NCBI GenBank assembly: GCA_016215155.1 | Contig: JACRLQ010000023.1 | Coordinates: 1-60,411 of the forward strand | Direction of reading: 5' to 3' | DNA from: Nitrospirota bacterium | Lineage (GTDB): Bacteria > Nitrospirota > Thermodesulfovibrionia > Thermodesulfovibrionales > UBA6898 | DNA: 60,411 nucleotides | Part shown: piece after piece, positions 1-60,411 of the stretch | Layout of the letters: the number at the start of each line of letters is the position of its first letter | How positions within the stretch are numbered: the first letter of the stretch is position 1 | Translations under genes and position numbers: made by a program | Notes under the pieces: model-generated | What the model saw: the letters and a program-made list of their open reading frames with translations, nothing else | Told to the model about the DNA's origin: nothing | The model's database searches: none

Positions 1-124
1 GGGCGGCAGTCCGTTCGACAAGGGTAAGGGTGGCGGAACCACAAAGGGCGGCAGTCCGTTCGACAAGGGTAAGGGTGGTGACACCACAAAGGGCGGCAGT
101 CCATTTGACAAGGGTAAGGGCGGA
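1..124 (+). repeat. 45-bp tandem repeat in the coding sequence
   Basis: Nearly identical 45-bp units start at 1, 46 and 91, each beginning gggcggcagtcc. The first two differ at only a few positions and the third is partial and more diverged. The period is a multiple of three, so copy number can change without breaking the frame. The array probably continues upstream of the window. Confidence 0.85.
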
Positions 125-388
125 AGCCAGACTGGCGCGCAGCCGGGCACTGGAAAGACCAAGGCCGAAAATCCGTTCAGCAAGGGCACTCAGGGGCAGG
201 GCGCAAGAGAAGGCAGAGGTGACAGCCCGTTTGGAAAAGGCAAGCTCGGTGGTGGTCAGACAGGCTCAGGGAAGACCGCTGGTGACGGACAGGTTAACAA
301 GCCTGCTCATGGGACGGGCATACAAAAAAGAGGGCCGGCAGATGGCCCTAATAAACAAAAAGGAGACATGGAGATTCAAAGGAGATGA
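2..388 (+). CDS. Gly/Lys-rich repeat protein, C-terminal part (5' end outside window)
   Basis: The frame open from the window edge encodes 128 residues dominated by Gly, Lys, Ser and Pro. It begins with three copies of a 15-residue unit built on GGSPFDKGKG, then looser versions (NPFSKG, SPFGKG), and stops at 386-388. The repeats keep the SPF..GKG pattern at protein level while the DNA drifts, which argues that this is the real frame and that the longer overlapping frame starting at 30 is a shadow. No catalytic motif is visible. It is a low-complexity, basic tail of a protein whose start lies upstream. A terminator follows at 431-475. Function unknown. Confidence 0.6.
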   Translation, partial: GGSPFDKGKGGGTTKGGSPFDKGKGGDTTKGGSPFDKGKGGSQTGAQPGTGKTKAENPFSKGTQGQGAREGRGDSPFGKGKLGGGQTGSGKTAGDGQVNKPAHGTGIQKRGPADGPNKQKGDMEIQRR

Positions 389-430
389 TCCGCTAAGAGT
401 AACGGAAAATGCTCCTCATGATAATCAGGA

Positions 431-475
431 ATAAATGGGGCAGGATGAATGAGCATCTTGTCCCATTTATATTTT
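431..475 (+). terminator. Rho-independent terminator after the repeat protein
   Basis: A 17-bp stem pairs 431-447 with 454-470 (two G-U pairs, otherwise perfect) around a 6-nt loop and runs into attttg. It lies 43 bp after the repeat-protein stop and just before the next gene. Confidence 0.75.
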
Positions 476-515
476 GCAGATCAGCCCAGCTCAAATGAAA
501 AGGAGAAAGAAAGTT

Positions 516-818
516 ATGGCAAAACCTATCAAAAAAATTGCGAAAAAAACAGTTACGAAGAAGACCGCTTCAAAAAAGACCGTTGCCGGGAAAAGCGCGC
601 CTAAAAAAGTTGCGCCTAAGGTCAAATCTAAAAAGACTGCGGTTGCGAAGATAGTGTCTGATAATAAGCCGTTAATAAATAAGGGCAGCAGGCTTGCCTG
701 CCAGGTTTGCGGCTTTGCGATTACCGTTGACCATATAGGCGGTTATGTTGAAGAGGCCTACCTGGTTTGTTGCGAGACCCCGATGAAGCTCAAGAGGCCA
801 ACGGCAAACAAGAAATAG
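516..818 (+). CDS. Lys/Ala-rich protein with C-terminal desulforedoxin-like Cys4 site
   Basis: The start is ATG 516, with AGGAGAAAG upstream; a TTG at 474 in the same frame lacks a good ribosome site. The 100-residue product has two parts. Residues 1-45 are almost only Lys, Ala, Thr, Val and Pro, like bacterial histone-H1-like tails. Residues 60-93 carry Cys62, Cys65, Cys85 and Cys86 in the order CxxC then CC, followed by PM, which is the pattern of desulforedoxin and of the N-terminal domain of desulfoferrodoxin (Fe(SCys)4 site). What is seen is the motif and the basic tail; a nucleic-acid-bound redox or zinc protein is inference. No partner gene reveals its role, and a strong terminator follows. 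Confidence 0.65.
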   Translation: MAKPIKKIAKKTVTKKTASKKTVAGKSAPKKVAPKVKSKKTAVAKIVSDNKPLINKGSRLACQVCGFAITVDHIGGYVEEAYLVCCETPMKLKRPTANKK

Positions 819-847
819 GCCGACGTTCAAAAGAATTTCATAGACTT

Positions 848-889
848 ATATACCTGTCCTGGCTATCGACTGGACAGGTATATTCTTTT
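848..889 (+). terminator. Rho-independent terminator
   Basis: A perfect 12-bp stem (848-859 with 872-883) with a 12-nt loop is followed by tcttttg, 29 bp after the desulforedoxin-like gene. Confidence 0.8.
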
Positions 890-960
890 GTCGCCGGAGA
901 TCTGAGCTGAAGTTCTGATTGAGGTTTTGAGGTCGTTATCTTTGATTTTAAAGAAAAAAC

Positions 961-1048
961 TGGCGGAGAGAGAGGGATTCGAACCCTCGGTAAGTTGCCC
1001 TACACACGCTTTCCAGGCGTGCTCCTTCAGCCGCTCGGACATCTCTCC
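961..1048 (-). tRNA. tRNA-Ser (anticodon GGA)
   Basis: Read on the minus strand, an 88-nt class II tRNA starts GGAGAGA and ends TCTCTCC-G-CCA, so the 7-bp acceptor stem is perfect and CCA is encoded. The anticodon loop is CTGGAAA with anticodon GGA (plus-strand 1012-1014), reading UCC/UCU serine codons. A long variable arm follows the anticodon stem and the T loop is GGTTCGAATCC. It lies 41 bp downstream of gatB on the same strand. Confidence 0.97.
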
Positions 1049-1089
1049 GTAGGAACGAAAAATATATTAACCGATAGAACTTGTTGAAA

Positions 1090-2526
1090 TCAATCGACCG
1101 CCGCGAGTTTTTTCTTTAAAATGTCATTCAGTAATTGCGGATTGGCTTTGCCCTTCATGGTCTTCATCACCTGACCGACGAAGAAACCAAGGAGTTTTTC
1201 GTCACCACCCCTGAACCTCTCTACCTCGTTCGGACTTTTTGAGAGTATATCATCTATCGCCTTTTCGATCTCCGAGCTGTCCGATATCTGAACGAGCCCT
1301 TTTTCTTTCACGATCGTATCGGGGGCCTTGCCGGTCCGGTACATCTCCTCAAATACCGTCTTTGCGATCTTGCCGCTGATAGTCCCCATATCCACGAGCT
1401 TGAGCATATCAGCCAGCTGGCCCGGTTTTACAGGGCACTCCGATACAGACCTGTTGTCCTCGTTAAGAAACCTCATCAGGTCACCCATGATCCAGTTAGA
1501 GACGGACTTCGGCTGTCCTCCGGCCCTGACCGCTTCTTCGAACCAGTCGGCCAGTTGTCTCTCTTCCGCAATCAGAGACGCATCGTACTTGGGCAGACCC
1601 ATTTCAGACACAAAGCGGCTTATTTTCTGGTCCGGGAGCTCCGGAAGCGAAGACCTTATGCCCTCTATCCATGAGTCTTCCGGGATTATGGGAACAAGAT
1701 CAGGCTCGGGGAAATAACGGTAGTCATGGGCCTCCTCCTTCGAACGCATCGATTCGGTAATTCCCGTGCCCGAATCCCAGAGTCTCGTCTCCTGTATCAC
1801 CTTGCCCCCGCCGGAGACGATCCTGATCTGTCTTTTTATTTCGTACTCGATGGCCTTTTCGACAAAACGGAAGGAGTTGATATTTTTTATCTCGGCCCGC
1901 GTGCCGAACTCCTTCTGCCCCGCAGGCCGCACGGAGACGTTCGCGTCACATCTGAGGGACCCCTGCTCCATATTGCCGTCGCAGACGCCCAGGTATCTGA
2001 GTATCGCGCGGAGTTTCTTCATATATTCGGAGGCCTCTTTTGGGCCCCGAAGATCAGGCTCTGAGACGATCTCCATGAGAGGAACGCCCGTTCTGTTGAG
2101 ATCGACAAGACTGTAGCTCCCCGCTCCGTCATGGATATTCTTCCCTGCGTCCTCTTCCATATGGATGCGGGTTATGCCTATTCTTTTTGATTGGCCGTCG
2201 ACGTCGATATCAATAAACCCGTGTTCGCATATGGGGTGCTCGAACTGGCTTATCTGGTAGCCCTTGGGCAGGTCAGGATAGAAGTAGTTTTTCCGGGCGA
2301 ACCGGCTGTACGAAGAAATACTGCAGTTTGTTGCAAGCCCTGTTCTTACCGCGAACTCAAGCGCTCTGGAATTCAGCACCGGCAGCACACCGGGCATTCC
2401 TATGCATACGGGACAGGTCTGGGTGTTAGGGTCCGAGCCGAACGTAGTCGAGCAGCCGCAGAAGATCTTCGTGTCCGTCAGCATCTGGGCATGGACCTCA
2501 AGCCCTATGACCGCTTCATATCTCAC
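1090..2526 (-). CDS. gatB: Aspartyl/glutamyl-tRNA amidotransferase subunit B
   Basis: GatB binds misacylated Glu-tRNA(Gln)/Asp-tRNA(Asn) and phosphorylates the side chain for amidation by the GatCAB complex in the cytoplasm. The family opening [12 protein letters not shown], the Cys motif CGCS with CPVC, and the C-terminal helical YqeY-like tail are all present. I prefer the GTG start at 2526 (478 residues): it overlaps the gatA stop as GTGA and has AAGGAGG eight bases upstream. The ATG at 2550 would add eight residues with no ribosome site. The overlap implies translational coupling to gatA. No gatC is seen beside it. Confidence 0.95.
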
Positions 2527-3977
2527 AGGGACGGCCTCCTTCCTGTCCATTGCGACGACTGCTCATAAGCGTAAGCCGCCTTCAGGATGGTCTGCTCATC
2601 AAAATGACGGCCGATAATCTGCAGCCCTACCGGAAGGCCGGAGGATGTGAATCCGCAGGGGACCGAGATGCCGGGCACGCCGGCAAGGTTGACGGAAATG
2701 GTAAAGATATCCGCGAGGTACATCTGGAGAGGATCGTCGGTCTTTTCCCCCAATTTAAATGCAGGTGTGGGCGAGGTGGGTGTAACGATTACATCGGCCT
2801 TCTTGAAGGCCTTGTCGAAATCTCCTTTAATGAGGGTCCTCACCTGCTGGGCTTTTTTGTAATACGCGTCATAATAACCCGATGAGAGCGTATAGGCGCC
2901 GAGCATTATCCTTCTTTTTACCTCAGGCCCGAAGCCCTCAGCCCTTGTTTTCATGTACATATCAAGAAGGTCCTTACCCACTGCCCTGAACCCATACTTT
3001 ACACCGTCGTATCTGGCAAGGTTGGAACTTGCCTCCGAAGTTGCAAGGACATAATAGGTGGCAACAGCATAACCGGTGTGGGGCAGAGAGACCTCGACCG
3101 GGATTGCTCCGAGAGATTCGAGGTTATTTATGGCCGTCTTAACAGCCAGATCGACTTCTTTGTCCATGCCCTCGATAAAATACTCCCTGGGGACCCCTAT
3201 CCTTAGTCCCTTTATTTCATGCCCCAGCACTGATGTGAAGTCCGGCGCCTCAATAGGTGCCGAGGTGGAGTCTTTGACGTCTTTGCCCGAGATTATGTTA
3301 AGGAGTATCGCGGAATCGCGTACATTTTTTGTGATGGGGCCGATCTGGTCTAAAGAAGACGCAAATGCCACCAGACCATATCTCGATACCCGGCCATAAG
3401 TAGGCTTAAGCCCAACCACTCCGCAGAGCGCCGCAGGCTGCCTTATGGAGCCTCCCGTGTCCGATCCCAATGCTGCAATGCATTCATCCGCGGCGACGGC
3501 CGCCGCCGAACCTCCGCTTGATCCGCCGGGTATGCGGTCGATGTCCCACGGGTTCCTCGTTGTATGAAAGGCCGAATTTTCGGTGGATGACCCCATCGCG
3601 AATTCGTCGAGGTTGGTCTTTCCGGAAAGGACATACCCGCTTTGAAGCAGTTTTGACGTCACGGTGCTTTCATAAGGCGGAACAAAATCCTTCAGCATCC
3701 TTGACGAACATGTAGTTTTAATGCCCCTGGTGCACATATTGTCCTTGATGGCCAATGGAATGCCGGCAAGAGGGTCCCTGTTTCCAGATGAGATAGCTTT
3801 ATCGGCCGACTTGCTCATCTCGCGGGCGTTATCTTTAGTGACGGTGACATATGCCCTGATACGGTCTTCGACCGCATCTATCCTGCCTAGCACGGATTCG
3901 GTGATTTCGGACGAAGTCACCTCACCCCTGGACAGCATTTCGTTCAGCTCATGAATGCCTAACCTGAAAAGCTCCAA
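2523..3977 (-). CDS. gatA: Aspartyl/glutamyl-tRNA amidotransferase subunit A
   Basis: This glutamine amidase supplies ammonia to GatB in the transamidation of Glu-tRNA(Gln)/Asp-tRNA(Asn). The amidase-signature catalytic triad is visible: Lys in AIKDNM, Ser in [13 protein letters not shown] and the nucleophile Ser in [11 protein letters not shown]. At 484 residues it has the normal length. The start is TTG at 3977, preceded by GGAGG. It is the first gene of a gatA-gatB pair with a 4-bp overlap. Presence of GatAB suggests glutaminyl- and/or asparaginyl-tRNA is made indirectly here. Confidence 0.96.
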
Positions 3978-4050
3978 AAATCCTCCGGTAATAAAAGATT
4001 AAAAAGTTTGAGGCAATCGCAAATTAGGCTGAGATAATCATAAAACCGAA

Positions 4051-4099
4051 TGGATTCCCGTTGCTTAAAGCACCTACTGTCGGCTCCGCGGGAATGACA
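4051..4099. repeat. Intergenic inverted element (tggattcccg...cgggaatgaca)
   Basis: In the 338-bp gap between gatA and the YqeY-like gene, tggattcccg at 4051 is answered by cgcgggaatgaca ending at 4099. This is the form of short dispersed intergenic palindromes found in many bacterial chromosomes. Only one copy lies in the window, so dispersal cannot be shown here. Confidence 0.5.
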
Positions 4100-4122
4100 A
4101 AATAAATAAGAAAAACAGAGGT

Positions 4123-4177
4123 TGTCATCCTCGGGCCTGCCTGCCGGCAGGCAGGCTTGACCCGGGGATCCATGGCG
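4123..4177. repeat. Intergenic palindromic element with 22-bp perfect palindrome
   Basis: A perfect 22-bp palindrome (4135-4156, alternating GCCTGC and GCAGGC) sits between cctcggg and cccgggg arms, and tgtcatcctc and ggggatccatgg bracket the whole. The nested structure matches REP-like elements. It has no coding capacity. Nothing else recognisable is in 3978-4315 apart from the yqeY ribosome site. Confidence 0.6.
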
Positions 4178-4315
4178 TCTTCAACCTAAAATCAATAAAT
4201 TAAACGATTGCTTATGAATTTTACCACCCGGCAGCCGAAGTTTGCAAACGGGGCGTGAGGCAGTGCATCGGTATATGAGGTATAATATCACCAATTAAAA
4301 TCAGGGAGGCTTTAT

Positions 4316-4780
4316 ATGAATATACTTGAGAAACTTACTGAAGATATCGCCGCAAGCATGAAGAGCAAGGAAGAGGGCCATGACTTGAGGACCTCGACGC
4401 TTCGGATGATGAAATCCGCCGTCAAAAACGCGGAGATCGCCAAGCGCGGCAAGGGTGACCTCACTGAAGAGGATGTGGTCACCATACTTTCGACGATGGT
4501 AAAGCAGAGAAAGGAATCATTTGATCAGTATACGGCCGCCGGACGCACTGACCTGGCTGACAAGGAAAACAGCGAGATCCTTATCATTCAGCAATACATG
4601 CCAAAACAACTGACCGGTGAAGAGCTCAAAGATCTGATTCAGGACACCATAAAAGAGACCGGGGTCACCGGCATGAAAGAAATTGGGAAGCTCATGAAGG
4701 CCCTGATGCCTAAAGTCAAAGGGAAGGCGGACGGCAAAGTGGTCAACCAGATGATCAAGGACATACTCGAAGGGGCCTGA
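4316..4780 (+). CDS. yqeY: GatB/YqeY domain-containing protein
   Basis: A 154-residue all-helical YqeY-like protein related to the C-terminal tRNA-binding tail of GatB. Family marks are the N-terminal helix with LRTSTLRMMKSAVKNAEI, the central QRKESFDQY, and the C-terminal motif GKADGKVVNQMIKDIL. GGGAGG precedes the ATG. It is a single gene converging on the SspB-like gene 18 bp away. Members are often found beside rpsU or dnaG but here it stands alone. Role in tRNA amidation or binding is family inference. Confidence 0.9.
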   Translation: MNILEKLTEDIAASMKSKEEGHDLRTSTLRMMKSAVKNAEIAKRGKGDLTEEDVVTILSTMVKQRKESFDQYTAAGRTDLADKENSEILIIQQYMPKQLTGEELKDLIQDTIKETGVTGMKEIGKLMKALMPKVKGKADGKVVNQMIKDILEGA

Positions 4781-4798
4781 TATAACCGGTCTCTAAAT

Positions 4799-5218
4799 CT
4801 ATTTATTTTTCTTGAAATCCACAGTGACGACTTTGTTTTCTGATTTGCCGGAGTGGACAGGTTTTCCTTTGGATCTTTCGATGACCTTCGGCTGAAACTT
4901 CGCTTTATTTTCTTCGGAGATGATGAACTGTGCGGAAAGTTCCGGGGAGAATATCGCCGAGATATTGTCGATCGGTATGAAACATTTTTCGGTCTTTGTG
5001 CCGAACCCGAGCGTTGCCGAGATGCCGGAGTCGGACCAGTCAAAATTCATCATACGGTTGAATACGAGTACGATGCCTTTTTCCTTTTCTTCAGGCAGAA
5101 AACCCCTGTTGCCGATGACGACATTGTCCGCATGCCTGACAACGATAAAGACCCTGCCGGCAAGATCCAGCATCTCAAAGAAGTTCCGTTTCTTAAGTTC
5201 ATGCAGACCATTGGACAT
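4799..5218 (-). CDS. SspB-like protein (possible ClpXP adaptor)
   Basis: 139 residues, with an ordered first ~110 and a Lys-rich tail. The pattern around GIVLVFNRMMNFD, then ATLGFG, then CFIPIDNISAIFSPE resembles SspB, the adaptor that delivers ssrA-tagged proteins to ClpXP: a hydrophobic strand, an F-G strand, and a strand ending in AI(Y/F). The charged tail could play the part of SspB's ClpX-binding tail. Similarity is judged by eye and is weak. It begins 5 bp after the tkt stop, so it is cotranscribed with transketolase. Confidence 0.45.
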   Translation of the reverse strand: MSNGLHELKKRNFFEMLDLAGRVFIVVRHADNVVIGNRGFLPEEKEKGIVLVFNRMMNFDWSDSGISATLGFGTKTEKCFIPIDNISAIFSPELSAQFIISEENKAKFQPKVIERSKGKPVHSGKSENKVVTVDFKKNK

Positions 5219-5223
5219 AGCGG

Positions 5224-7236
5224 TTATTTTTTCAGCAGTTTTTCTGCCTTACTGACTATGTTCGACGCGGTCAGTCCGAACTTCTCAAAAAGCACTTTTG
5301 CGGGAGCCGATGCCCCGAAACTGTCGATGCCGATTACAGCCCCGTTTAATCCCACGTATTTATACCATCCCAGTGTTGCGCCTGCTTCGACGGCGATTCT
5401 CCTGTCGATTTTTACCGGAAGGACGCTGTTTTTATAGGCCTCGGGCCGGCTGTCAAACAGAGATGTAGAGACCATGTTCACGACCCTCACCTTCACGCCC
5501 CTGGCCCTGAGGATCCCGGCGGCCTCAAGCGTGATTTTAATCTCGGACCCTGAGGAGATCAGGATTAAATCAGGGGACCCTTTTGAGTCCGAAAGCACAT
5601 AGCCGCCTTTTTCGGCTTCCTCTGCCGCCGCATATACCTTTCGGTCGAGGACATCAAGATTCTGCCTGCTCAGCACCAGGGCATGAGGCCGGGTATTGTC
5701 GGATATCGCAATCTTCCAGGCTACGGCCGTCTCGTTTGCGTCCGCCGGTCTCATGACATTTATACCCGGCATGGCCCTGAGGCCCGCAAGGTGCTCCACC
5801 GGTTGATGGGTCGGACCGTCTTCGCCCAGGCCTATCGAGTCGTGGGTAAGGACGTAGATCGCATGCGCGCCCATAAGGGCGGAAAGTCTGATGGAGGGCC
5901 GCATATAATCGGAAAAAACAAAGAAGGTGCCGCCATACGGTATAAGCATTTTTGAGAGCGCCATCCCGTTTAAGGCAGCTGCCATGGCGTGTTCTCTCAC
6001 TCCGAAATGGATATTCCTTCCGCCTTTTGAAACACCGAAGTCGGCGTATTTTTTCAGATGAGTGTTGTTCGAAGGGGCGAGGTCGGCAGAGCCACCGATG
6101 AGCTGCGGCAGGGCGTCAGCTATCGCATTGAGGACCTGGCCGGAGGCGCTCCTGGTAGCGATCGGTCCATCGGAGGGCATAAATACGGGGAGCTTTTTTT
6201 CCCATCCGGAAGGAAGCTTACCCTCCGACATATTCTTCCAGAGCTTTGCATTGTCGGCGTACCTGACTTTATATCTGTCGAGGAGTTTTCTCCAGGCGCT
6301 CTCCTGCTTACGGCCGGAACTGACCGCCTTTTTCATGTGTGAAGCGACGGCCTTCGGGATATAGAATTTTTTGTCGGGACAGCAGAGGTTTTCTTTTGTG
6401 AGCTTCAGTTCGGCGTCACCCAGGGGGGACCCATGCACGTCCGCGGTGTCCTGCTTGTTCGGACTTCCAAAACCTATATTGGTCCGGACAACGATAAGTG
6501 AAGGCCTGTTTTTATGCTTCTTTGCGGCGCTGATGGCCTTTTCAATGGCCTTCAGGTCATTGCCGGCAGCCCGGAGGACCTGCCAGCCCAGGGCCTCGAA
6601 CCTCGCTCCGATATCTTCAGTGAATGAAAGGTCGGTTGACCCCTCGATGGTGATCTTATTGTCGGAATAGAGGTAGACGATTTTGCCGAGTTTCAGGTGA
6701 CCGGCCAAAGAGGCGGCCTCAGCAGAGACACCCTCCATAAGGTCGCCGTCACTGACAATGCCGTATGTATAATAATCGACGAGCGGAAACCCAGGTCTGT
6801 TAAACATCTCCGACAGATACTTTTCAGCCATGGCCATGCCTACCCCTGTGGCAAAACCCTGACCCAGAGGTCCGGTGGTTGTCTCGATGCCGCAGTCAGG
6901 GCAGTATTCAGGATGCCCGGGGGTCTTGCTCTCCCACTGCCTGAAGTCTTTTATGTCGTCCATCGAAATGTTATGGCCTGTCAGGTGAAGCAGACTGTAA
7001 AGCAGCATCGAGCCGTGGCCGGCGGACAGTACGAATCTGTCGCGGTTCTGCCAGAATGGGTTCGACGGACTATGTTTAAGGAATTTGTTCCAGAGCACAT
7101 ACGCCATGGGCGCGTCTCCCATGGGCATTCCGGGATGCCCCGAGTTGGCCTTCTGGACTGCGTCCGCGGAAAGCATCCTTATTGTATTGATACACATATC
7201 GTCGATTGACGTCTTTCTGACAGGACTTTTTTTCAC
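5224..7236 (-). CDS. tkt: Transketolase
   Basis: Thiamine-diphosphate enzyme moving two-carbon units between sugar phosphates in the pentose phosphate/Calvin pathways. The 670-residue length is normal. Visible marks: SGHPGMPMG near residue 37, the ThDP motif SDGDLMEG near 167, the middle-domain [15 protein letters not shown], and the C-terminal fold. The start is GTG 7236, eight bases after GGAGG; the upstream ATG at 7243 is out of frame. First gene of a two-gene unit with the SspB-like gene, transcribed away from the DUF1573 cytochrome. Confidence 0.97.
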
Positions 7237-7396
7237 TTGGCATGCCTCCGGTTATTTATGTTTAAAATTAATTCCAATGAGAACCCATATGATGAGGTGT
7301 ATTTGTCATTGCGGCAGGGTAGTTTAACACAACCGGAGGCCCAAATTCATTCACGGTCCGGTTCCAATTTTATCGGTCAGTGTTGTACCATAATGT

Positions 7397-8074
7397 ATGA
7401 AATCGATTATTTTCACGGCCCTTTTCATCCTTATGCAACCGCTTGTATCGCATGCCGGGTCTTCGATTGCCTTTGACGAACTGTCGTATAACTTCGGCAC
7501 GGTAAGCCAGGCGGAAAAAGCGGAGCATCTGTTTGCTTTCGTAAATAGCGGCGACAGTGACCTAGTGATCGAGAAGGTCTCTTCTTCCTGAGGGTGTACC
7601 GCGGTGATGGCTAGTTCCAGCCGTCTGAAGCCGGGAGAAACCGGGAAAGTCAGTTTGTCTGTAGATCCTGCGGGAAAGAAGGGCCCGATCTCGAAGACCG
7701 CCCAGGTTGTCAGCAATGACCCTGTTCGTCCGGTCATTACCCTGACAGTTACCATGAACGTGAAGGATGACCTGCATATGGGGCAATTAAACGCCGGTCA
7801 GATTTTTAAGGAAGGCTGCGGAAGCTGTCATGTTGAGCAGGGCAGGGGGAAGAAGGGCTTTGACCTTTTCAGGGCCGACTGTTTTATGTGCCATAACGCC
7901 GGAAGAAGCTCCTCCATCACTCAGATGAGCAGAAAACCGGAGCGGGAGCTTTTTAAAGCCATCCGCGACGGAGTGGAAAATTCCATGATGCCGGGATGGG
8001 CCTTGGAAAAGGGCGGCCCGCTAAACGATTCCGAGATAGAATCCCTTGTTCGCATAATCAGGGACCCCAATTGA
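7397..8074 (+). CDS. DUF1573-diheme cytochrome c with in-frame TGA (probable selenoprotein)
   Basis: Two frames (7397-7591 and 7604-8074) are in the same phase and separated only by TGA 7589-7591; read through, they give one 225-residue protein. Order: signal peptide 1-20; DUF1573 domain ~24-120; cytochrome c domain ~130-225 with heme sites CGSCH (141-145) and CFMCH (162-166). DUF1573 proteins have a conserved SCGCT after the (L)VI.KV strand; here it reads S-TGA-G-C-T, so the stop falls exactly at the first conserved Cys (codon 65) with Cys67 kept. A SECIS-like hairpin begins 14 nt after the TGA. I infer selenocysteine insertion; a nonsense mutation or base error is the alternative. There is no clear ribosome site. 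ubiA begins 5 bp after the stop. Confidence 0.75.
7606..7625 (+). promoter_or_regulatory. Candidate bacterial SECIS hairpin
   Basis: GATGGCT (7606-7612) pairs with AGCCGTC (7619-7625) as a 7-bp stem with one G-U pair, closing a 6-nt loop AGTTCC. The loop starts 21 nt after the TGA and has GU at its second and third positions. Bacterial SECIS elements known from fdhF-type genes lie just 3' of the UGA, with the apical loop about 16-37 nt away and a GU near its start. The hairpin lies within the coding sequence, as expected. Confidence 0.65.
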
Positions 8075-8079
8075 ATTCC

Positions 8080-8943
8080 ATGATGAATGTTGTCCCTGAA
8101 AAGCTTATCCTGTACCTCAGGATGATCAAGTTCTCCCATTCGGTCTTTGCCCTTCCTTTTGCGCTGACATCGGCCCTGATCGCGGCTGCGGGCGCCCCTT
8201 CGCTCAGGCAGGTGACCTGGATAATAGTGGCGATGGTAGGGGCAAGGTCCGGGGCGATGGGCCTCAACAGGCTGATAGACAGGGAGATCGACGGAGCAAA
8301 TCCGAGGACCGCCGGGCGCGAACTCCCCAGCGGGGTCATAGGCATATCCGAGACTGTGCTTTTTGTCCTGATATCGTTTGCGGCCATGATTTTTTCGGCC
8401 TACATGCTTAACCCCCTGTGTCTCAAACTTTCTCCTTTGGCCATACTCGTACTCCTCATATATTCTTATACCAAGAGATTCACCTGGGCGTCGCATTTTG
8501 TGCTTGGACTGGCCATATCCGGCGGCCCCCTCGGGGCATGGATCGCGGTGAGGGGCACTATTGACCTCAATATCATACCCCTAACGGTTTCTGTTATATT
8601 CTGGCTTGCGGGGTTTGACGTGCTCTACGCGCTTCAGGACATCGGATTCGACAGAAGCTATGGTCTTTACTCCATACCGGGGAGGTTCGGGGTCAGGAGG
8701 TCTCTGTATCTGGCGAGGTTCTTCCACGTGGTCACCTTCATATTGCTGGTCATAACCGGTCTGATATTCGGACTTGGGGTTTTTTATACGGCAGGTCTGA
8801 TCATAGTTGCCGGACTTTTCTTTTATGAGCATTCTTTATTGAAGGAAGGGGACCTGTCGAAACTCGATATGGCCTTTTTTAACATGAACGGCTATATCAG
8901 CGTGACAATATTTATATTCACGCTGCTTCACTACACATTATGA
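8080..8943 (+). CDS. ubiA: UbiA-family prenyltransferase (4-hydroxybenzoate or futalosine-pathway type)
   Basis: An integral membrane prenyltransferase of quinone synthesis, 287 residues from ATG 8080 (ATG 8083 is equally possible). The first Asp-rich motif is NRLIDREIDGANPRT (~71-85) and the second is LQDIGFDRSYGLYS (~184-197); about eight hydrophobic helices are apparent. It overlaps ubiX by 4 bp (ATGA). With UbiX it could serve ubiquinone or, more likely in an anaerobe with NrfD modules, menaquinone by the futalosine route (MqnP); the sequence alone does not decide. Confidence 0.9.
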   Translation: MMNVVPEKLILYLRMIKFSHSVFALPFALTSALIAAAGAPSLRQVTWIIVAMVGARSGAMGLNRLIDREIDGANPRTAGRELPSGVIGISETVLFVLISFAAMIFSAYMLNPLCLKLSPLAILVLLIYSYTKRFTWASHFVLGLAISGGPLGAWIAVRGTIDLNIIPLTVSVIFWLAGFDVLYALQDIGFDRSYGLYSIPGRFGVRRSLYLARFFHVVTFILLVITGLIFGLGVFYTAGLIIVAGLFFYEHSLLKEGDLSKLDMAFFNMNGYISVTIFIFTLLHYTL

Positions 8944-9533
8944 ATAAATTCATCCTTGCCATAACGGGCGCAACCGGACCGCTCCTGGGATTGAGGGTTT
9001 TAAAGGAACTCTCGAAAAAGGCCGAGGTCCATGTACTGATATCCGGCCAGTCCTTCTCGATAATAAGAGACGAGACAGGGCATGATTTTAGCGGAGAAAG
9101 CGAAGAAGAGGTCCGCGTGAAGCTTGCGGCCTATACCGGCACGAAAGACATTTATTTTCATTCCGAGCATAATTTCGAGGCGCCGGTCGCGAGCGGTTCC
9201 TTCAAGACCGAGGGAATGTTCGTCGTGCCCTGCTCGATGAAGACCCTCGCCGGTATTTCTCACGGTTATTCAAACACACTCGTTGAACGCGCTGCTGACG
9301 TGACGATAAAAGAGGGCAGGAAGCTGGTCATCTGTCCGAGGGAGATGCCCTTCAGCCAGATCCACCTGGAAAACATGCTGGCGCTGGCCCGCATCGGCGT
9401 TAAAATAGCCCCGCCCGTAATAGGTTTCTACCATAGACCTGCCGACCTCGACGGGATGATGGATTTTATAGCGGGCAGGATATTGGACGCCCTCGGCGTG
9501 GAACATGACTTATACCGGAGATGGGGCTCATAA
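8940..9533 (+). CDS. ubiX: UbiX-family flavin prenyltransferase
   Basis: Makes the prenylated FMN cofactor used by UbiD-type decarboxylases. The 197-residue protein shows the flavin-binding opening LAITGATGPLLGLRVL, the PCSMKTLAGISHGYSNTLV segment and the REMPFSQIHLENMLAL region with downstream PPVIGFYHRP. Length is normal. It overlaps ubiA by four bases, so the pair is translationally coupled. No ubiD lies in the window. Confidence 0.95.
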   Translation: MNKFILAITGATGPLLGLRVLKELSKKAEVHVLISGQSFSIIRDETGHDFSGESEEEVRVKLAAYTGTKDIYFHSEHNFEAPVASGSFKTEGMFVVPCSMKTLAGISHGYSNTLVERAADVTIKEGRKLVICPREMPFSQIHLENMLALARIGVKIAPPVIGFYHRPADLDGMMDFIAGRILDALGVEHDLYRRWGS

Positions 9534-9583
9534 ATCCGGGCTGGATTATGATTTATCTCATATACATATCATCTTTTTCAGGC

Positions 9584-9589
9584 TAAACT
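9584..9589 (+). promoter_or_regulatory. Possible -10 element for a leaderless start
   Basis: TAAACT (TANNNT) lies exactly six bases before the ATG at 9596 and no Shine-Dalgarno sequence intervenes. The same spacing is seen at the penicillin-binding protein gene (13260-13265). No good -35 is visible here. Confidence 0.25.
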
Positions 9590-9595
9590 ATAGAC

Positions 9596-9850
9596 ATGTT
9601 TAAGGAAGGTTGTCCAGGAAGCGCAGAGATAAGGAGCCCGTATCCAGAGGATATAGAGTGCTTCTGGTGCTCTAAAAGGAACGAGATCTGGTCGGACGAG
9701 GTCGAGATCGACTGCAAGGGATGCGGCAAGAAGATAACCCGGGACCCGGCCCCGACCTGCCTTGAATGGTGTCCGGCTGCGAAGGAATGTGTCGGGGCCG
9801 AAAAGTACGAGAGGTTCATGAGGGCCCGCAACAGAGGGGGTATTAAATAA
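9596..9850 (+). CDS. Small Cys-rich zinc-ribbon-like protein
   Basis: 84 residues with eight Cys: Cys6 in CPG, CxxC at 22/25, CxxC at 40/43, and Cys55, Cys59, Cys65 in the tail. The order CPG - ED(I).C..C - DC.GCGK - C..WC..A..C matches a family of small metal-binding proteins of anaerobes that are often encoded next to HD phosphohydrolases and inherit that name; here there is no such neighbour. Probably binds zinc or an Fe-S cluster. Function unknown. A bidirectional terminator follows. Confidence 0.7.
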   Translation: MFKEGCPGSAEIRSPYPEDIECFWCSKRNEIWSDEVEIDCKGCGKKITRDPAPTCLEWCPAAKECVGAEKYERFMRARNRGGIK

Positions 9851-9890
9851 GAGGTTTAGAGATATGATTTGCGCTGAAAATTGTGTCAAT

Positions 9891-9922
9891 AAAAAAGCCC
9901 CTCCTTTTGAAGGGGCTTTTTT
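9891..9922. terminator. Bidirectional terminator
   Basis: AGCCCCT (9896-9902) pairs with AGGGGCT (9911-9917), extended by A-run/T-run pairing on both sides, so it can end transcripts from either side. It separates the converging Cys-rich protein gene and the cold-shock gene. Confidence 0.85.
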
Positions 9923-9965
9923 ATGCGGGGAAATAGTAAGTTTTTTTGGAATAGGATGACCCTGT

Positions 9966-10166
9966 TTACGCCTTTGCGACCTTTACGGCCTTTGGACCTT
10001 TCGGGCCGTCTTCGACCTCAAAAGTAACAGCCTGGCCTTCGCCGAGGGTCTTGAAGCCGGATGATTCGATCTCGGAATAATGGACGAAGACATCGCCGCC
10101 GTCCTCCTTTGTGATAAAACCAAATCCCTTGGCCTCGTTGAACCACTTCACTGTGCCTTTCTGCAT
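9966..10166 (-). CDS. Cold-shock domain protein
   Basis: A 66-residue single cold-shock domain binding single-stranded RNA/DNA. RNP1 reads KGFGFI and RNP2 reads VFVHY, with the opening [11 protein letters not shown] and the usual C-terminal GPKAVKV. GAGGAGGAG precedes the ATG. Monocistronic, with terminators on both sides. Confidence 0.95.
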
Positions 10167-10216
10167 ACTGCTCCTCCTCTAAAGATAATTTGAATATTTT
10201 TCAGAGCCCCGGCAAT

Positions 10217-10248
10217 AAAAAAACCGCAAAGCCTAGAGTCTTTGCGGT
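10217..10248 (-). terminator. Rho-independent terminator of the propeller/beta-helix gene
   Basis: ACCGCAAAG (10223-10231) pairs perfectly with CTTTGCGGT (10240-10248); on the minus strand the stem runs into a T7 tract. It lies 124 bp past the stop at 10372 and insulates the cold-shock gene. Confidence 0.8.
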
Positions 10249-10371
10249 CGGTTTTTACTACAAAAACTTCTGAAACTGTTTTTTTATATCATACCCGTTG
10301 AAAAAAATCAACAGCATCGGGCCAGCTTACGATCTCAGCTTTGTAAATATCCAGGCCGGATGCGATGAGAT

Positions 10372-12963
10372 TTACTCTATGGTCATCCCGTCTATGATCA
10401 ACGCACATGTCCCGGTAATCGTAAATGGCCCTCTGACGGTGGACATAGATGCGATGGTCCTTACTGTGCCGCTACTCCATCCTCCCGAGAGCCTGGGGAC
10501 TACGTTTCCGATATCGTTGCAGGTTATGCCGCCGGACTCTACATATGCGCCGTACTGGACTTTTATCGTATCGGTATTGAGAATCGCCGCATCAAAGAGC
10601 GCGCCGGATATCGTCCCGTCGTTCTCCTGTAAAAGGTTGTTTTTGTAGAGCCAGATATTGCTTGTAACGAAGGTGACCTCTATATCTTTATCACCGGTCA
10701 CATCTTTGAACGTGTACTTCGATGTCGGATCGACGACAACCCAAAACGCTGAGCCGGAAGAATGTACACGGACGTCGGAAATATGATAATAGTTTGGGAA
10801 AAGATTAATCGGGGTCATTGTGCAGATGGAATCCCCGCCATAGGGCACCGGATTTACAGCGCATGTTATGCCGCCTCCGGTGTCGTACTTGACCGTGGCG
10901 TTGATGAAGGAGGTGGGGTCGCCCGGGCCATGTTCGTAGGCGCCGATGTCGGAGCCGGTTCCCTGTGGTCTGGTCATCCCCCTCTGGTCGTTGGGCAGGA
11001 CATTGTTCGGATCGCCCGCGTCAAGGGCAGGGCTTCCGGCAAGGAGCGCCATCGTCAGGGTCGGTCCGCCGTGGTCTGCCAGAGGACCAAGCAGAGGGTC
11101 GGTATTTACGAGGTCGCCAGTGGCGGTGAAGCCGCATTCATTTGTGCTGTCAAGGTTGTGTCCGCCGGATATCAATGCGCCCCCGCCCACTATTGAGCAG
11201 TTCAATGCCGAGGGGGAAGGGCCTGCGATAATGGTGTCACTTGCGTTGACAATGGCGTCTTCTCCCTGAACCTGCAGATTGGCGCTTCGCCCATTTATTG
11301 ACACGATGTTCGAGGCAATAGTGACGTTCTTTAGAGTAGTGGTGTCACCCAGCAAAAAAAGTCCGGCAGCCCAGGCAGCAGAGTTTCCGCTTATAGTCGA
11401 ATTGGCCAGATTAAGGGGGCCCTGAGTTAATATTCCCGCACCTGCATTGCTTGCCTCATTTCCGTTTATGGTGCTGCCTGTTACGTTCACAGCTATACCA
11501 GACATCACTCTGAGTCCGCCGCCCTCAGTGGCAATATTATTGCTTATTGTGCTGTCGGAGAGGTTCAGCGTGCCGCCGGCAACAAGTATCCCTCCGCCCA
11601 CCGAAGTTGCCTCATTTTCTGTAACAACAGAGTTTGAGAGATTCAATGTTACATGTTGAAGCAGAATCCCGCCTCCAATATTTGAGGGATAAGCGCCGCT
11701 TGCCAAACCGTCACTTATAGTAAGACCTGAAATATTCACCGTCCCCCACGATTCCCCATCAACATAAATGACTCTGCTTGCGCCTCCGCCGCTTATCGTG
11801 AGATTCGATGGACCCGGTCCGTTGATCGTCAGGCTTTTATCGATGAAAAGCTCGCCGCTTGATAATGTAATCGTGCCGGTGGCGCTGACGTCGATTATGT
11901 TGCCTGCCGCCGCGTTAGCAATTGTCTGTCTCAGAGAGCCCGGTCCGCTGTCGTTTGTGTTGTTGACCGTAAAAGTGGCGTCAGGCCTGAAATGGCCTAT
12001 TTTGTTTTCGCCGGCATTGGTAAACCATATGTCTCCGTCCGGTCCCGCTGTAATGCCGTACGGCCAGCTTCCGGCAGTCGGCAGGGCGTACTCCTTTATG
12101 ACCCCTGACGTTGTTATGCGGCCTATCTTGTTTCCGCCATTTTCCGTAAACCAGACGTTACCGTCGGGCCCGGCCGTGATGCTCAATGGTCCACTTGATG
12201 CTGTCGGGATCGTAAACTCGGTAATGACCCCTGACGTTGTTATGCGGCCTATCTTGTTTCCTGCGTACTCCGTAAACCAGAGGTTACCATCCGGTCCCGC
12301 CGTGATGCCAAATGGTTCGCTTGCTGTGGTCGGGATTGCAGTCACCCAAAAACTCCCAGCAGTTGTTATACGGCCGATTTTGTATCCGCTGGCCAACGTA
12401 AACCAGAGACTTCCGTCCAATCCCGCTGCGATGCCCAAAGGCGCGCCTCCAGAAATCATTGGATTGGTAAACTCGGTAATGACCCCCGCAGTCGTTATGC
12501 GGCCTATCTTGTTTCCTGCGTACTCCGTAAACCAGAGGTTTCCATCAGGCCCTGCCGTGATGTCCACCGGTACGCTTGAGGCGGTCGGGACGGCAAACTC
12601 GGTAATCACACCCGCAGTTGTGATGCGGCCTATCTTGTTTCCCGTCTCCTCCGTAAACCAGAGGTTTCCGTCCGGCCCCGCCGATATGCCGGAGGGCACA
12701 CTTGAGGCGGTCGGGATCGTGTACTCTGTGATGACCCCTGCAGTCGTTATGCGGCCTATCTTGTTTCCGTCTCTCTCCGTAAACCAAAGGTTACCGTCCG
12801 GCCCCGCCGTGATGTCCGAGGGTACACTTGAGGCGGTCGGGACCGTGTACTCCGTGATAGTTACAGCGCAGTAAGACGACACCGGGACAAAGGCGTACAT
12901 CAGCGCCATGAATAAAATCCACATGCTGCTCAAAAACCTTTGGACGAAGTGCTCGGATCTCAT
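10372..12963 (-). CDS. Secreted Vgb-like seven-bladed propeller / beta-helix protein
   Basis: Start chosen at ATG 12963, six bases after GGGAGG; the ATG at 12984 would place that ribosome site inside the gene. About 863 residues. An N-terminal signal peptide (to ~residue 33) precedes seven 42-residue repeats of the form GPDGNLWFTE..GNKIGRITT, as in virginiamycin B lyase (streptogramin lyase) propellers, so one complete seven-bladed ring. Then comes a CSLREA-like segment (DSGPGSLRQTIANA) opening a right-handed beta-helix with NLS.S.I..N repeats, and a ~170-residue C-terminal region with scattered Cys. Lyase catalysis is not implied; an exported binding or surface protein is the safer reading. 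No sorting signal recognised. Confidence 0.8.
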   Translation of the reverse strand: MRSEHFVQRFLSSMWILFMALMYAFVPVSSYCAVTITEYTVPTASSVPSDITAGPDGNLWFTERDGNKIGRITTAGVITEYTIPTASSVPSGISAGPDGNLWFTEETGNKIGRITTAGVITEFAVPTASSVPVDITAGPDGNLWFTEYAGNKIGRITTAGVITEFTNPMISGGAPLGIAAGLDGSLWFTLASGYKIGRITTAGSFWVTAIPTTASEPFGITAGPDGNLWFTEYAGNKIGRITTSGVITEFTIPTASSGPLSITAGPDGNVWFTENGGNKIGRITTSGVIKEYALPTAGSWPYGITAGPDGDIWFTNAGENKIGHFRPDATFTVNNTNDSGPGSLRQTIANAAAGNIIDVSATGTITLSSGELFIDKSLTINGPGPSNLTISGGGASRVIYVDGESWGTVNISGLTISDGLASGAYPSNIGGGILLQHVTLNLSNSVVTENEATSVGGGILVAGGTLNLSDSTISNNIATEGGGLRVMSGIAVNVTGSTINGNEASNAGAGILTQGPLNLANSTISGNSAAWAAGLFLLGDTTTLKNVTIASNIVSINGRSANLQVQGEDAIVNASDTIIAGPSPSALNCSIVGGGALISGGHNLDSTNECGFTATGDLVNTDPLLGPLADHGGPTLTMALLAGSPALDAGDPNNVLPNDQRGMTRPQGTGSDIGAYEHGPGDPTSFINATVKYDTGGGITCAVNPVPYGGDSICTMTPINLFPNYYHISDVRVHSSGSAFWVVVDPTSKYTFKDVTGDKDIEVTFVTSNIWLYKNNLLQENDGTISGALFDAAILNTDTIKVQYGAYVESGGITCNDIGNVVPRLSGGWSSGTVRTIASMSTVRGPFTITGTCALIIDGMTIE
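11974..12852 (-). repeat. Seven 126-bp tandem repeats
   Basis: Seven in-frame 42-codon units encoding the propeller blades. Units 1-3 and 5-6 are highly similar at DNA level, for example gcggcctatcttgtttcc recurring at 126-bp spacing, while unit 4 is the most diverged. Confidence 0.85.
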
Positions 12964-13271
12964 CGCGTTCCTCCCTTTACCCATCTGACGCGGGCATAAA
13001 ATTACTGCCGATATTTTAGGGTGCGGATACCAACTGATTCGGAAAAGATGTAAGGTTTTATTCGCGGAATTTTCCGCGCAGCCGCGGGATGCCGGGTCTC
13101 AGCGAACTGGGAATTCCGATCGTCCACTGACTATAATATACCGGTGTCGTGTCAACAATCAACCCAAATCCCGATATAATTACTGTGCAATGCGGTTAAT
13201 TCGCAGCTTAGGAACAACTCCATATCTGCCCTTATTCTTGTGCTGTAAGCGATCTGCTGTATAATAACTAC
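12964..13271. other. Intergenic region between divergent genes
   Basis: This 308-bp spacer holds a 16-bp near-palindrome at 13063-13078 (CGCGGAA-TT-TTCCGCG), which could be an operator or a hairpin without a T-run, and the PBP promoter at its right end. No ORF or RNA gene is recognised. Confidence 0.5.
13238..13265 (+). promoter_or_regulatory. Promoter of the PBP gene, predicted leaderless
   Basis: TTGTGC (13238-13243), a 16-bp spacer and a perfect TATAAT (13260-13265) end only six bases before the ATG at 13272. The expected transcription start falls on the start codon, and no Shine-Dalgarno sequence exists, so a leaderless mRNA is inferred. Confidence 0.55.
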
Positions 13272-15086
13272 ATGTCCAACCTCGACCAGGAACTCCGGGA
13301 GGCACGGAGGAAGTCCGGAAGAATGAAAATCGTCGTTTATCTTGCCGTCTCGTGCGCCCTTGCCGGCAGTCTGGCGGGGTTTATTTACTGGATGACGCTG
13401 GACCTGCCCAGGGTCAATTCGATCGAGGAATACGTGCCTGTGGAGTCTTCGAAGGTATATTCAGGCGATAGAAAACTTCTGGCGGAGTTTTATATCGAGC
13501 GCAGGACCTTTGTGCCTCATTTCAAAATTCCCGATCACGTCAAAAAGGCCTTCATCGCTATCGAAGACTCGCGGTTCTACCAGCATCCGGGGGTGGATTT
13601 CATAGGCACGGCGAGGGCGCTGATCCATGATATCAGGGTGGGCGGCATGGTCCAGGGAGGAAGCACGATAACCCAGCAGCTGGCGAAGATGCTTTTTCTC
13701 ACTCCCGAGAAGTCTCTCTCCAGAAAGATCAAGGAAGCTGTAATATCACTTCAGATAGAAAAACGCTATACAAAGGACGAGATACTCGGAATATACCTGA
13801 ACCAGACCTATTTCGGCGCCAGGGCCTACGGCATAGAGGCCGCATCCCAGACCTACTTCGGGAAATCCGTTTCCGATCTTACGGTCGGAGAGGCCGCAAT
13901 GCTGGCCTCGCTTCCAAAGGCGCCTTCTCAGTATTCCCCCTTCAGAAACCCGGAAAAGGCCAGGGAGAGGCGCACTGTCGTTCTTACTGCCATGCTCAGG
14001 CAAAAATTCATAGGCCAGGACCAGTATAAAGAAGCCGTTGCTGAGGGCGTACCCGTCAAACCGAACTTCAGGAAATATGAAGCCCCTTATTTTGTGGAGA
14101 TACTCAGACAGAAACTGGAAAGCAAATTGGGACCCGAACTTTACACCTCCGGGTTCAGGATCTATACCACGGTTGATTCCCGCTTGCAGCATATCGCGGA
14201 GGCTGCGCTTGAAAAGGGCCTGAAGGTCATTGAAAAGAGGGTGAAACCAGGTCTCCAGGCCTCATTTTTGGCGGTTGACATCAGGACGGGCCATATCAAG
14301 GCTATGGTGGGAGGGTCCGATTTCTGGGAAAACCAGTTCAACCGGGCGACACAGGCCCTACGTCAGCCCGGGTCCGCCTTCAAGCCTTTTGTGTATGTCG
14401 CGGCGCTTGAGGAAGGCATGACCTCTGAGGACCTGATTTCCGATACGCCCATGTCCTTTAAGGGCGCACGCCCGGGGCAGATATGGTCGCCCAAAAACTA
14501 CGACGGTAAATACAGCGGAAACGTCACCCTCAAGACCGCGCTTGCGCGTTCCTTAAACGCCGCTACCGTGCGGTTGACCGCCAGGGTCGGGCTCGAAAAT
14601 GTTATTTCAACGGCCAAAAAGCTCGGCATAAAAAGTGAACTGCAGCCCTATATGCCCCTGGCCCTCGGCGCCTCGGATGTCACGCTGATCGAAATGGTGA
14701 AGGCATATTCATCCTTTTCAAACGGAAAACAGCCTGAACTGATCTACTATGACAGGATAGAAAAGAGGGACGGAGTTATTGTGGAGGAGATTTACCCGAA
14801 ACTGACGGAAATGCTGGATGAAAATGTTGTCGCCGAACTCAAGCAGATGCTCAGGGCGGTTGTGAAGGAAGGCACGGCGGTCCGGGCAAAATCAGTCGGA
14901 CGGGAGGTCTTTGGCAAGACAGGCACGACCAATGACTACACCGACGCCTGGTTCATAGGTTCCGATGATACTATCGTTGCCGGGGTCTGGGTAGGGAGGG
15001 ACAACCACAAGCCAATCGGGCCACGCGAGACAGGAGCATCAGCGGCCCTGCCGATCTGGATTGAATTCATGAAGGAGGCGGAATAA
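13272..15086 (+). CDS. Class A penicillin-binding protein (glycosyltransferase/transpeptidase)
   Basis: Polymerises and crosslinks peptidoglycan at the inner membrane. 604 residues: one TM helix at ~20-42; a GT51 domain with the catalytic Glu in IAIEDSRFYQHPG, then GGSTITQQLAK and the RKIKEAVISLQIEK helix; then a transpeptidase with SAFK (nucleophile Ser in RQPGSAFKPF), SLN in ARSLNAATV and KTGTTND. It is shorter than E. coli PBP1a (no OB-like insertion), in the range of compact PBP1 forms. Promoter is immediately upstream and a bidirectional terminator follows. Confidence 0.95.
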   Translation: MSNLDQELREARRKSGRMKIVVYLAVSCALAGSLAGFIYWMTLDLPRVNSIEEYVPVESSKVYSGDRKLLAEFYIERRTFVPHFKIPDHVKKAFIAIEDSRFYQHPGVDFIGTARALIHDIRVGGMVQGGSTITQQLAKMLFLTPEKSLSRKIKEAVISLQIEKRYTKDEILGIYLNQTYFGARAYGIEAASQTYFGKSVSDLTVGEAAMLASLPKAPSQYSPFRNPEKARERRTVVLTAMLRQKFIGQDQYKEAVAEGVPVKPNFRKYEAPYFVEILRQKLESKLGPELYTSGFRIYTTVDSRLQHIAEAALEKGLKVIEKRVKPGLQASFLAVDIRTGHIKAMVGGSDFWENQFNRATQALRQPGSAFKPFVYVAALEEGMTSEDLISDTPMSFKGARPGQIWSPKNYDGKYSGNVTLKTALARSLNAATVRLTARVGLENVISTAKKLGIKSELQPYMPLALGASDVTLIEMVKAYSSFSNGKQPELIYYDRIEKRDGVIVEEIYPKLTEMLDENVVAELKQMLRAVVKEGTAVRAKSVGREVFGKTGTTNDYTDAWFIGSDDTIVAGVWVGRDNHKPIGPRETGASAALPIWIEFMKEAE

Positions 15087-15127
15087 AAAAGAACGCATGC
15101 CCTGACTGAGGCATGCGTTCTTTTTTT
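15084..15127. terminator. Bidirectional terminator
   Basis: GAACGCATGCC (15091-15101) pairs with GGCATGCGTTC (15110-15120), flanked by A6 on the left and T7 on the right. It separates the converging PBP and PpiC genes. Confidence 0.9.
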
Positions 15128-15145
15128 ACAGCCGGGGAAAAATAT

Positions 15146-16120
15146 TTATTTTGTTTTAGATTTTGGTTCTTCTGTCGGCTTGGCCTCTTCCTTTTTTTGA
15201 GGTTCTTCTTTCTTTTTCGGAGTTTCTTTGGTCTCAGCCGGTTTCTCTCCCGTTGGTTTATCAGTGGTTTCTTTGAGCTTCGCCAGGGCCTCTTTCTTTA
15301 TCTCGACAGGATAGGACGATCTGAGGCCGTCAACATATTTATCGAAGGTCTCTTTCTGTCTTTCTCCTGCGAGCCTCTGTGAAATCAGGTCCTTTATCCG
15401 CTCGAATTCTATGACCGGTCCGGCCTTTTTATCGGTTACTTTGATAATATGAAAGCCGAAGTTGGTTTTGACCGGCCCGCTTATATCATTTTTCTTCAGG
15501 CCCGCTGCGGCCTTTTCGAATTCGGGCACCATCTGCCCCTTCGAGAAAAATCCGAGGTCTCCCCCGTTTTTACCCGAGGCCTTGTCGATCGATTCCTTTT
15601 TGGCAAGCTCCTCAAATTTTTCGCCTTTTTTTAGACGCGCCTCAATTTTTGAGGCCTCCTCCGCGGTTTTAACCAGGATATGGCTGGCTCTGATCTGGGT
15701 CGCCGTCGCAAAATCCTCTTTATGTTTGTCATAATACTCTCTGGCTTCCTGGTCGGACACCTTTGCCTTTGACATGATCTCCTTTTCGAGGAGCTCCGAT
15801 ACGAGCGTGAGTTTCTTGAAATCTTCTACTTTTTTTGCGAAATCGGGATTTTTGTCGATCCCTTTTTTGAGGGCCTCCTGATAGAGCATCTCTTTTTTCA
15901 CGAGTTCGTCAAGGAACTTTTCCTTGCCCTTTTCATCTTCAAAGATCTGCTGCGCGTAGTCCGGCAGAGACTTTAGTTCCCTCTCGAGGTCAGCATCCGT
16001 AATGACGGCGCCGCCGACCTTCGCAAGCATTGTTCCCTGCTGCTGTCTGGTATCGGCGGTTTTTTTGCCGCATGACGCAAGGGCGGCAAGAATAAAGACA
16101 ACTGCGAAGATTCTTTTCAT
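15146..16120 (-). CDS. PpiC/SurA-type peptidyl-prolyl isomerase lipoprotein
   Basis: 324 residues; lipobox LASC at Cys17 places it as a lipoprotein. A SurA_N-like helical region (residues ~30-130) precedes a parvulin PpiC domain (~140-245) with RASHILVKT, GGDLGFFSKGQMVPEFE and TNFGFHIIKV, all typical. The C-terminal ~50 residues are Lys/Glu/Pro-rich and probably disordered. GGAGG precedes ATG 16120. Likely folds outer-membrane or secreted proteins in the periplasm. Single gene. Confidence 0.92.
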   Translation of the reverse strand: MKRIFAVVFILAALASCGKKTADTRQQQGTMLAKVGGAVITDADLERELKSLPDYAQQIFEDEKGKEKFLDELVKKEMLYQEALKKGIDKNPDFAKKVEDFKKLTLVSELLEKEIMSKAKVSDQEAREYYDKHKEDFATATQIRASHILVKTAEEASKIEARLKKGEKFEELAKKESIDKASGKNGGDLGFFSKGQMVPEFEKAAAGLKKNDISGPVKTNFGFHIIKVTDKKAGPVIEFERIKDLISQRLAGERQKETFDKYVDGLRSSYPVEIKKEALAKLKETTDKPTGEKPAETKETPKKKEEPQKKEEAKPTEEPKSKTK

Positions 16121-16240
16121 ATATGGTCCTCCGTGGAATTTTTTTTAAACGAAACGATCTACTTTTATAGCACATATCAGCGGGATTTGTAAGTAATTTT
16201 TGACATTGAAATATATTTTATGATAAATTTAAAAGTTGTC

Positions 16241-17527
16241 ATGAATACATTCGACATATCAAGGAAACTTTTCAAAAGAGCGGTCAGGGTCATCCCCGGC
16301 GGCGTCAACAGTCCTGTCCGCGCTTTCAGGGCGGTGGGAGGGAACCCGCTTTTTATAGAGCGCGCGAAGGGCTCCCGTATCTACGATGCGGACGGGAATT
16401 CCTACGTCGACTATGTGCTTTCATGGGGGCCGATGATTCTGGGGCATACCCATCCGGCGGTCATCAGGGCCATCAAAAAGGCGGCGGACAGGGGAACGAG
16501 CTTTGGCGCTCCTACGGCGCTCGAGATCGAACTTGCCGAGCTTGTTCTGAAGATCTATCCTTCGATGGATAAGGTGCGGATGGTCAACTCCGGCACCGAA
16601 GCAACAATGAGCGCGATCCGTGTCGCCCGGGGTTTTACCGGCAGGGACAAGATCATTAAGTTCGAAGGCTGCTATCACGGTCATGCGGACGGCCTTCTGG
16701 TGAAGGCGGGGTCGGGAGCGATGACTTTCGGACTTCCCGACAGCCCCGGTGTTCCAAAAGCTTACGCGCGCAATACGATCACTCTTCCTCACAATGATGT
16801 TGACGCGCTTAAAAAGATGATCGAGGGACAATGGCGTGATATAGCGTGCGTCATACTTGAACCGGTCGTGGGAAATATCGGGTGTGTTCTTCCCCAGCCG
16901 GGGTTCCTTGAGGCGGTGAGGAAACTTACCCGGAAAAACGGGATTGTTCTTATATTCGATGAGGTGATGACCGGCTTCCGCGTGGCCTTCGGCGGGGCAC
17001 AGGCGCACTACGGGATAAAACCCGACATGACCTGCCTGGGCAAGGTAATAGGGGGAGGGCTTCCTGTCGGGGCCTATGGCGGACGTAAGGAAATAATGGC
17101 GATGGTCTCTCCTGAGGGGCCTGTTTATCAGGCGGGCACGTTGTCCGGCAACCCGCTTGCGATGACGGCGGGGATCACTACGCTGAAAGAGCTGTCGAGG
17201 CCCGGCGTTTATAAAAAAATCGAAAAAAATTGCGTACAGCTGGAAAAAGGGCTGAGGGACGCTGCCAAACGTGCCGGCGTCAAGACACGGTTTTACAGGG
17301 CCGGGAGTATGTTCTGCACATATTTTACCGATGTGGACGTCCTTGACTATGAAACCGCGAAGACGGCCGACACGAAAAAATTCGGCGTCTTTTTCTCCGA
17401 GATGCTCCAAAGCGGTGTCAATATCGCGCCGTCCCAGTTTGAGGCGGGTTTTATGTCTCTTGCGCACTCTGAAAAAGATATCGATCATACCATCGCGTCC
17501 GCTTATAAAGCTCTCAAAAAAATATAA
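16241..17527 (+). CDS. hemL: Glutamate-1-semialdehyde 2,1-aminomutase
   Basis: PLP enzyme making 5-aminolevulinate in the C5 heme pathway, a supply that suits the many c-type cytochromes here. Marks: [51 protein letters not shown] and the PLP Lys in [14 protein letters not shown]. The ATG at 16241 gives the usual N-terminus (429 codons); the upstream ATG 16220 adds seven residues. A TTGACA box lies at 16200-16205 but no convincing -10 at good spacing, and no Shine-Dalgarno sequence is visible. Confidence 0.96.
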
Positions 17528-17572
17528 AAATAAATAAATGAGAAATTCGTACTGTGTTACGGGAGGTTTTTG

Positions 17573-18571
17573 ATGCTTAATCCATTGAAGATGTTTGAAC
17601 AGCTGCTCACCTGGTTTAATGAAAAGGTCTCTGTAAAGGCCAAGATCATTCTTGCCGTAATGTTCCTGCTGTTTATCTGCCTCATGGGGTATGTTGCCTA
17701 TAGGATAAATGATTATTTTGAAAACGACCCAAAGGCATGCATTACCTGCCACGTGCATGACGACGCCAACCACGCATGGGCTGTGAGTGAACACAAATCC
17801 GTAAATTGTCATGAATGCCATCACTCGACAAAAAAGGAACAGATGGTCCAGATGTACCGCTTTGTGTTTATGGGCGTAAAATCAGTGGCGCCGAGACACG
17901 GCGAGGTCATTGTGGCCTGGAAGATATGCTACTCATGTCACTGGGAAAAGAACGATAAATTCCCGACGGCAAAACTTATGAACAACTCAAGACTCCACTC
18001 CAAGCATGTCTTTATGGAGAAGATAGAGTGCGTAAAATGTCACGGCTATAAAATACACCAGTTTACCGCGGAGCCCAGGTTCTGCATCAAATGCCATGAG
18101 GGACGCGAAGTCCATGGCGTTGGGATGGAGGCCCTTGCGTGCCTTAACTGCCATACCGACAGGACCAAAGACCTGAAGCCGGGGAGGAAGAAATGCCTTT
18201 ATTGCCACGGCAGCGAGAAAAACAGGCAGGAACTCCTTGCGGACGCGACGCTGGATGTCACACATTATAAGCCTGATGATAAAACCGTCAAAAGGGCCAC
18301 CAAGATCATCGTGCCTGAGAACGCCCCGATGCAGTTCGACTGCTACCAGTGCCATAAGCCCCATAAAACCGCGCGGCCTGACTGGGGCAACTGCAAGTCG
18401 TGTCATCCCAATACCGCCACGGTAGGAAAGCACGCGATGCATATCGATATGGGACTAAAATGCAAGGACTGTCATAAACCCCACGTCTGGAGAGTCACGC
18501 CGGAACAGGCGAAGAAGGACTGCGTGAAGTGTCACGAGTATAAGGACCCCAAGACCTTTATCAGTCAATAG
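17573..18571 (+). CDS. Membrane-anchored 11-heme cytochrome c (NapC/NirT-like N-terminus)
   Basis: 332 residues from ATG 17573, after GGGAGG. One TM helix (~25-45) anchors a periplasmic domain with eleven CxxCH motifs: CITCH, CHECH, CYSCH, CVKCH, CIKCH, CLNCH, CLYCH, CYQCH, CKSCH, CKDCH and CVKCH. The anchor plus first hemes resemble NapC/NirT quinol dehydrogenases, but eleven hemes far exceed their four. With the downstream tetraheme protein, NrfC-like and NrfD-like subunits it could form a membrane electron-transfer complex, although a terminator lies between. Electron acceptor unknown. Confidence 0.88.
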   Translation: MLNPLKMFEQLLTWFNEKVSVKAKIILAVMFLLFICLMGYVAYRINDYFENDPKACITCHVHDDANHAWAVSEHKSVNCHECHHSTKKEQMVQMYRFVFMGVKSVAPRHGEVIVAWKICYSCHWEKNDKFPTAKLMNNSRLHSKHVFMEKIECVKCHGYKIHQFTAEPRFCIKCHEGREVHGVGMEALACLNCHTDRTKDLKPGRKKCLYCHGSEKNRQELLADATLDVTHYKPDDKTVKRATKIIVPENAPMQFDCYQCHKPHKTARPDWGNCKSCHPNTATVGKHAMHIDMGLKCKDCHKPHVWRVTPEQAKKDCVKCHEYKDPKTFISQ

Positions 18572-18587
18572 GGTCATAGCCATTAAG

Positions 18588-18625
18588 GTGCAGGTCCGTT
18601 TGTAATGGACCTGCACTTTTTTTTT
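18588..18625 (+). terminator. Rho-independent terminator
   Basis: A perfect 10-bp stem (18588-18597 with 18607-18616), 9-nt loop and T9 tract, 17 bp after the 11-heme gene. It implies partial or full transcriptional separation from the tetraheme-NrfCD genes. Confidence 0.9.
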
Positions 18626-18688
18626 GCCGAATTTTCCTTCCGTTACTGTTATAATTAATGATAAATAAAAAAACGAGGTCCGCGCTAG

Positions 18689-19162
18689 ATGAAGAACCAT
18701 GTATTGAGGCCTTTGCTGGTTGTTCTGGGACTTGTAGCCCTTGTCCTTCTGATACGCCCTTTTTACGTGCCGAAGGATTTCGGCGTCCATGAAAGAGGCT
18801 ATATGTATGGCTGGTATCGTCAGGGCAATATTGAGGACTGGAAGAAGGTCACGGTCAAATATCAGGGCAGTGAAAGCTGCAAGGACTGTCATCCGGACAA
18901 GATTGAAACCCTTTCACAGTCGCCGCATGCCATTATACAATGCGAAAACTGCCACGGCCCGGCCCTTGAACATCCCTCTGCGCCCGAAAAACTCCCTATC
19001 GACAGGACCAGGGGACAGTGTCTCAGATGCCACACGAAGCTCAGCTATCCTACAAGCGCGCGCGCCGGTTTAAAGGGCATCGACCCCGGCAGTCATAATC
19101 CCGACACTGAATGTGTATCCTGTCATAACCCGCACAAGCCTTCCCTGGAGGGACTGAAATGA
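18689..19162 (+). CDS. Membrane-anchored tetraheme cytochrome c
   Basis: 157 residues with an N-terminal TM helix (~7-24) and four heme sites: CKDCH, CENCH, CLRCH and CVSCH. The spacing resembles NrfH-like or doubled diheme modules used to pass electrons between a quinone-reactive NrfD unit and periplasmic carriers. GAGG lies upstream, and a TATAAT (18650-18655) may be its -10. It overlaps the NrfC-like gene by 4 bp (ATGA). Confidence 0.88.
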   Translation: MKNHVLRPLLVVLGLVALVLLIRPFYVPKDFGVHERGYMYGWYRQGNIEDWKKVTVKYQGSESCKDCHPDKIETLSQSPHAIIQCENCHGPALEHPSAPEKLPIDRTRGQCLRCHTKLSYPTSARAGLKGIDPGSHNPDTECVSCHNPHKPSLEGLK

Positions 19163-19941
19163 TATCACGCAGAGATTTTATAAAAAAAGCCACAATAGCG
19201 GCGGCAGGTGTGTCTTTTTCCGCCGCGTCCATAGAGATACTCACCCCTGCCAGGGTGCATGCCCTGAAAAATGATAAGGCGCTCAGATGGGTGTTTCTCG
19301 TGGACACCTACAAATGTGTCGGCTGCGGCCTTTGCGTCAAGGCCTGCAAGAATGAAAACGAGATCCCCTATGATGCCAATGTCACCAGGACCTGGGTCGA
19401 ACGCTATGTAATCACCAAAGACGGCAAGCTTCACGCGGATTCTCCCAAAGGCGCCCGCGACGGGTTTACAGACCCCAGGATAGATCTCGGCATGGGCAGG
19501 ACCGAGGACATAAAGACCGAAGACATAAAGAAGGCCTTCTTCGTCCCAAAACTCTGCAACCAGTGCGAGAACCCGCCGTGCGTACAGGTCTGTCCCGTGG
19601 GGGCTACCTATCAGGCCCCTGACGGAGTTGTGCTGGTTGACAGGTCCTGGTGCATCGGCTGCGGGTACTGCATCATGGCCTGTCCCTATGGCGTCAGGTT
19701 TTTCCATCCGAAGCACCATACGGCGGAAAAGTGCAATTTCTGTTATCACCGTATAAATAAAGACATGAAGCCCGCCTGCGTACAGGCCTGCCCGTTCGAC
19801 GCCCGGAAGATCGGGAATATAAAGGACCCGGATGATCCCGTGGCAAAGATAATAACCACGGAACGCGTAGGGATTCTCAAGAGCGAATACGGGACCAAGC
19901 CGCAGGTCTTTTATATCGGACTGGACGAGGAGGTTAGATAA
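19159..19941 (+). CDS. NrfC/DmsB-like 4Fe-4S ferredoxin with Tat signal
   Basis: 260 residues. The N-terminal SRRDFIKKA is a twin-arginine signal, so the protein is exported folded. Cys clusters follow the four-cluster DmsB/NrfC/PsrB pattern: CVGCGLCVKAC, CNQCENPPCVQVC, CIGCGYCIMAC and CNFCYHR..., CVQACP. It should relay electrons between the NrfD membrane partner encoded next and the cytochromes. Overlaps the upstream cytochrome gene and is one base from the NrfD gene. Confidence 0.93.
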   Translation: MISRRDFIKKATIAAAGVSFSAASIEILTPARVHALKNDKALRWVFLVDTYKCVGCGLCVKACKNENEIPYDANVTRTWVERYVITKDGKLHADSPKGARDGFTDPRIDLGMGRTEDIKTEDIKKAFFVPKLCNQCENPPCVQVCPVGATYQAPDGVVLVDRSWCIGCGYCIMACPYGVRFFHPKHHTAEKCNFCYHRINKDMKPACVQACPFDARKIGNIKDPDDPVAKIITTERVGILKSEYGTKPQVFYIGLDEEVR

Positions 19942-19942
19942 C

Positions 19943-21196
19943 ATGGTTCATGGAGAAATCTGGACCTTAAAAGAGCTGTTTGTCACCCCTAATGAATATA
20001 TCTACTGGAGCGTGCAGATAGTGATGTACCCTTTCATGACGGGGCTTGTCGCGGGGGCGTTCGTCCTTTCTTCCCTTTATCACGTTTTTGGGATCAAGGA
20101 GCTTAAGGACATGGCCAGGTTTGCGCTTGTGTTTTCATTTGCCCTTCTTTTTGCGGCGCCTGTGCCCATAATACTCCACCTGCAGTACCCGTTAAGGGGC
20201 ATAAATGTAATGATGACGCCTCATTTCACCTCTGCCATTGCGGCCTTTGGGATCGTCTTTTCGACCTATGGCGCGATCGTCGCCTCTGAGCTCTGGTTTC
20301 TTTACCGCAGACACTTTGTCGAGCAGTCAAAAATGCTTAAGTCCAGGCAGGACCGGACCCTTGGCGAGAGCCTGCTTTATTTAATCTTTACCGCACTGAC
20401 CCTTGGCGCGTATGACATCAGTGAGAAGGCCTTGCGCAAAGATGAAAAGGCGATAAAGGCGCTGGCCGCCATCGGCATCCCCGTGGCCTGTTTTCTACAC
20501 GGATATGCCGGCTTCATATTCGGCTCGGTCAAGGCAAACGCCCTGTGGATGACCCCTCTTATGCCGGTCATTTTTATAATGTCGGCGGTCGTTTCCGGCA
20601 TTGCGCTCTGCATGCTTACTTATGTGGTCACTATGGAGATCAGGAAGTTTCTGGCCTGCAGAAAGCATTCTCCGGCCTATTCTCCCGAGTGCCGGGAAGA
20701 GATAAAGAGTGTCGAGGTCAAGGTGATAAAAATGACCTCCAAATACCTCCTTTTTTTCCTCATCTTCGCGATCAGTCTCGAACTGCTGGACCTGATATTC
20801 AGGGGGTATACCGCTACAAAATCCTGGGACGTGTTAAGAAGCGTCATCTACGGCAAGGACTTCACCTCCATCTTTCTGCTCCAGTACGGTCTTGGCAACC
20901 TCATCCCCTTTATCATCTTCCTTATGCCGGGACTCACGTTAAGAAGGGCGGTGGTGGGGGTCATTTTGGTCATGTTCGGCGTCTTCATGATGAGATGGAA
21001 CGTCGTCATCGGCGGGCAGGCTTTTTCCCTGACCTTCGCGGGATATATGCATTATCATCTGCCGATTGTTCCGCATGACTGGGAGACGCTGAAGGAGGGG
21101 CTTGTAGGGGCTGTGGGAGTTTTTGTGATGCCGTTCGTGCTGTTTTATTTTCTGACGAAGATATTCCCGATATTCGGGCTGAAAGAATCGCACTAG
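19943..21196 (+). CDS. NrfD/PsrC-like quinone-interacting membrane subunit
   Basis: 417 residues with roughly ten hydrophobic segments. The opening YWSVQIVMYPFMTGLVAGAF is the NrfD-family signature for quinone-linked membrane subunits of polysulfide-reductase-type complexes. There is no catalytic molybdopterin subunit nearby, so with the tetraheme and Fe-S proteins the unit is more like a menaquinol:cytochrome oxidoreductase (Qrc/Act/Hmc style) than a terminal reductase. That assignment is inference. Confidence 0.88.
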   Translation: MVHGEIWTLKELFVTPNEYIYWSVQIVMYPFMTGLVAGAFVLSSLYHVFGIKELKDMARFALVFSFALLFAAPVPIILHLQYPLRGINVMMTPHFTSAIAAFGIVFSTYGAIVASELWFLYRRHFVEQSKMLKSRQDRTLGESLLYLIFTALTLGAYDISEKALRKDEKAIKALAAIGIPVACFLHGYAGFIFGSVKANALWMTPLMPVIFIMSAVVSGIALCMLTYVVTMEIRKFLACRKHSPAYSPECREEIKSVEVKVIKMTSKYLLFFLIFAISLELLDLIFRGYTATKSWDVLRSVIYGKDFTSIFLLQYGLGNLIPFIIFLMPGLTLRRAVVGVILVMFGVFMMRWNVVIGGQAFSLTFAGYMHYHLPIVPHDWETLKEGLVGAVGVFVMPFVLFYFLTKIFPIFGLKESH

Positions 21197-21203
21197 CCGG
21201 TTA

Positions 21204-21428
21204 ATGGGTTTTTTGTCGAAGGATTACCTCCAGGCCTGGTCAGTCGGGCTGGGCCTGGTGATATCCACCTTCATCGGACTCGGGCTCGGCTATTGGCTTG
21301 ATGGTCTGTTTAATACATCCCCGTGGCTCACGATCATTTTTCTCATCCTCGGCATTGTTTCGGGCTTCAGGGACCTCTTGAGAATGGCCCGCAGGCAGAA
21401 CGATGGACCTGATAAAAAAGATAGTTAG
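21204..21428 (+). CDS. AtpZ/AtpI-like small membrane protein
   Basis: 74 residues with two TM helices (~13-33, ~40-60) and the loop LGLGYWLDGLFNTSPW, the pattern of AtpZ (F0F1-ATPase subunit, putative). It follows the NrfD gene by 7 bp and overlaps the next gene by 26 bp. In many genomes it precedes the F0 genes; here no atpB/E/F follow. Confidence 0.7.
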   Translation: MGFLSKDYLQAWSVGLGLVISTFIGLGLGYWLDGLFNTSPWLTIIFLILGIVSGFRDLLRMARRQNDGPDKKDS

Positions 21429-21774
21429 GCGCTCAGCCATAATACTTATGCCTGTAGCGGCCGCCTCGGCCGTGATTGAATGGTGGAGGGTGCCCGCCGG
21501 CATTCTGGCGGGGGGGCTCATCGCCCTGGTCAACATAAAACTGCTCGCCTGGGGCGTCAGCGGGCTTCTTGGAGCGGAAAAGGCGACGGCGAGGATGCTT
21601 TTTTTCAGCCAGTTCAGGTTCCTCATGATACTCGTCATCCTGTCCCTGCTCGTCTATCTGAGACTGGTCAACATCTTTGGGATACTGGCCGGTTTCAGCA
21701 TTGTCTTTTCAGTGGTAATGGCAGAGGGGTACCTTAACTCCAGGCAGCCCGGTAAAGGGACCTTGTCTGATTAA
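21403..21774 (+). CDS. AtpI-like membrane protein (ATP synthase I chain-like)
   Basis: 123 residues, four hydrophobic segments (~10-26, ~32-55, ~65-83, ~88-110), with the positive-inside pattern of ATP synthase I chain proteins that help assemble the c-ring. Overlap with the AtpZ-like gene supports a pair. The rest of the ATP synthase operon is absent from the window. Confidence 0.6.
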   Translation: MDLIKKIVRRSAIILMPVAAASAVIEWWRVPAGILAGGLIALVNIKLLAWGVSGLLGAEKATARMLFFSQFRFLMILVILSLLVYLRLVNIFGILAGFSIVFSVVMAEGYLNSRQPGKGTLSD

Positions 21775-21775
21775 T

Positions 21776-21812
21776 AAAAAAGGCGGCTGACGAAAGTCAT
21801 CGTCAGCCGCCT
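21776..21812 (-). terminator. Terminator of the OmpA-like gene
   Basis: A perfect 13-bp stem (21781-21793 with 21800-21812), 6-nt loop; on the minus strand it runs into TTTTTATT. It sits 24 bp past the ompA-like stop and also closes the converging AtpI-like unit. Confidence 0.85.
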
Positions 21813-21836
21813 GATGAAAAACGAAAAAAGACGGGT

Positions 21837-22838
21837 TTATTTGACCTTTATTTCGAAATGGACCCTTCTGTTCATCTTTGCCGCGGCTGATTCTTTCTTC
21901 GGTTTCGGCTCGGGAACTTCAGGCATCCTCTCTCCGTAAGCTTTTGCGGTCAGCCTGTCGGCGGATATCCCCTCCTGGATAAGATAGGCCTTGACCGTGT
22001 TGGCCCTTTTTGCGCTGAGCTTCATGTTGTACTCATCGGACCCTATGGCCGAGGTATGGCCCTGGATCTCTATCTCCAGCCCCGGATTTTCCTTGAGTTT
22101 CACAATGTCCCGTTGCAGTATCTCTTTGGCGGCAGAGGTAAGAGAATACCTGTTATTTTCAAAATGCACGTCCTCAAGCACGATTTTTATGGGTTCCGCT
22201 TTGGGGACCGGCGCAGGTTCAGGTTTCGGCTCCGGCTGAGGCTGAGGCTTCGCAACGGCGGCCGGCTCGGGCTTGGGAGCGGGTTTCGGCTCAGGGAGGG
22301 GCTGTGGTTTCGGGGCCGGCGCGGGTTCCGGCGCCGGGACCGCCTTGGGTGTCTTTTTGCCGAGGGTGAAGGTAAGGCCCGCGGACACGATGACATTGTT
22401 CGAATGGGTAACCACGTTCCTTATTTCCGACCTGAACGACATACAGTTGGATAGAGAATATTTGAATCCGGCCCCGATGTCTCCCATGAGAGTGTTGTAG
22501 GAATCCTTATTCCTGGGGCTGACATGCGCATTGCCGATACCGGCAAGGATGAAAGGAGTGAACCTCTTTTCGGGCGTCAGATGATACAGCAGGTCAACCC
22601 CCAAAAGTTCCGCGCTGGATTCGACCTTGCTGTAAGCCGCCTCCAGCTCCCATCTGTCGGTCAGGTTATATCCCAGGCGGAGGCCGATAATTTTTTTGTG
22701 ACAGAACTCCGGAGAATTTGCCGTCGTGCAATATCCGACAAACGGGTTGATCTCAAAGGTACCCCCCAGAATTTCAGCAGACGCCCATGAAGGCAGAAGG
22801 ATACAGATGAGCAATGCAATAAGCACGGGTTTTTTCAT
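21837..22838 (-). CDS. OmpA-family outer membrane protein
   Basis: 333 residues: signal peptide 1-21; an eight-stranded OmpA/OprF-like barrel ~25-160; a long Pro/Ala/Lys/Glu-rich linker ~163-218; an OmpA C-terminal peptidoglycan-binding domain ~220-333 with IEIQGHTSAIGSDEYN, LSAKRANTVKAYL and the terminal MNRRVHFEI. It ties outer membrane to cell wall. Start ATG 22838 with GGAGGA upstream. Monocistronic. Confidence 0.95.
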   Translation of the reverse strand: MKKPVLIALLICILLPSWASAEILGGTFEINPFVGYCTTANSPEFCHKKIIGLRLGYNLTDRWELEAAYSKVESSAELLGVDLLYHLTPEKRFTPFILAGIGNAHVSPRNKDSYNTLMGDIGAGFKYSLSNCMSFRSEIRNVVTHSNNVIVSAGLTFTLGKKTPKAVPAPEPAPAPKPQPLPEPKPAPKPEPAAVAKPQPQPEPKPEPAPVPKAEPIKIVLEDVHFENNRYSLTSAAKEILQRDIVKLKENPGLEIEIQGHTSAIGSDEYNMKLSAKRANTVKAYLIQEGISADRLTAKAYGERMPEVPEPKPKKESAAAKMNRRVHFEIKVK

Positions 22839-23035
22839 AAATCCTCCGAAAAAAAATTTCTACTATAATATCCGCAAGCCCTTATCATGTCAACTGACCG
22901 AATATATATTGACTCAATAATGACTCTGGATTATTATAGTTGACGACTTCGTTGCCATGGCTGCAATGGACATCGGCTGTATTCATATTTTGAATAGAAC
23001 ACTGAGTAAATAAAGCGTTAAATCAGGAGGAGTTG

Positions 23036-23959
23036 ATGAAGAATAAATACGGTATTCTGATGACCTGTATGCTGATCGCCTTTTTTCTGTCCGGGTGCGG
23101 GTGCGGGGGGAATGATGTCACCCTGCTGTCAATTATGGTGACACCCCAGGACCAGACCGTAGTCATGGGAGCGGCGCAGCAGTATACCGCAACGGGTACC
23201 TATTCCGACAATACGACATCCGATATCACCACCCTCGTGACATGGAGCTCTTCGAACAATGGTGTCGCCGTCATCAGCAATTCTACGGGTTCCGAAGGCA
23301 GGGCCGCGGCGGTATTTACCGGGCAGGCGATTATAACGGCAGAGTCGGGAAGCATTACAGGGACAGCTACCCTTACCGTGGCGCCGGCTCTCATCTCGAT
23401 AGCGGTGACGCCAAAGGACCAGACGGTCGTCGTTGGCGCGGTACAGCAATTCTCGGCAACAGGGACCTATTCCGACAACACCGCAAAGGATATTACAGGC
23501 CTGGTCGTCTGGACCTCGTCAAACGCCTTCGTTGCCGTCGTCAGCAATGAGGCGGGCTCCAAGGGCCGTGTTTCAACGACGTCAACGGGGACTACTGCTG
23601 TAACGGCCTCTCTCGAGGGGATAAGCGGTTCTGCCGGGCTGACGGTAAATCCGGTGCCGTCTCCTCCGCCACCGCCACCGCCGGCTGCAAAACTCATCTC
23701 GATCGAGGTCACCCCTCAGAATCCTACCGTCCGCTTCGGCACGTCGATCCAATTCAAGGCAACGGGCCTTTATGATGACGGGGCATCGACGGACATTACG
23801 CAGTCCGCTCTTTGGAGTTCCTCTGACGAGACTATCGCGACAATAAGCAATACGCCGGGGTCGAAGGGGCTTGCCACTACCGACCATAAAGTCGGCAACA
23901 CGACCATCACCGCAACCCTCGACGGCGTGTCCGGATCGACGACCCTTATAGATCCTTAA
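23036..23959 (+). CDS. Lipoprotein with three Ig-like (Big_2) domains
   Basis: Start ATG 23036 after AGGAGG; the TTG just before is less likely. 307 residues: lipobox LSGC with acylated Cys near 20, then three ~85-residue Big_2-type domains, each opening ISI.VTP.(D/N)QTV..G..QQ..ATGTYSD and carrying W(S/T)SSN. Between domains two and three lies a run of eight Pro. Secreted, surface or periplasmic; no enzyme motif. Stands alone before the PHP gene. Confidence 0.85.
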   Translation: MKNKYGILMTCMLIAFFLSGCGCGGNDVTLLSIMVTPQDQTVVMGAAQQYTATGTYSDNTTSDITTLVTWSSSNNGVAVISNSTGSEGRAAAVFTGQAIITAESGSITGTATLTVAPALISIAVTPKDQTVVVGAVQQFSATGTYSDNTAKDITGLVVWTSSNAFVAVVSNEAGSKGRVSTTSTGTTAVTASLEGISGSAGLTVNPVPSPPPPPPPAAKLISIEVTPQNPTVRFGTSIQFKATGLYDDGASTDITQSALWSSSDETIATISNTPGSKGLATTDHKVGNTTITATLDGVSGSTTLIDP

Positions 23960-23973
23960 AATACCTGCCGCTA

Positions 23974-24000
23974 CAGCCCCTTATGAGGAGTAAGGGGCTG
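23974..24000 (+). terminator. Hairpin before the PHP gene
   Basis: CAGCCCCTTA pairs with TAAGGGGCTG (10 bp, 7-nt loop) but no T-run follows; the PHP ribosome site gagg comes right after. It may be a weak terminator or an mRNA-end stabiliser of the lipoprotein gene. Confidence 0.5.
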
Positions 24001-24011
24001 AGGTTTCCATA

Positions 24012-24641
24012 ATGAGTTTCAAGATCGACCTCCACGTACATTCCAGGTCCAGCATGGACAATGACTCCGATCCGGAGGAAGCGGTCCTTCACGCCATACG
24101 CCTCAGTCTTCAGGGGATCGCGTTCACCGAGCATTATTATTACGGCGCCTCCGAGCCTGCCGAGAGGCTGAAGGAAAAATACGGCCGGGAGATATGTATA
24201 CTGAGAGGCGTCGAATTTTCTTCAATTGAAGGACACTGCCTGGTATTTGGAGTAAATACCGACCGGCTCTCCATGAGGGGAATGCCGGTAAAAGACATCA
24301 TAAGGATCGTGAATCAGAACGGGGGCGTTGTCATTCCGTCTCATCCGTACAGGGGAACTAACAGCGTTGGGGACATCGTTAAAGGCCTCGATGGCATTAC
24401 CGCCGTTGAAGGGTATAATGGCTGCAATATGGACGCGATGAACGTCAGGGCCGTCGAAACCGCCCTGCTGTTGAATCTTCCATATACAGGCGGGTCGGAT
24501 GCGCACTCGCCGGCAGAGGTGGGTTCCTGCTACACGGAATTTGATGACCCCGTTACGGAAGAGAGCTTCATCCGCGCCCTTAAATCAGGGAGGTACAGGG
24601 GGATAGACACCAGAAGGATATCTAAAGGGTTCCGGAGGTGA
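24012..24641 (+). CDS. PHP-domain metal-dependent phosphoesterase
   Basis: 209 residues forming one PHP domain. The four metal motifs are present: DLHVHSRSS, AFTEHYYYG with a following GVEFS, IPSHPYRG, and GGSDAHSP. Homologues hydrolyse small phosphoesters (for example histidinol-phosphate or RNase AM-like substrates); the substrate here cannot be told. Single gene with a bidirectional terminator downstream. Confidence 0.88.
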   Translation: MSFKIDLHVHSRSSMDNDSDPEEAVLHAIRLSLQGIAFTEHYYYGASEPAERLKEKYGREICILRGVEFSSIEGHCLVFGVNTDRLSMRGMPVKDIIRIVNQNGGVVIPSHPYRGTNSVGDIVKGLDGITAVEGYNGCNMDAMNVRAVETALLLNLPYTGGSDAHSPAEVGSCYTEFDDPVTEESFIRALKSGRYRGIDTRRISKGFRR

Positions 24642-24652
24642 GACGGAAAGTA

Positions 24653-24692
24653 AAAAGAGGACGGACTAAATGCCGTGAGTCCGTCCTCTTTT
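24653..24692. terminator. Bidirectional terminator
   Basis: A perfect 15-bp stem (24653-24667 with 24678-24692), 10-nt loop, A-run on one side and T-run on the other, between the converging PHP gene and the 6-Cys gene. Confidence 0.9.
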
Positions 24693-24721
24693 CTGGTTTC
24701 CTACTTAAGCAGTCTCAGGCC

Positions 24722-25198
24722 TTACTGCACGCTGTCTGCGTCGACTACGCTGCTGTTGCCCTTGACTTTTGTGACGGTTGCGTCGGAGATAGTGCAGGTA
24801 TAATCCGCAGCAACGCCGTTACAGACGTTTATAGGGCTCTTCGTACACCGGATCGTGCCTTGTTTGCCTTTTAAGTTTGGGGTCCAGAAGGTCTGCCATG
24901 CCGATACGTTGCACCCTGCGGGAGCCGTCATCTTGACCGCCCCGGTTGACTTGGCGGGGATTACGGCCGGGGGATTCGGCGTCAGATTTACAGTATCGCA
25001 TACAGCAGCCCCGCCCGCGGCAGTACATGCCGTGGTATTGTTGTATACGGCCACGTGCGGATTATTGGTCGGCTTCAGCGCCGTAGTCGAGTTGTTGACT
25101 ATATTTATCGTATGAGTGACGTCAGCCGCAAAGACAGCGGACGAAAGCAATATCGAACCCCAAAAAATGAGGCCGGTTATCAATGCCGTTTTTTTCAT
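24722..25198 (-). CDS. Secreted 6-Cys protein, paralogue 2
   Basis: Start ATG 25198, after TTGAGGAA; upstream in-frame codons lack a ribosome site. 158 residues: signal peptide ending AVFAAD (~24), then a compact domain with six Cys in the places used by its neighbour: CTAAGGAAVC, GCNVSAWQTFW, IRC.KSPINVC and YTC. Three disulfides are plausible. No family recognised. Lies directly downstream of its paralogue, so the two look like a tandem duplication in one unit. Confidence 0.75.
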   Translation of the reverse strand: MKKTALITGLIFWGSILLSSAVFAADVTHTINIVNNSTTALKPTNNPHVAVYNNTTACTAAGGAAVCDTVNLTPNPPAVIPAKSTGAVKMTAPAGCNVSAWQTFWTPNLKGKQGTIRCTKSPINVCNGVAADYTCTISDATVTKVKGNSSVVDADSVQ

Positions 25199-25245
25199 TT
25201 CCTCAAATTCCTCTTTTGTCAGAATAAATTTCATCCACACAATAA

Positions 25246-25734
25246 TTACTGTACGCTGTCGGCGTCGGCTGTATTGTTGGTGCCCTTTATGGCGTTCACT
25301 GTAGTCTGGGATATTGTGCATGTGTAATTCGGGGCGGAGCCGTTACACATATTGACCGGGCTCTTTACGCACCGTATGGTGCCCTGTTTGCCTGAAAGCG
25401 CAGGGCTCCAGAAGGTCTGCCAGGCAGAGACGTTGCAGCCGGCAGGCGCCGTCATCGTTACAGTGCCTCTTGAGTTCGCGGCAATATTGGCAGGCGGATT
25501 AGGAGCCAGGTTCACCTGTCCGCAGACGGCTGGGCCGCCCGCGGCAGTACATGCCGTGGTATTGTTGTAGATCGCAACATGCGGATTGTTGGTAGGCTTC
25601 AGGGCGACGTTTGAGTTATTGACGATCGTTATCGTGTGAGATATATCCGCCGCAAAGACGTCTGCAGAAAAGACGATCGATGATACCATCAATATTGCGG
25701 TGAAGATGCCCCTTATTAATAACTGTTTTTTCAT
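25246..25734 (-). CDS. Secreted 6-Cys protein, paralogue 1
   Basis: Start ATG 25734, after AGGAGGAACAAGAA. 162 residues, signal peptide to DVFAAD (~29). Apart from the signal region it shares most residues with the gene that follows: HTI.IVNNS, ALKPTNNPHVA(V/I)YNNTTACTAAGG, APAGCNVSAWQTFW and DADSVQ at the C-terminus. Asn/Thr/Ala-rich with no charged active-site cluster, so more likely a structural or binding protein than an enzyme. Function unknown. Confidence 0.75.
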   Translation of the reverse strand: MKKQLLIRGIFTAILMVSSIVFSADVFAADISHTITIVNNSNVALKPTNNPHVAIYNNTTACTAAGGPAVCGQVNLAPNPPANIAANSRGTVTMTAPAGCNVSAWQTFWSPALSGKQGTIRCVKSPVNMCNGSAPNYTCTISQTTVNAIKGTNNTADADSVQ

Positions 25735-26443
25735 TTCTTGTTCCTCCTTTTTGTATGGGGACACGTTGTCCCATGAAATTTTATAAATCTCAAAGTGTTC
25801 TTGCCTTAGAGATGGACCTGGTCAATGCCCCCTTTCCAATTTATGATTTTTCGTCTCTATAATTATCAGTGAGCAATGTTTATGCCAGAACCGGCCCATC
25901 CATCAAGTTTGAGTGCTGACCCGGAAACATGTTGTATATGTTACATGTTTCGGGTCGAAAAGTGAATACCAAGTTGAAGATTATGTTTTTCATCTCCCTC
26001 TGTATGCCAACATTGTTGGCATACACTGCACGCAACGTTGGCATGCATGCAAGGCCTTAAACAGCTTACCGGATTATTATGTAGTCCATCTGGAACTTTC
26101 AAACGGACACGATGATAAACATAATCGGGCAGTTGTACGCTTACATGTGGCAAATTGGAACATACATGTAACAAAGAGCATTAAGGCCACTGAACATGGG
26201 GCCGTCATAATGAAACTCAAATAAAGGCTGCTTTTTATGGTGATTGATTGAATATGCCGTTTTGAGAGTATTTAAGCCTCGTGGCATACATATTGCGAAG
26301 CTTAATTTATGTGTAGGTAAGGTCATCATAATCGTAGTATAAATTGCTGTTAGATTTTATGGTTTTATGGTAAAATATATACCGTAAGCTATACAAAAAA
26401 CACATTTATATATATTAAAGTATAGAAGGCCTAAGGGGGCTCA
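25735..26443. other. Gene-poor, AT-richer region with several inverted repeats
   Basis: 709 bp between the 6-Cys genes and the giant surface gene. It holds a TATAAT at 25858-25863, inverted repeats at 25920-25954, 26001-26025 and 26141-26171, and recurrent TTACATG and GTTGGCAT words. Base use is AT-richer than the neighbours. The 103-codon frame at 25913-26224 crosses all these palindromes, has no ribosome site, and looks like chance. It probably holds the promoter and operators of the giant gene or a decayed mobile element. Confidence 0.5.
26001..26025. promoter_or_regulatory. Perfect 11-bp inverted repeat, 3-nt spacer (possible operator)
   Basis: TGTATGCCAAC-att-GTTGGCATACA. A further half-site GTTGGCAT occurs at 26037-26044. 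The symmetry suits a dimeric regulator or a short hairpin; no T-run follows. Confidence 0.45.
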
Positions 26444-29404
26444 ATGAAAAAGGAAATAATACATGCGACAAAATCAATAAACGGTTTTAACGCGACGCGT
26501 AAGATTCTCCTGACATCGAGGGCGGGTCTGCTGCTGTTGTTGCCCCTGATAATTAGTTTGTTTGTGTTTCAGGGATGGTTCGTCGCGTCGGATGCCGAGG
26601 GGGCGGTAACGAACCTTCAGCAGTTTCCGTCAACCCCCCAGATGACGGCCACTACCGGAAACCTCTCAGGCACGTTCACGATTTCAAGCGGACCAAATCG
26701 TCTTTTTGTCGTCGTGGTATCAGCCGCCAACAACAACGGCTCTACCATGACATTCGCTGCGACATACGGCGGGGTCGCCCTGACTCAGGCCGCCACGAGT
26801 ACCTCTGGCTCCCAAAAATCATCAACATGGATCGGCTACCTTGATGAGACCGGCATAAGTTCGAAGACCTCGGATGACGTAGCCGTCACGATTACCGGCT
26901 CTCATACGGGCGCGATAGGATACATGGCAAGTTACCAGAATGTAAGCCAGTCAGCGCCTATAACCGCCAACGGCGGTTATTATTTTGATAACACATCCAC
27001 TACAGCAATCGGTCCTCTGGCTGCCAATACCGGGGGATACGGAATATACATCTGGGGCGGGCAAAACACCGTCACGAGAACGTCCGATACCGAGGCTTAC
27101 ACTGAACACTCGGACCTGCAAACGACTTACGGCAATCTCAAGGATTTCGGGGTATGCTCCAAAGCCATCTCGGCATCGACTAATCCGACGATTACATGGA
27201 GCGGCAATGTTAACCTTGCATCACTTTCGCTTGTTACGCTGAACTGGGCAGTCCCCGCAGTCACTGCCACTTCACCGAATATAAAGGCACGTGGCAGTTC
27301 CCAGGCAACCGTTACTATCACGGGCGCCAACTTTGGCGCGGGTGCAGCGGTCTCCTTTAATGATTCGCAAATCACGGTCGGCACGGTGACCGTAGTGAGT
27401 CCGACAGCAATAACTGTGCCTGTTACAGTCGGCGCATCCGCAACACTTGGCGCGCATGATGTGACGGTAACCAATACAGATGGAGGAAGCGGAACCGGAA
27501 CGGGAGTGTTCGTTGTTTTTGGACCGCCGACGGTCTCATCCACAACTCCAAACATACGGGGCCAGGGGGCCGTCAGTCAGAACATAACGATTACCGGGAC
27601 CAATTTCTTAAGCAGTGCAACGGCAAGTTTCAGCGGCACGGGTATCACGGTCAATTCAACTACATACGTGAGTGCAACATCCCTGACCGCGAATATAACT
27701 ATTGCCTCAAATGCGACGACGGACGGCAGGAACGTCACGGTTAATAACAACGATGGCGCCGGTACAGGAACAGGGACTAATGTGTTTACTGTCAGCGCAT
27801 CACCGACGGTCACATCGACAAGTCCAAACAGCCGGGGGCAGGGGGCAACCAATAAGAACATAACTATATATGGGACGAATTTCGCGAGCGGCGCAACGGC
27901 AAGCTTCAGCGGCACGGGTATTACGGTAAACTCAACAACATTCACCAATTCAACAATAGTGACCGCGAACGTAACGATCGCGGCAGGTGCAGCGACAGGC
28001 AGCCGGAACGTAACGGTAACGAACCTTGATGCGGGAGTTGGGACAGGGACTAATGTGTTCACTGTTAATGCGGCCCCCGCGGTCACGTCTGTAACCCCAA
28101 ACAGCAAACCGCAGGGGGTCAGCAATCAGAATATAACGATAACGGGGACCGGGTTTGTCAGCGGCGCCGGTCTTGCGGCGAGCTTCAGCGGCACCGGTAT
28201 CACGGTCAACTCCACGACATATGTGAGTGCCACGTCCCTGACCGCGAACATAACGATCGCTGAAAGTGCGACCGCGGGCAGCAGGGACGTAACCGTGACG
28301 AACCCTGACGGAGGCGCCGGTACAGGCACCGGAGCATTTACCGTCAATGCAGGACCCAAGGTTACATCGACAACTCCAAACAGCCGGCTTCAGGGTTCCA
28401 GCAATCAGAATATAACGATAACGGGGACCGGGTTTGTGAGCGGCGCCGGTCTTGCGGCAAGCTTCAGCGGCACGGGTATCACGGTAAACTCCACGACATA
28501 TGTGAGTGCCACATCCCTGACGGCAAATATAACGATCGCCGGAAATGCGACGACAGGCAGCCGGAACGTCACCGTAACGAACCCTGATGGAGGTGCCGGC
28601 ACGGGGACGGGAGTATTCACGGTCACTTCTCCCCCAACGGTAATATCGGCTTCACCTAATCAAAGGGCCCAGAACACCGCCCTGACGACGGTGACCATCA
28701 CAGGCGCCGGTTTTCAGGCGGGTGCGACGGTGTCGTTTAACGATGCAAACATAACCCTGGGGGCGGTGACTGTTGTAAACGCAACGACGATAACTCTGCC
28801 GGTGACGGTTACAGCTTCAGCAGCGTTGGGCGCGCATAACGTAACGGTAACAAACCTTGATGGAGGTGTCGGCACGGGGACGGGAGTATTCACGGTCAAC
28901 GTAAATACGACACCTACTGTCTCATCCGCAACTCCAAACAGCCGGGGCCAGGGGACCAGCAATCAGAACATAACGATTACCGGTACTAATTTCAGGAGCA
29001 ATGCAACGGCAAGTTTCAGCGGCACGGGTATTACGGTAAACTCAACGACGTATGTGAGTGCAACATCCCTGACCGCGAACATAACTGTTGCCGCGGGTGC
29101 TGCGACGGGGTTACGGAGCGTAACGGTAAATAACAACGATGGCAGCACCGCGGGAACAGGGACTAACGTGTTCACGGTTAATGCGTCACCTACGGTTACA
29201 TCGACAACTCCTAACAGCCGGCTTCAGGGTTCCAGTAATCAGAATATAACGATAACGGGGACCGGTTTTGTGAGCGGTTCCGGTCTTGCGGCAAGTTTCA
29301 GCGGCACGGGTATCACGGTAAACTCAACGACGTATGTGAGTGCAACATCCCTGACGAGGCACCGGCACGGGCACAGGGGTGTTCACTGTCAATGCCGGAC
29401 CTAA
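26444..29404 (+). CDS. Giant surface protein, N-terminal part (IPT/TIG repeats), ends at a frameshift
   Basis: 986 codons from ATG 26444 (aaggggg upstream). Signal/TM segment ~28-48; a ~220-residue N-terminal domain rich in Ser/Thr/Gly; then eight IPT/TIG Ig-like repeats of ~80-90 residues opening (V/K)(T/S)STTPN and containing SFSGTGITVNSTTYVSATSLT. In repeat eight, just after SATSLT, the frame is lost and 17 unrelated residues lead to a stop at 29402-29404. The same repeat pattern resumes in the +1 frame, so this and the next entry are one gene. The break is a real deletion, an assembly collapse, or a base error. Confidence 0.8.
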   Translation: MKKEIIHATKSINGFNATRKILLTSRAGLLLLLPLIISLFVFQGWFVASDAEGAVTNLQQFPSTPQMTATTGNLSGTFTISSGPNRLFVVVVSAANNNGSTMTFAATYGGVALTQAATSTSGSQKSSTWIGYLDETGISSKTSDDVAVTITGSHTGAIGYMASYQNVSQSAPITANGGYYFDNTSTTAIGPLAANTGGYGIYIWGGQNTVTRTSDTEAYTEHSDLQTTYGNLKDFGVCSKAISASTNPTITWSGNVNLASLSLVTLNWAVPAVTATSPNIKARGSSQATVTITGANFGAGAAVSFNDSQITVGTVTVVSPTAITVPVTVGASATLGAHDVTVTNTDGGSGTGTGVFVVFGPPTVSSTTPNIRGQGAVSQNITITGTNFLSSATASFSGTGITVNSTTYVSATSLTANITIASNATTDGRNVTVNNNDGAGTGTGTNVFTVSASPTVTSTSPNSRGQGATNKNITIYGTNFASGATASFSGTGITVNSTTFTNSTIVTANVTIAAGAATGSRNVTVTNLDAGVGTGTNVFTVNAAPAVTSVTPNSKPQGVSNQNITITGTGFVSGAGLAASFSGTGITVNSTTYVSATSLTANITIAESATAGSRDVTVTNPDGGAGTGTGAFTVNAGPKVTSTTPNSRLQGSSNQNITITGTGFVSGAGLAASFSGTGITVNSTTYVSATSLTANITIAGNATTGSRNVTVTNPDGGAGTGTGVFTVTSPPTVISASPNQRAQNTALTTVTITGAGFQAGATVSFNDANITLGAVTVVNATTITLPVTVTASAALGAHNVTVTNLDGGVGTGTGVFTVNVNTTPTVSSATPNSRGQGTSNQNITITGTNFRSNATASFSGTGITVNSTTYVSATSLTANITVAAGAATGLRSVTVNNNDGSTAGTGTNVFTVNASPTVTSTTPNSRLQGSSNQNITITGTGFVSGSGLAASFSGTGITVNSTTYVSATSLTRHRHGHRGVHCQCRT

Positions 29405-30210
29405 AGTCACATCGACATCACCCAATACCAGGGGCCGCAACAGCGCCCAGACCACTGTCACCATCACAGGGACCGGTTTTGCGGGCGGGGCAACGGTGAA
29501 TTTCAACGATGCAGGCATAACCCAGGGCGCCGTAACTGTAGTAAACGCAACAACGATAACACTGCCTGTTACCGTGACCGTGACTGCAACACCGGGCGCG
29601 CATAACGTAAGCGTTACGAATACTGATGGCGGGGCAGGGACAGGAAGTCAGGTTTTCACCGTGACCGCAGCCCCTTCGGTTGCCTCTGCGTCACCCAATC
29701 AAAGGCCCCGTGGCAGCGCCCAGACCACTGTCACCATCACAGGGACCGGGTTTGCGAGCGGCGCTGCAGTCTCATTCAATGATGCGAACATAACCCTGGG
29801 TGCGGTGACTGTTGTCAATTCGTCTACAATAACACTGCCTGTCACCGTGACAGGGACGGCAACCGTCGGCAGCCATAATGTTACGGTTACAAACGCTGAC
29901 GGCGGAACCGCAACCGGCACAGGCGTATTCACCGTTACGAATGCGCCGACAGTCACATATACATCGCCTAATGCGTTGGCGCAGGGCAGCGCGCCCACGA
30001 CGGTGACGATAACCGGGACTGGTTTTGCCGCCGGGTCCACGGTTTCTTTCAATGATGCGGGCATAACCCTCGGGGCGGTGACCGTTGTAAATGCCACAAC
30101 GATAACCCTGCCTGTTACCGTGACTGCCACGGCGGCCGCAGGTTCACATAACGTGACGGTGACAAACGCAGACGGCGGCTCCGGGACCGGCACAGCTGTT
30201 TTTACGGTCG
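27270..30210 (+). repeat. Array of about eleven IPT/TIG-coding repeats
   Basis: Units of ~240-280 bp share long identical stretches such as agcttcagcggcac, acatccctgac and aacataacgat. One unit (29,195-29,400) is truncated and carries the frameshift. Such near-identical repeats favour unequal recombination and also short-read assembly collapse. Confidence 0.85.
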
Positions 30211-33200
30211 GGACCTCTACTTATGGCTCGGTCCCTTACTGGGACAACGGCGCAGGAGCAGTATTCGCCCCTCAGCAATGGCCGACCGAAGCTCAGTGGG
30301 TCCCCTATACCTGGGGAAGTGCGTTCATTAAAGACCCGCGTGTCCTTGACCCGTCAAACGGAGGCACGAGGCCCCAGAATTACGTCAATGTAAGCTCAGG
30401 ATGTCCTGATCAGTCGCTTCCCAGCATGTATGTTTATTATGCAAACAATACCCTTTATTTCAGATGGAGGGTTGAGCAGATACCAAACACCTATGCGACA
30501 GGACCCGGGCCGGGCGCCTTCAGCGATGTCGATCCATGGAAGGCCGCCCAGTGGACTGTGTTCCTGGATACGGACGGCGACGGGTTCAGGGAATTCGGCA
30601 TGCAGCTTGACGGTTCCACGGGCATGCCGGCCTGGCCTGTGGATATCCTCCGCACGGTATACAGCAACACTCTCGATCATAATATGTCCCCCCACGACAG
30701 GGACATCTTCGAACTCTGGCACAACCCGACGGCCTTTGTGGACGGGACCTCAGGCAGCACCACCGACACCATTCTTAATTTTCATGGCACGAACGCGCCT
30801 GATACAAGTTGGCCTAATGGTCCTGCTGAGGTGGTCTGGGACTATGGGACCACCAGAGCTATCAATATAACGGATTACGACCCGCGCCTGTCTATTGATA
30901 AGGGCATCTCAGGGGCGCAACAGTGCGGCCTGACACAGGAAAACGAGTACTTTGTCGACTACCAGATCCCCGTGGGCATGTTAAGCAACGGCTCTTATAA
31001 CTTCGACTGCCAGAACCCGACGGGGCTTTTCTTTGCGACGGCAAACAGTCTTACAAATCCTTTCCAGAAGGACGTCGTCGCAAATACCGGTTATACCGGA
31101 GCATCAGAGAACTGCGCGCCTTATGGCGATCAGGTTGTCCTTTGCGGGCCGACCGGACCCACGATGGTCCCTCAGCCTGTAGTTGACTGGGTCACTACAT
31201 CAACATCGGGGTGCAACCAGACACTCACCGCAAAGGTGCGCGGCTCGGTTGTCCAGTCTTCCTGCAGCCCGGATATCACCGGCGCTGATTTCTATTATTA
31301 TTACGACGCAAACGCAAACGGTCTGGCGGATGACGGAGGGGCATGGCATCTGCTGGGCGCCGGCTCCAAGTCCTCAACGGACCAGACTAACTGGACCTAT
31401 CTGTGGAACACGACAGGAAGCGGCCTGCCGGCAGGAAACTATCTTGTCGGTGTTGATACGGTAAACAGCATCGGCTATCACACGTGGAGTTACAGCAGCA
31501 CGCCGATAGGCGTATCTCCGCCAAATTTTGCGAACCCTTCGCCCAAGCCAGGCCTGGTTTATGGATCGACCCTTTTAACCGGCGCATGCGGAGAGACGGC
31601 CATCGTCGATAAAACCGTGACTCCGGGCAAGACGATTATTAACTCGACCGTGCAATTTACAATTACAGTGCATAATAACACCTCCGGCGATATGCAGGTA
31701 AACAGTGTGACGGATTACCTGCCGCAGGGTGTGGACGGATATTCATTTGCCTACATAAGCTCTCCGGCGCCGACAGGGACGGGCGCCCTCTCAGCCCCGG
31801 GGGCGCCGACGGTGTCCGGGACTACCGTCACCTGGAACTTTTCTCCCGCCCGTACGATTTCCGCCGGGCAGAATGCGACGATCACGTTCACTTCACAGGC
31901 GCCTTCTGTTGAAGGCACCTATCAGAACACCTGCGGGGCGAACGCCTATGTCACGTCCTGGGGAATGACAAAGAACATAAACTGCAATTATGTGACGATC
32001 GAGGTCGGCGCGCCGAGGCTTACGATCGCAAAGACCGCGGATGTGACTTCAAGAGCGGTAGGTGAGACGATAAATTATACGGTCACCTATTCAAACGATT
32101 CGCCCTTTACGGCAACCGGCGCCTATATCACTGACGTCCTGCCTGCCGGGCTTACGTTTGTATCAGCGGCGAACGACGGAACGTATAATTCGTCAAACAG
32201 GACGATAACCTGGTACATCGGCACAATTTATGGAGGCACGGGACCTTTTACCGTCTCCTTTGTGGCGACGGTCACGAACCCGTATCCGGCGACTGAGCCA
32301 ATCAAGCTGAAAAATGTCGCGACGATCTATTCAAACGAGACGACGCCGAAACAGGCGGACGTTACGGTCATCATAACCGGTCTTTCGCGTCCAATCCTGA
32401 CGATCCAGAAGATCGGAAACAAGGTTTTCGTCGACCCAACCCAAGCCTCCCCTGCCGACAGGGTCACCTACACAATTTCCTATTCGAATGTCGGCAATGC
32501 AACCGCAACCAATTCGATAATATCGGATACAGTGCCCCCCGGCTGGACCTATGTCTCTTCTGCGGCCGGGACAAATTGCCCGGCCGGCACAACCACCGGC
32601 AACCCCGTCACCCTGATAAACTGGAATCTGGGGAGCGTGGCAGTTGGCGTGACAGGTACCTGCAACCTGATATTAAGGGCCGCTGACTCTCAGTCCAGCC
32701 CTTATACCGGAGACAACCCCTCCACCAATACAGCCAGCATCCGGGCGGATGGCTTCCCTCCGGTGAGCAGCAGCTTTACCGTGGCCCTAACCGGTGCAAT
32801 GCAATGTACCGGCACGAAATACTTTTTCCATGAGGAAACGACAAACGTCGGGTATGACGGGGTAAAAGAGATAGCAACTGTTTCTTATCCCAGTTCGGGT
32901 GCCGCGGCATACAAGCACGTCAACTGGATGTCACAGGGATGCGATATAGGTTCCTATTCCCCCATAGTAGATTTTTATATGGACCCGGTTCTGGTCAACA
33001 CCGGGACTGCGTCCAGCGTCACCTCCTCATGGTATCTGACCAAGACAAACGGGAACCCCTCAAACGTAAAAGTTTCCGTATATGACTATAACCCGACAGA
33101 CGGGAACAAGACCCTTCTGGCATCAGTAGTTCATTCCATAAAGGGGGCGAGCCAGACACCGTCTCTAGATTCCGACACCTTTATTTTAAATCAAGCGCCC

Positions 33201-36200
33201 TTGGCCGGGCATCGTCTGTACTGGCTATATGAAGGATGCACCACTGCGCAAAATCAGATCCTCGACGTTTACTATTACTATGACGGCATATATACGGATA
33301 GTAACAGCACGGTCCCGACCCCAAGCCATTTCTGCTATCAGGGGACCTCGGCGCTCATGAACAAAACCGTTGACAAGATGACTGCAATCCCAGGGGACAC
33401 CCTGACATACACGATGACCTTCGGCAATAACGGCGCCACCAACTTAACCGGAGCGCAGATCACGGATACACTGCCGACCGGAACGACGTATGTGAGTGCG
33501 ACGCTCAACGGAGCTGCGACTACCTGTTCGCAGGCCGGTCAGATTATCACCTGTGGGGTGAGGTCGAACGAGACGCCTGCCCCCGCGGTGGGAACGATAA
33601 CCGTCGGGCAGCAGGGAACGCTTGTCATTATCGCCACGGTGAACAATCCCTTCCCCGCAGGCCAGTATGAACTTATAAACAGTGCGACCCTGACGACCAG
33701 TCAGGCCGCGCCGATCACTGCCACGGCAAGGACGGTTGTGACGACGGACATCTCTATTTCGAAGTCTGTCGACAAAACACTGCTGTATCCCGGCGATATG
33801 GCCACGTTTACATTGAGTGTCAAAAACAGCAGCGGCGCAAACATAACGGTGAACATAGGCGATGTGTTGCCTACGGACACATACTTTTATTATGTAGGCT
33901 GCTCGGATGCATGCGGCTGGGATTCAGTGTCTCACACCGTTACGTGGACAAATATAACCGTGAATGCCAACTCTTCACGAAGCGTTACGTTCCAGATGAG
34001 GGTTGACACTGTAGGTGTGCCCATCGGGACTACGTATAAAGACAATACCGGAGTAGTAACCTACGGTTCACAACAATACAGCAACACCGTGACAGTGGCG
34101 ATACTGAACAACCCAAACATCAATATCACAAAGAGTGTTTCGCCCGCGGGTCCTGTAAAGGCCGGTGATACGATTACCTGGAACATGACAGTGACTAACA
34201 ACGGTCCTCAGAGCGCGTTTGGGGTGCTTGTGACGGATCCGATTATCCCCTATACGACATATAAGACCGGGAGCCTGACGTATGAGTTAACGGCCCAGAC
34301 GGATGCAAACGATTCACCAACCGACACCTCCTATTACGATGCAGTCAATGACCGTGTTGTTTATGAAGTGGGCACTCTGGCCGGCGGTGCGTCTAGGACG
34401 ATGAGCTTCAGCGCTATTGTTGACAGGCCGATGCCCAGTGGTACTACGGTCCTTACGAATACAGCAACGGTTTCGTCGAGCAATACGGGTACGAAGCAGG
34501 CGACGGCGACCATAAATGTAACTGATGCCCCGTCATTTGTGCTCAATAAGTATGCTGCATCCCTTGTTGCCTCGGGTCAAAATGTTACCTTTACCGTCTA
34601 CTACAAGAACACCGGCGGCGCAACCGCTACCTCGGCTGTAGTGACTGATACGCTTGCCGCAAACCTTACCTTTGTCTCCGCCGACGAAGGCGGGACTTAC
34701 GATTCCGGCACCAGAACGGTAACCTGGAACCTCGGGACACTCCCTCCGGATGCCGAGGGTTCGTTGCATCTTACAGTAACCCCCGCGGTCTGCGGGACAT
34801 ATTCAAATACAGCTACGATCTCCTCGGCGCAGACAGCCCCGTTGAACTCGAATATTACATCGACGGACGTATGCTGGTTGGAGCCGACCAAAAAGACCAC
34901 TACGGATCCGACTCTTATGACGGTAACGAATACTTCCACAGGCACACTGGCGACATATATCCTGACTGTCAGCAACCCGACCGGCACCACAGCAACAGGC
35001 GTTCAGGTCACGGACAATTTTCCTTCGGGCTTCAGCTATGACAGCAGTGTAACCCCTGTGTTTGGCGGAACAGGAACTAACAGGACTGCCCTGGTTAACC
35101 CGTCAAACGGGGCGACTCATCCGACCTGGGGGACCTGGGACATAAACGCCGGAGGCTCTCTTACTATCGCGTTTACGGCCAAGGTTGCATCGACAGTCCC
35201 TGAAGGCATATACGATAATGGGGTAGCGGCAACAAGCACAAACAATAGTGTGATGCTCTTCGATGAACTCGCCACGGCGGCTGACGACGTTAAGGTCGTT
35301 GTTCCGGTTGATCTGTCTGTAACCAAGACAGTCAATATTGCCGAGCCTCAGGGGACCGGGCCGGGGGCCGAGTTTGTATATACAATTACTTTGACGAATG
35401 TGGGAGTCAACCATGCCTTCAAGGTAAATCTTTCCGACCTCTTGCCGTCAGACATTACATATGTTTCAAATACCGCCAGCCAGGGGTCTTACAGCAACGC
35501 GACCGGTATCTGGGACGTCGGCAGGGTCGACAGATATGCCGGCGCAACTCTCACAATAACCGCATTCCCAAATGACGGCACCGCGGGAATGACGATCGAC
35601 AACTGTGCTTATCTGACTTCATCCGTGCCCCGCGAACCCAGTTATAGTGATCCCGATGACTGGAGTTGCGCAAGCATTAAGCCGACCCATGTCACGCTCT
35701 CGGGCTTCAGGGCTTTTGTCGAGGGGGGCAGCGTCGTTGTCGAATGGGAGACGGCTGCCGAGCGTAATACGGTGGGCTTTTATGTAGAACGTTATCACGA
35801 AAAGACCGGAGAGTATGTCCGTGTCAACAAGAAACTTCTGCCGGGTCTTATTACCTCCCGCGCGGGAGGCACATACCGCTTGATAGATGAAGCTGCCCCT
35901 GCCTCGGGAAGGCTTCTATATAGGCTTCTGGAGGTTGAATCAAAGGGCAACAAGGTTACTTACGGGCCATTCCATGTTGATCTTGGAGGCTCGGCGCTTA
36001 AGATAGAGAAGAAATTCGTCTCAGACGGCGCCATCGAGGTCACTATCCGCAGAAAGGTCGTGTCTTCCACCCGTCCGGCTGATCTGTCCAGACAGGGCTT
36101 TGAACAGGTCACCGGGGTTTACAGCAGGAAGGCTCACAGGCCTTCGCCACAAACCGCTGGCCGCTTTGCCGCGGCAAAGGCAGGGGCCTCAGCTGTTCAG

Positions 36201-38258
36201 CCGGCGGCTGTTCAGGCCGGAACCGCCATAAAGATGGCCGTCTCCGAAACAGGGCTTTATTATATCGATGCTTCGGATATCTCGGCCCTGCTGAATATAA
36301 CCCAGTCTTCGGTCCGCGCCCGGATAGGGGCAGGGGACTTTGCCCTGACGACCGGCGGGCGTCAGGTCGCCTATACCGGGGCGGAAGGCAACGCGGGCAT
36401 TTTCTTTTACGGGAAGGCCCTCGAAAGCGTGTATACCGGCGCCAATATATACTGGATCAAAGAGGGCAGGGGCCTCCTGATGCAGACCGTGGGCGGTGAC
36501 AAGGAGACGCTCGAAGGCGTTGCCGCCGATGCCTTCGCCGATACAATTCATGCCGAGCAGGATGTCTGGAGTGACACAAGCCTCGCCAAAGACCCAAATT
36601 CAGACTATTGGTATTGGGATTATGTCATGGCGGACTACCCCGGGTTTGACTATAAAGAGTTCAGTTTCAGGGCGGACTCTGTTTCCGCCGCGACCGGGAC
36701 CGCGACTATCGGGGCCAGGCTGCAATCGATCGTACCGTTCCGCAGCCGGGCTGTTATAACACTTAACGGGAGTACGACCATTTTCGACGGCATATGGGAT
36801 GGACTTGACCCAAAGACGGTCGTCGCGAACATCGACCAGGGCCTTCTCAGGGAAGGTGACAATATCATTGGAGTCAGAGCCATGCTTGAGTCCGGCGTTG
36901 ATTTCAGCGCATTTTACATAGACTCATTTGATGTTACCTATGCTCGGCGCTTTGAGGCTGTAAATGACTCGCTGAGTTTCAGATCGGAGGGCAGTCCCGT
37001 CATCACCGTCGATGGTTTTACTACGCCTGACATTTCAGTGTTCGAAATTACCAATTCTCAGAGGCCTCGGCTGGTCACGGCCGCGGAGGTACTTGACCAG
37101 GGCGGCGCCAGTTACAGCGTGAGGTTCTATCCGGTAAGGACAGCCGCCTCCTACATCGCGGTTACGACAGGTTCCATTAAGCGGGCCGACGCGGCGGCTG
37201 ACCGGCCTTCTGACCTCAGGAAAAATGATAACGCCGCGGAGTATGTCGTGATAGCCCCTGCTGAGTTGAAAGATGCAGTCGCGGGTCTTGCCGAATACAG
37301 AAGGGGCCAGGGCATGACCGTCAAGGTCGCGATGCTTGAGGACATAATGGACGAATTCAACTTTGGGGTGAGCGATCCCAATGCGATTAGAACTTTTCTC
37401 GAATATGCCTATAAGAACTGGAAGAAAAAGCCCCGATATGCGGCGCTGGCCGGCAGCGGGACTTTCGATTATAAAAATTATGGGGGGTATGGCGGTAATC
37501 TGATTCCCGCTCTTATGGTAGGATCACCGTGGGGACTTTCGCCCTCGGACAATGTGCTGGGTGATTTTAACAACGACGATGTCCCTGAGATCATCGTCGG
37601 CAGGCTGCCTGTGCTGAGTTCAGCGGAACTTCAGGTGCTTATAAACAAGATCATGACGTTTGAGGCCTCACACAGCGAAGGGACCATCCTTATTGCTGAC
37701 AAGGCCGACGGAGGCGGTGATTTTCCGAAAGACAGTAATGAAATCGCCGGACTTTTCACCGCCGGCTATCCCCTGCAGAGGATTTATCTGCAGGAAAATC
37801 AGCTTGCGCAGGCCCGGAAATCCCTGTTTGACGGCATGAAGGCAGGCACAAAATTTATCAACTATCTCGGTCACGGCACAGTCGAGCGCTTATCCGAAGG
37901 CGGTCTGCTCACAAAGGATGATGCGGCCGGACTTATTAATAGCGCCTATCCCGTGATGACCGCGCTGACATGCTCTTCCGGCCATTACGCGCTTCCGGGC
38001 TTCGATGCCCTGATGGAGGCGCTGATCATAAGAAACGGCGGAGGTATCGTATCTTCCTGGGCGCCGACGGACTGGTCATACAATGCTGATGCGAAGATCC
38101 TCGGAGAGGGTTTCTATAAGGCGGTCTTTCGTCCCGTCGTGACGACCATGGGTGATGCCGTCACAAGGGCCATGACTGCATATAAGGCGTCCGGCAGGGC
38201 CTCTTACGAGCTCAATATATTCAATATAATCGGAGATCCGGCCCTGAGGCTTAAATAG
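29379..38258 (+). CDS. Giant surface protein, C-terminal part: IPT, DUF11 repeats, gingipain-like C25 peptidase domain
   Basis: 2959 codons, resuming at VFTVNAG after the frame break; the GTG at 29379 is only the first available codon. Order: three IPT/TIG repeats to ~30,200; a ~300-residue domain with D.DGDG (30,230-31,550); about nine DUF11-type repeats with V.DTLP.G.TYVSA (31,600-35,640); a linker; a propeptide-like beta domain; and a C-terminal peptidase C25 domain (~37,200-38,258). The C25 dyad is visible: His in NYLGHGTVE (~37,870) and Cys in ALTCSSGHY (~37,970). Ends NIIGDPALRLK with no sorting tail recognised. The RiPP genes follow within 35 bp. Intact, the gene would encode about 3,940 residues. 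Confidence 0.85.
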   Translation: MFTVNAGPKVTSTSPNTRGRNSAQTTVTITGTGFAGGATVNFNDAGITQGAVTVVNATTITLPVTVTVTATPGAHNVSVTNTDGGAGTGSQVFTVTAAPSVASASPNQRPRGSAQTTVTITGTGFASGAAVSFNDANITLGAVTVVNSSTITLPVTVTGTATVGSHNVTVTNADGGTATGTGVFTVTNAPTVTYTSPNALAQGSAPTTVTITGTGFAAGSTVSFNDAGITLGAVTVVNATTITLPVTVTATAAAGSHNVTVTNADGGSGTGTAVFTVGTSTYGSVPYWDNGAGAVFAPQQWPTEAQWVPYTWGSAFIKDPRVLDPSNGGTRPQNYVNVSSGCPDQSLPSMYVYYANNTLYFRWRVEQIPNTYATGPGPGAFSDVDPWKAAQWTVFLDTDGDGFREFGMQLDGSTGMPAWPVDILRTVYSNTLDHNMSPHDRDIFELWHNPTAFVDGTSGSTTDTILNFHGTNAPDTSWPNGPAEVVWDYGTTRAINITDYDPRLSIDKGISGAQQCGLTQENEYFVDYQIPVGMLSNGSYNFDCQNPTGLFFATANSLTNPFQKDVVANTGYTGASENCAPYGDQVVLCGPTGPTMVPQPVVDWVTTSTSGCNQTLTAKVRGSVVQSSCSPDITGADFYYYYDANANGLADDGGAWHLLGAGSKSSTDQTNWTYLWNTTGSGLPAGNYLVGVDTVNSIGYHTWSYSSTPIGVSPPNFANPSPKPGLVYGSTLLTGACGETAIVDKTVTPGKTIINSTVQFTITVHNNTSGDMQVNSVTDYLPQGVDGYSFAYISSPAPTGTGALSAPGAPTVSGTTVTWNFSPARTISAGQNATITFTSQAPSVEGTYQNTCGANAYVTSWGMTKNINCNYVTIEVGAPRLTIAKTADVTSRAVGETINYTVTYSNDSPFTATGAYITDVLPAGLTFVSAANDGTYNSSNRTITWYIGTIYGGTGPFTVSFVATVTNPYPATEPIKLKNVATIYSNETTPKQADVTVIITGLSRPILTIQKIGNKVFVDPTQASPADRVTYTISYSNVGNATATNSIISDTVPPGWTYVSSAAGTNCPAGTTTGNPVTLINWNLGSVAVGVTGTCNLILRAADSQSSPYTGDNPSTNTASIRADGFPPVSSSFTVALTGAMQCTGTKYFFHEETTNVGYDGVKEIATVSYPSSGAAAYKHVNWMSQGCDIGSYSPIVDFYMDPVLVNTGTASSVTSSWYLTKTNGNPSNVKVSVYDYNPTDGNKTLLASVVHSIKGASQTPSLDSDTFILNQAPLAGHRLYWLYEGCTTAQNQILDVYYYYDGIYTDSNSTVPTPSHFCYQGTSALMNKTVDKMTAIPGDTLTYTMTFGNNGATNLTGAQITDTLPTGTTYVSATLNGAATTCSQAGQIITCGVRSNETPAPAVGTITVGQQGTLVIIATVNNPFPAGQYELINSATLTTSQAAPITATARTVVTTDISISKSVDKTLLYPGDMATFTLSVKNSSGANITVNIGDVLPTDTYFYYVGCSDACGWDSVSHTVTWTNITVNANSSRSVTFQMRVDTVGVPIGTTYKDNTGVVTYGSQQYSNTVTVAILNNPNINITKSVSPAGPVKAGDTITWNMTVTNNGPQSAFGVLVTDPIIPYTTYKTGSLTYELTAQTDANDSPTDTSYYDAVNDRVVYEVGTLAGGASRTMSFSAIVDRPMPSGTTVLTNTATVSSSNTGTKQATATINVTDAPSFVLNKYAASLVASGQNVTFTVYYKNTGGATATSAVVTDTLAANLTFVSADEGGTYDSGTRTVTWNLGTLPPDAEGSLHLTVTPAVCGTYSNTATISSAQTAPLNSNITSTDVCWLEPTKKTTTDPTLMTVTNTSTGTLATYILTVSNPTGTTATGVQVTDNFPSGFSYDSSVTPVFGGTGTNRTALVNPSNGATHPTWGTWDINAGGSLTIAFTAKVASTVPEGIYDNGVAATSTNNSVMLFDELATAADDVKVVVPVDLSVTKTVNIAEPQGTGPGAEFVYTITLTNVGVNHAFKVNLSDLLPSDITYVSNTASQGSYSNATGIWDVGRVDRYAGATLTITAFPNDGTAGMTIDNCAYLTSSVPREPSYSDPDDWSCASIKPTHVTLSGFRAFVEGGSVVVEWETAAERNTVGFYVERYHEKTGEYVRVNKKLLPGLITSRAGGTYRLIDEAAPASGRLLYRLLEVESKGNKVTYGPFHVDLGGSALKIEKKFVSDGAIEVTIRRKVVSSTRPADLSRQGFEQVTGVYSRKAHRPSPQTAGRFAAAKAGASAVQPAAVQAGTAIKMAVSETGLYYIDASDISALLNITQSSVRARIGAGDFALTTGGRQVAYTGAEGNAGIFFYGKALESVYTGANIYWIKEGRGLLMQTVGGDKETLEGVAADAFADTIHAEQDVWSDTSLAKDPNSDYWYWDYVMADYPGFDYKEFSFRADSVSAATGTATIGARLQSIVPFRSRAVITLNGSTTIFDGIWDGLDPKTVVANIDQGLLREGDNIIGVRAMLESGVDFSAFYIDSFDVTYARRFEAVNDSLSFRSEGSPVITVDGFTTPDISVFEITNSQRPRLVTAAEVLDQGGASYSVRFYPVRTAASYIAVTTGSIKRADAAADRPSDLRKNDNAAEYVVIAPAELKDAVAGLAEYRRGQGMTVKVAMLEDIMDEFNFGVSDPNAIRTFLEYAYKNWKKKPRYAALAGSGTFDYKNYGGYGGNLIPALMVGSPWGLSPSDNVLGDFNNDDVPEIIVGRLPVLSSAELQVLINKIMTFEASHSEGTILIADKADGGGDFPKDSNEIAGLFTAGYPLQRIYLQENQLAQARKSLFDGMKAGTKFINYLGHGTVERLSEGGLLTKDDAAGLINSAYPVMTALTCSSGHYALPGFDALMEALIIRNGGGIVSSWAPTDWSYNADAKILGEGFYKAVFRPVVTTMGDAVTRAMTAYKASGRASYELNIFNIIGDPALRLK

Positions 38259-38291
38259 GGCGTGATGTCAGCGATGGCCGGAGACGGGAAT

Positions 38292-38585
38292 ATGGGGAGT
38301 CTGAGGGGAATATACAGGAAGCGCGGGGACATCATCTCCAGGGAGATAGCCGGCGAGACGGTCCTTGTGCCTGTGAGGGGCAAGCTTGCGGACATGCAGA
38401 GGATCTTTTCTCTTAATCCGATGGCTGCCTTTCTCTGGGGCCAGATCGACGGGACACAGGACCTTCAGGCGATACTCTCGAATGTCGTCAGCGACTTCGA
38501 GGTCACCGCGCAGTGCGCGGAGTCGGATATCAGGGAGTTAATCATGGAACTCCTTGAAGCCGGCCTTATTGAGTTTGTTCAGTGA
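38292..38585 (+). CDS. PqqD-like peptide-binding protein (RRE)
   Basis: 97 residues from ATG 38292, which has CGGAGACGGG upstream; earlier in-frame GTG/ATG codons (38262, 38265) lack one. It matches the PqqD fold: YRKRGDIISREIAGETVLVPV, then NPMAAFLWGQIDG and a C-terminal helix ending ELLEAGLIEF. PqqD proteins bind the leader of RiPP precursors and present it to a radical SAM enzyme. It overlaps the radical SAM gene (TGATG) and begins 33 bp after the giant gene, so cotranscription with it is possible. Confidence 0.88.
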   Translation: MGSLRGIYRKRGDIISREIAGETVLVPVRGKLADMQRIFSLNPMAAFLWGQIDGTQDLQAILSNVVSDFEVTAQCAESDIRELIMELLEAGLIEFVQ

Positions 38586-39676
38586 TGGAATGCACTTCTT
38601 CATATAGCGCTTCAGAGTATATGAAGTATTTCAACAGCAGGCTTGAATTGCACAGGGTCCCGGTGTCGGGCGGGCTCGAGATAACAAAACATTGCAACCT
38701 GAAATGCGCCCATTGCTATATCGGGTCCGCGAGAACTCCCTCCGCGGGCGACCGGCCTGAAATGAAAACTGACAAGATACTGGGACTGCTGGATGAAATC
38801 CGTGATGCGGGGTGCCTGAGTCTGCTTATAACGGGGGGTGAGCCCCTGCTTAGGCCCGACTTCGGGAAGGTTTATGAGCGGGCCAAGAATAATGGTATGC
38901 TGGTGACGGTTTTTACAAACGGGACACTGATACACGAAGAGATCCTTGAGCTTTTTTCTGGCCTGCCTCCGAGGTCCGTAGAAATCAGCCTGTACGGCGC
39001 GACGGCCCGAACATACGAGGCCGTAACCGGGGTGCCCGGATCCTATGCCAAATGTATAAGAGGCCTTGAGGGGCTTCTTGCCGGAGGCATTGAGGTCGGC
39101 CTGAAGACTGTCCTCATGTCCGTCAACCGGCACGAGTTTTTCGATATAAAGAATATGGCGAAGCAATATGGGGTTGCTTTCCGGTTTGATTCTGACATCT
39201 TTCCGCGTTTTGACGGCGACCGCATGCCGCTTGACCTGAGGGTCCCGATCGAGGATTCCGTGGCTTTGGAAATGTCTGATCCCAAGAGACTCGAAGGATG
39301 GAGGAAATTCCTGCGGACCAATGGCAGTTTCAGGTTGGGCGAAAGGCTCTATAACTGCGGGGCCGGCGTCACTAACTTTCATATCGACGCCTCCGGATAT
39401 CTTATGCCGTGCCTGATGATCAGGGAGGGACGCTTTGACCTTTTGTCAGGGGACTTTGTCGCGGGATGGAAAAAGATGGCGTTTCTCCATGAGAAAAAGA
39501 CCGATCCCGCGAACCCTTGCATTGGCTGTGATAAAATATCGTTATGCAGCTATTGTCCCGCTTTTTTTCGGCTCGAAAACGGAGATGAAAACAGCGCCCC
39601 GGAATATCTCTGCAGTTCTGGAGAGGCCCGGTATAATGTTATAATGAAGCAAGAACCGATATCCAGGGAGGCATAG
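38585..39676 (+). CDS. Radical SAM/SPASM peptide maturase
   Basis: 363 residues. The radical SAM cluster motif CNLKCAHC lies near residue 35, followed by the SAM-binding LLITGGEPLLR. The C-terminal SPASM domain has CGAGVTNFHID.SGYLMPC, then PCIGCDKISLCSYC and a final YLC, the Cys set that binds two auxiliary Fe-S clusters. Enzymes of this type crosslink Cys or other side chains of ribosomal peptides, or make other radical modifications. Coupled to pqqD by a TGATG overlap; the precursor gene starts at the next base after its stop. Which bond it makes is not predictable. Confidence 0.92.
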   Translation: MECTSSYSASEYMKYFNSRLELHRVPVSGGLEITKHCNLKCAHCYIGSARTPSAGDRPEMKTDKILGLLDEIRDAGCLSLLITGGEPLLRPDFGKVYERAKNNGMLVTVFTNGTLIHEEILELFSGLPPRSVEISLYGATARTYEAVTGVPGSYAKCIRGLEGLLAGGIEVGLKTVLMSVNRHEFFDIKNMAKQYGVAFRFDSDIFPRFDGDRMPLDLRVPIEDSVALEMSDPKRLEGWRKFLRTNGSFRLGERLYNCGAGVTNFHIDASGYLMPCLMIREGRFDLLSGDFVAGWKKMAFLHEKKTDPANPCIGCDKISLCSYCPAFFRLENGDENSAPEYLCSSGEARYNVIMKQEPISREA

Positions 39677-39832
39677 ATGAAGATAAAAAAGAAAATATAC
39701 ATTAAACCTCAGCTGAGGATCATAGAGCTTAAGGCCGAAGAGGTAATGGTTGCCGGCTGCAAGATGCTAGGCCGGACCGCTCCTGGCGGGGTGACCTGCT
39801 TTTCCAACAGATGCGCCGGGACAGGCTCATAA
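39677..39832 (+). CDS. RiPP precursor peptide (51 residues)
   Basis: ATG 39677 follows the radical SAM stop directly, with AGGGAGG seven bases upstream. The leader (~1-27) is Lys-rich then amphipathic: IYIKPQLRIIELKAEEVMVA, the style of leaders bound by PqqD domains. The core (~27-51) starts at Gly27-Cys28, has Cys at 28, 41 and 46, many Gly/Thr/Ser residues, and ends ...CAGTGS with Ser51 at the C-terminus. Too short for most gene callers. Position between maturase and kinase, strong ribosome site and leader/core contrast make the assignment good; the modification and cleavage site (probably near VAG/C) are inference. Confidence 0.85.
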   Translation: MKIKKKIYIKPQLRIIELKAEEVMVAGCKMLGRTAPGGVTCFSNRCAGTGS

Positions 39833-39847
39833 AAGTTTCTTTTCCCC

Positions 39848-40735
39848 GTGGGGCAGGTATTGAATATAGGCGGGGTGCGGCTGGCATTGTCTTGCCGGCA
39901 GGGCATTGACGTCTCTTCACATTATGAAGCCTATGATGAGTTTTATGTCGGACAAACGAGTGGCGCTTTAGAAACCCCGGACATTTCCGTGGATATCTCC
40001 TTCGGCCGGGTCCATGATATCACGGAGTTACGGGACTGTTTTGAGACCGGCCAGTCATGGTCTTTATTCAGAGATGGGGATAATTATCTCGTTAAGTTTA
40101 AGCGGGTGGGATCAACGGACTGTTATATGACCGCCCTCATAAGCCGGGACATAAGCGCGGTGGACCTGAGATGCGGTAATGAGCTTATAGGCAGCGGGGG
40201 GAGGGTGGATAGTCCTGTCTGTTACCCTCTCGACCAGATTCTTCTCATGCAATATCTTGTCAGACACGAAGGGATTATAGCCCATTCAGCCGGGGCGTCA
40301 TTCAACGGCAAAGGATATCTCTTTCCGGGATGCTCCGGGGCGGGGAAGTCCACTATTTCACGGAGTATGTACGGATCGGACAAGATGCTGCTTCTAAGCG
40401 ACGACAGGATAATTATAAGGAAGGGACCAGATACCTTCTCAATATTCGGTACGCCGTGGCCGGGCGATGCCTCAATAGCGGTGAACCGGTCTGCTCCTCT
40501 TAAAGGGGTCTTCTTCCTCGTAAAAGGCGGTGAAAACAGGATTGAACCCATCGATGAATCAGAGGCATTCAGGAGGTTCATGCCGGTGCTCTCGGTCCCG
40601 TGGTATGACAGGGACTCCGTTTCGGCGGCGCTTTCGCTTGTGAATGGACTCATCTCAGCAGTTCCATCGTATCTGATAAGTTTTAAACCGGGGAAAGAGG
40701 TGTCAGATTACCTTGAAGAATTTATCTCCGGATAA
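39848..40735 (+). CDS. HPr-kinase-like ATP-dependent kinase of the RiPP locus
   Basis: 295 residues from GTG 39848, 15 bp after the precursor stop; no clear ribosome site, so the start is uncertain. C-terminal half: AHSAGA (~145-150), P-loop GCSGAGKST (161-169), Asp pair LLSDDR (183-187), and FGTPWPGD (~200-207), the order seen in HprK/P catalytic domains. The N-terminal ~130 residues replace the HprK regulatory domain. Related enzymes in some lasso-peptide clusters phosphorylate the precursor's C-terminal Ser; the precursor here also ends in Ser. Substrate assignment is inference. Confidence 0.8.
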   Translation: MGQVLNIGGVRLALSCRQGIDVSSHYEAYDEFYVGQTSGALETPDISVDISFGRVHDITELRDCFETGQSWSLFRDGDNYLVKFKRVGSTDCYMTALISRDISAVDLRCGNELIGSGGRVDSPVCYPLDQILLMQYLVRHEGIIAHSAGASFNGKGYLFPGCSGAGKSTISRSMYGSDKMLLLSDDRIIIRKGPDTFSIFGTPWPGDASIAVNRSAPLKGVFFLVKGGENRIEPIDESEAFRRFMPVLSVPWYDRDSVSAALSLVNGLISAVPSYLISFKPGKEVSDYLEEFISG

Positions 40736-40742
40736 CACATCC

Positions 40743-41237
40743 ATGGGCCTGCCCGCCCTGGCCTCTTTCGAAAATACCGAGGTGACCGCCTTTTTCGGGG
40801 AGATATTAAAAAGCGGCCTCAGTCTCCGTGTCAGGGTGACCGGGCGAAGCATGGCCCCTTTTTTGAAGGGAGGTGAAGTCGTTACGATTAAACAGGCGGC
40901 TGCGTCTGACCTCCGGAGGGGAGACCTTATTTTGTTCGACAGCCCCCATGGGGTTCAGGTGCTTCACAGGCTCGTAAGGAAAAAGCGCGGCGCGGGCGGC
41001 TCCCATATTTATCAAACCAGGGGAGATGCGCTTAGGACGCTCGACGGCCCGATAACTTCAAATGAGATTTTGGGCAGGGTCTGTTCGATAGAGCACAACC
41101 ATCCAACATCCGGCGGACGCCGGACAGAGATGGGGTCAGCCCTCCAGAGGACCATTAATTACTTGCTCGCGGTGATTAACCTTGCTGAATCTTTTATATA
41201 TTGTTCAGTCGCCGGACGGTCAACAAAGGGGTGTTGA
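40743..41237 (+). CDS. S24/S26-family (SipW-like) peptidase of the RiPP locus
   Basis: 164 residues from ATG 40743; an in-frame TTG at 40713 overlapping the kinase gene is possible. Motifs of the Ser/His branch of signal peptidases: VTGRSMAPFLKGG (Ser36), GDLILF, VLHRLVR (His75 in place of the Lys of LepB) and TRGDALRTLDGPI. A hydrophobic segment near the C-terminus (~138-155) may anchor it. As the last enzyme of the locus it may remove the leader from the modified peptide. The usual N-terminal TM of signal peptidase I is absent. Confidence 0.8.
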   Translation: MGLPALASFENTEVTAFFGEILKSGLSLRVRVTGRSMAPFLKGGEVVTIKQAAASDLRRGDLILFDSPHGVQVLHRLVRKKRGAGGSHIYQTRGDALRTLDGPITSNEILGRVCSIEHNHPTSGGRRTEMGSALQRTINYLLAVINLAESFIYCSVAGRSTKGC

Positions 41238-41338
41238 TCATCCCCTCTGAACTTATTTTGTCGCTAAAACCGGTCGGGATGAGGTGCGCTGCCGGTTATT
41301 CCGTCATGTTTTTTTAACGGATTGGTCAGGCATGCCCC

Positions 41339-42874
41339 ATGAATAAATGGATAGTGGCGCTGACCGTCATGCTCCCTACACTTATCGAGATAGTGGACAC
41401 GTCCGTCGTGAACGTGTCACTCGACAGCATCCGGGGGAGCCTTTCCGCGGGTATCGACGAATCTACATGGACGATAACCTCGTACCTTGTGTCCAACGCG
41501 ATAATAATCCCGATGACGGGCTGGCTGAGCAGGATCATCGGCAGGAAGAAGTATCTGATCCTTTCGATCATGCTCTTTACGCTCAGTTCTTTTTTATGCG
41601 GCATCTCGTGGGACCTCCAGAGCCTGGTATTTTTCAGGGTCCTGCAGGGCATAGGTGGGGGCGCGCTCCAGCCGATATCGCAGTCGATACTGCTTGAGAC
41701 CTTCCCGAGGAAGCAGCATGGCATGGCCATGGCCATATTTGGGGTGGGGATCATGTTCGGACCGATCATCGGCCCTCTGCTTGGCGGCTGGATAACCGAC
41801 AACTGGTCATGGCACTGGATATTCTTTATCAATATTCCCATCGGGGTGGTCTCCGTTTTCATGGCCCTGTTTTTTATATCCGACCCGCCTTACATGAAAC
41901 GGATGAGCATGAAGATAGACTATTGGGGACTTGCCCTCCTTGCCATCGGTCTGGGGTGCCTGCAGATTGTGCTGGACAAGGGGCAGATGGAGGACTGGTT
42001 CTCTTCGGGTTTCATAACCGGACTGACCCTCGTCTCCGTTACGTGTCTGGTTTTGTTCCTTTATGTCGAGTCTGTTGTTGACCACCCCATAATGAGCCTG
42101 AAGACCTTCAGAAATATCTCCTTCAGCACGGGTAATATCGTCATGTTCTTTGCCTTCTTTAATCTTTTCGGGAGCATCGTGCTGCTTCCGGTATATCTTC
42201 AGACGTTGATGGGGTATACCTCGACGCTCTCGGGCATGGTGCTCGGCCCAGGGGGCATCGCGACGCTGGTTGCGATGCCGGTTGCCGGACGGCTGGTTAC
42301 TAAAATGAGCCCTAAGGCCCTGCTCGCGTTTGGGATCGTAATGTCGTCATATTCGACCTGGCTCATGTCGAATTTCAGTCTGGCGGCCGACTTCGACGCG
42401 GTCATATGGCCCCGTATCGTCCTTGGCGTGGGCATGGGTTTTTTGTTCATCCCTCTTACCACACTGACCATGTCCACCATAAAAAAAGAGGACATGGCAA
42501 ACGCCTCGGCGATATATAATCTTTTGAGGAACCTCGGCGGCAGCTTCGGTGTCGCGTTCGTGACAACCATGCTTGCCCGGCGCGCGCAGTTCCATCAGGT
42601 CAGACTCAGCGACCACTTCACCCCATTTGACGCGAATTATCAGATTGCCGCGCAGACGGCGTCACGCATGCTTGAGGTCAAAGGCATGGACCACACTACC
42701 GCGTTACAGGGGGGGCCGGGCCTGCTCTACGGGCAGATGGTCAGGCAGGCGTCGATGTTGTCGTTTAACGACGTCTTTCATCTTCTGAGCCTCTGCATGA
42801 TATTTATTCTCCCGCTCGTGCTGCTTATGAGGAGGGGCAGAGGTGAAGACTCCCCGTCGGCGGGAATGCATTAA
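41339..42874 (+). CDS. DHA2-family MFS exporter (EmrB/QacA-like)
   Basis: 511 residues, about 14 hydrophobic segments. Marks: LIEIVDTSVVNVSL in TM1, GWLSRIIGRKK after TM2, FFRVLQGIGGGALQP in TM4 and GIMFGPIIGPLLGGW in TM5 (antiporter motif). Proton-driven export of drugs or peptides. It lies 101 bp after the peptidase gene on the same strand, so it may belong to the RiPP locus as exporter or be an ordinary drug pump; no EmrA partner is present. Confidence 0.9.
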   Translation: MNKWIVALTVMLPTLIEIVDTSVVNVSLDSIRGSLSAGIDESTWTITSYLVSNAIIIPMTGWLSRIIGRKKYLILSIMLFTLSSFLCGISWDLQSLVFFRVLQGIGGGALQPISQSILLETFPRKQHGMAMAIFGVGIMFGPIIGPLLGGWITDNWSWHWIFFINIPIGVVSVFMALFFISDPPYMKRMSMKIDYWGLALLAIGLGCLQIVLDKGQMEDWFSSGFITGLTLVSVTCLVLFLYVESVVDHPIMSLKTFRNISFSTGNIVMFFAFFNLFGSIVLLPVYLQTLMGYTSTLSGMVLGPGGIATLVAMPVAGRLVTKMSPKALLAFGIVMSSYSTWLMSNFSLAADFDAVIWPRIVLGVGMGFLFIPLTTLTMSTIKKEDMANASAIYNLLRNLGGSFGVAFVTTMLARRAQFHQVRLSDHFTPFDANYQIAAQTASRMLEVKGMDHTTALQGGPGLLYGQMVRQASMLSFNDVFHLLSLCMIFILPLVLLMRRGRGEDSPSAGMH

Positions 42875-42915
42875 AAAATCCCTGCCAGGCGTCAGAATCG
42901 GGCCCTGGCAGGGAT
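42873..42915. terminator. Terminator between exporter and rpoD
   Basis: ATCCCTGCCAGG (42878-42889) pairs perfectly with CCTGGCAGGGAT (42904-42915); the A6 before it gives a T-run on the minus strand, ending rpoD transcripts. It lies just after the exporter stop as well. Confidence 0.8.
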
Positions 42916-42938
42916 CTGTAATGAACTGACGCGGGGTA

Positions 42939-44384
42939 TTATGCCGCGGTCAGGACGTTCAGCGCCTTCAGGCGCGTAGGGTGTTTAAGTTTCCTCAGTG
43001 CCTTCGCCTCGATCTGCCTTACCCGCTCACGGGTGAGTGAAAGATGTCTTCCGACCTCTTCAAGCGTATGGTCACGGTCAAATCCGATCCCAAACCTCAT
43101 CTTGATTACCTCGTTCTCCTTTGGAGTCAGGGTCTGCAGAAGCTGCAGGATCTGCTCGGTAAACTCACTCTTTTCGGCGTTAAGAAAAGGTGACGGACTG
43201 TTTGTGTCGGCAATAAAGTCTTCCAGGTTTGTATCTTCATCACCGACAGGGGTCTGGAGGGCGATGGGGTCCTGGACAGCCCTGAATACCTCTTCGACCT
43301 TTCTGGTAGGAACGCCGAGGCTCTTTGCTATTTCATCGTTGTTCGGCTCCCTGCCAAGCTGAGGGGTGAGGTCACGGGACGTCTTTACGACCTTGTTATA
43401 AAACTCCATCATATGAACGGGCACTCGTATCGTCTTGGTCTGGTCGATCAACGCCCTTGTCATGGCCTGTCTGATCCACCATGTCGCGTAGGTGCTGAAT
43501 TTGAACCCCTTTTCATATTTAAACTTGTCTACGGCCCTCATCAACCCGATATTGCCTTCCTGAATAAGATCGAGAAGGGAGAGCCCTCTGCCTATGTAAT
43601 TCTTGGCAATATTTATCACCAGCCTCAGATTGTGGGTGATGAGCTCCTCTTTGGCCTCATTCAGCAGCATGCGCGCCTTGGAGATCCTCTCCCACTGCTC
43701 CTTGAAGACCTTGATCTTGAGTCCTGTCTCGGACTCGATATACTTATAATCGGCATTGACTTCCTTCTGAAGCACGGCGAGTTTGGTATAATTCTGTCCC
43801 TTGTTCTTCTTCTCAAGTATCGCCTGCTGAAGTTCCCTGACCGTGCCGTAACGCGCGACTTTGGCGTCGGCAGCCTTCATTTTCTTGTATATGGCGTCCA
43901 GAGTCTTGAGGCTGGCGTCGATGGCCTTGAGGTTTATCTCGTCCTCATCGACTTCCTCGACGGGCTCCTCAATAGTAGTCACCGATTCATTCAGCGACTC
44001 CTCGATCCTCACGTAAAGTGGCATAGGCGTAACTATCTCCCGGATTATTTCCTTCCCGTTTTCGAGTCTCTTTGCAAGCTCTACTTCTTCCGCCTTGGTC
44101 AGAATCGGTATATTTCCCATCGAGTGAAAATATGCCTGCACGAGATCTTCAGTCTTTTCGCTTACGGGGGCCTCTTCTTCTTCGTCGACCGCCGAGGCAA
44201 CCTGCCCGACCTCGGGAGTGTCAATTACAGTAACTCCCATGTCGTCGAGAAGCTCCATGAGCTCTTCAAGGTCGTCCGGAGTATAAAATTCCGCGGAAAG
44301 GGCCTCGTTGATCTCATCAAACGTTATGCTTCCGCGCGTCTTTCCCAGCTCTATTATATCTTCGAATATCTCTTTTTCTTTCAT
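42939..44384 (-). CDS. rpoD: RNA polymerase sigma-70 factor (RpoD)
   Basis: 481 residues. An N-terminal region 1.1-like helical segment and an acidic stretch (EEEEAP) precede region 1.2 (DLVQAYFHSMGNIPIL). Region 2 reads ITHNLRLVINIAKNYIGRG...LIQEGNIGLMRAVDKF and YATWWIRQAMTRAL; region 3 VPVHMMEF; region 4.2 HTLEEVGRHLSLTRERVRQI. It is shorter than E. coli RpoD, with a reduced non-conserved insert. Start ATG 44384 behind AAGAGGT. The housekeeping assignment follows from the complete region 1.2 and 2.4 sequence. Confidence 0.95.
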   Translation of the reverse strand: MKEKEIFEDIIELGKTRGSITFDEINEALSAEFYTPDDLEELMELLDDMGVTVIDTPEVGQVASAVDEEEEAPVSEKTEDLVQAYFHSMGNIPILTKAEEVELAKRLENGKEIIREIVTPMPLYVRIEESLNESVTTIEEPVEEVDEDEINLKAIDASLKTLDAIYKKMKAADAKVARYGTVRELQQAILEKKNKGQNYTKLAVLQKEVNADYKYIESETGLKIKVFKEQWERISKARMLLNEAKEELITHNLRLVINIAKNYIGRGLSLLDLIQEGNIGLMRAVDKFKYEKGFKFSTYATWWIRQAMTRALIDQTKTIRVPVHMMEFYNKVVKTSRDLTPQLGREPNNDEIAKSLGVPTRKVEEVFRAVQDPIALQTPVGDEDTNLEDFIADTNSPSPFLNAEKSEFTEQILQLLQTLTPKENEVIKMRFGIGFDRDHTLEEVGRHLSLTRERVRQIEAKALRKLKHPTRLKALNVLTAA

Positions 44385-44579
44385 TTGGTGTACCTCTTTT
44401 CTCGATTTAATACATTTTACGCATAAAATGTGAAGATTTATTGAATTTTAGTCGAATTAATTAGCAATAGCAACCTTTTTTATTATAGAATACAGGTTAT
44501 TTCCTGATTTATTGCGGCTGCTGCCGGACTGTCGGATAGTATAACATTGTAACTATCTAAAAAGAAAGGATAAAATATC

Positions 44580-44738
44580 ATGGCAAAATGGCGTTGTACC
44601 ATCTGCGGATATGAATACGACCCCGAAACAGGCGATCCCGACGGGGGTGTTGCGCCGGGGACACAGTTTGAGGATATTCCCGATACCTGGGTCTGCCCGG
44701 TCTGCGGGGCCTCAAAGGACATGTTCGAAAAGATATAA
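44580..44738 (+). CDS. Rubredoxin
   Basis: 52 residues, AAGGA upstream of ATG 44580. Both iron-binding loops are present, CTICGYEYD near residue 6 and CPVCGASKD near residue 39, with [14 protein letters not shown] between: a textbook Fe(SCys)4 rubredoxin. It passes electrons in oxygen/NO or peroxide detoxification in anaerobes; no rubrerythrin or flavodiiron partner lies nearby. Divergent from rpoD. Confidence 0.96.
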
Positions 44739-44760
44739 TTCGGTTATGGCCTCCCGGCCC

Positions 44761-45564
44761 TTACTTAAGTCCCAGCACGTCCTGCATATCGTATAAGCCC
44801 GCAGGTTTCCCGGCGAGCCACAATGCGGCCTTCAGGGCGCCGCGCGCAAAGGTGTCCCTGCTTGAGGCCCTGTGCGTAATTTCTATCCTCTCACCGAGAC
44901 CTCCGAACAAAACGGTGTGTTCACCGACGATGTCCCCCGCGCGGACGGTCTGTATCCCGATCTCCTTTTTCGTCCTTGCGCCTATTATTCCATGGCGCGC
45001 ATATACACCGACCTCGTCGAGGTCCCTGCCGACCGCCCCGGCTATTACCTGGGCCATCTTAAGGGCGGTCCCGCTCGGGGCGTCTTTTTTCAACCTGTGG
45101 TGCGCCTCGACGATCTCGATATCATAATCGTCGCCAAGCACCCTTGCCACGTCCTGAAGCACCTTAAAAAGGAGATTGACGCCGAGGCTCATGTTCGAAG
45201 CCATTACGCAGGGGATCTCCTTCAAATAGGGCCCTATTTCGGCCAGGTCCTCTTTTGTGAATCCGGTAGTCCCTATCACCATGGCCGTTTTATTTGCGGA
45301 CGCCTCTTTCAGATTGGCCTTGGTCGATTCGATGGAGCTGAAATCTATGATAACGTCAACATTATTGATTATCTCCCGGATACCCTCGGAAAGCAAGATT
45401 CCGGTTTCCCCGGCGCCGGTGAGAGGACCTACGTCCTTCCCGATATCTTTATGCCCATTTCTCTCGAATGCGCCCGCAAGTTTCAGTCCGGCATAGTCCG
45501 CTGAAAGTGCCGTGATCCTGCTCCCCATCTTCCCTGCCGCGCCTGCAACCCCTATTTTTATCAT
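44761..45564 (-). CDS. dapB: 4-hydroxy-tetrahydrodipicolinate reductase
   Basis: NAD(P)H-dependent step of lysine/diaminopimelate synthesis. Start ATG 45564, five bases after GGAGG, gives 267 residues; the longer frame to 45624 overlaps yacG. Marks: nucleotide-binding GVAGAAGKMGSRI, VIGTTGFT, the signature EAHHRLKKDAPSGTAL with catalytic His/Lys, and RAGDIVGEHTV. Last gene of a long minus-strand run from tadA downwards. Confidence 0.96.
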   Translation of the reverse strand: MIKIGVAGAAGKMGSRITALSADYAGLKLAGAFERNGHKDIGKDVGPLTGAGETGILLSEGIREIINNVDVIIDFSSIESTKANLKEASANKTAMVIGTTGFTKEDLAEIGPYLKEIPCVMASNMSLGVNLLFKVLQDVARVLGDDYDIEIVEAHHRLKKDAPSGTALKMAQVIAGAVGRDLDEVGVYARHGIIGARTKKEIGIQTVRAGDIVGEHTVLFGGLGERIEITHRASSRDTFARGALKAALWLAGKPAGLYDMQDVLGLK

Positions 45565-45586
45565 GATTTCCTCCTGGGTATAGTGT

Positions 45587-45766
45587 TCAGTCATCTTTCG
45601 TCTCCGGGGGCTCATCCCCCTCATCCTCTTTTTCGCCGGCGACCCTGTATTGTCCGGACGCCCACGCGCCCAGGTCTCTTAACCTGCAGCGCCCCGAGCA
45701 GAAAGGTCTGTTGGGATTTTCCTCCCATGTGGTCATCTCCTTGCATATCGGGCATCTGATCTTCAT
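45587..45766 (-). CDS. yacG: YacG-family zinc protein (DNA gyrase inhibitor-like)
   Basis: 59 residues. Zinc ligands Cys5, Cys8, Cys23 and Cys27 in CPICK and FCSGRCR, followed by RDLGAWASGQYRV, the YacG (DUF329) signature. The acidic tail (EDEGDEPPE) is also typical. E. coli YacG binds GyrB and inhibits gyrase. Lies 15 bp after the HepT-like gene and 22 bp before dapB, so it is in the operon; it is too short for many ORF scans. Confidence 0.92.
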   Translation of the reverse strand: MKIRCPICKEMTTWEENPNRPFCSGRCRLRDLGAWASGQYRVAGEKEDEGDEPPETKDD

Positions 45767-45781
45767 ATTACGAGGTTATTA

Positions 45782-46336
45782 TTATAACTTATTACCGCTG
45801 CCCGCGAGGTCGCTTTCAGGCAGAGGGGCCCTGACGTTCCGTATCAGGATATCGGCGATGATACCGTTTATCAGCCCGGTAGCGGTGCCCACAAGGAGAA
45901 CGAAGGGGCTTATAATCAATATGGCCTCTATTCTCTGAATGAATATGAAGTAGGCGAGCGTAAGCTGACAGACATTATGAAAAAAAGAGCTGATCAGGCT
46001 CAGTCCCACCGCTCCGAAAAAAGGCCTGCCCGAGATCGAAATCAGGGAGTAATGAAAAAAGCCCGCCGCAAGAGTGCTGCCTGCGCCGCCTCCGAGGCTC
46101 AGGACGAAAGAAGGGCCGAGGAATGTGCCGGTAAACATGGACGACAGTATCACTCTGATGAGAGTCACGGTAAAAGCTGTCCTGAAATCAAAAAGAAACA
46201 GGGCAACGACCGTTATTATGTTCGCGAGCCCCAGCTTGAGCCAGGGGACCGGCATCGGCAGGACCGCCTCAAACCCGTGGAGGACAAGGGCATAGGCCGA
46301 AAGTACGGCTATACGATATTTATCCTGTAACAGCAT
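45782..46336 (-). CDS. Gx transporter family / heptaprenyl-diphosphate synthase component I-like membrane protein
   Basis: 184 residues, about five or six hydrophobic helices. The stretch PWLKLGLANIITVVALFLF followed by LSLGGGAGSTLAAG is characteristic of the Hpre_diP_synt_I/Gx family, small membrane proteins that often travel with NusG-II and ApbE genes, as here. It overlaps the NusG-II gene by 17 bp. True function (transport or prenyl metabolism) unknown. Confidence 0.85.
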   Translation of the reverse strand: MLLQDKYRIAVLSAYALVLHGFEAVLPMPVPWLKLGLANIITVVALFLFDFRTAFTVTLIRVILSSMFTGTFLGPSFVLSLGGGAGSTLAAGFFHYSLISISGRPFFGAVGLSLISSFFHNVCQLTLAYFIFIQRIEAILIISPFVLLVGTATGLINGIIADILIRNVRAPLPESDLAGSGNKL

Positions 46337-46706
46337 CGAGACCTTTTTTTGTCCCGGTTCCCCTGCCGCCTATAAACACGACGACATTATTGGGCAGGCA
46401 TACTATGACACCCCGTGAGACCCAGCCCTGTTGAACGCAGAGCTTATTTGGGCAGTGCGCCTCGCTGACCCTGACCCTGCTGTTTTTTATTTCGACCTGG
46501 ATCTCCCCGCAGTCGCCGTTAAAGGCCATTGTGCCGTCGACGCTCAAAGGCGCGGTCCGGACCGGTCTTCCGTCCACCTCCACGATGACGTCAGCGGCCT
46601 GAGGCAGGGCCTCTCTCACGACGAATATCCCTGAAAGCGAGGCGGTCAGCATGAAAAAAAAGAGGACCTTGTCCGCAAGGGGCACCGCTCTAAAGATTCT
46701 TAGCAT
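46320..46706 (-). CDS. NusG domain II-containing membrane-anchored protein
   Basis: 128 residues: one N-terminal TM (~14-32), then a periplasmic beta domain with V.VDG and the Cys motif EAHCPNKLCVQQGWV, then IVCLPNNVVV. This matches the NusG_II family, which is unrelated in function to transcription factor NusG and recurs with ApbE and flavin-linked redox systems. Overlaps both neighbours by 17 bp. Confidence 0.85.
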   Translation of the reverse strand: MLRIFRAVPLADKVLFFFMLTASLSGIFVVREALPQAADVIVEVDGRPVRTAPLSVDGTMAFNGDCGEIQVEIKNSRVRVSEAHCPNKLCVQQGWVSRGVIVCLPNNVVVFIGGRGTGTKKGLDAVTG

Positions 46707-47751
46707 CTTTTATCGTCTCTTTTACCCTGTCTGTCTCATAAATGACGCCATTTACGTCTATTATAATCGCATCCACCTCGAAATCCCTGTTTATTTCCTT
46801 TATGAGGTCAAGGCCCCTCCGGGGACCAAGCACAAATACCGCCGTATCAAAGCCGTCCGTAAATACACCATCGCGGGCTATTATGCTGACGCTTCGGGCC
46901 CGGTCCGAAGGATAACCCGTTTGAGGGTCGAGAATATGATGGAACCTCCGGCCGTCGGAGATGAAGTACCTCTCATAGTCTCCGGATGTCGAGATCGCCT
47001 TGTCCGTCAGCCTTATAGTACCCATGATCTCATCCTTAGCTCCGGTCTGTCTGGGGTTTTTTATTCCGACGTTCCAGGCCGTTCCGTCGGCCCGCAGTCC
47101 GAATGTCCTGACGTCGCCGCCTACCGCGACGATTCCCGCCGTAATACCGTGTTGTTTAAGGGCGCCGACGGCCAGATCCGCGGCGTATCCCTTGGCGATC
47201 CCCCCCAGATCCAGGAGCATCCCTTTTTTTCTCAGAAAAACGCCGGAGTTTTTTTTGTTGATCACGACATCCCGGTAGTTGACCAGGGGAAGGTTCTTTT
47301 TTATGTCGGCATCCGGAGGCCTCACCCCGTTATGAAAGTCCCAGAGTCTCATCACAGGGCCGATGGTCGGGTCGAACGCTCCCGCGGATTTATCGGCCAC
47401 ATAAAGGGCCTTCTCAATTAAATCAAAAGCAGCAGGCGAGACCCTGACTTCCCGGACCCCGGCATTTTTATTTATCTGCGACAGTTCGCTCGTTGCCGAG
47501 AAAAAATTGATAAGACAACCGAACTCCTCGATGGAATTAAAGGCCGCCTGTATTGCGGTTTCAGACTGCTGACGCGATTCGGAGATGACGGTCATCGTGA
47601 CGAAGGTATCCATCATCGCCCTCGACTTTTGATAGGTGTGTCTGCCGCTATCGCCGCAGGAAGGTATGACCGCTAACAGCAACAGGCCCAGCAGGAAGGA
47701 TGTCCCACCTCTGGACTGGAAAGCCCTTTGGATTTCGTCCAGCCGGTTCAT
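46690..47751 (-). CDS. apbE: FAD:protein FMN transferase (ApbE)
   Basis: 353 residues; signal/lipobox-like VIPSC at Cys32 suggests a periplasmic lipoprotein. Marks: MMDTFVTMTV, the GGIAKGYAADLAV helix, VAVGGDVRTFG, and STSGDYERYF...HHILDPQTGYP. It attaches FMN to Thr of target flavoproteins such as Rnf/Nqr subunits; none is in the window. It overlaps uvrA by 4 bp. Confidence 0.95.
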   Translation of the reverse strand: MNRLDEIQRAFQSRGGTSFLLGLLLLAVIPSCGDSGRHTYQKSRAMMDTFVTMTVISESRQQSETAIQAAFNSIEEFGCLINFFSATSELSQINKNAGVREVRVSPAAFDLIEKALYVADKSAGAFDPTIGPVMRLWDFHNGVRPPDADIKKNLPLVNYRDVVINKKNSGVFLRKKGMLLDLGGIAKGYAADLAVGALKQHGITAGIVAVGGDVRTFGLRADGTAWNVGIKNPRQTGAKDEIMGTIRLTDKAISTSGDYERYFISDGRRFHHILDPQTGYPSDRARSVSIIARDGVFTDGFDTAVFVLGPRRGLDLIKEINRDFEVDAIIIDVNGVIYETDRVKETIKDAKNL

Positions 47752-50285
47752 TTGCGCCTCTGTCGGGCATTCTCAGTCCTCATCATATGCCTTCCCAGGA
47801 ACTGGCCGGTGGAGGACCCGGTGACCCTGCTGACCTCCTCGGGTGTGCCGGCGGCGATGACATAACCGCCCTTTTCGCCCCCCTCCGGCCCAAGGTCAAT
47901 AATATAGTCGGCAGACTTTATGACATCCAGGTTATGTTCGATCACCAGGACCGTATTACCCTGGTCTACAAGTAAATTAAGAACATGCAGGAGTTTCTGG
48001 ATGTCGACGAAATGCAGCCCCGTTGTGGGCTCGTCGAGAATATACAGCGTCTTAGTCGTCGATCTCTTAAGCAGCTCCTTCGAAAGCTTTATTCTCTGGG
48101 CCTCTCCGCCCGAGAGTGTCGGGGCCGGCTGCCCGAGATGTATATACCCAAGACCGATCTCATCGAGGACCTCCAGTTTTTTCCTTATCTGCGGAATGTT
48201 TTCGAAAAATTGCAGGGCCTCGGTGACCGTCATCTCAAGCACTTCGGAGATGTTCCTGTCCCTGTATCTGATCTCCAGGGTCTCGGCGTTGTAACGCCTG
48301 CCCCTGCATTTTTCACACTGGACATACACGTCCGGCAGAAAGTGCATCTCGACCCTCATCATGCCGTTTCCGCGACAGGTCTCGCAGCGTCCTCCGGTTA
48401 TATTAAAGCTGAAACGCGAGTTTTTATATCCCCGGATTTTGGAATCGGGGTGCATCGCGAACAGGTCCCGGACGAAAGAAAATATACCGGTATAGGTGAC
48501 GGGGTTTGAACGGGGGGTCCGTCCTATCGGTGACTGGTCAACGCTTATTATTTTGTCTATCGCGTCAGCGCCCGTAATCGCCCTGTGCTTGCCCGGGGCC
48601 GCAATCTGATCATGCGCGCTCCCGGGCAGTTGCCTTGACAGCGCGCGATATAAGATGTCGAAAACGAGTGTGCTCTTGCCCGAGCCCGATACCCCGGTGA
48701 TGCAGGTAAGAGACCGCAGGGGTATTTTTATATCTACGTCCTTGAGGTTATGTTCAGACGCCCCCAAAACAGAGATAAACTCATCTGCGGGTCTGCGCGA
48801 CGAGGGTGTCTCGATCGAAAGCCGCCCCGAAAGATACCCGCCCGTAAGCGAAGACCCGTTGTCCTCGATCTGCGCGGGCGTTCCTTCGGCGGTTATCCAG
48901 CCGCCCCGCGTGCCGGCCCCCGGTCCCATATCGATAATATGGTCGGCCCACCGTATTGTTTCTTCGTCGTGCTCGACAATGATCACGGTATTTTCGGAAT
49001 CCCTGATCAGCGACAGGCTCTCCAGCAGCCGCGCGCAATCCCTCGGGTGGAGCCCGATGCTCGGCTCATCCAGGACATATAATACTCCGGTAAGGGACGA
49101 CCCCATCTGGCTGGCAAGCCTTATCCTCTGGGCCTCACCGCCGGAAAGTGTGATGGACGGCCTCTCCAGGGTCAGATAATCAAGGCCGACCCTGGCCAGA
49201 AACGAGAGTCTGTCGTTGATCTCCTTGAGGACCCTCCGGGCGATAAAGGTCTCTCGTTCGGTCAGTCTGATGTCCGCGAGGAATCCCGACGCCTCAATTA
49301 CGGACATCCTGCAGAATTCCCCGATATTGATCCCGTGGAACCTGACGCTTAAGGCCTCCGGCCTGAGCCTGAGCCCGTTGCACTGCCTGCAGTATTGCCG
49401 GCCTTCCACCTCCGATGACCCCTCATCGAGGTCTTCGTACCCGAGGCCGTTACAGGCGGGGCATGCCCCGCTCCGGCTGTTGAAGGAGAAAAAACGCGGG
49501 GTCATCTCCGGGTAGCTTATGCCGCATTTAAGGCAGGCGGCTGTACGGGAAAAAAGAACGTCCCGTCCGGTTTTTATCTGGTTGACTATTATCGTGTCGG
49601 CATATTTGAACGAGGTCTCGAGCGCTTCGGCGACCTGTCTTTCAATGCCCTCTTTTACAATGAGCCTGTCGATTACAATCTCGATGGTGTGACGCTTCTT
49701 TTTTTCGAGGATGATCTCTTCGGTAAGGTCGATCATCTGATTGTCTATCCTGGCCCTGACGAACCCCTCGTTTCTCATCTCCTGAAGTTCCTTGCGGTAA
49801 TTGCCCTTTCGCTCCCTTACGATAGGCGCGAGGACCTGGATCTTTGTGCCCGAGGGCAGGGCCATTATCGCATTCATGATATTCTGCGACTCCTGCGTGG
49901 ATATCTCCGTGCCGCAATTGTAACAGAACGCGGCGCCGAGTCTTGTGTAAAGGACACGCAGATAGTCGTAGATTTCGGTCATGGTGCTCAGGGTTGACCG
50001 CGGGCCTCGCGTCACCGTCTTCTGGTCGATGGCTATCGAGGGAGACAGTCCCTCTATCGAGTCTACCTCCGGCTTCTGCAGCTGTTCCAGAAACTGGCGC
50101 GAGTATGCCGAGAGGCTCTCGACATATCTCCTCTGTCCTTCCGCATAAATCGTATCGACAGCAAGAGAAGACTTTCCGGAGCCGGACGGTCCTGTAATGA
50201 CGGTGGCCGCGTTCCTTGGGATGCAGAGGCTGATATTTTTCAGATTATGCTCCCGCGCGCCCGTGATTTTTATGAAGTTCAGCAT
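47748..50285 (-). CDS. uvrA: Excinuclease ABC subunit A, without insertion domain
   Basis: Damage-recognition ATPase of nucleotide excision repair. 845 residues instead of the usual ~940. Walker A motifs GPSGSGKSS (~32) and GVSGSGKST (~533), two LSGGEAQRI signatures, UvrB-binding domain (~119-233) and zinc modules (CLKCG..CPAC; CETC..CEKC) are all present. After ACPACNGLG, only ~17 residues lead to YCRQCNGLRLRPEA, where E. coli UvrA has ~105: the insertion domain, which contacts DNA, is absent. The frame is clean, so this is not a frameshift. The start MLNFIKITGAREHNLK is normal. Ten bases follow tadA. Confidence 0.95.
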   Translation of the reverse strand: MLNFIKITGAREHNLKNISLCIPRNAATVITGPSGSGKSSLAVDTIYAEGQRRYVESLSAYSRQFLEQLQKPEVDSIEGLSPSIAIDQKTVTRGPRSTLSTMTEIYDYLRVLYTRLGAAFCYNCGTEISTQESQNIMNAIMALPSGTKIQVLAPIVRERKGNYRKELQEMRNEGFVRARIDNQMIDLTEEIILEKKKRHTIEIVIDRLIVKEGIERQVAEALETSFKYADTIIVNQIKTGRDVLFSRTAACLKCGISYPEMTPRFFSFNSRSGACPACNGLGYEDLDEGSSEVEGRQYCRQCNGLRLRPEALSVRFHGINIGEFCRMSVIEASGFLADIRLTERETFIARRVLKEINDRLSFLARVGLDYLTLERPSITLSGGEAQRIRLASQMGSSLTGVLYVLDEPSIGLHPRDCARLLESLSLIRDSENTVIIVEHDEETIRWADHIIDMGPGAGTRGGWITAEGTPAQIEDNGSSLTGGYLSGRLSIETPSSRRPADEFISVLGASEHNLKDVDIKIPLRSLTCITGVSGSGKSTLVFDILYRALSRQLPGSAHDQIAAPGKHRAITGADAIDKIISVDQSPIGRTPRSNPVTYTGIFSFVRDLFAMHPDSKIRGYKNSRFSFNITGGRCETCRGNGMMRVEMHFLPDVYVQCEKCRGRRYNAETLEIRYRDRNISEVLEMTVTEALQFFENIPQIRKKLEVLDEIGLGYIHLGQPAPTLSGGEAQRIKLSKELLKRSTTKTLYILDEPTTGLHFVDIQKLLHVLNLLVDQGNTVLVIEHNLDVIKSADYIIDLGPEGGEKGGYVIAAGTPEEVSRVTGSSTGQFLGRHMMRTENARQRRK

Positions 50286-50295
50286 GGCGATTTTT

Positions 50296-50760
50296 TTATT
50301 GTCTGCGCTCGGCGAAAAACTGTTTTAATAGTGACGCGCACTCATTCGAGAGGACACCTGAGATCACCTCTACCCTGTGGTTGAGCCTCGGGTCCGACAG
50401 AATATTGTAGAGACTGTCGACCCCGCCCGCCTTTGGGTCCCTGCACCCGTAGACGAGCCTCTGTATTCGCGAATTTATGATCGCCCCGGCGCACATAATG
50501 CAGGGCTCCATGGTGACATAAAGGGTCGCCCCCCCGAGACGCCAGCTGTCGGACTTCCCTGTCGAGGCCCTCAGACAGAGGACTTCGGCATGGGCAGAGG
50601 GGTCCTTCGTGCTTTCCCTGAGGTTGCAGGCGCTCGAGAGGACCTCGCCGTCTCTTACTACTACCGCGCCGACGGGCACTTCGCCGCAATTGAAAGCCCT
50701 CGCCGCCTCTTCAAGCGCCAGTTTCATGAAATAGATATCCTGATCAGAAGCTGTAGTCAT
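50296..50760 (-). CDS. tadA: tRNA-specific adenosine deaminase (or related CMP/dCMP-type deaminase)
   Basis: 154 residues. Zinc deaminase motifs HAEVLCL and PCIMCAGAI with FMKLALEEA and GEVPVGAVVV at the N-terminus; TadA converts A34 to inosine in tRNA-Arg(ACG). Length and N-terminus are typical. First gene of the tadA-uvrA-apbE...dapB run; no Shine-Dalgarno sequence is obvious. Confidence 0.93.
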   Translation of the reverse strand: MTTASDQDIYFMKLALEEAARAFNCGEVPVGAVVVRDGEVLSSACNLRESTKDPSAHAEVLCLRASTGKSDSWRLGGATLYVTMEPCIMCAGAIINSRIQRLVYGCRDPKAGGVDSLYNILSDPRLNHRVEVISGVLSNECASLLKQFFAERRQ

Positions 50761-50877
50761 AATACCAAACTGTTATTATAACATTTAGCGGTTTTGCACC
50801 GGTCAAGGCAGAAGAAGATGCATATGATATCGGGCCTCCAGCTGACTGATCAGAGGCCGGCTAAGGGAGAATTCCGG

Positions 50878-51864
50878 TCAGACTATTTCCAGCATTCTGT
50901 CGAGGGCCCTTTTTGCGCGGACCCGGATTTCCTCCGGCACCTTTATTACATAGGTGTTTTCCCTGAATGCCCGCAATATGCTCTGAAGAGTGGTCTTTTT
51001 CATATTTGGGCATATCATGTCCTGCCTGAGCGGATAAAATATCTTGCCGGGGTTTTCAGTGCGCAGTCTGTGAAGGAGCCCTGTTTCGGTGCCTATAACG
51101 AATTCGTGCGCTTTTGACGACGAGGCAAATCTGAGCATTCCTGAGGTGCTGGTCACATGGTCTGCGAGCTCGAGCACGTCTATACGGCATTCAGGGTGCG
51201 CTATTACGACCGCGGAGGGGTGTTCCTCTTTCGCCCTGAGGACATCTTCAGGAGTTACCCTTTCATGAATGTTGCAATATCCGTCCCAGGCTATCACCTT
51301 TTTTTTAGTGTTTTTTGCGGCCCACATCGACAGATTTTTGTCCGGGATGCAGATGACCGTGTCACCCGGAAGCGATTCAATAATTTTGACGACATTCGCG
51401 GATGTGCAGCAGATCTCGCTTTCGGCCTTTATGTCAGCGGTAGTATTGACGTAAGCTACTACCGGAACACCGGGGTGGTCCCGCTTGATGTCCATTAAGG
51501 AATATTCGGCAGGGTATACATAGGCGGGAGGATTGTCGAAACCGGGGAAATGCTCCCTGAACGGACGCGGCGCATTGACCTGTATCATGTCGGCCATGGG
51601 GCATCCCGCGCCGATCTCCGGAAGGAGCACGGTCTTATCAGGCGAGAGTATGGAGGCGCTTTCAGCCATAAAGTGAACGCCGCAGAAGACTATCAGCTCG
51701 CAGTCGATCGTGGCCGCTTTTCTGGAGAGTTCAAGGGAATCACCGACATAGTCAGCTATGTCCTGAATCTCCACCCTCTGGTAGTTATGAGACAAAATTA
51801 TCGCGTTTCTTTGGCGTTTCAGCTCCAGAATCTCGTTCTGAAGCTCTTTAAAATCCGGGGGCAT
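50878..51864 (-). CDS. nadA: Quinolinate synthase A
   Basis: [4Fe-4S] enzyme condensing iminoaspartate with DHAP in NAD synthesis. 328 residues; cluster Cys in FCGVHFMAE, EICCTSAN and MICPNMKKT, and LSHNYQ near the start. No nadB or nadC here. The start codon overlaps the transglycosylase stop (TGATG), so translation is coupled. Confidence 0.96.
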   Translation of the reverse strand: MPPDFKELQNEILELKRQRNAIILSHNYQRVEIQDIADYVGDSLELSRKAATIDCELIVFCGVHFMAESASILSPDKTVLLPEIGAGCPMADMIQVNAPRPFREHFPGFDNPPAYVYPAEYSLMDIKRDHPGVPVVAYVNTTADIKAESEICCTSANVVKIIESLPGDTVICIPDKNLSMWAAKNTKKKVIAWDGYCNIHERVTPEDVLRAKEEHPSAVVIAHPECRIDVLELADHVTSTSGMLRFASSSKAHEFVIGTETGLLHRLRTENPGKIFYPLRQDMICPNMKKTTLQSILRAFRENTYVIKVPEEIRVRAKRALDRMLEIV

Positions 51865-52607
51865 CAGAACCTTATTTTGTTAGGTTTCTGAAGAGTTGAA
51901 TTGGTAAAAAGTACCGTGCCGTCATCCAGGAGGACTTTGTAAATCGGCGCGGGACGGGGCGCGGCCGGAGGAGTGTCCTTGACGACGGAGGGAGCGGCAG
52001 CACTGGGTTTGCTGTAATTTTGTTTTCCCTTGTAGAGCGAATAGACCTTCTTTACGTAATTCCTTGTCTCGGAGATGGGCGGAACGCTCCTGTATTTTTC
52101 GACCTTTTTCGGCCCGGCGTTATAGGCCGCCAGGGCAAGTGTCAGGTCACCGTCGAATTTTTCGAGCATCGCGCGCAGATACTTCGTCCCTCCGTCGATG
52201 TTCTCTTCGGGGTTAAACGGATTGCTCACATTCATGTCGTTTGCGGTCGTAGGCATAAGCTGCATGAGCCCCATCGCGCCTTTTCTTGAGACGGCCCTGT
52301 GGTTGCCGTTTGACTCGGTCTTTATGACCGCATTAATCAGTTCGGAGTCTATCTCATACTTTGAAGCGGCCTTCTGAACATAGCTGCTGTAGTCGGTGCT
52401 CGACAGCTGTTTCGTAGTGATGAGCTCCGGCTGTTTTTCTAATACGGAGGGTTTTTCCTTCAGCACCCGTTCACTTTTTTTGCCGAAGGGGGCATCAGTA
52501 TAACAGACCACGCCGCTTTCGTCTGTATATCTATAAATATCGGAATACGCGACACCGTGAACAAGCCATAGGGCAGAAAACAGAAGTATGATAATAAACT
52601 TCCTCAT
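51864..52607 (-). CDS. Soluble lytic murein transglycosylase (SLT) with DUF4124
   Basis: 247 residues: signal peptide 1-22; a DUF4124-like segment with IYRYTDESGVVCYTDAP; the SLT goose-lysozyme-like domain (~75-190) with catalytic Glu in VIKTESNGNH and AMGLMQLMPTTA, then LALAAYNAGP; and a C-terminal DUF4124-like echo (VLLDDGTVLFTN). Cleaves peptidoglycan in the periplasm. Upstream of and coupled to nadA. Confidence 0.93.
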   Translation of the reverse strand: MRKFIIILLFSALWLVHGVAYSDIYRYTDESGVVCYTDAPFGKKSERVLKEKPSVLEKQPELITTKQLSSTDYSSYVQKAASKYEIDSELINAVIKTESNGNHRAVSRKGAMGLMQLMPTTANDMNVSNPFNPEENIDGGTKYLRAMLEKFDGDLTLALAAYNAGPKKVEKYRSVPPISETRNYVKKVYSLYKGKQNYSKPSAAAPSVVKDTPPAAPRPAPIYKVLLDDGTVLFTNSTLQKPNKIRF

Positions 52608-52785
52608 AGTAAAATCGTAACATTTACCGCATAAGCTGTCAACGGATAACCATATTAGCCGCAGTTGCCGTTATTTTGCTCTGAAATGCCGCGGTTAATC
52701 TGCGATGGCGGCTGTACGGGGGACCTGTCTCCCGGGCGAGGGACCCGCGGCCATGCAGGAATTCCGGGAAACACCTGTATTTTGT

Positions 52786-52813
52786 TTGACACGGGAAATT
52801 CATGTGATAAACT
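52786..52813 (+). promoter_or_regulatory. Sigma-70-like promoter of the sco operon
   Basis: TTGACA (52786-52791), 16-bp spacer, TAAACT (52808-52813). It lies 38 bp before ATG 52852, with the ribosome site GGAGGT between. Confidence 0.65.
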
Positions 52814-52851
52814 CTAGAGAAAGTCACTAATCGACGGAGGTATCAAACATA

Positions 52852-53433
52852 ATGACTGCGCGCGGGCCGTTCGCCTTCACAATCTCTCTGATGTTACTGG
52901 TAGTTCCCTGCCTGGCGAAGGAAGTCCGGGCCTACACCCGGAACGAGTATAAAAGGACCGTGGAAAACTATCAGGTCCCGGAAGTCACGCTGGTAAATCA
53001 GGACGGCAGGCGCGTGAAACTCGGCATGCTGCTTAACTCGAAGAAACCGGTCATGGTCGATTTTGTCTTTACGACATGCACAACAATCTGTCCCCTGCTG
53101 TCGGCAAATTTTTCGGACCTTCAGAAGAAACTCGGACCGGAATCCGGCAAGGTGCAGCTTATTTCCCTTTCGATCGATCCGGAGAATGATACGCCTAAGG
53201 CCATGAAGGCCTATCTTCAAAGGTATAATGCCCGGCCGGGCTGGGACTTTCTGACCGGCTCCCGTGAAGATATCAGTAGGGTCATAAAGGCCTTTGAGGC
53301 GTATACGCCCAACAAAATGTCTCACCTGCCGCTGATCCTGCTGAAGTCCCCGTCAGACACACAGTGGATCAGAATATTTGGCCTTGTCAGTTCCGGAGAA
53401 CTCATGAGGGAGTACCAAAGGGTGATTAAATAA
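52852..53433 (+). CDS. SCO1/SenC-family copper chaperone
   Basis: 193 residues: signal peptide to ~24, then a thioredoxin-like fold with the copper motif CTTIC in FVFTTCTTICPLLSANF, followed by SLSIDPENDTP and a conserved His near MSHLPL. SCO proteins deliver copper to heme-copper oxidases or N2O reductase; the NosL and Nor genes nearby fit that use. The stop overlaps the next gene as TAATG. Confidence 0.93.
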   Translation: MTARGPFAFTISLMLLVVPCLAKEVRAYTRNEYKRTVENYQVPEVTLVNQDGRRVKLGMLLNSKKPVMVDFVFTTCTTICPLLSANFSDLQKKLGPESGKVQLISLSIDPENDTPKAMKAYLQRYNARPGWDFLTGSREDISRVIKAFEAYTPNKMSHLPLILLKSPSDTQWIRIFGLVSSGELMREYQRVIK

Positions 53434-55139
53434 TGAGAATGAATTTTGAAACGGCGAAGGACCGGTTTTTCGGACGGATGCTGAGAACGCTGACCCTGCT
53501 TCTTGTCATGGTATCCGCCGATACGGTTTGGGCTGAGGCCGGACACCCTCTCACTATAGCCGAAGTATCAAAGGAAGAGGCTTTAAGGCTGGGGGCGCGA
53601 ATGTATCGCGAGGGAATACTGCCCTCCGGGGAACCCCTGGAAGCGATTTACAGGGGAGACATCCCTGTAACAGGGAAGGCCTTTACCTGCATAAGCTGTC
53701 ATCTGCGAAGCGGGCTTGGCTCGATAGAAGGCCGCGTCTTCACTCCTCCGACGAACGGCGACATATTGTTTCGGCCCCAAAAAAGTCTCTATAAAGGGGT
53801 CGAAATTGCGTCAATGCCTCCCCGGCGCGCGGCATATACGGATGACTCACTGGCCGACGCAATCCGGGGCGGACTCGACCCCTCCGGGCGGACCCTGAAT
53901 GAAGTCATGCCGCGTTATATGTTTACTGACGAGGACATGAAGTTTCTTGTGTTATATCTGAAATCGCTCTCGACTGGATTTTCACCGGGATTTTCAGACG
54001 GGACGCTTCGGCTCGCAACGATCGTCTCGGAGGATGTCAGACCTGAGGAGCGGGACGCCATGCTCGTCCCGCTCCAGAGCTTCGTGGCCCTCAAAAACAG
54101 GCAGGCGAAAGTTTACGAGTCTCAGCCGAGAAAGGCCCGCATGGCGCTTCCCTCGATGGAATCGACATACCTGAAACTTACGCTTTCTCTCTGGGAGTTG
54201 AAAGGACGGCCTGAGACCTGGCGGGCCCAGTTGGAGGAGTATTATCGCAGGGAGCCTGTATTTGCAATAGCCGGAGGGATAACGGCGTCGCATTGGCAGC
54301 CGATCCACCAGTTCAGTGAGGACAACCAGGTCCCCTGTGTTTTTCCGGTCACCGACCTTCCCGTTGTGTCGGAATCCGACTGGTACACCCTGTACCTGTC
54401 TAAGGGATATTATCAGGAGGGTGAGGGGGCGGCGCGGTATCTCAATAACGAAGAGGCGCTCTTAAATGGGAGGGCCGTTGTACAGATTGTGCGTGCTTCC
54501 GGTAAAGGATCGGCGCTGGCGTCCGGTTTTGAGCAGTCATGGAGGGATTTGGGGCGTAAGGCCCCTGTGACTCTCTTGCTGGAAGAAGAGAAACAGTTAA
54601 CGAAAGAACTCCTCGAACAGGTGATGGACAGGGAAAATCCCGCCGCGTTGGTCCTCTGGGATGACTCCAGGGCACTGCCCGCACTGGATGCCCTGACTGC
54701 CGGCAAAAACAGGCCCGCAATGGTTATCATTTCTTCTGGTTATCTTGGGGAGGACCTCTGGAGAATTAACGAAGAGGTCCGTGAGTTTACCTATATCACA
54801 TATCCTTTCAGGCTGCCGCAGGAAGAGGCGCCGTACCTGCCGTATGTCGATCCGTCGATGAGAAACATGAAATTAAAGGACGACGAGTTGAAGATAGTAA
54901 GAAAGACATATTCCATCATCCAGGTGCTGTCCCGGGCATTGACGGATATGAGGGGAAACTACTACCGTGACAATTTTCTCGATGTCATCGGCATGATGCC
55001 CGACCTGCCGGTCCCATTGTATGAGCGGCTGAGTTTCGGGCCCGGCCAGAGATACGCATCAAAAGGATGCTACATCGTCCAGCTCAGTAAAGGTCCCAGG
55101 CCGGAACTTATCAAAAAAAGCGGTTGGATCGTATATTGA
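53433..55139 (+). CDS. Cytochrome c fused to periplasmic-binding-protein-like domain
   Basis: 568 residues. Signal peptide to ~35; a monoheme cytochrome c domain (~40-175) with CISCH near residue 85 and MPRYMFTDEDMKFLVLYL; then a ~390-residue type I periplasmic-binding (Leu/Ile/Val receptor-like) fold: LRLATIVSEDV, VFAIAGGI, VVQIVRASGKGSALASGF and PAALVLWDDSRAL. Such fusions occur beside Sco genes in some respirers. The binding domain may sense a ligand or simply dock a partner; ligand unknown. Translationally coupled to sco. Confidence 0.85.
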   Translation: MRMNFETAKDRFFGRMLRTLTLLLVMVSADTVWAEAGHPLTIAEVSKEEALRLGARMYREGILPSGEPLEAIYRGDIPVTGKAFTCISCHLRSGLGSIEGRVFTPPTNGDILFRPQKSLYKGVEIASMPPRRAAYTDDSLADAIRGGLDPSGRTLNEVMPRYMFTDEDMKFLVLYLKSLSTGFSPGFSDGTLRLATIVSEDVRPEERDAMLVPLQSFVALKNRQAKVYESQPRKARMALPSMESTYLKLTLSLWELKGRPETWRAQLEEYYRREPVFAIAGGITASHWQPIHQFSEDNQVPCVFPVTDLPVVSESDWYTLYLSKGYYQEGEGAARYLNNEEALLNGRAVVQIVRASGKGSALASGFEQSWRDLGRKAPVTLLLEEEKQLTKELLEQVMDRENPAALVLWDDSRALPALDALTAGKNRPAMVIISSGYLGEDLWRINEEVREFTYITYPFRLPQEEAPYLPYVDPSMRNMKLKDDELKIVRKTYSIIQVLSRALTDMRGNYYRDNFLDVIGMMPDLPVPLYERLSFGPGQRYASKGCYIVQLSKGPRPELIKKSGWIVY

Positions 55140-55144
55140 ATGAC

Positions 55145-55179
55145 TGCCCGCCATTGGTTGTTCTCCGTCGGGCATTTTT
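55145..55179 (+). terminator. Probable terminator after the sco operon
   Basis: TGCCCG pairs with CGGGCA across an 18-nt loop, then T5. The stem is short but the position (6 bp after the stop) and T-run fit. Confidence 0.55.
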
Positions 55180-55182
55180 CTA

Positions 55183-55211
55183 TTGACAGAATTACACTAT
55201 TCATACAGAAT
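55183..55211 (+). promoter_or_regulatory. Possible promoter of the small secreted protein
   Basis: TTGACA (55183-55188), 17-bp spacer, CAGAAT (55206-55211), with ATG 55219 only 7 bases on; no Shine-Dalgarno sequence. Confidence 0.4.
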
Positions 55212-55218
55212 AATCCAA

Positions 55219-55509
55219 ATGAGACCGTTCAGCGCGTTAATACTGCTCATAACTCTTATGTTTTCGATTTTTTCACCGTTGACGGTCCAGCTGACAATTT
55301 CACCTGAATCCCGGGCAACTTTTCTGGTGACCCTCGATGTCTGTCATGCCTCCGGGGCGGCGCTGTCAGTCAGCTCGGAGATGCCTTTTCTGTGTGAAGG
55401 CACTGTGTCCATTGACCGTCTGGAAACAACGAGGTCTCACGTATCCGAAAACGAATCGTCTTTCCCCCTGTTAATTCCCTATCCGGAAGAACGTCCCCCA
55501 AGAGTCTGA
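55219..55509 (+). CDS. Small exported protein of unknown function
   Basis: 96 residues from ATG 55219. One hydrophobic N-terminal segment (~4-24), then a Ser/Glu/Pro-rich region with two Cys in DVCHASGAALSVSSEM..LCEG and a Pro-rich end. Lying between sco and nosL-type genes it may be a small copper- or redox-related protein, but no family is recognised. Coding is plausible rather than certain. Confidence 0.45.
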   Translation: MRPFSALILLITLMFSIFSPLTVQLTISPESRATFLVTLDVCHASGAALSVSSEMPFLCEGTVSIDRLETTRSHVSENESSFPLLIPYPEERPPRV

Positions 55510-55701
55510 TCCGCAGTTCCGAAGTTTGTGAATTGAGTTAAGTTTTTCCCCAGGGAAGGGTCCGTGCGGACTTTTCTCCCCTTACGACTCGGCTCCACTT
55601 CGGAAATCTTTTTCAATAAATATTTCTGTTGTGGGGCCATTTTTTTATTTTATAATGACAATGGTGAACACCAGCAACACATATTTCAGGAGGTGGTATT
55701 T

Positions 55702-55755
55702 ATGAAAGGCTGCCGGTATGCAATGAACAATAAATCAGTAAGGAGAGGGAAATGA
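55702..55755 (+). CDS. Short leader ORF (17 codons) coupled to the NosL-fusion gene
   Basis: ATG 55702 has a near-perfect AGGAGGT eight bases upstream, better than that of the next gene. The 17-residue product starts MKGCRYAMNN and its stop overlaps the next start (ATGA). It may be a translational-coupling leader. It could also be a chance frame. Confidence 0.4.
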   Translation: MKGCRYAMNNKSVRRGK

Positions 55756-57296
55756 AGTTAATAAAAGCAAAAGTGTGCTTAATAAATCAGTCTGGGAGTT
55801 ATTATTCTGTTATTTTATTGCTGCTGCTGGTTTTTGGTGTCTTGACCGCACAAAATTCCTTTGCCGCCACTGAAGAGGCAGAGGCCCCCAAGGCATGCAA
55901 ACAATGCGGGATGGACAGGACTGTTTTTGCGCAAAGTCGCATGTTAATTACCTACTCTGACGGTTCTGAGGTCGGGGTCTGCAGTATCCACTGCGCGGCG
56001 GTGGAGCTGAAACAAAACAGTGGAAAACAGGTCAGGTCGGTCATGGTCGCTGATTACGCATCAAAGCGGTTGATCGAGGCGAAGACCGCCACCTGGGTTT
56101 TGGGCGGGAAAAGGGACGGCGTCATGAGCCCTGTCGCAAAATGGGCCTTTGCAAAAGAGAAGGACGCGCAGGCCTTTATCGGGGAAAACGGCGGCAGATT
56201 GGCCACGTATGACGATGCCATGAAGGCCGCCACCGGGGAACTTGCGGGTGATGGGAAAACCGGCGCAACGGGACACCAGCACACTGGTCATAAGAACACC
56301 GGTCATGGCCACTCCGGTCATGATATGGGCCCCGGGTCTCAAATGCTTTATAATCCCGGATTCGGCGAGGACATCTACCATACCCATCCTGCGGGTATGT
56401 GGATGTTCAACTATAAGTTCATGCATATGGGTATGGACGGGCTCAGGGCAGGGACTTCAGACATAGACGCGGGCAGCGTCGGGTTCAAAAGAGGCAAACC
56501 CTATAATTATATGATGATACCTACCGATATGCGGATGGAAATGCATATGCTGATGGTCATGTACGGTATCACCGACAGGCTCACCATGATGGTCATGGCC
56601 AACTATCTGGACAATAAAATGAATATGCTTATGGACATGGGGCCGGGCAAGATGATAACGACCGAGCCGCCTATGAGCACCAGCGGGTGGGGAGACACTG
56701 AACTGAGGGGCATCTATAAGATCAGCAAAACCCTCACCGGCAGCCTCGGTATAAGCCTGCCTACCGGAGCTATAGACAAGACGGTGGTTATGATGAAAAA
56801 GCAGTGGAGGGCCCCTTATGATATGCAGCTGGGTTCAGGGACGTATGACCTCAAACCGTCATTGACTTATACTGCGCTGAGTGACGACTCGAAATGGAAC
56901 TGGGGAGCCCAGGCGACCTATGTCTATCATATCGGAGAAAACGACAATGACTACAGCCTCGGTAACAGTATCAAGATGACCGGATGGCTGCAACGGGCCT
57001 TCGGCCCCGCCACTTCCTGGGTGCGGCTGTCTTTTAACGATACAGGCCGGATAAAGGGGCAGGATGCCGAGATCGAAAAGTTGATCCATCCAACCACTGG
57101 AATGGGCGCGCCCACACCCGACGCCGACCCCCGGAACTACGGTGGACAGAGGCTGGATGGTCTTATCGGTGTCAGCTATACGAGGGGGGCCTGGAGTATA
57201 GGGGTTGAAGCCGGAGTGCCCTTATACCAGTATCTTAACGGACTGCAGATGAAGACGAAGTGGCTGATAAATGCGGGTGTGCAGGTAATGTTATAG
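55752..57296 (+). CDS. NosL copper-binding domain fused to an outer-membrane beta-barrel
   Basis: 514 residues. Signal/TM ~18-38; a NosL-type domain ~45-160 with CKQCGM (Cu(I) site), then ITYSDGSEVGVCSIHC; a His/Gly/Met-rich linker (~173-195) of GHQHTGHKN type; then a ~310-residue region of alternating amphipathic strands rich in Met and aromatic residues (YMMIPTDMRMEMHMLMVMYG), ending AGVQVML like an outer-membrane barrel. The two modules normally occur as separate proteins. Copper delivery or copper tolerance at the outer membrane is inferred. Converges on the NapH-like gene with 2 bp between. Confidence 0.82.
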   Translation: MKLIKAKVCLINQSGSYYSVILLLLLVFGVLTAQNSFAATEEAEAPKACKQCGMDRTVFAQSRMLITYSDGSEVGVCSIHCAAVELKQNSGKQVRSVMVADYASKRLIEAKTATWVLGGKRDGVMSPVAKWAFAKEKDAQAFIGENGGRLATYDDAMKAATGELAGDGKTGATGHQHTGHKNTGHGHSGHDMGPGSQMLYNPGFGEDIYHTHPAGMWMFNYKFMHMGMDGLRAGTSDIDAGSVGFKRGKPYNYMMIPTDMRMEMHMLMVMYGITDRLTMMVMANYLDNKMNMLMDMGPGKMITTEPPMSTSGWGDTELRGIYKISKTLTGSLGISLPTGAIDKTVVMMKKQWRAPYDMQLGSGTYDLKPSLTYTALSDDSKWNWGAQATYVYHIGENDNDYSLGNSIKMTGWLQRAFGPATSWVRLSFNDTGRIKGQDAEIEKLIHPTTGMGAPTPDADPRNYGGQRLDGLIGVSYTRGAWSIGVEAGVPLYQYLNGLQMKTKWLINAGVQVML

Positions 57297-57298
57297 AA

Positions 57299-58240
57299 TT
57301 AAGATCGTTTGGCGCATTGATGGACTGTTGAATTGATATCGCAGGGTGTCCGGTCTTCCGACGGGCGCCCTTTTTTTTCGCCGGCCTGATAATGAAAAAG
57401 CCCCCTGCCTTTGCCCATTTCCCTGTGACAGGCATCGATGCAGGAGCCGCAGTTTACGCAGGAGATGTCCCTCCGGTTCATCCTGGGCAGCACATTCATA
57501 AAGCAGGCCTTTTCACAGCCCCTGCAGTTTGTGCATTCATCCATCCGGTCAGGGTCCATCTTTACACGGACTGAAACCGGGCTTATCCATCCAAAGAGCA
57601 TCTGCATAAGCCCTGCCGCGCAGATATATTTGCAGAGTGAATGGCGGACAAGCACCGAGGTTATCATCATGTAGGTCGCGACCCCGATGATGCCTGCCTT
57701 GACCCCGAAGGTAAAATTCCAGCTTATGATCTGGCCCCATATTGTTTTTGGCGCCACCAGATAGCCGGTGAGGGCAATGCCGCCCAGAACCGGCAGCAGT
57801 ACCAGACTGACGATGATGATCAGGAAGGCAAGGGCCTTATTCCATGTCCTTATCTCGGGGTCATTGGGTTTCCTGACAAAAAGGCTCCTTCTGCCGATTA
57901 TCTTGAGCGTCAGATGGTCGGCAAGTTCAAAAAGTGTCCCCTCGGGGCATAACCAGCCGCAAAAAAACCGTCCGGTCAGAAATCCGAGCAGCGGAAAGAC
58001 GGCAAGAACGATTACCCACGGCAAGACCGCTTTAAGGAAAAAACGGACCGCGATATGAGACGACCCTCTAACGCTGTGATCGTTGAGCATGGCAGTGTCG
58101 ATCCCCAGGCTCCATACATGGCCCAGAACGATGAGCTCATGAGTAGCGGTATCATACCTGAAGATGTCCAGCACAGGCATGAGGAAGATCAGAACGATGA
58201 AAGATATCTGGGTAATCCTTCTATAGGTTGTCAGGCTCAT
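57299..58240 (-). CDS. NapH/NosR-like 4Fe-4S membrane protein
   Basis: 313 residues with about five TM helices. Two membrane-proximal CxxxC motifs (FCGWLCPEGT and CKYICAAG) and two ferredoxin-type 4Fe-4S sites (CTNCRGCEKAC and CVNCGSCIDAC) give the NapH/NosR-C/CcoG-like layout. It likely passes quinol electrons to a periplasmic nitrogen-oxide reductase or its maturation. Downstream of norB but behind a terminator, so probably with its own promoter in 58,241-58,311. Confidence 0.88.
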   Translation of the reverse strand: MSLTTYRRITQISFIVLIFLMPVLDIFRYDTATHELIVLGHVWSLGIDTAMLNDHSVRGSSHIAVRFFLKAVLPWVIVLAVFPLLGFLTGRFFCGWLCPEGTLFELADHLTLKIIGRRSLFVRKPNDPEIRTWNKALAFLIIIVSLVLLPVLGGIALTGYLVAPKTIWGQIISWNFTFGVKAGIIGVATYMMITSVLVRHSLCKYICAAGLMQMLFGWISPVSVRVKMDPDRMDECTNCRGCEKACFMNVLPRMNRRDISCVNCGSCIDACHREMGKGRGLFHYQAGEKKGRPSEDRTPCDINSTVHQCAKRS

Positions 58241-58311
58241 GCTTTATTATCACAGCTAAACGGTCAATGATACCATGACCTGAATCATACTGCTGAAGGC
58301 CGTGCTCAGCG

Positions 58312-58340
58312 AAAAAAAAGGCGGGCCTTACAGACCCGCC
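58312..58340 (-). terminator. Rho-independent terminator of the nor operon
   Basis: GGCGGG (58320-58325) pairs with CCCGCC (58335-58340); on the minus strand it is followed by T8. Thirty bases past the norB stop. Confidence 0.75.
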
Positions 58341-58370
58341 GAGGAGAACACAGGAGAAAAAATAAAGAGC

Positions 58371-59762
58371 TTAAGCCTGCTTCAATTCCGGACTTACCGC
58401 CGGCAAGGGCTCCCTTCCGAGCCTGAAGAAATCGACCACAAAGATCATGACTCCTATCAGGAACCCTACACCGAAGATCGCCCGGAGTATCCAGAACCAC
58501 AGGTTGTAATTGGCCTTGACCGCCATATAGTCGAGCCCCATAAGCCTTTCCATATATACCTGCACCATCCCCGCGCCGGTAATGGTAAGCACTATGAAGA
58601 CCATCGAGATCGTCATCCACCAGAAAGACGCGAAGGCCCTTGAGGCGTCGAACGCCCTGACGCCTCGGATCGCCGGCAGCGTTATATAGATCATCGCCAT
58701 GACAAGAAGTACATATGCCCCGTAAAAGGCCAGATGGCCGTGCGCGGTCGTGATCTGGGTCCCATGCGTCCATTTATTGACCTGGGGAAGGGTATGTATG
58801 ACCCCCCAGAGCCCCGCGCCGACAAAATTAAATATCGCATGGGCTACGGTGTAATAAAGTCCGGCCCTGTTTTCTACATTCCTGGCCTCTCTGGTCGTCC
58901 TGAATGCGTCCCATACCATGAAAAGAAGGGGCAGCGGTTCGAGCGAGCTGAAGATGCCTCCTACCCAGAGCCAGTACCCGGGGGTGCCTATCCAGTAATA
59001 ATGGTGGCCGGTCCCGAGTATCCCGGTGAACATGACAAAGCCGACCTCGATATACATCCATTTTTCAACGACCTCACGTTTGGCGCCGACAACCTTCATA
59101 AGCATGAAGGCAAGGAGGGCTCCGGCTATCACTTCCCAGGCTCCTTCAACCCAGAGATGCACTACCCACCACCACCAGTACTGGTCTTTTACCATGCTCT
59201 TCATATAGATCATTCCAGGCAGGTACATGAGGGCAAGGAAGGTCAGTCCACCTATGAGGGTGCCCTGTATGCCCGTCCATTTCTTGGTTTTGAGCATAGT
59301 CATAAAGTTAATAAAAAGGAACAGGAGGACGCTGATGACTATCAGCACATCGGCCCAACGCGGTGCCTCGATATATTCCCTGCCCTCATTCAGAGGGTGG
59401 ACACCCATTATCGGACTGTTTGCCTGAGGGCTAAGGCCCATCCAGATATAGCCAAGGACAACAGCAGTCACCGCGACAACCGTCGCCCAGAACTGGAGCT
59501 TTGCCAGCGGCAGGTTCCATATCTCTGTTTCAGACTCCTCGGGCACCACATAATAGGTTGCCCCCATAAGACCTGTAAGAATCCAGACGATCAGCGCGTT
59601 TATGTGAAGGGTGCGGATCGTGTTGAAGTTAAGGATAAAGAAGCTCGGCCATATAAACTGGACGGCCGCAATAATGCCGACCAGAACCTGTACAAGAAAA
59701 AGCACAACTGCAAACGTGTAAAAATATTCCGCAAGTTTTTGACTCTGATATTTTATGCTCAT
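58371..59762 (-). CDS. norB: Nitric oxide reductase catalytic subunit NorB
   Basis: 463 residues, 12 TM helices, heme-copper oxidase fold with non-heme FeB. Visible ligands: His and Glu in VVHLWVEGAWEV, the His pair in GTGHHYYWIG, and the heme His pair in TTAHGHLAFYG; the second conserved Glu is in SSLEPLPLL. These match cytochrome c-dependent NorB (2 NO to N2O) rather than NO dismutase, where ligands differ. Start ATG 59762 after AGGAGGTG, 11 bp after norC. Confidence 0.95.
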   Translation of the reverse strand: MSIKYQSQKLAEYFYTFAVVLFLVQVLVGIIAAVQFIWPSFFILNFNTIRTLHINALIVWILTGLMGATYYVVPEESETEIWNLPLAKLQFWATVVAVTAVVLGYIWMGLSPQANSPIMGVHPLNEGREYIEAPRWADVLIVISVLLFLFINFMTMLKTKKWTGIQGTLIGGLTFLALMYLPGMIYMKSMVKDQYWWWWVVHLWVEGAWEVIAGALLAFMLMKVVGAKREVVEKWMYIEVGFVMFTGILGTGHHYYWIGTPGYWLWVGGIFSSLEPLPLLFMVWDAFRTTREARNVENRAGLYYTVAHAIFNFVGAGLWGVIHTLPQVNKWTHGTQITTAHGHLAFYGAYVLLVMAMIYITLPAIRGVRAFDASRAFASFWWMTISMVFIVLTITGAGMVQVYMERLMGLDYMAVKANYNLWFWILRAIFGVGFLIGVMIFVVDFFRLGREPLPAVSPELKQA

Positions 59763-59773
59763 TGCATCACCTC

Positions 59774-60411
59774 CTATTTAAGTGTAAGCATGTAGTCCGC
59801 TAACTGCTCGATGTCCGCATCGGGCGCTTCGACCTTCGGCATGGCGGAGTTTTTTACATAATCGTCGGGGTCCTTGAAATGGCCGATAAGCCACTGCCGG
59901 TCTCTTCGATTACCCACTTTTGTCAAATCCGGCCCGGAAGTGCCGCCGATACCGTTGATCGCGTGACATGACGCGCAGCCCAAAGACTGGTATAGCCTCT
60001 GACCTTCCGTGAGGTCTTTGCCTGAAACCCCGGCTGCCGCCGCCAGAATCGGCTTTGGAGGCCAGTCATTGGTATCGACCTTTGAGGTCCAGTCGAGAAA
60101 GGTGATCAGGTCGTCAGCCTCGTCTGAGCGTATCCCGAGTTTCGGCATAGAGGCATTTGGGTTGACCGCCTTTGGGTCCATCAGGAATTTCTTGAGGTAA
60201 TCCTTCGGTTTCTTTTCGGTGATCTTGCCCAGTTCAGGCGCGAAATACGACCCGTTTCCAAGTATCGTATGACAGCCGATGCAGTCATATTTCTGCCACA
60301 TCATTTTTCCGGAGTTCACCTTTTCAGTGACCTCCGGCGCCCTGCCGTCGAGTTTCCCCATCGTGTCGTACGTCAGTCCCAGGAAGATCACGAAGAAAAA
60401 AAGACTCCCGT
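59774..60411 (-). CDS. norC: Diheme NorC-type cytochrome c (5' end outside window)
   Basis: The frame is open to the window edge; codons before GTG 60391 encode GSLFFFVIFLGL, the N-terminal TM anchor, so the true start is beyond 60411. First domain: CIGCHTILGNGSYFAPELG, a classic NorC heme site. Second domain (~residues 120-205): a further class I cytochrome c with CASCHAINGIGG. Usual NorC is monoheme and ~150 residues; this one carries an added cytochrome domain. It donates electrons to NorB. Confidence 0.92.
   Translation of the reverse strand, partial: GSLFFFVIFLGLTYDTMGKLDGRAPEVTEKVNSGKMMWQKYDCIGCHTILGNGSYFAPELGKITEKKPKDYLKKFLMDPKAVNPNASMPKLGIRSDEADDLITFLDWTSKVDTNDWPPKPILAAAAGVSGKDLTEGQRLYQSLGCASCHAINGIGGTSGPDLTKVGNRRDRQWLIGHFKDPDDYVKNSAMPKVEAPDADIEQLADYMLTLK

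What the first reader, a model, noticed from the sequence alone, without database searches (positions are those of the whole stretch)
7397..8074. Candidate new selenoprotein: DUF1573-cytochrome c with Sec at the conserved SCGCT Cys
An in-frame TGA replaces exactly the first Cys of the DUF1573 motif SCGCT (reads S-TGA-G-C-T) while codons before and after continue the same domain and lead into a diheme cytochrome. A 7-bp hairpin with a GU-containing 6-nt loop starts 14 nt after the TGA, with loop distance 21 nt. A random nonsense mutation would be unlikely to hit a Cys position and be followed by a SECIS-like hairpin. I know of no described DUF1573 selenoprotein. A Sec-Gly-Cys pair beside c-hemes suggests redox or thiol chemistry in the periplasm.
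Basis: partly seen in the sequence, partly recalled or inferred. Interest (0 to 1): 0.92.

Follow-up and report, generated by a model that had tools for sequence, protein, structure and literature searches.

The report
Selenium-containing DUF1573 diheme cytochrome
This bacterial gene really does read a stop codon as the rare selenium amino acid selenocysteine, giving a secreted protein that joins a selenium-sulfur redox pair to two heme groups; selenium-containing proteins of this domain family were already known, but I found no description of the heme-fused form.

Summary
The 225-residue frame 7397-8074 has one in-frame TGA (7589-7591), exactly at the first Cys of the DUF1573 SCGCT motif, followed by a 7-bp hairpin and two CXXCH heme sites. 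It is not a pseudogene or a sequencing error. 29 DUF1573-diheme fusions (this one included) and 33 other DUF1573 genes of the phylum have TGA at this codon. The sequence after it is under purifying selection. The hairpin is conserved in TGA genes, with compensatory changes in 6 of 7 pairs, and absent from Cys homologues. The genome has selA, selB, tRNA-Sec and selD. All 62 genomes with a TGA form carry SelB and/or tRNA-Sec; ten Cys-fusion genomes of two other families carry neither.

The claim 'no described DUF1573 selenoprotein' is wrong: UGC-type DUF1573 (OS_HP2) has been listed since 2007-2008. What I did not find described is the diheme fusion.

Likely work: a periplasmic selenol/thiol relay passing electrons between a thiol partner and c hemes. 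In Cys-form relatives the gene is beside, or fused to, a DsbA-like gene, and most fusion genomes tested lack DsbB and VKOR. That function is inferred, not shown. Verdict: real; new variant of a known kind.

The parts
7397..8074 (+). Selenoprotein gene: signal peptide + Sec-DUF1573 + diheme cytochrome c (225 aa plus stop TGA)
7397..7456 (+). Putative N-terminal signal sequence (MKSIIFTALFILMQPLVSHA), judged by eye
   Evidence: N-terminal helix in model
7466..7756 (+). DUF1573 (ASH/HYDIN-like Ig fold) domain, residues 24-120
   Evidence: PF07610 82.4 bits; model pLDDT 91 matches 2qsv and HYDIN PapD-like domains
7589..7591 (+). Sec UGA codon (residue 65), at first Cys of SCGCT; partner Cys67 at 7595-7597
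7606..7625 (+). bSECIS hairpin: 7-bp stem, AGUUCC loop (7613-7618), 21 nt after UGA
   Evidence: fits bSECIS model in PMC13188914
7817..7831 (+). Heme-binding motif 1, CGSCH (residues 141-145)
   Evidence: invariant
7880..7894 (+). Heme-binding motif 2, CFMCH (residues 162-166)
   Evidence: invariant
7988..7990 (+). Invariant Met198 (MPG), likely distal heme ligand
   Evidence: invariant; role inferred from class I cytochromes c
8080..8943 (+). UbiA-family prenyltransferase, 5 bp downstream on the same strand; directly follows the fusion in 7 genomes
8940..9533 (+). UbiX-like flavoprotein (Pfam Flavoprotein), overlapping the ubiA end

Best explanation
This is a genuine SECIS-dependent selenoprotein. 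UGA 7589-7591 is decoded as selenocysteine by SelB and tRNA-Sec, directed by the hairpin at 7606-7625. The product is exported. Its DUF1573 Ig-like domain presents a Sec-Gly-Cys pair that can cycle between selenol/thiol and selenenylsulfide, and its C-terminal domain carries two covalent c hemes. The selenoprotein identity is shown as far as sequence can show it (about 0.97). The most likely work is electron relay: the Sec-Gly-Cys pair takes electrons from a periplasmic dithiol, most plausibly a DsbA-like oxidoreductase, and passes them through the hemes to the respiratory chain. That step is inference (about 0.4).
For: TGA at the same codon in all 29 TGA-bearing fusions and 33 other UG-motif DUF1573 genes. 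Purifying selection after the TGA: dN well below dS in every pair where dS could be estimated. Hairpin: synonymous-shuffle z -15.3 for 62 Sec genes against +0.5 for 21 Cys genes; 7 of 7 pairs in 32 genes against a shuffled mean of 0.7. 93.6% of cells paired, 6 of 7 pairs with two-sided changes, 0 of 500 shuffles as high. tRNA-Sec, SelB, a 478-residue SelA frame and SelD with its own in-frame TGA. All 62 Sec-form genomes have SelB and/or tRNA-Sec; ten Cys-form genomes of families f20 and f26 have neither. Redox role: a DsbA-like gene lies directly upstream in 9 of 10 f20/f26 Cys-form genomes, and a DsbA-like CGHC stretch is fused in frame downstream in G111. A Sec-DsbA (UPHC) lies two genes upstream in G013, and the own genome has one on another contig. 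No DsbB in 24 genomes, VKOR over cut-off in 4.
Against: No mass spectrometry, selenium-labelling or heme data. RNAalifold on the ungapped alignment gave only a weak consensus (about -1 kcal/mol); outer pairs break in some members. For function: in this genome and most Sec relatives no DsbA gene is adjacent; the neighbours are ubiA/ubiX or unrelated genes. Some relatives (e.g. G008) have Sec-DsbA but no DUF1573 fusion, no DsbB and no VKOR, so the fusion cannot be the only way to reoxidise DsbA. pTM 0.64 leaves the distance from Sec65 to the hemes unsettled.
Confidence: 0.9

Rival explanations
1. Pseudogene or sequencing error: the TGA is a nonsense change or assembly error in a normal Cys protein.
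For: Single TGA in an otherwise open frame; draft genome of 101 contigs.
Against: Same TGA in 29 fusion genes of six families, purifying selection after it, conserved hairpin, machinery present.
Confidence: 0.01
2. UGA is a real stop with programmed readthrough or near-cognate insertion of another residue; or a short DUF1573 fragment and an internally started cytochrome (GTG 7604) are made separately.
For: An internal GTG start gives a 156-residue frame; readthrough needs only UGA and context.
Against: The stop would cut an Ig-like domain in two. TGA replaces Cys of homologues, is followed by a hairpin fitting the bSECIS model, and occurs only with SelB/tRNA-Sec; Cys forms lack the hairpin.
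Confidence: 0.02
3. Selenoprotein as described, but not a DsbA-type relay: it acts on small sulfur, selenium or metal species (polysulfide, thiosulfate, mercury, arsenic, copper) or on peroxide.
For: A Cys-form paralogue subfamily lies downstream of rhodanese genes; DUF1573 is also fused to SCO1/SenC; in G013 a cytochrome-peroxidase-like gene is adjacent.
Against: The closest Cys orthologues sit with DsbA-like genes, one fused in frame.
Confidence: 0.35
4. Selenoprotein that works in reverse: it takes electrons from hemes to reduce periplasmic disulfides (for example apocytochrome CXXCH thiols).
For: Same anatomy; Sec often serves reductive chemistry (general knowledge).
Against: c hemes at usual potentials are poor reductants for disulfides (general knowledge); no cytochrome c maturation genes were recognised among the recurrent neighbours.
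Confidence: 0.15

Closest known systems
DUF1573 selenoprotein / OS_HP2 (PF07610, UGC motif; NCBIfam NF041425)
   Same: Same domain, Sec at the first Cys of the CGC motif (UGC); all 50 aligned fusion proteins match NF041425.
   Different: Here fused to a diheme cytochrome c; 73.9 bits, below the curated cut-off of 100. The seven stand-alone Sec homologues tested also fall below it.
Class I / cbb3 subunit III-type cytochrome c
   Same: Cytochrome_CBB3 match, CXXCH and invariant Met.
   Different: Two CXXCH motifs only 21 residues apart, with one C-terminal Met region.
Sec-DsbA-like proteins (PF01323, UxxC)
   Same: Secreted-type thiol redox selenoproteins; one is present in the same genome.
   Different: Thioredoxin fold, no heme; possible partner, not homologue.
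DsbB / VKOR
   Same: Proposed job (draining electrons from DsbA) would match.
   Different: No sequence relation; membrane quinone-linked enzymes.
Listed Sec-containing cytochromes: ExtKL multiheme, tetrathionate-reductase-family octaheme
   Same: Selenocysteine in a c-type cytochrome (PMC13188914).
   Different: Different families, no DUF1573.

Membership tests
Bacterial SECIS-dependent selenoprotein | In-frame UGA aligned with Cys in homologues, coding continued after it | tested here: met
Bacterial SECIS-dependent selenoprotein | bSECIS: 3-9 nt loop, 4-16 bp stem, G in first two loop positions, 16-37 nt from UGA, MFE <= -7.5 (model quoted from PMC13188914) | tested here: met
   6-nt AGUUCC loop, 7 bp, 21 nt, -13.2 kcal/mol; covariation
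Bacterial SECIS-dependent selenoprotein | SelA, SelB, tRNA-Sec and SelD in the genome | tested here: met
   (SelA recognised from the frame beside selB, not by a profile search)
Bacterial SECIS-dependent selenoprotein | Selenium found in the protein | not testable with these tools
   needs mass spectrometry or Se-75 labelling
DUF1573 (PF07610) | Profile match above gathering score | tested here: met
   82.4 against 26.1 bits
OS_HP2 (NF041425) | Curated score cut-off of 100 bits | tested here: not met
   73.9 bits; stand-alone homologues 73.7-84.4. Related, not filed as OS_HP2 proper
OS_HP2 (NF041425) | UGC motif in the DUF1573 domain | tested here: met
   motif as listed in PMC13188914
c-type cytochrome | CXXCH heme sites, axial Met, export signal | tested here: met
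   two invariant CXXCH and Met198, PF13442 over cut-off; signal judged by eye
c-type cytochrome | Covalent heme attached | not testable with these tools
   needs purified protein
DsbA-oxidising system (works like DsbB/VKOR) | Oxidises a DsbA-like protein | not testable with these tools
   only genetic association and scarcity of DsbB/VKOR

The most novel reading that the evidence does not exclude
A soluble, selenium-dependent thiol-to-cytochrome conduit that drains electrons from DsbA-like proteins into c-type cytochromes, standing in for DsbB/VKOR in Nitrospirota-type bacteria, with a Sec/Cys switch between lineages that largely follows presence of the Sec machinery.
Probability: 0.22. Interest if true: 0.8.

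Novelty: new variant of a known kind. Interest (0 to 1): 0.5.

Why it matters
DUF1573 is common and of unknown function. A fused diheme cytochrome, linkage or fusion to DsbA-like and SCO1 domains, and a Sec/Cys exchange that largely follows the Sec machinery all point to redox work at the CGC/UGC pair and make it directly testable. Automatic annotation is likely to cut such genes at the UGA into a DUF1573 fragment and a cytochrome.

Tried and rejected
Pseudogene or error: rejected by conservation. Alternative code with TGA as sense: not favoured, since TGA also ends this gene (8072-8074) and many homologues. Rfam scan of 7300-8200 found nothing above gathering scores; the best, IRE_II at 7367-7396 (23.5 against 30 bits), is taken as chance. 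RNAalifold consensus was weak; the pair count with controls was more informative. The genome-contig scan gave seven close relatives from Nitrospirae-named genomes plus mostly Acidobacteriota DUF1573 Cys forms. A literature search for DUF1573 returned three papers; in the two on selenoproteins the passages found name only a DUF1573 domain protein, no cytochrome fusion. In the PDB fold search the 50 rows shown match the Ig-like half (2qsv, HYDIN, CEP192).

Full report
What is there. Reading frame 7397-8074 encodes a putative signal sequence, a DUF1573 domain and a cytochrome c domain with two CXXCH motifs. One in-frame TGA lies at codon 65, the first Cys position of SCGCT. The terminal codon is also TGA, so TGA serves as a stop in this genome.

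Is it conserved? A six-frame search of the window's genome and 100 relatives, then of 296 genomes across the phylum, found many homologues. In 29 DUF1573-diheme fusions (this one included) from families f1, f2, f6, f7, f16 and f17, TGA sits at exactly this codon. 33 further DUF1573 genes with UG motifs have it there too, giving 62 in all. 21 fusion homologues have Cys at the site and no stop. In all 50 fusions residue 65 (Sec or Cys), C67, both CXXCH motifs and Met198 are invariant. dN is well below dS on both sides of the TGA in every pair where dS could be estimated, so the cytochrome part is under selection as protein.

SECIS. The hairpin at 7606-7625 (7 bp, AGUUCC loop, 21 nt after UGA) meets every limit of the bacterial SECIS model quoted in PMC13188914. 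Keeping the protein fixed and shuffling synonymous codons, the 62 Sec genes are far more stable than expected (z -15.3) and 32 have all seven pairs (shuffled mean 0.7). The 21 Cys genes show no signal (z +0.5). Among the 29 fusions, 93.6% of cells pair, 6 of 7 pairs show changes on both sides, and none of 500 shuffles reaches the percentage paired or the covariation score. The sequences are related, so these numbers are not independent trials, but the Sec/Cys contrast is clear.

Machinery. The genome has tRNA-Sec, SelB over cut-off, an open 478-residue SelA frame beside selB and SelD with an in-frame TGA at its CAGU motif. All 62 genomes with a TGA form (UG-motif or UxxC) have SelB and/or tRNA-Sec: G057 and G099 lack a full SelB hit but have tRNA-Sec, while G262 lacks the tRNA hit but has SelB. 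Ten Cys-fusion genomes of families f20 and f26 have neither. G102 and G111 (f21) keep the machinery with a Cys form, and some Sec genomes also hold a separate Cys paralogue, so the match is not perfect. The best tree needs three Sec/Cys changes, though one is not excluded by its well-supported branches.

What it may do. The structure model (pLDDT 91, pTM 0.64) shows an Ig-like DUF1573 domain like 2qsv and HYDIN domains, followed by a helical heme domain; the arrangement of the two is uncertain. Context differs between Sec and Cys forms. In this genus and some relatives the gene directly precedes ubiA and ubiX. In nine of ten f20/f26 Cys-form genomes a DsbA-like (Thioredoxin_4/DSBA) gene lies directly upstream; in f21 genome G111 a DsbA-like CGHC stretch continues in frame, and in G141 the DsbA-like part follows in a broken frame. 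In Sec genome G013 a DsbA-like selenoprotein (UPHC) lies two genes upstream, with a cytochrome-peroxidase-like gene between. The own genome encodes such a Sec-DsbA on another contig. None of 24 genomes tested has DsbB and only four have VKOR over cut-off. I infer a thiol/selenol-to-heme electron relay, perhaps reoxidising DsbA-like proteins. This is association, not proof; G008 has Sec-DsbA without the fusion, DsbB or VKOR.

What is known. DUF1573 with a UGC motif is a listed selenoprotein family (OS_HP2): PMC2398784 (2008), PMC9312934 (2022) and PMC13188914 (2026) list it, the last two citing Zhang and Gladyshev 2007. NCBIfam has NF041425; our proteins match it, the window protein and the stand-alone ones tested below its cut-off. 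Only three papers of the library mention DUF1573 at all, and I found no diheme fusion in them.

Noticed in passing
L113, L118 (G085, G053); L115, L116, L117, L119: Longer DUF1573 proteins with TGA in a UxxC (UKAC/URAC/UKRC/URRC) motif instead of UGC: G085 (tested) is a SCO1/SenC fusion and G053 looks alike; of the others, G051 (tested) has a carboxypeptidase-regulatory-like domain.
   Followed up: partly
L168 (own genome C54:20762-21328): DsbA-like selenoprotein with UPHC active site; TGA conserved in most close relatives.
   Followed up: partly
L148 (G111), L146 (G141): Cys-form fusion runs on into a DsbA-like CGHC domain (G111, cut by contig end); in G141 the DsbA-like part follows in a broken frame.
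   Followed up: partly
L086, L090, L092, L095, L096, L105: Separate Cys paralogue subfamily (heme motifs 22 residues apart) downstream of a rhodanese gene, in genomes that use Sec.
   Followed up: partly
L102, L108, L109: Stand-alone Sec-DUF1573 genes whose second Cys is lost (U-Gly-Val, U-Gly-Ala, U-Gly-Gly), so Sec may act alone there.
   Followed up: no
window 26444-38258: Two adjacent very long reading frames (986 and 2959 aa) with TIG and DUF11 domains and a C-terminal peptidase C25 (gingipain-like) domain.
   Followed up: no
window 10372-12984 (-): 870-aa secreted-looking protein with virginiamycin B lyase-family propeller repeats.
   Followed up: no

Follow-up and report, generated by a model that had tools for sequence, protein, structure and literature searches.

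Closest described systems and layout of the locus

The phosphorylated RiPPs already known and considered here are lasso peptides and lantibiotics, the latter described as such in the accessible part of PMC13219514. The phosphorylated lasso peptides (paeninodin, PadeK/ThcoK; BsfA/BsfK) are the closest to the locus studied here: both pair a YxxPxL leader with a stand-alone PqqD-like recognition protein (RRE, B1), and both pair an HprK-like kinase carrying the same catalytic residues with a C-terminal Ser acceptor. In the accessible sections of PMC10368454 the lasso phosphorylations known earlier are all at the C-terminal Ser, the lasso kinase motif is quoted as H-G-G-G-K-S-D-D, and BsfK is reported to phosphorylate Ser3 of a lasso core ending in Asp; paeninodin is likewise phosphorylated on its C-terminal Ser, according to an excerpt of PMC8498205.

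The locus lies in a window of 60,411 nucleotides, the whole stretch of DNA analysed, and is probably a six-gene bacterial operon that encodes a modified peptide of ribosomal origin, with the following features:

26444..29404, + strand: probable N-terminal part of the giant protein, in another frame (signal-like hydrophobic N-terminus, IPT/TIG-like repeats)
29379..38258, + strand: giant secreted protein, C-terminal 2959 codons (IPT/TIG and DUF11 repeats, complete Peptidase_C25 at the C-terminus)
38292..38585, + strand: stand-alone PqqD-like RRE for leader recognition, similar to lasso B1 (PF05402)
38585..39676, + strand: radical SAM/SPASM maturase (PF04055; CX3CX2C and seven SPASM Cys)
39665..39671, + strand: precursor ribosome-binding site AGGGAGG, from sequence
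39677-39832, + strand: precursor gene, 51 aa, after the radical SAM gene and before the kinase gene
39677..39757, + strand: precursor leader, residues 1-27 (Y8-I-K-P11-Q-L13, i.e. YxxPxL; boundary inferred from conservation)
39758..39829, + strand: precursor core, residues 28-51 (Cys28-Lys29, Cys41, Cys46, C-terminal Gly-Ser51)
39848..40735, + strand: HprK-like peptide kinase, PEPCK/HprK fold (predicted structure, invariant residues)
40713..41237, + strand: S26/SipW-type peptidase, Ser46 and His85, probable leader peptidase (TIGR02228)

An earlier note had placed five tightly packed genes of a RiPP pathway at 38292-41237. All five are present there, and the packing is borne out: the stop codon of PqqD runs into the ATG that opens the radical SAM/SPASM gene, the precursor starts on the base directly after the stop of the latter, and the kinase and S26-type peptidase genes overlap by 23 bases. 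The upstream limit had to be moved, as the adjoining gene ending at 38258, co-directional with the PqqD gene and few bases apart, is part of the operon. The earlier interpretation is partly supported; its RiPP reading stands, its proposed crosslinking and S26 leader removal agree with the gene set, and the giant C25 protease gene had been overlooked. Scans for promoters and terminators gave no excess over shuffles. A downstream gene for an EmrB-type MFS exporter (41339-42874) was rejected as an operon member, recurring in none of the other loci compared. An ABC exporter adjoins three cassettes (L044, L048, L049) and the SynChlorMet-like cassette of L040, and is absent at the window locus.

Compared to the lasso pathways, the cassette carries a radical SAM/SPASM enzyme and an S26 peptidase instead of a B2 transglutaminase-type peptidase and an asparagine-synthetase-type cyclase, and its peptide differs from the phosphorylated lasso peptides in its Cys-rich core. 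Neither a B2 peptidase nor an asparagine-synthetase-like cyclase was found in the six gene products scanned or among the annotated recurring neighbours, and the genome's only PF13471 match lies on another contig. Because this search of the cassette yielded neither enzyme, we rejected a lasso peptide as its product. The SynChlorMet cassette (NCBIfam ScmA-ScmF) also combines PqqD-like ScmD, HprK-like ScmC and SPASM enzymes, and the SynChlorMet-type cassette of L040 contains a candidate peptide rich in Cys next to its PqqD, kinase and S26 genes. The window cassette has one radical SAM gene, not two, and was not assigned to this type because its scores are far below the cut-offs (ScmF 86 of 400, ScmE 81 of 400, ScmD 31.5 of 100 and ScmC 24 of 125 bits). 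Sactipeptides and ranthipeptides (SkfB, AlbA, CteB, PapB) share the radical SAM enzyme, the full set of SPASM Cys and a Cys-bearing core, whereas a separate PqqD protein, the YxxP leader, the kinase and the C25 protein distinguish the cassette; scores of all sactipeptide/ranthipeptide families were far below cut-offs. From the phosphorylated lantibiotics, set apart here by class name as given in the accessible part of the source, it differs by its radical SAM enzyme. A literature search restricted to open-licence PubMed Central found no paper on this gene combination.

The precursor peptide and its proposed maturation enzymes

That the 51-aa frame is a true precursor, as the earlier note had proposed, and is conserved and not a chance ORF follows from its recovery in the loci of relatives: tblastn matched it in 23 of the 24 fetched, the remaining one (L026) ending at a contig edge. 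Scanning the genome contigs with a single sequence gave no matches; an alignment scan gave 80 named loci, in 20 of which the peptide was found by profile and, among 17 inspected, in 8 more by motif. L053 (first peptide), L054 and L143 were dropped as repeats of other loci, L057 (cut inside the peptide) and L026 (contig end) were also dropped, two spurious tblastn matches in L041 were removed, and a weak match in L137 (E 0.04, Thr end) was left out of the counts. No peptide was recognised beside the radical SAM and kinase genes of several loci, including L068, L070, L072, L073, L076, L078, L091, L139 and L145; neither kinase nor peptide was recognised in L062, L077 and L138. Compared to its closest relative (L022), the precursor shows more synonymous than non-synonymous differences per site (pS 0.78, pN 0.27), and it is conserved across phyla together with the radical SAM and kinase genes.

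The relatives comprise 44 distinct precursors, all from single-radical-SAM cassettes. A (Y/W)xxP leader occurs in 44/44, the strict YxxPxL form in 20/44 (YIKPQL in the window peptide), and the distance from Tyr/Trp to the first core Cys is 20 residues in 41 and 19 in the other 3. Three residues singled out beforehand proved conserved, namely Cys28 (first core Cys in 44/44), Cys46 (aligned in 25/25 alignment rows) and Ser51 (Ser in 40/44, Thr in 2/44, with Ser making up 8.9% of the remaining core residues), while Cys41 turned out not to be universal; 3/44 precursors have only two Cys. Between the first Cys and the terminal Ser the Cys-rich core is variable. The gene next to that of the SPASM enzyme thus encodes a short precursor whose leader is conserved and whose core varies. 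The conserved gene order and leader motif, together with the constant distance from leader to Cys and the Ser/Thr end, strongly support the RiPP reading.

The PqqD-like protein matches PF05402 with 57.2 bits (cut-off 23.4); against the PqqD models of lasso and SynChlorMet systems it scores under cut-off. Earlier in-frame starts exist for its gene, from 38262. In the maturase the Cys of the radical SAM motif CX3CX2C and the seven SPASM Cys are all invariant in 21 rows (C37, C41, C44, C258, C276, C312, C315, C321, C324 and C343). By profile search its nearest solved relative is SkfB (6efn, 1.1e-29), followed by PqqE. The last gene product matches the signal peptidase I model TIGR02228 just above cut-off (54.4 against 51.85 bits) and Pfam S26 and S24 just below theirs; its SipW-type catalytic residues S46 and H85 are invariant in 15 rows. 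This peptidase is absent near the kinase in some loci, part of which end at contig edges.

Together, these data make it reasonably probable that the locus encodes a RiPP with PqqD guidance, SPASM modification, C-terminal phosphorylation, S26 leader removal and a C25 partner. The PqqD-like protein would hold the leader while the SPASM enzyme would install a bond in the core, a thioether from Cys28 and its partners being most likely. By analogy with lasso-peptide kinases, the HprK-like kinase would attach phosphate to the Ser side chain at the C-terminus. The S26 Ser/His peptidase would remove the leader by a cut just N-terminal to Cys28 that follows a small residue. The giant C25 protein would be a secreted partner from the same operon.

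Alternatively, the peptide could serve solely as a scaffold for an excised small redox cofactor, with the PqqD protein and the SPASM enzyme working as they do for PQQ or mycofactocin; the set of PqqD, SPASM enzyme and short peptide would suit this. The PqqE relationship and a match to the mycofactocin maturase model (101 bits, cut-off 265) point the same way. Pathways of this type use a Tyr, a Glu-Tyr or a Val-Tyr pair. However, no such conserved residue or pair is present in the Cys-rich variable core, single loci (L045, L053) encode tandem, differing precursors, and neither the kinase nor the secreted protease suits a cofactor pathway, so that we consider a scaffold role very improbable.

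The kinase and the terminal residue of the precursor

The kinase scores below every NCBIfam cut-off and its Pfam matches are likewise below theirs, the relation to HprK being visible there only below cut-offs. Its AlphaFold2 model (mean pLDDT 90.7) retrieved PEPCK as best Foldseek match (4.8e-07) and HprK/P 1knx with 9.1e-05, and superposed on PEPCK 1xkv with a VIA Z of 13.9 and an rmsd of 4.5 over 232 residues. H146, G161, S163, G166, K167, D185 and R187 are invariant in 18 rows. The protein thus shows the P-loop, the preceding His and the DD pair of HprK/PEPCK-fold kinases, the second D being E in some rows, and its catalytic residues match the lasso kinase motif as quoted in the source excerpt. 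The fold and motif of the kinase and the conservation of the peptide's last residue lend indirect support to the proposed phosphorylation of that residue.

Once the Ser rule had been noticed, ten further loci with a single radical SAM gene were retrieved, and these gave eight Ser and two Thr ends. In L079, the one genome without the kinase, two peptides end in Ala and Gln. Both observations argue against the idea that the product is a RiPP whose terminal Ser/Thr is kept for recognition by the S26/C25 peptidase or an exporter, with the kinase targeting an inner residue or another partner: Thr is also a phospho-acceptor, and the kinase-less locus lacks the terminal Ser/Thr. This idea gains from the Ser3 specificity of BsfK on an Asp-ended core, as excerpted above, and from exceptions to the rule. 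When the set was widened to more distant cassettes (64 peptides), six ended in neither Ser nor Thr despite a kinase gene (L051, G; L052, Q; L058 and L075, R; L063, C; the SynChlorMet-like peptide of L040, D), and the peptides of L083 and L066 end in Ser with no kinase within the fetched stretch. A search beyond these stretches gave a kinase match elsewhere in genome G402 (2e-27) and only a weak one in genome G401 (1.9e-7). Kinase decay does not cleanly account for the non-Ser/Thr ends: L051 and L052 have GEDQ for SDDR, but L059 has EDR and yet a Ser-ended peptide. On balance we regard a terminal residue kept for such other roles as unlikely.

With terminal phosphorylation as the preferred reading, a radical-modified peptide whose C-terminal phospho-acceptor is conserved would mark the lasso-type pair of RRE and kinase as a portable module, and a mass of +80 Da on one residue would offer a simple handle to detect products from phyla that are mostly uncultured.

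The giant secreted protein and its C25 protease

The giant protein contains a full Peptidase C25 domain of the gingipain type (PF01364, E 3.5e-67, profile 1-374) and DUF11 in nine stretches. The columns of the His/Cys dyad are kept in 24/24 relatives, with NYLGHG and LTC in the window. In the window organism's order 18 of 21 C25 domains adjoin the cassette, and among 61 genomes C25 occurs in 14, all belonging to the 23 with a radical SAM match of 1e-60 or better, and in none of the other 38 (Fisher 3.6e-08, uncorrected for relatedness).

The C25 gene adjoins the cassette in 16 of the 33 loci compared and the other 17 have no C25 gene of this cluster; because about half of the cassettes lack it, C25 cannot be needed for the core chemistry. 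These loci, together with cassette-free C25 elsewhere in the phylum (17 places, 13 genomes), would suit a mere neighbour inherited by descent, with no working link to the peptide. Against this, three distinct branches of the radical SAM tree show the linkage, with the C25 gene either ahead of PqqD or, in L052, between the kinase and S26 genes. In the main radical SAM clade all 19 rows are labelled C25-bearing (L135 by inference only), and two Chloroflexota and a worm-associated proteobacterium share the linkage. We therefore hold mere adjacency to be quite unlikely.

As a working partner, the C25 protein would most likely be an extracellular protease that finishes the peptide or is controlled by it. 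More tentatively, the modified peptide with its C-terminal phosphoserine may be a dedicated activator, inhibitor or covalent partner of the C25 surface protease in a two-part secreted system, a possibility to which we give clearly less than even weight. If true, this peptide would be the first known RiPP to combine radical modification with phosphorylation, and no RiPP would have been linked to a C25 protease before it. The C25 link connects a natural product with a giant surface protease, and the two can be tested jointly.

The two frames of the giant gene were translated separately and not joined. They meet within the repeats, at about 29350-29390, and the frame split is therefore likely a repeat-related deletion or an assembly fault.

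A conserved peptide within a five-gene cassette

The window's own reading frames bear out the five genes claimed in the earlier note at 38292-41237, namely a PqqD-like gene, a radical SAM/SPASM gene, a 51-aa precursor (39677-39832), an HprK-like kinase and an S26-type peptidase. The PqqD stop overlaps the radical SAM gene start, the precursor starts at the base directly after the radical SAM stop, the kinase gene lies 15 bases 3' of the precursor, and the kinase and S26-type genes overlap by 23 bases. The genome (3.43 Mb, 101 contigs) holds one precursor copy.

This cassette is conserved and its genes are linked. Radical SAM protein matches at 1e-20 or better were obtained in 30 of the 61 genomes searched, and 24 stretches around the best matches were taken for the precursor search. 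A conserved peptide at the precursor position was found by tblastn in 23 of them, the remaining stretch being cut by a contig end. An alignment of 25 rows shows conservation of the leader and of two Cys, the first and the last. Compared to the precursor of the related locus L022, synonymous differences per site exceed non-synonymous ones (pS 0.78, pN 0.27), which fits the expectation for a coding peptide. None of the 25 members matched Pfam, and NCBIfam gave only three stray matches (E 0.05-0.07). Two tandem precursor copies were detected by tblastn in L045; single cassettes with two differing tandem precursors lie at L045:570-917 and L053:7013-7399.

Precursor motif and terminal residue

First stretches, named-genome loci and a second batch of loci together yielded 44 distinct precursors of the single type, with one radical SAM gene per cassette. 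All contain a (Y/W)xxP leader, strictly YxxPxL in 20. The first core Cys (Cys1, Cys28 in the window) follows the Tyr/Trp by 20 residues in 41 and by 19 in three, and this fixed spacing fits the PqqD-like protein as a ruler. Lys directly follows Cys1 in 39/44. The preceding residue is mostly small (Gly 28/44, Ala 6/44) and would be compatible with signal-peptidase-like cleavage at this point.

Ser51, which the earlier note proposed to look for in relatives, is conserved as the last residue: 40 of the 44 peptides end in Ser, two in Thr and one each in Gly and Gln, with C-terminal Gly-Ser in 27. As a separate check, ten single-type loci fetched once this rule was known gave eight Ser and two Thr. 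Terminal residues of 13 peptides from cassettes with several radical SAM genes were Ser (11), Cys (1) and Asp (1), and those of seven peptides from a mixed distant set (Elusimicrobiota, Omnitrophota, Actinomycetota) Ser (5) and Arg (2). Pooling all types gives 56 Ser, two Thr and six others among 64 peptides, whose shared ancestry means that a binomial figure for terminal Ser overstates the case. The Elusimicrobiota loci L069, L071, L080 and L083 carry near-identical Ser-ended peptides of the form LACGKCxxGPIxQLACKx.

Two sets of exceptions count against reading the last residue as a phospho-acceptor: six peptides with a kinase alongside end in neither Ser nor Thr, and the Ser-ended peptides of L066 and L083 have no kinase in the fetched stretch. 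Elsewhere in these genomes, kinase matches are weak for L066 and clear for L083. L079, whose peptides end in Ala and Gln, is the only locus found without any kinase in its genome, so that the kinase-free control is a single case. At this Oscillospiraceae locus (L079:6927-7227), PqqD and radical SAM genes are accompanied by two peptides (RGCKQGTC) that are very short and lack a terminal Ser.

Cassette enzymes and the proposed pathway

Across 21 aligned rows the radical SAM protein retains its three cluster Cys together with the seven SPASM Cys, and the solved structures nearest to its profile are SkfB (1.1e-29) and PqqE (2.5e-20). The kinase is predicted to adopt a PEPCK/HprK fold (model pLDDT 90.7); Foldseek ranked PEPCK first and HprK/P next, and VIA comparison of the model with PEPCK 1xkv gave Z 13.9 and rmsd 4.5 over 232 residues. 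Its invariant His146, P-loop and Asp185 match the motif given for lasso-peptide kinases in PMC10368454. According to that source, the RRE protein accelerates lasso peptide phosphorylation and the C-terminal Ser was the site in earlier cases, BsfK instead phosphorylating Ser3 of a core ending in Asp; this offers a ready account of the peptides without terminal Ser/Thr. Ser46 and His85 of the S26 protein are kept in 15 aligned rows.

We infer a pathway in which the PqqD-like protein would bind the leader and present the core, the SPASM enzyme would alter the core near Cys1, the kinase would phosphorylate the last residue and the S26 enzyme would cut the leader off. An exporter would then carry the peptide out of the cell, where it may meet, or be finished by, a gingipain-type (C25) protein.

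Fusions of the S26 peptidase with an uncharacterised nucleotidyltransferase (PF14907) are encoded at L048:3892-5970 and L050:8147-9754, that of L048 including a GNAT acetyltransferase as well. They recall the pairing of a kinase with a nucleotidyltransferase described for pseudomycoidin, a lasso peptide, in PMC8498205. Between the S26 and PqqD genes of L049 (1594-3153) lies a gene for a radical SAM protein of the B12-binding kind, which may act as an additional tailoring enzyme.

A giant C25 protein and related cassettes

Clustering of neighbours revealed a further recurring gene in 16 of 33 loci, located directly upstream and encoding a giant protein that in the window has nine DUF11 stretches and terminates in a full Peptidase_C25 domain. 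The C25 His and Cys are kept in 24/24 relatives, and where relatives are complete their N-terminus is hydrophobic and signal-like. The window gene appears to be split over two frames (26444-29404 and 29379-38258) that meet at ~29350-29390 within repeats, likely through a repeat-related deletion or an assembly fault.

C25 was counted at 15 places in 14 of the 61 genomes, and at 37 places in 32 of 395 genomes across the phylum. When both searches were joined and places outside the window's order left out, 18 of 21 places adjoined a cassette radical SAM gene on the same contig. Another (G001:C110) continues into an S26 gene, as if extending the cut cassette L042; the remaining two outside the linked set are G399:C207 and G032:C5. 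Outside the order, C25 lies at a further 17 places (13 genomes), none of them with such a radical SAM match. Ten genomes of family f28 (G067, G075, G084, G092, G098, G104, G108, G112, G116, G120) encode C25 proteins without a cassette, their open frames spanning roughly 460-1100 aa.

On the radical SAM tree (62 rows), cassettes linked to C25 occupy three positions: the main 19-row clade, to which the window belongs (support 97/95), the L042/L043 pair and a pair from Chloroflexota (L051/L052); the C25 labels of L042 and L135 are presumed, no such gene being visible on their contigs. Gene position varies, with C25 between kinase and S26 in L052 and after the kinase in L043. In L126, L127 and L143 it has the same orientation as PqqD, its end lying no more than ~10 bases away; opposite-strand genes flank the six-gene block of L126 and L127 on both sides. 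Against a part for C25 in the pathway, about half of the cassettes lack it. Beyond tree placement and gene position, common descent may also account for the linkage of C25 and cassette.

Individual parts have precedents in SPASM RiPPs, in the kinases of lasso peptides, and in SynChlorMet cassettes, which combine PqqD with an HprK-like protein. No curated system matched a single-radical-SAM cassette with conserved terminal phospho-acceptor and C25 partner; precursor and kinase pass no NCBIfam or Pfam cut-off, and no literature on this combination was found in open-licence PubMed Central. Radical SAM matches also occur in 30 genomes of family f29 of the phylum, three each in 28 of them; in L141 (G154:C1:427000-438000), three radical SAM genes share a cassette with PqqD, a kinase and a peptide ending in Ser. 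A cassette resembling SynChlorMet, with two radical SAM genes and with PqqD, kinase and S26, adjoins a single-type cassette at L040:556-4834; the candidate peptide of the SynChlorMet-like one contains several Cys and ends in Asp.

Follow-up and report, generated by a model that had tools for sequence, protein, structure and literature searches.

A radical-SAM RiPP operon in a Nitrospirota genome with an HprK-like kinase predicted to phosphorylate the C-terminal serine of its precursor

HprK-like kinases are known from several peptide clusters. In lasso peptide clusters, PadeK, ThcoK, SyanK and PsmK phosphorylate, often repeatedly, the C-terminal Ser of the precursors, and the terminal Ser is conserved wherever the kinase occurs (PMC9266682). 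BsfK, from the cluster of a Bradymonas lasso peptide, acts on Ser3 of a precursor that ends in Asp; it takes Thr at this site, its phosphorylation is accelerated by the RiPP recognition element (RRE), and it carries, like the other lasso kinases, the motif H-G-G-G-K-S-D-D (PMC10368454). A further system is that of the linear polyphosphorylated peptides (LPPs; LppA/LppK/LppB/LppS), in which LppK acts on internal Ser3, Thr is not accepted there, and the leader peptidase proved to be a SipW-like protein; discrete lasso RREs bind the leader motif YxxPxL (PMC13381572, 2026). LPP clusters were also described in capsule loci. In the literature searched, lasso peptides are the only ones whose C-terminal Ser is described as phosphorylated by HprK-like kinases, and no HprK-like kinase was found in a radical-SAM RiPP cluster; subscription journals lay mostly outside this search, and priority is uncertain. 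The combination of HprK-related and radical SAM genes has already been noted in the NCBIfam SynChlorMet models, with its function unstated.

Here, a radical-SAM RiPP operon is described from the window, i.e., the whole 60,411-nt stretch of Nitrospirota DNA that was analysed. With good confidence, the HprK-like kinase adjacent to its precursor gene is inferred to phosphorylate the precursor's C-terminal Ser51, for which no biochemical or MS data exist.

Gene organization and the kinase

Five genes follow each other on the + strand, encoding a PqqD-like RRE, a SPASM radical SAM enzyme, the precursor, the HprK-like kinase and an S26 peptidase. The first one, which is kept as the first gene in relatives, encodes a PqqD-like discrete RRE of 107 aa (38262..38585; Pfam PF05402, 57.2 bits against a cut-off of 23.4). 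The radical SAM/SPASM maturase of 364 aa (38582..39676; PF04055, 81 bits) has a Cys pattern of CNLKCAHC at 38-45 followed by C259...C277...C313xxC316...C322xxC325...C344, and its homologs in relatives are 28-74% identical. It meets the criteria for SPASM radical SAM RiPP systems, namely CxxxCxxC plus SPASM Cys, an RRE and a small precursor. Its stop at 39676 abuts the precursor ATG without a gap. The precursor ORF (39677..39832, +) translates to MKIKKKIYIKPQLRIIELKAEEVMVAGCKMLGRTAPGGVTCFSNRCAGTGS, a peptide of 51 aa with the leader motif YxxPxL (Y8-IKPQ-L13), three core Cys that are conserved in precursors (Cys28, Cys41 and Cys46), and, as the last residue before TAA, the proposed phospho-acceptor Ser51 (TCA, 39827..39829).

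The kinase gene (39848..40735, +; 295 aa) starts with GTG at 39848, exactly 15 bp (39833-39847) after the precursor stop. In L031, the nearest relative (62% identity in the kinase), GTG stands in the matching place, and the gap is 15 bp too. Another possible start, TTG at 39860, which is preceded by GGGGCAGG and would leave a 27-bp gap, cannot be excluded. The preliminary description had read the locus as a precursor ending in Ser51, a kinase gene 15 bp behind it, and a radical SAM maturase in place of a lasso cyclase, and all three points were confirmed: apart from the codons and the SPASM Cys pattern given above, no SGGxDS-type Asn-synthetase motif of a lasso macrolactam synthetase is present in the six frames of the window, on which ground a lasso cluster identity was rejected.

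The last gene of the operon (40713..41237, +) encodes a SipW/archaeal-type signal peptidase I-like S26 protease (TIGR02228, 54.4 bits against a cut-off of 51.85). Its motifs, GRSMAP, HRLV and RGDA, are presumably the Ser/His/Asp arrangement of SipW/archaeal signal peptidases. The S26 peptidase is present in 23 of the 24 loci compared from clade A, the kinase clade of the window, and the protein is the probable leader peptidase. Judging from the overlapping or abutting genes, co-expression of the operon is likely. An EmrB-like MFS gene (41339-42874) was rejected as a cluster member, being absent from the neighbours common to relatives.

Homologs of the kinase were found in 71 of 395 Nitrospirota genomes. 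The kinase contains H146, G161xSGxGKST169, D185-D186-R187 and G201TPW204, so that the H-K-D-D motif (H146, K167, D185 and D186) is intact; H146, G161, S163, G166, K167, T169, D185 and R187 are invariant in 41/41 homologs. The models of HprK proper score below their cut-offs, with 13.4 bits for TIGR00679 (240) and 11.4 bits for PF07475 Hpr_kinase_C (33.3), and membership among true HPr kinases/phosphatases (HprK) was rejected on these scores. A PDB sequence search gave matches at the P-loop level only. In one alignment (A2), used purely as a search profile, the row of the L031 kinase carries an error of one letter close to the N-terminus (GQ for GH). An AlphaFold2 model was built from a five-row alignment, in which residues ~130-295 are usable and the first 125 are of low confidence. 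Its core aligns with structures of HprK/P from several bacteria and of PEP carboxykinases: Foldseek found HprK/P 1kkl at E 2.9e-4, and the best HprK/P structures superpose with Z 11.3-11.4 and rmsd 2.6-3.0 over 119-124 residues. As modelled, the kinase shows the core fold of HprK/P. The weak resemblance to Hpr_kinase_C and the low-confidence N-terminal part count against a terminal Ser kinase.

The C-terminal residue of related precursors

A C-terminal Ser in one precursor alone would mean little, since Ser or Thr is the last residue in 48 of 328 neighbouring proteins (14.6%). Its invariance across relatives goes beyond chance. The codon check took in 106 precursors overall, and 98 of them belong to kinase clade A or to clade B, a sister clade with "GTPF" in place of "GTPW". 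These come from Nitrospirota, Acidobacteriota and Elusimicrobiota (one locus, L111), and all 98 have Ser (94) or Thr (4) as the last residue; three later finds outside this set (L158, L161 and L188) are Ser-ending as well. The precursor profile A1 includes the C-terminal column and leans to Ser-ending peptides, while the finds of a leader regular expression blind to the C-terminus are unaffected by this: it recovered 42 precursors, with 41 Ser and one Thr at the end. Relatedness of the clusters also inflates simple counts. After removal of similar cores, Ser/Thr remained at the end in 54/54, and in these 54 dissimilar cores the last position has an entropy of 0.38 bits, compared with 2.98-3.78 bits at the seven preceding positions. 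Of the terminal Ser codons, 71 are TCN and 23 are AGY, and all six Ser codons occur. Clade B precursors are very unlike those of clade A (FETxALAC, EKIExxAGxC and other leaders), and yet they end in Ser/Thr.

Precursor and kinase are nearly always found together. Of the 395 Nitrospirota genomes, 64 were positive in a precursor profile search; both genes are present in 61 genomes, the precursor only in three, the kinase only in ten, and neither in 321 (Fisher p = 4.8e-57, descriptive only because the genomes are related). Where precursors lie on contigs without a kinase, the copy in L071 is degenerate, that in L072 contains a stop, and those in L073 and L074 are intact duplicates from genomes where a kinase is present elsewhere. 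In the genomes of the two decayed copies no kinase was detected, and kinase loss seems to go with precursor decay.

In two other kinase clades, the precursors mostly have other last residues. Precursors adjoining kinases of the ScmC clade (clade C) end in D, E, Y or F; one such kinase, in L106, scores 245 bits to TIGR04249 (true ScmC). The precursors of an "EWEERYEPV" group, paired with another kinase clade, have L (L101 and L124), G (L141) and S (L122) as their last residues, and the precursor of L103 ends in H. In a tree of 78 kinases, clade A comprises 48 kinases (SH-aLRT 94), all paired with Ser/Thr precursors. The eight rows without Ser/Thr require two changes on this tree against a shuffled mean of 7.8, and none of 500 shuffles was as low; L103 and one L106 kinase lie on long branches, and their placement is unsure. 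From these shuffles and the natural negative controls, it follows that the terminal Ser/Thr tracks the kinase clade rather than the mere presence of an HprK-like protein. A different acceptor must be assumed for the clades lacking it, by analogy with BsfK and LppK. Kinase-less PqqD/radical SAM loci in the taxonomic order of the window mostly have no leader-bearing precursor under the filter used, which is a weak control; the one of L187 ends in Arg.

Whether kinase-paired precursors end in Ser/Thr had been proposed as the check in the preliminary description, with kinase clusters lacking a terminal Ser as the refuting case. Over about 100 clusters, the expectation held throughout clades A and B and failed in the ScmC type and the "EWEERYEPV" group, the only places where the refuting case was met.

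Several unusual loci were seen in the course of this comparison. The precursors of L101, L124, L141 and L122, of the form W.RPA.EWEE.YEPV..A.SC, lie beside kinase and radical SAM genes. SynChlorMet-type cassettes occur in Nitrospirota (L100, L106 and L067:4556-5542), with candidate precursors (e.g., YERPCLxxLS...) ending in Y, F, E or D. L076 (G305) has back-to-back radical SAM clusters: one with a kinase interrupted by an in-frame TAA and a Ser-ending precursor, and a second one whose precursor ends in GAG. L128, L153 and L155 each have a run of three HprK-like kinase genes and two radical SAM genes, and a precursor, ending in AAS, was found only in L155.

Predicted maturation and the C25-peptidase partner

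In the pathway inferred, the PqqD-like protein would bind the YxxPxL leader, and the SPASM enzyme would modify the Cys-rich core; thioether cross-links of the three conserved Cys are likely but unproven, and the radical SAM chemistry is itself an inference. The kinase may then phosphorylate the terminal Ser once or several times through its H146/K167/D185-D186 site, and the SipW-like peptidase would cut off the leader. Phosphoryl transfer, the order of steps and any biological role are all inferred. Polyphosphorylation and biological activity remain a matter of inference or unknown.

The natural replacement of Ser by Thr fits a hydroxyl acceptor; BsfK takes Thr, LppK does not. Since both of these kinases use internal Ser3, membership in the HprK-like family does not determine the acceptor, which counts against the terminal Ser as the target. 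The terminal Ser may instead serve the radical SAM enzyme or the peptidase as a recognition element, or carry some other carboxyl-end modification, while the kinase, like BsfK and LppK, acts on a Ser/Thr inside the core or leader. ScmC-type clusters, which keep kinase and radical SAM genes without a terminal Ser, are consistent with this. It is nevertheless considered unlikely: no other Ser/Thr is conserved among the last eight positions, the terminal residue is swapped only between Ser and Thr as a hydroxyl acceptor would be, and clades A and B keep the terminal Ser in spite of their different leaders and radical SAM enzymes. Or the kinase homolog could bind nucleotides in a structural or regulatory capacity without being a peptide kinase, or could phosphorylate another cluster protein or a small molecule, as the HprK/PEPCK superfamily is functionally diverse and substrate data are lacking. 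This is highly improbable in view of H146, Walker A and D185, strictly conserved in all 41 homologs, of the near-constant pairing of precursor and kinase, and of the characterised HprK-like enzymes of RiPP clusters cited here, all of which are precursor kinases. A functionless Ser inherited by shared ancestry alone can scarcely be maintained, for though the precursors are homologous within each subclade, the adjoining positions are saturated with changes, both Ser codon boxes are in use, and L101, L124 and L141, from the other kinase clade, have not kept the Ser; chance or ancestry as its source was rejected by the codon and entropy analysis. Phosphorylation of the terminal Ser by the adjacent kinase remains the preferred reading.

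Upstream of the operon lies a giant gene (29379..38258, +), whose product of 2959 aa contains TIG, nine DUF11 repeats and a C-terminal peptidase C25 domain (aa 2622-2958; PF01364, 3.5e-67). C25 homologs neighbour the cluster in 15 close Nitrospirota loci (L031, L033-L038, L040-L046 and L048; 31-63% identity) and in 12 Acidobacteriota loci (L129, L133, L135, L137-L139, L142, L144, L150, L151, L155 and L156; 25-40% identity). Within the order of the window, the 19 genomes with a C25 domain all have the kinase, within ~5 kb in 16 of them, so that the association is more than local synteny; in G186, the C25 gene lies at a contig end next to a PqqD gene. Nitrospira-type (f29) genomes yielded no C25 domain, and the giant gene is therefore not an obligate part. 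The DUF11/C25 gene is thus a conserved genetic partner across two phyla, its role being unknown, and it offers the first handle on the role of the peptide. Only tentatively, and at somewhat less than an even chance, a multi-phylum class of radical-SAM RiPPs may be envisaged in which a C-terminal Ser/Thr is phosphorylated by a dedicated HprK-like kinase and which, over some of its distribution, is functionally coupled to a giant C25 (gingipain/PorU-like) surface protein, e.g., as its substrate, inhibitor or ligand.

The Nitrospira-type clusters (L049, L051, L056-L058, L060, L064-L066, L068 and similar ones) have an organization of their own: the radical SAM genes number three and the precursors, mostly RPS- or RAS-ending, one to three in tandem; a C25 gene is absent, and no S26 gene immediately follows the kinase.

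Comparison with described systems

An invariant signature, specific to kinase clades and shared by radical-SAM clusters from three or more phyla, would make the terminal phosphate a portable tailoring module of RiPPs, and the modified residue is predicted for roughly 100 unexplored clusters. SynChlorMet cassettes (ScmC/ScmD/ScmE/ScmF) resemble the window in having HprK-related, PqqD-like and radical SAM/SPASM proteins; they differ in their two radical SAM enzymes, in a ScmC-type kinase that forms a separate clade, and in adjoining precursors that are not Ser-ending. The window scores 24.1 bits to ScmC (cut-off 125), 31.5 to ScmD (100), 80.7 to ScmE (400) and 85.7 to ScmF (400), and membership in SynChlorMet and in GeoRSP was rejected with scores far under the cut-offs. 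The motif H-G-G-G-K-S-D-D is common to the window kinase, BsfK and the lasso kinases, whereas the Ser3 acceptor and the Asp-ending precursor of BsfK are different.

From its gene content, the window system appears nearer to the LPPs than was known to the preliminary description. It shares with them a discrete RRE, an HprK-like kinase, a SipW-like signal peptidase, a YxxPx leader and a non-lasso nature. Unlike the window, LPP systems have no radical SAM enzyme and a kinase directed to internal Ser3, and of their leader YxxPxVLxHQxIxFETxxS, the window matches the YxxPx part only. An NTP transferase and an MsbA-like exporter belong to LPP clusters; neighbours common to clade-A loci include neither family, as far as a neighbour comparison without profile search can tell. 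In L035, L042, L043, L059, L062, L063 and L152, common neighbours resemble exopolysaccharide chain-length/export genes.

The preliminary description had suggested that C-terminal Ser phosphorylation extends to a RiPP class other than lasso peptides, and this gains support from the unbroken Ser/Thr ends in clades A and B together with the kinase motif and core fold, phosphorylation itself being inferred; by analogy, the tail-phosphorylation chemistry probably reaches such a class. Like the systems of PadeK, ThcoK, SyanK and PsmK, the window has an HprK-like kinase beside a Ser-ending precursor, the H-K-D-D motif and a YxxPxL leader, whereas, unlike in the lasso kinase clusters, these are combined with a SPASM radical SAM maturase, a core with three Cys and a likely S26/SipW-like leader protease.
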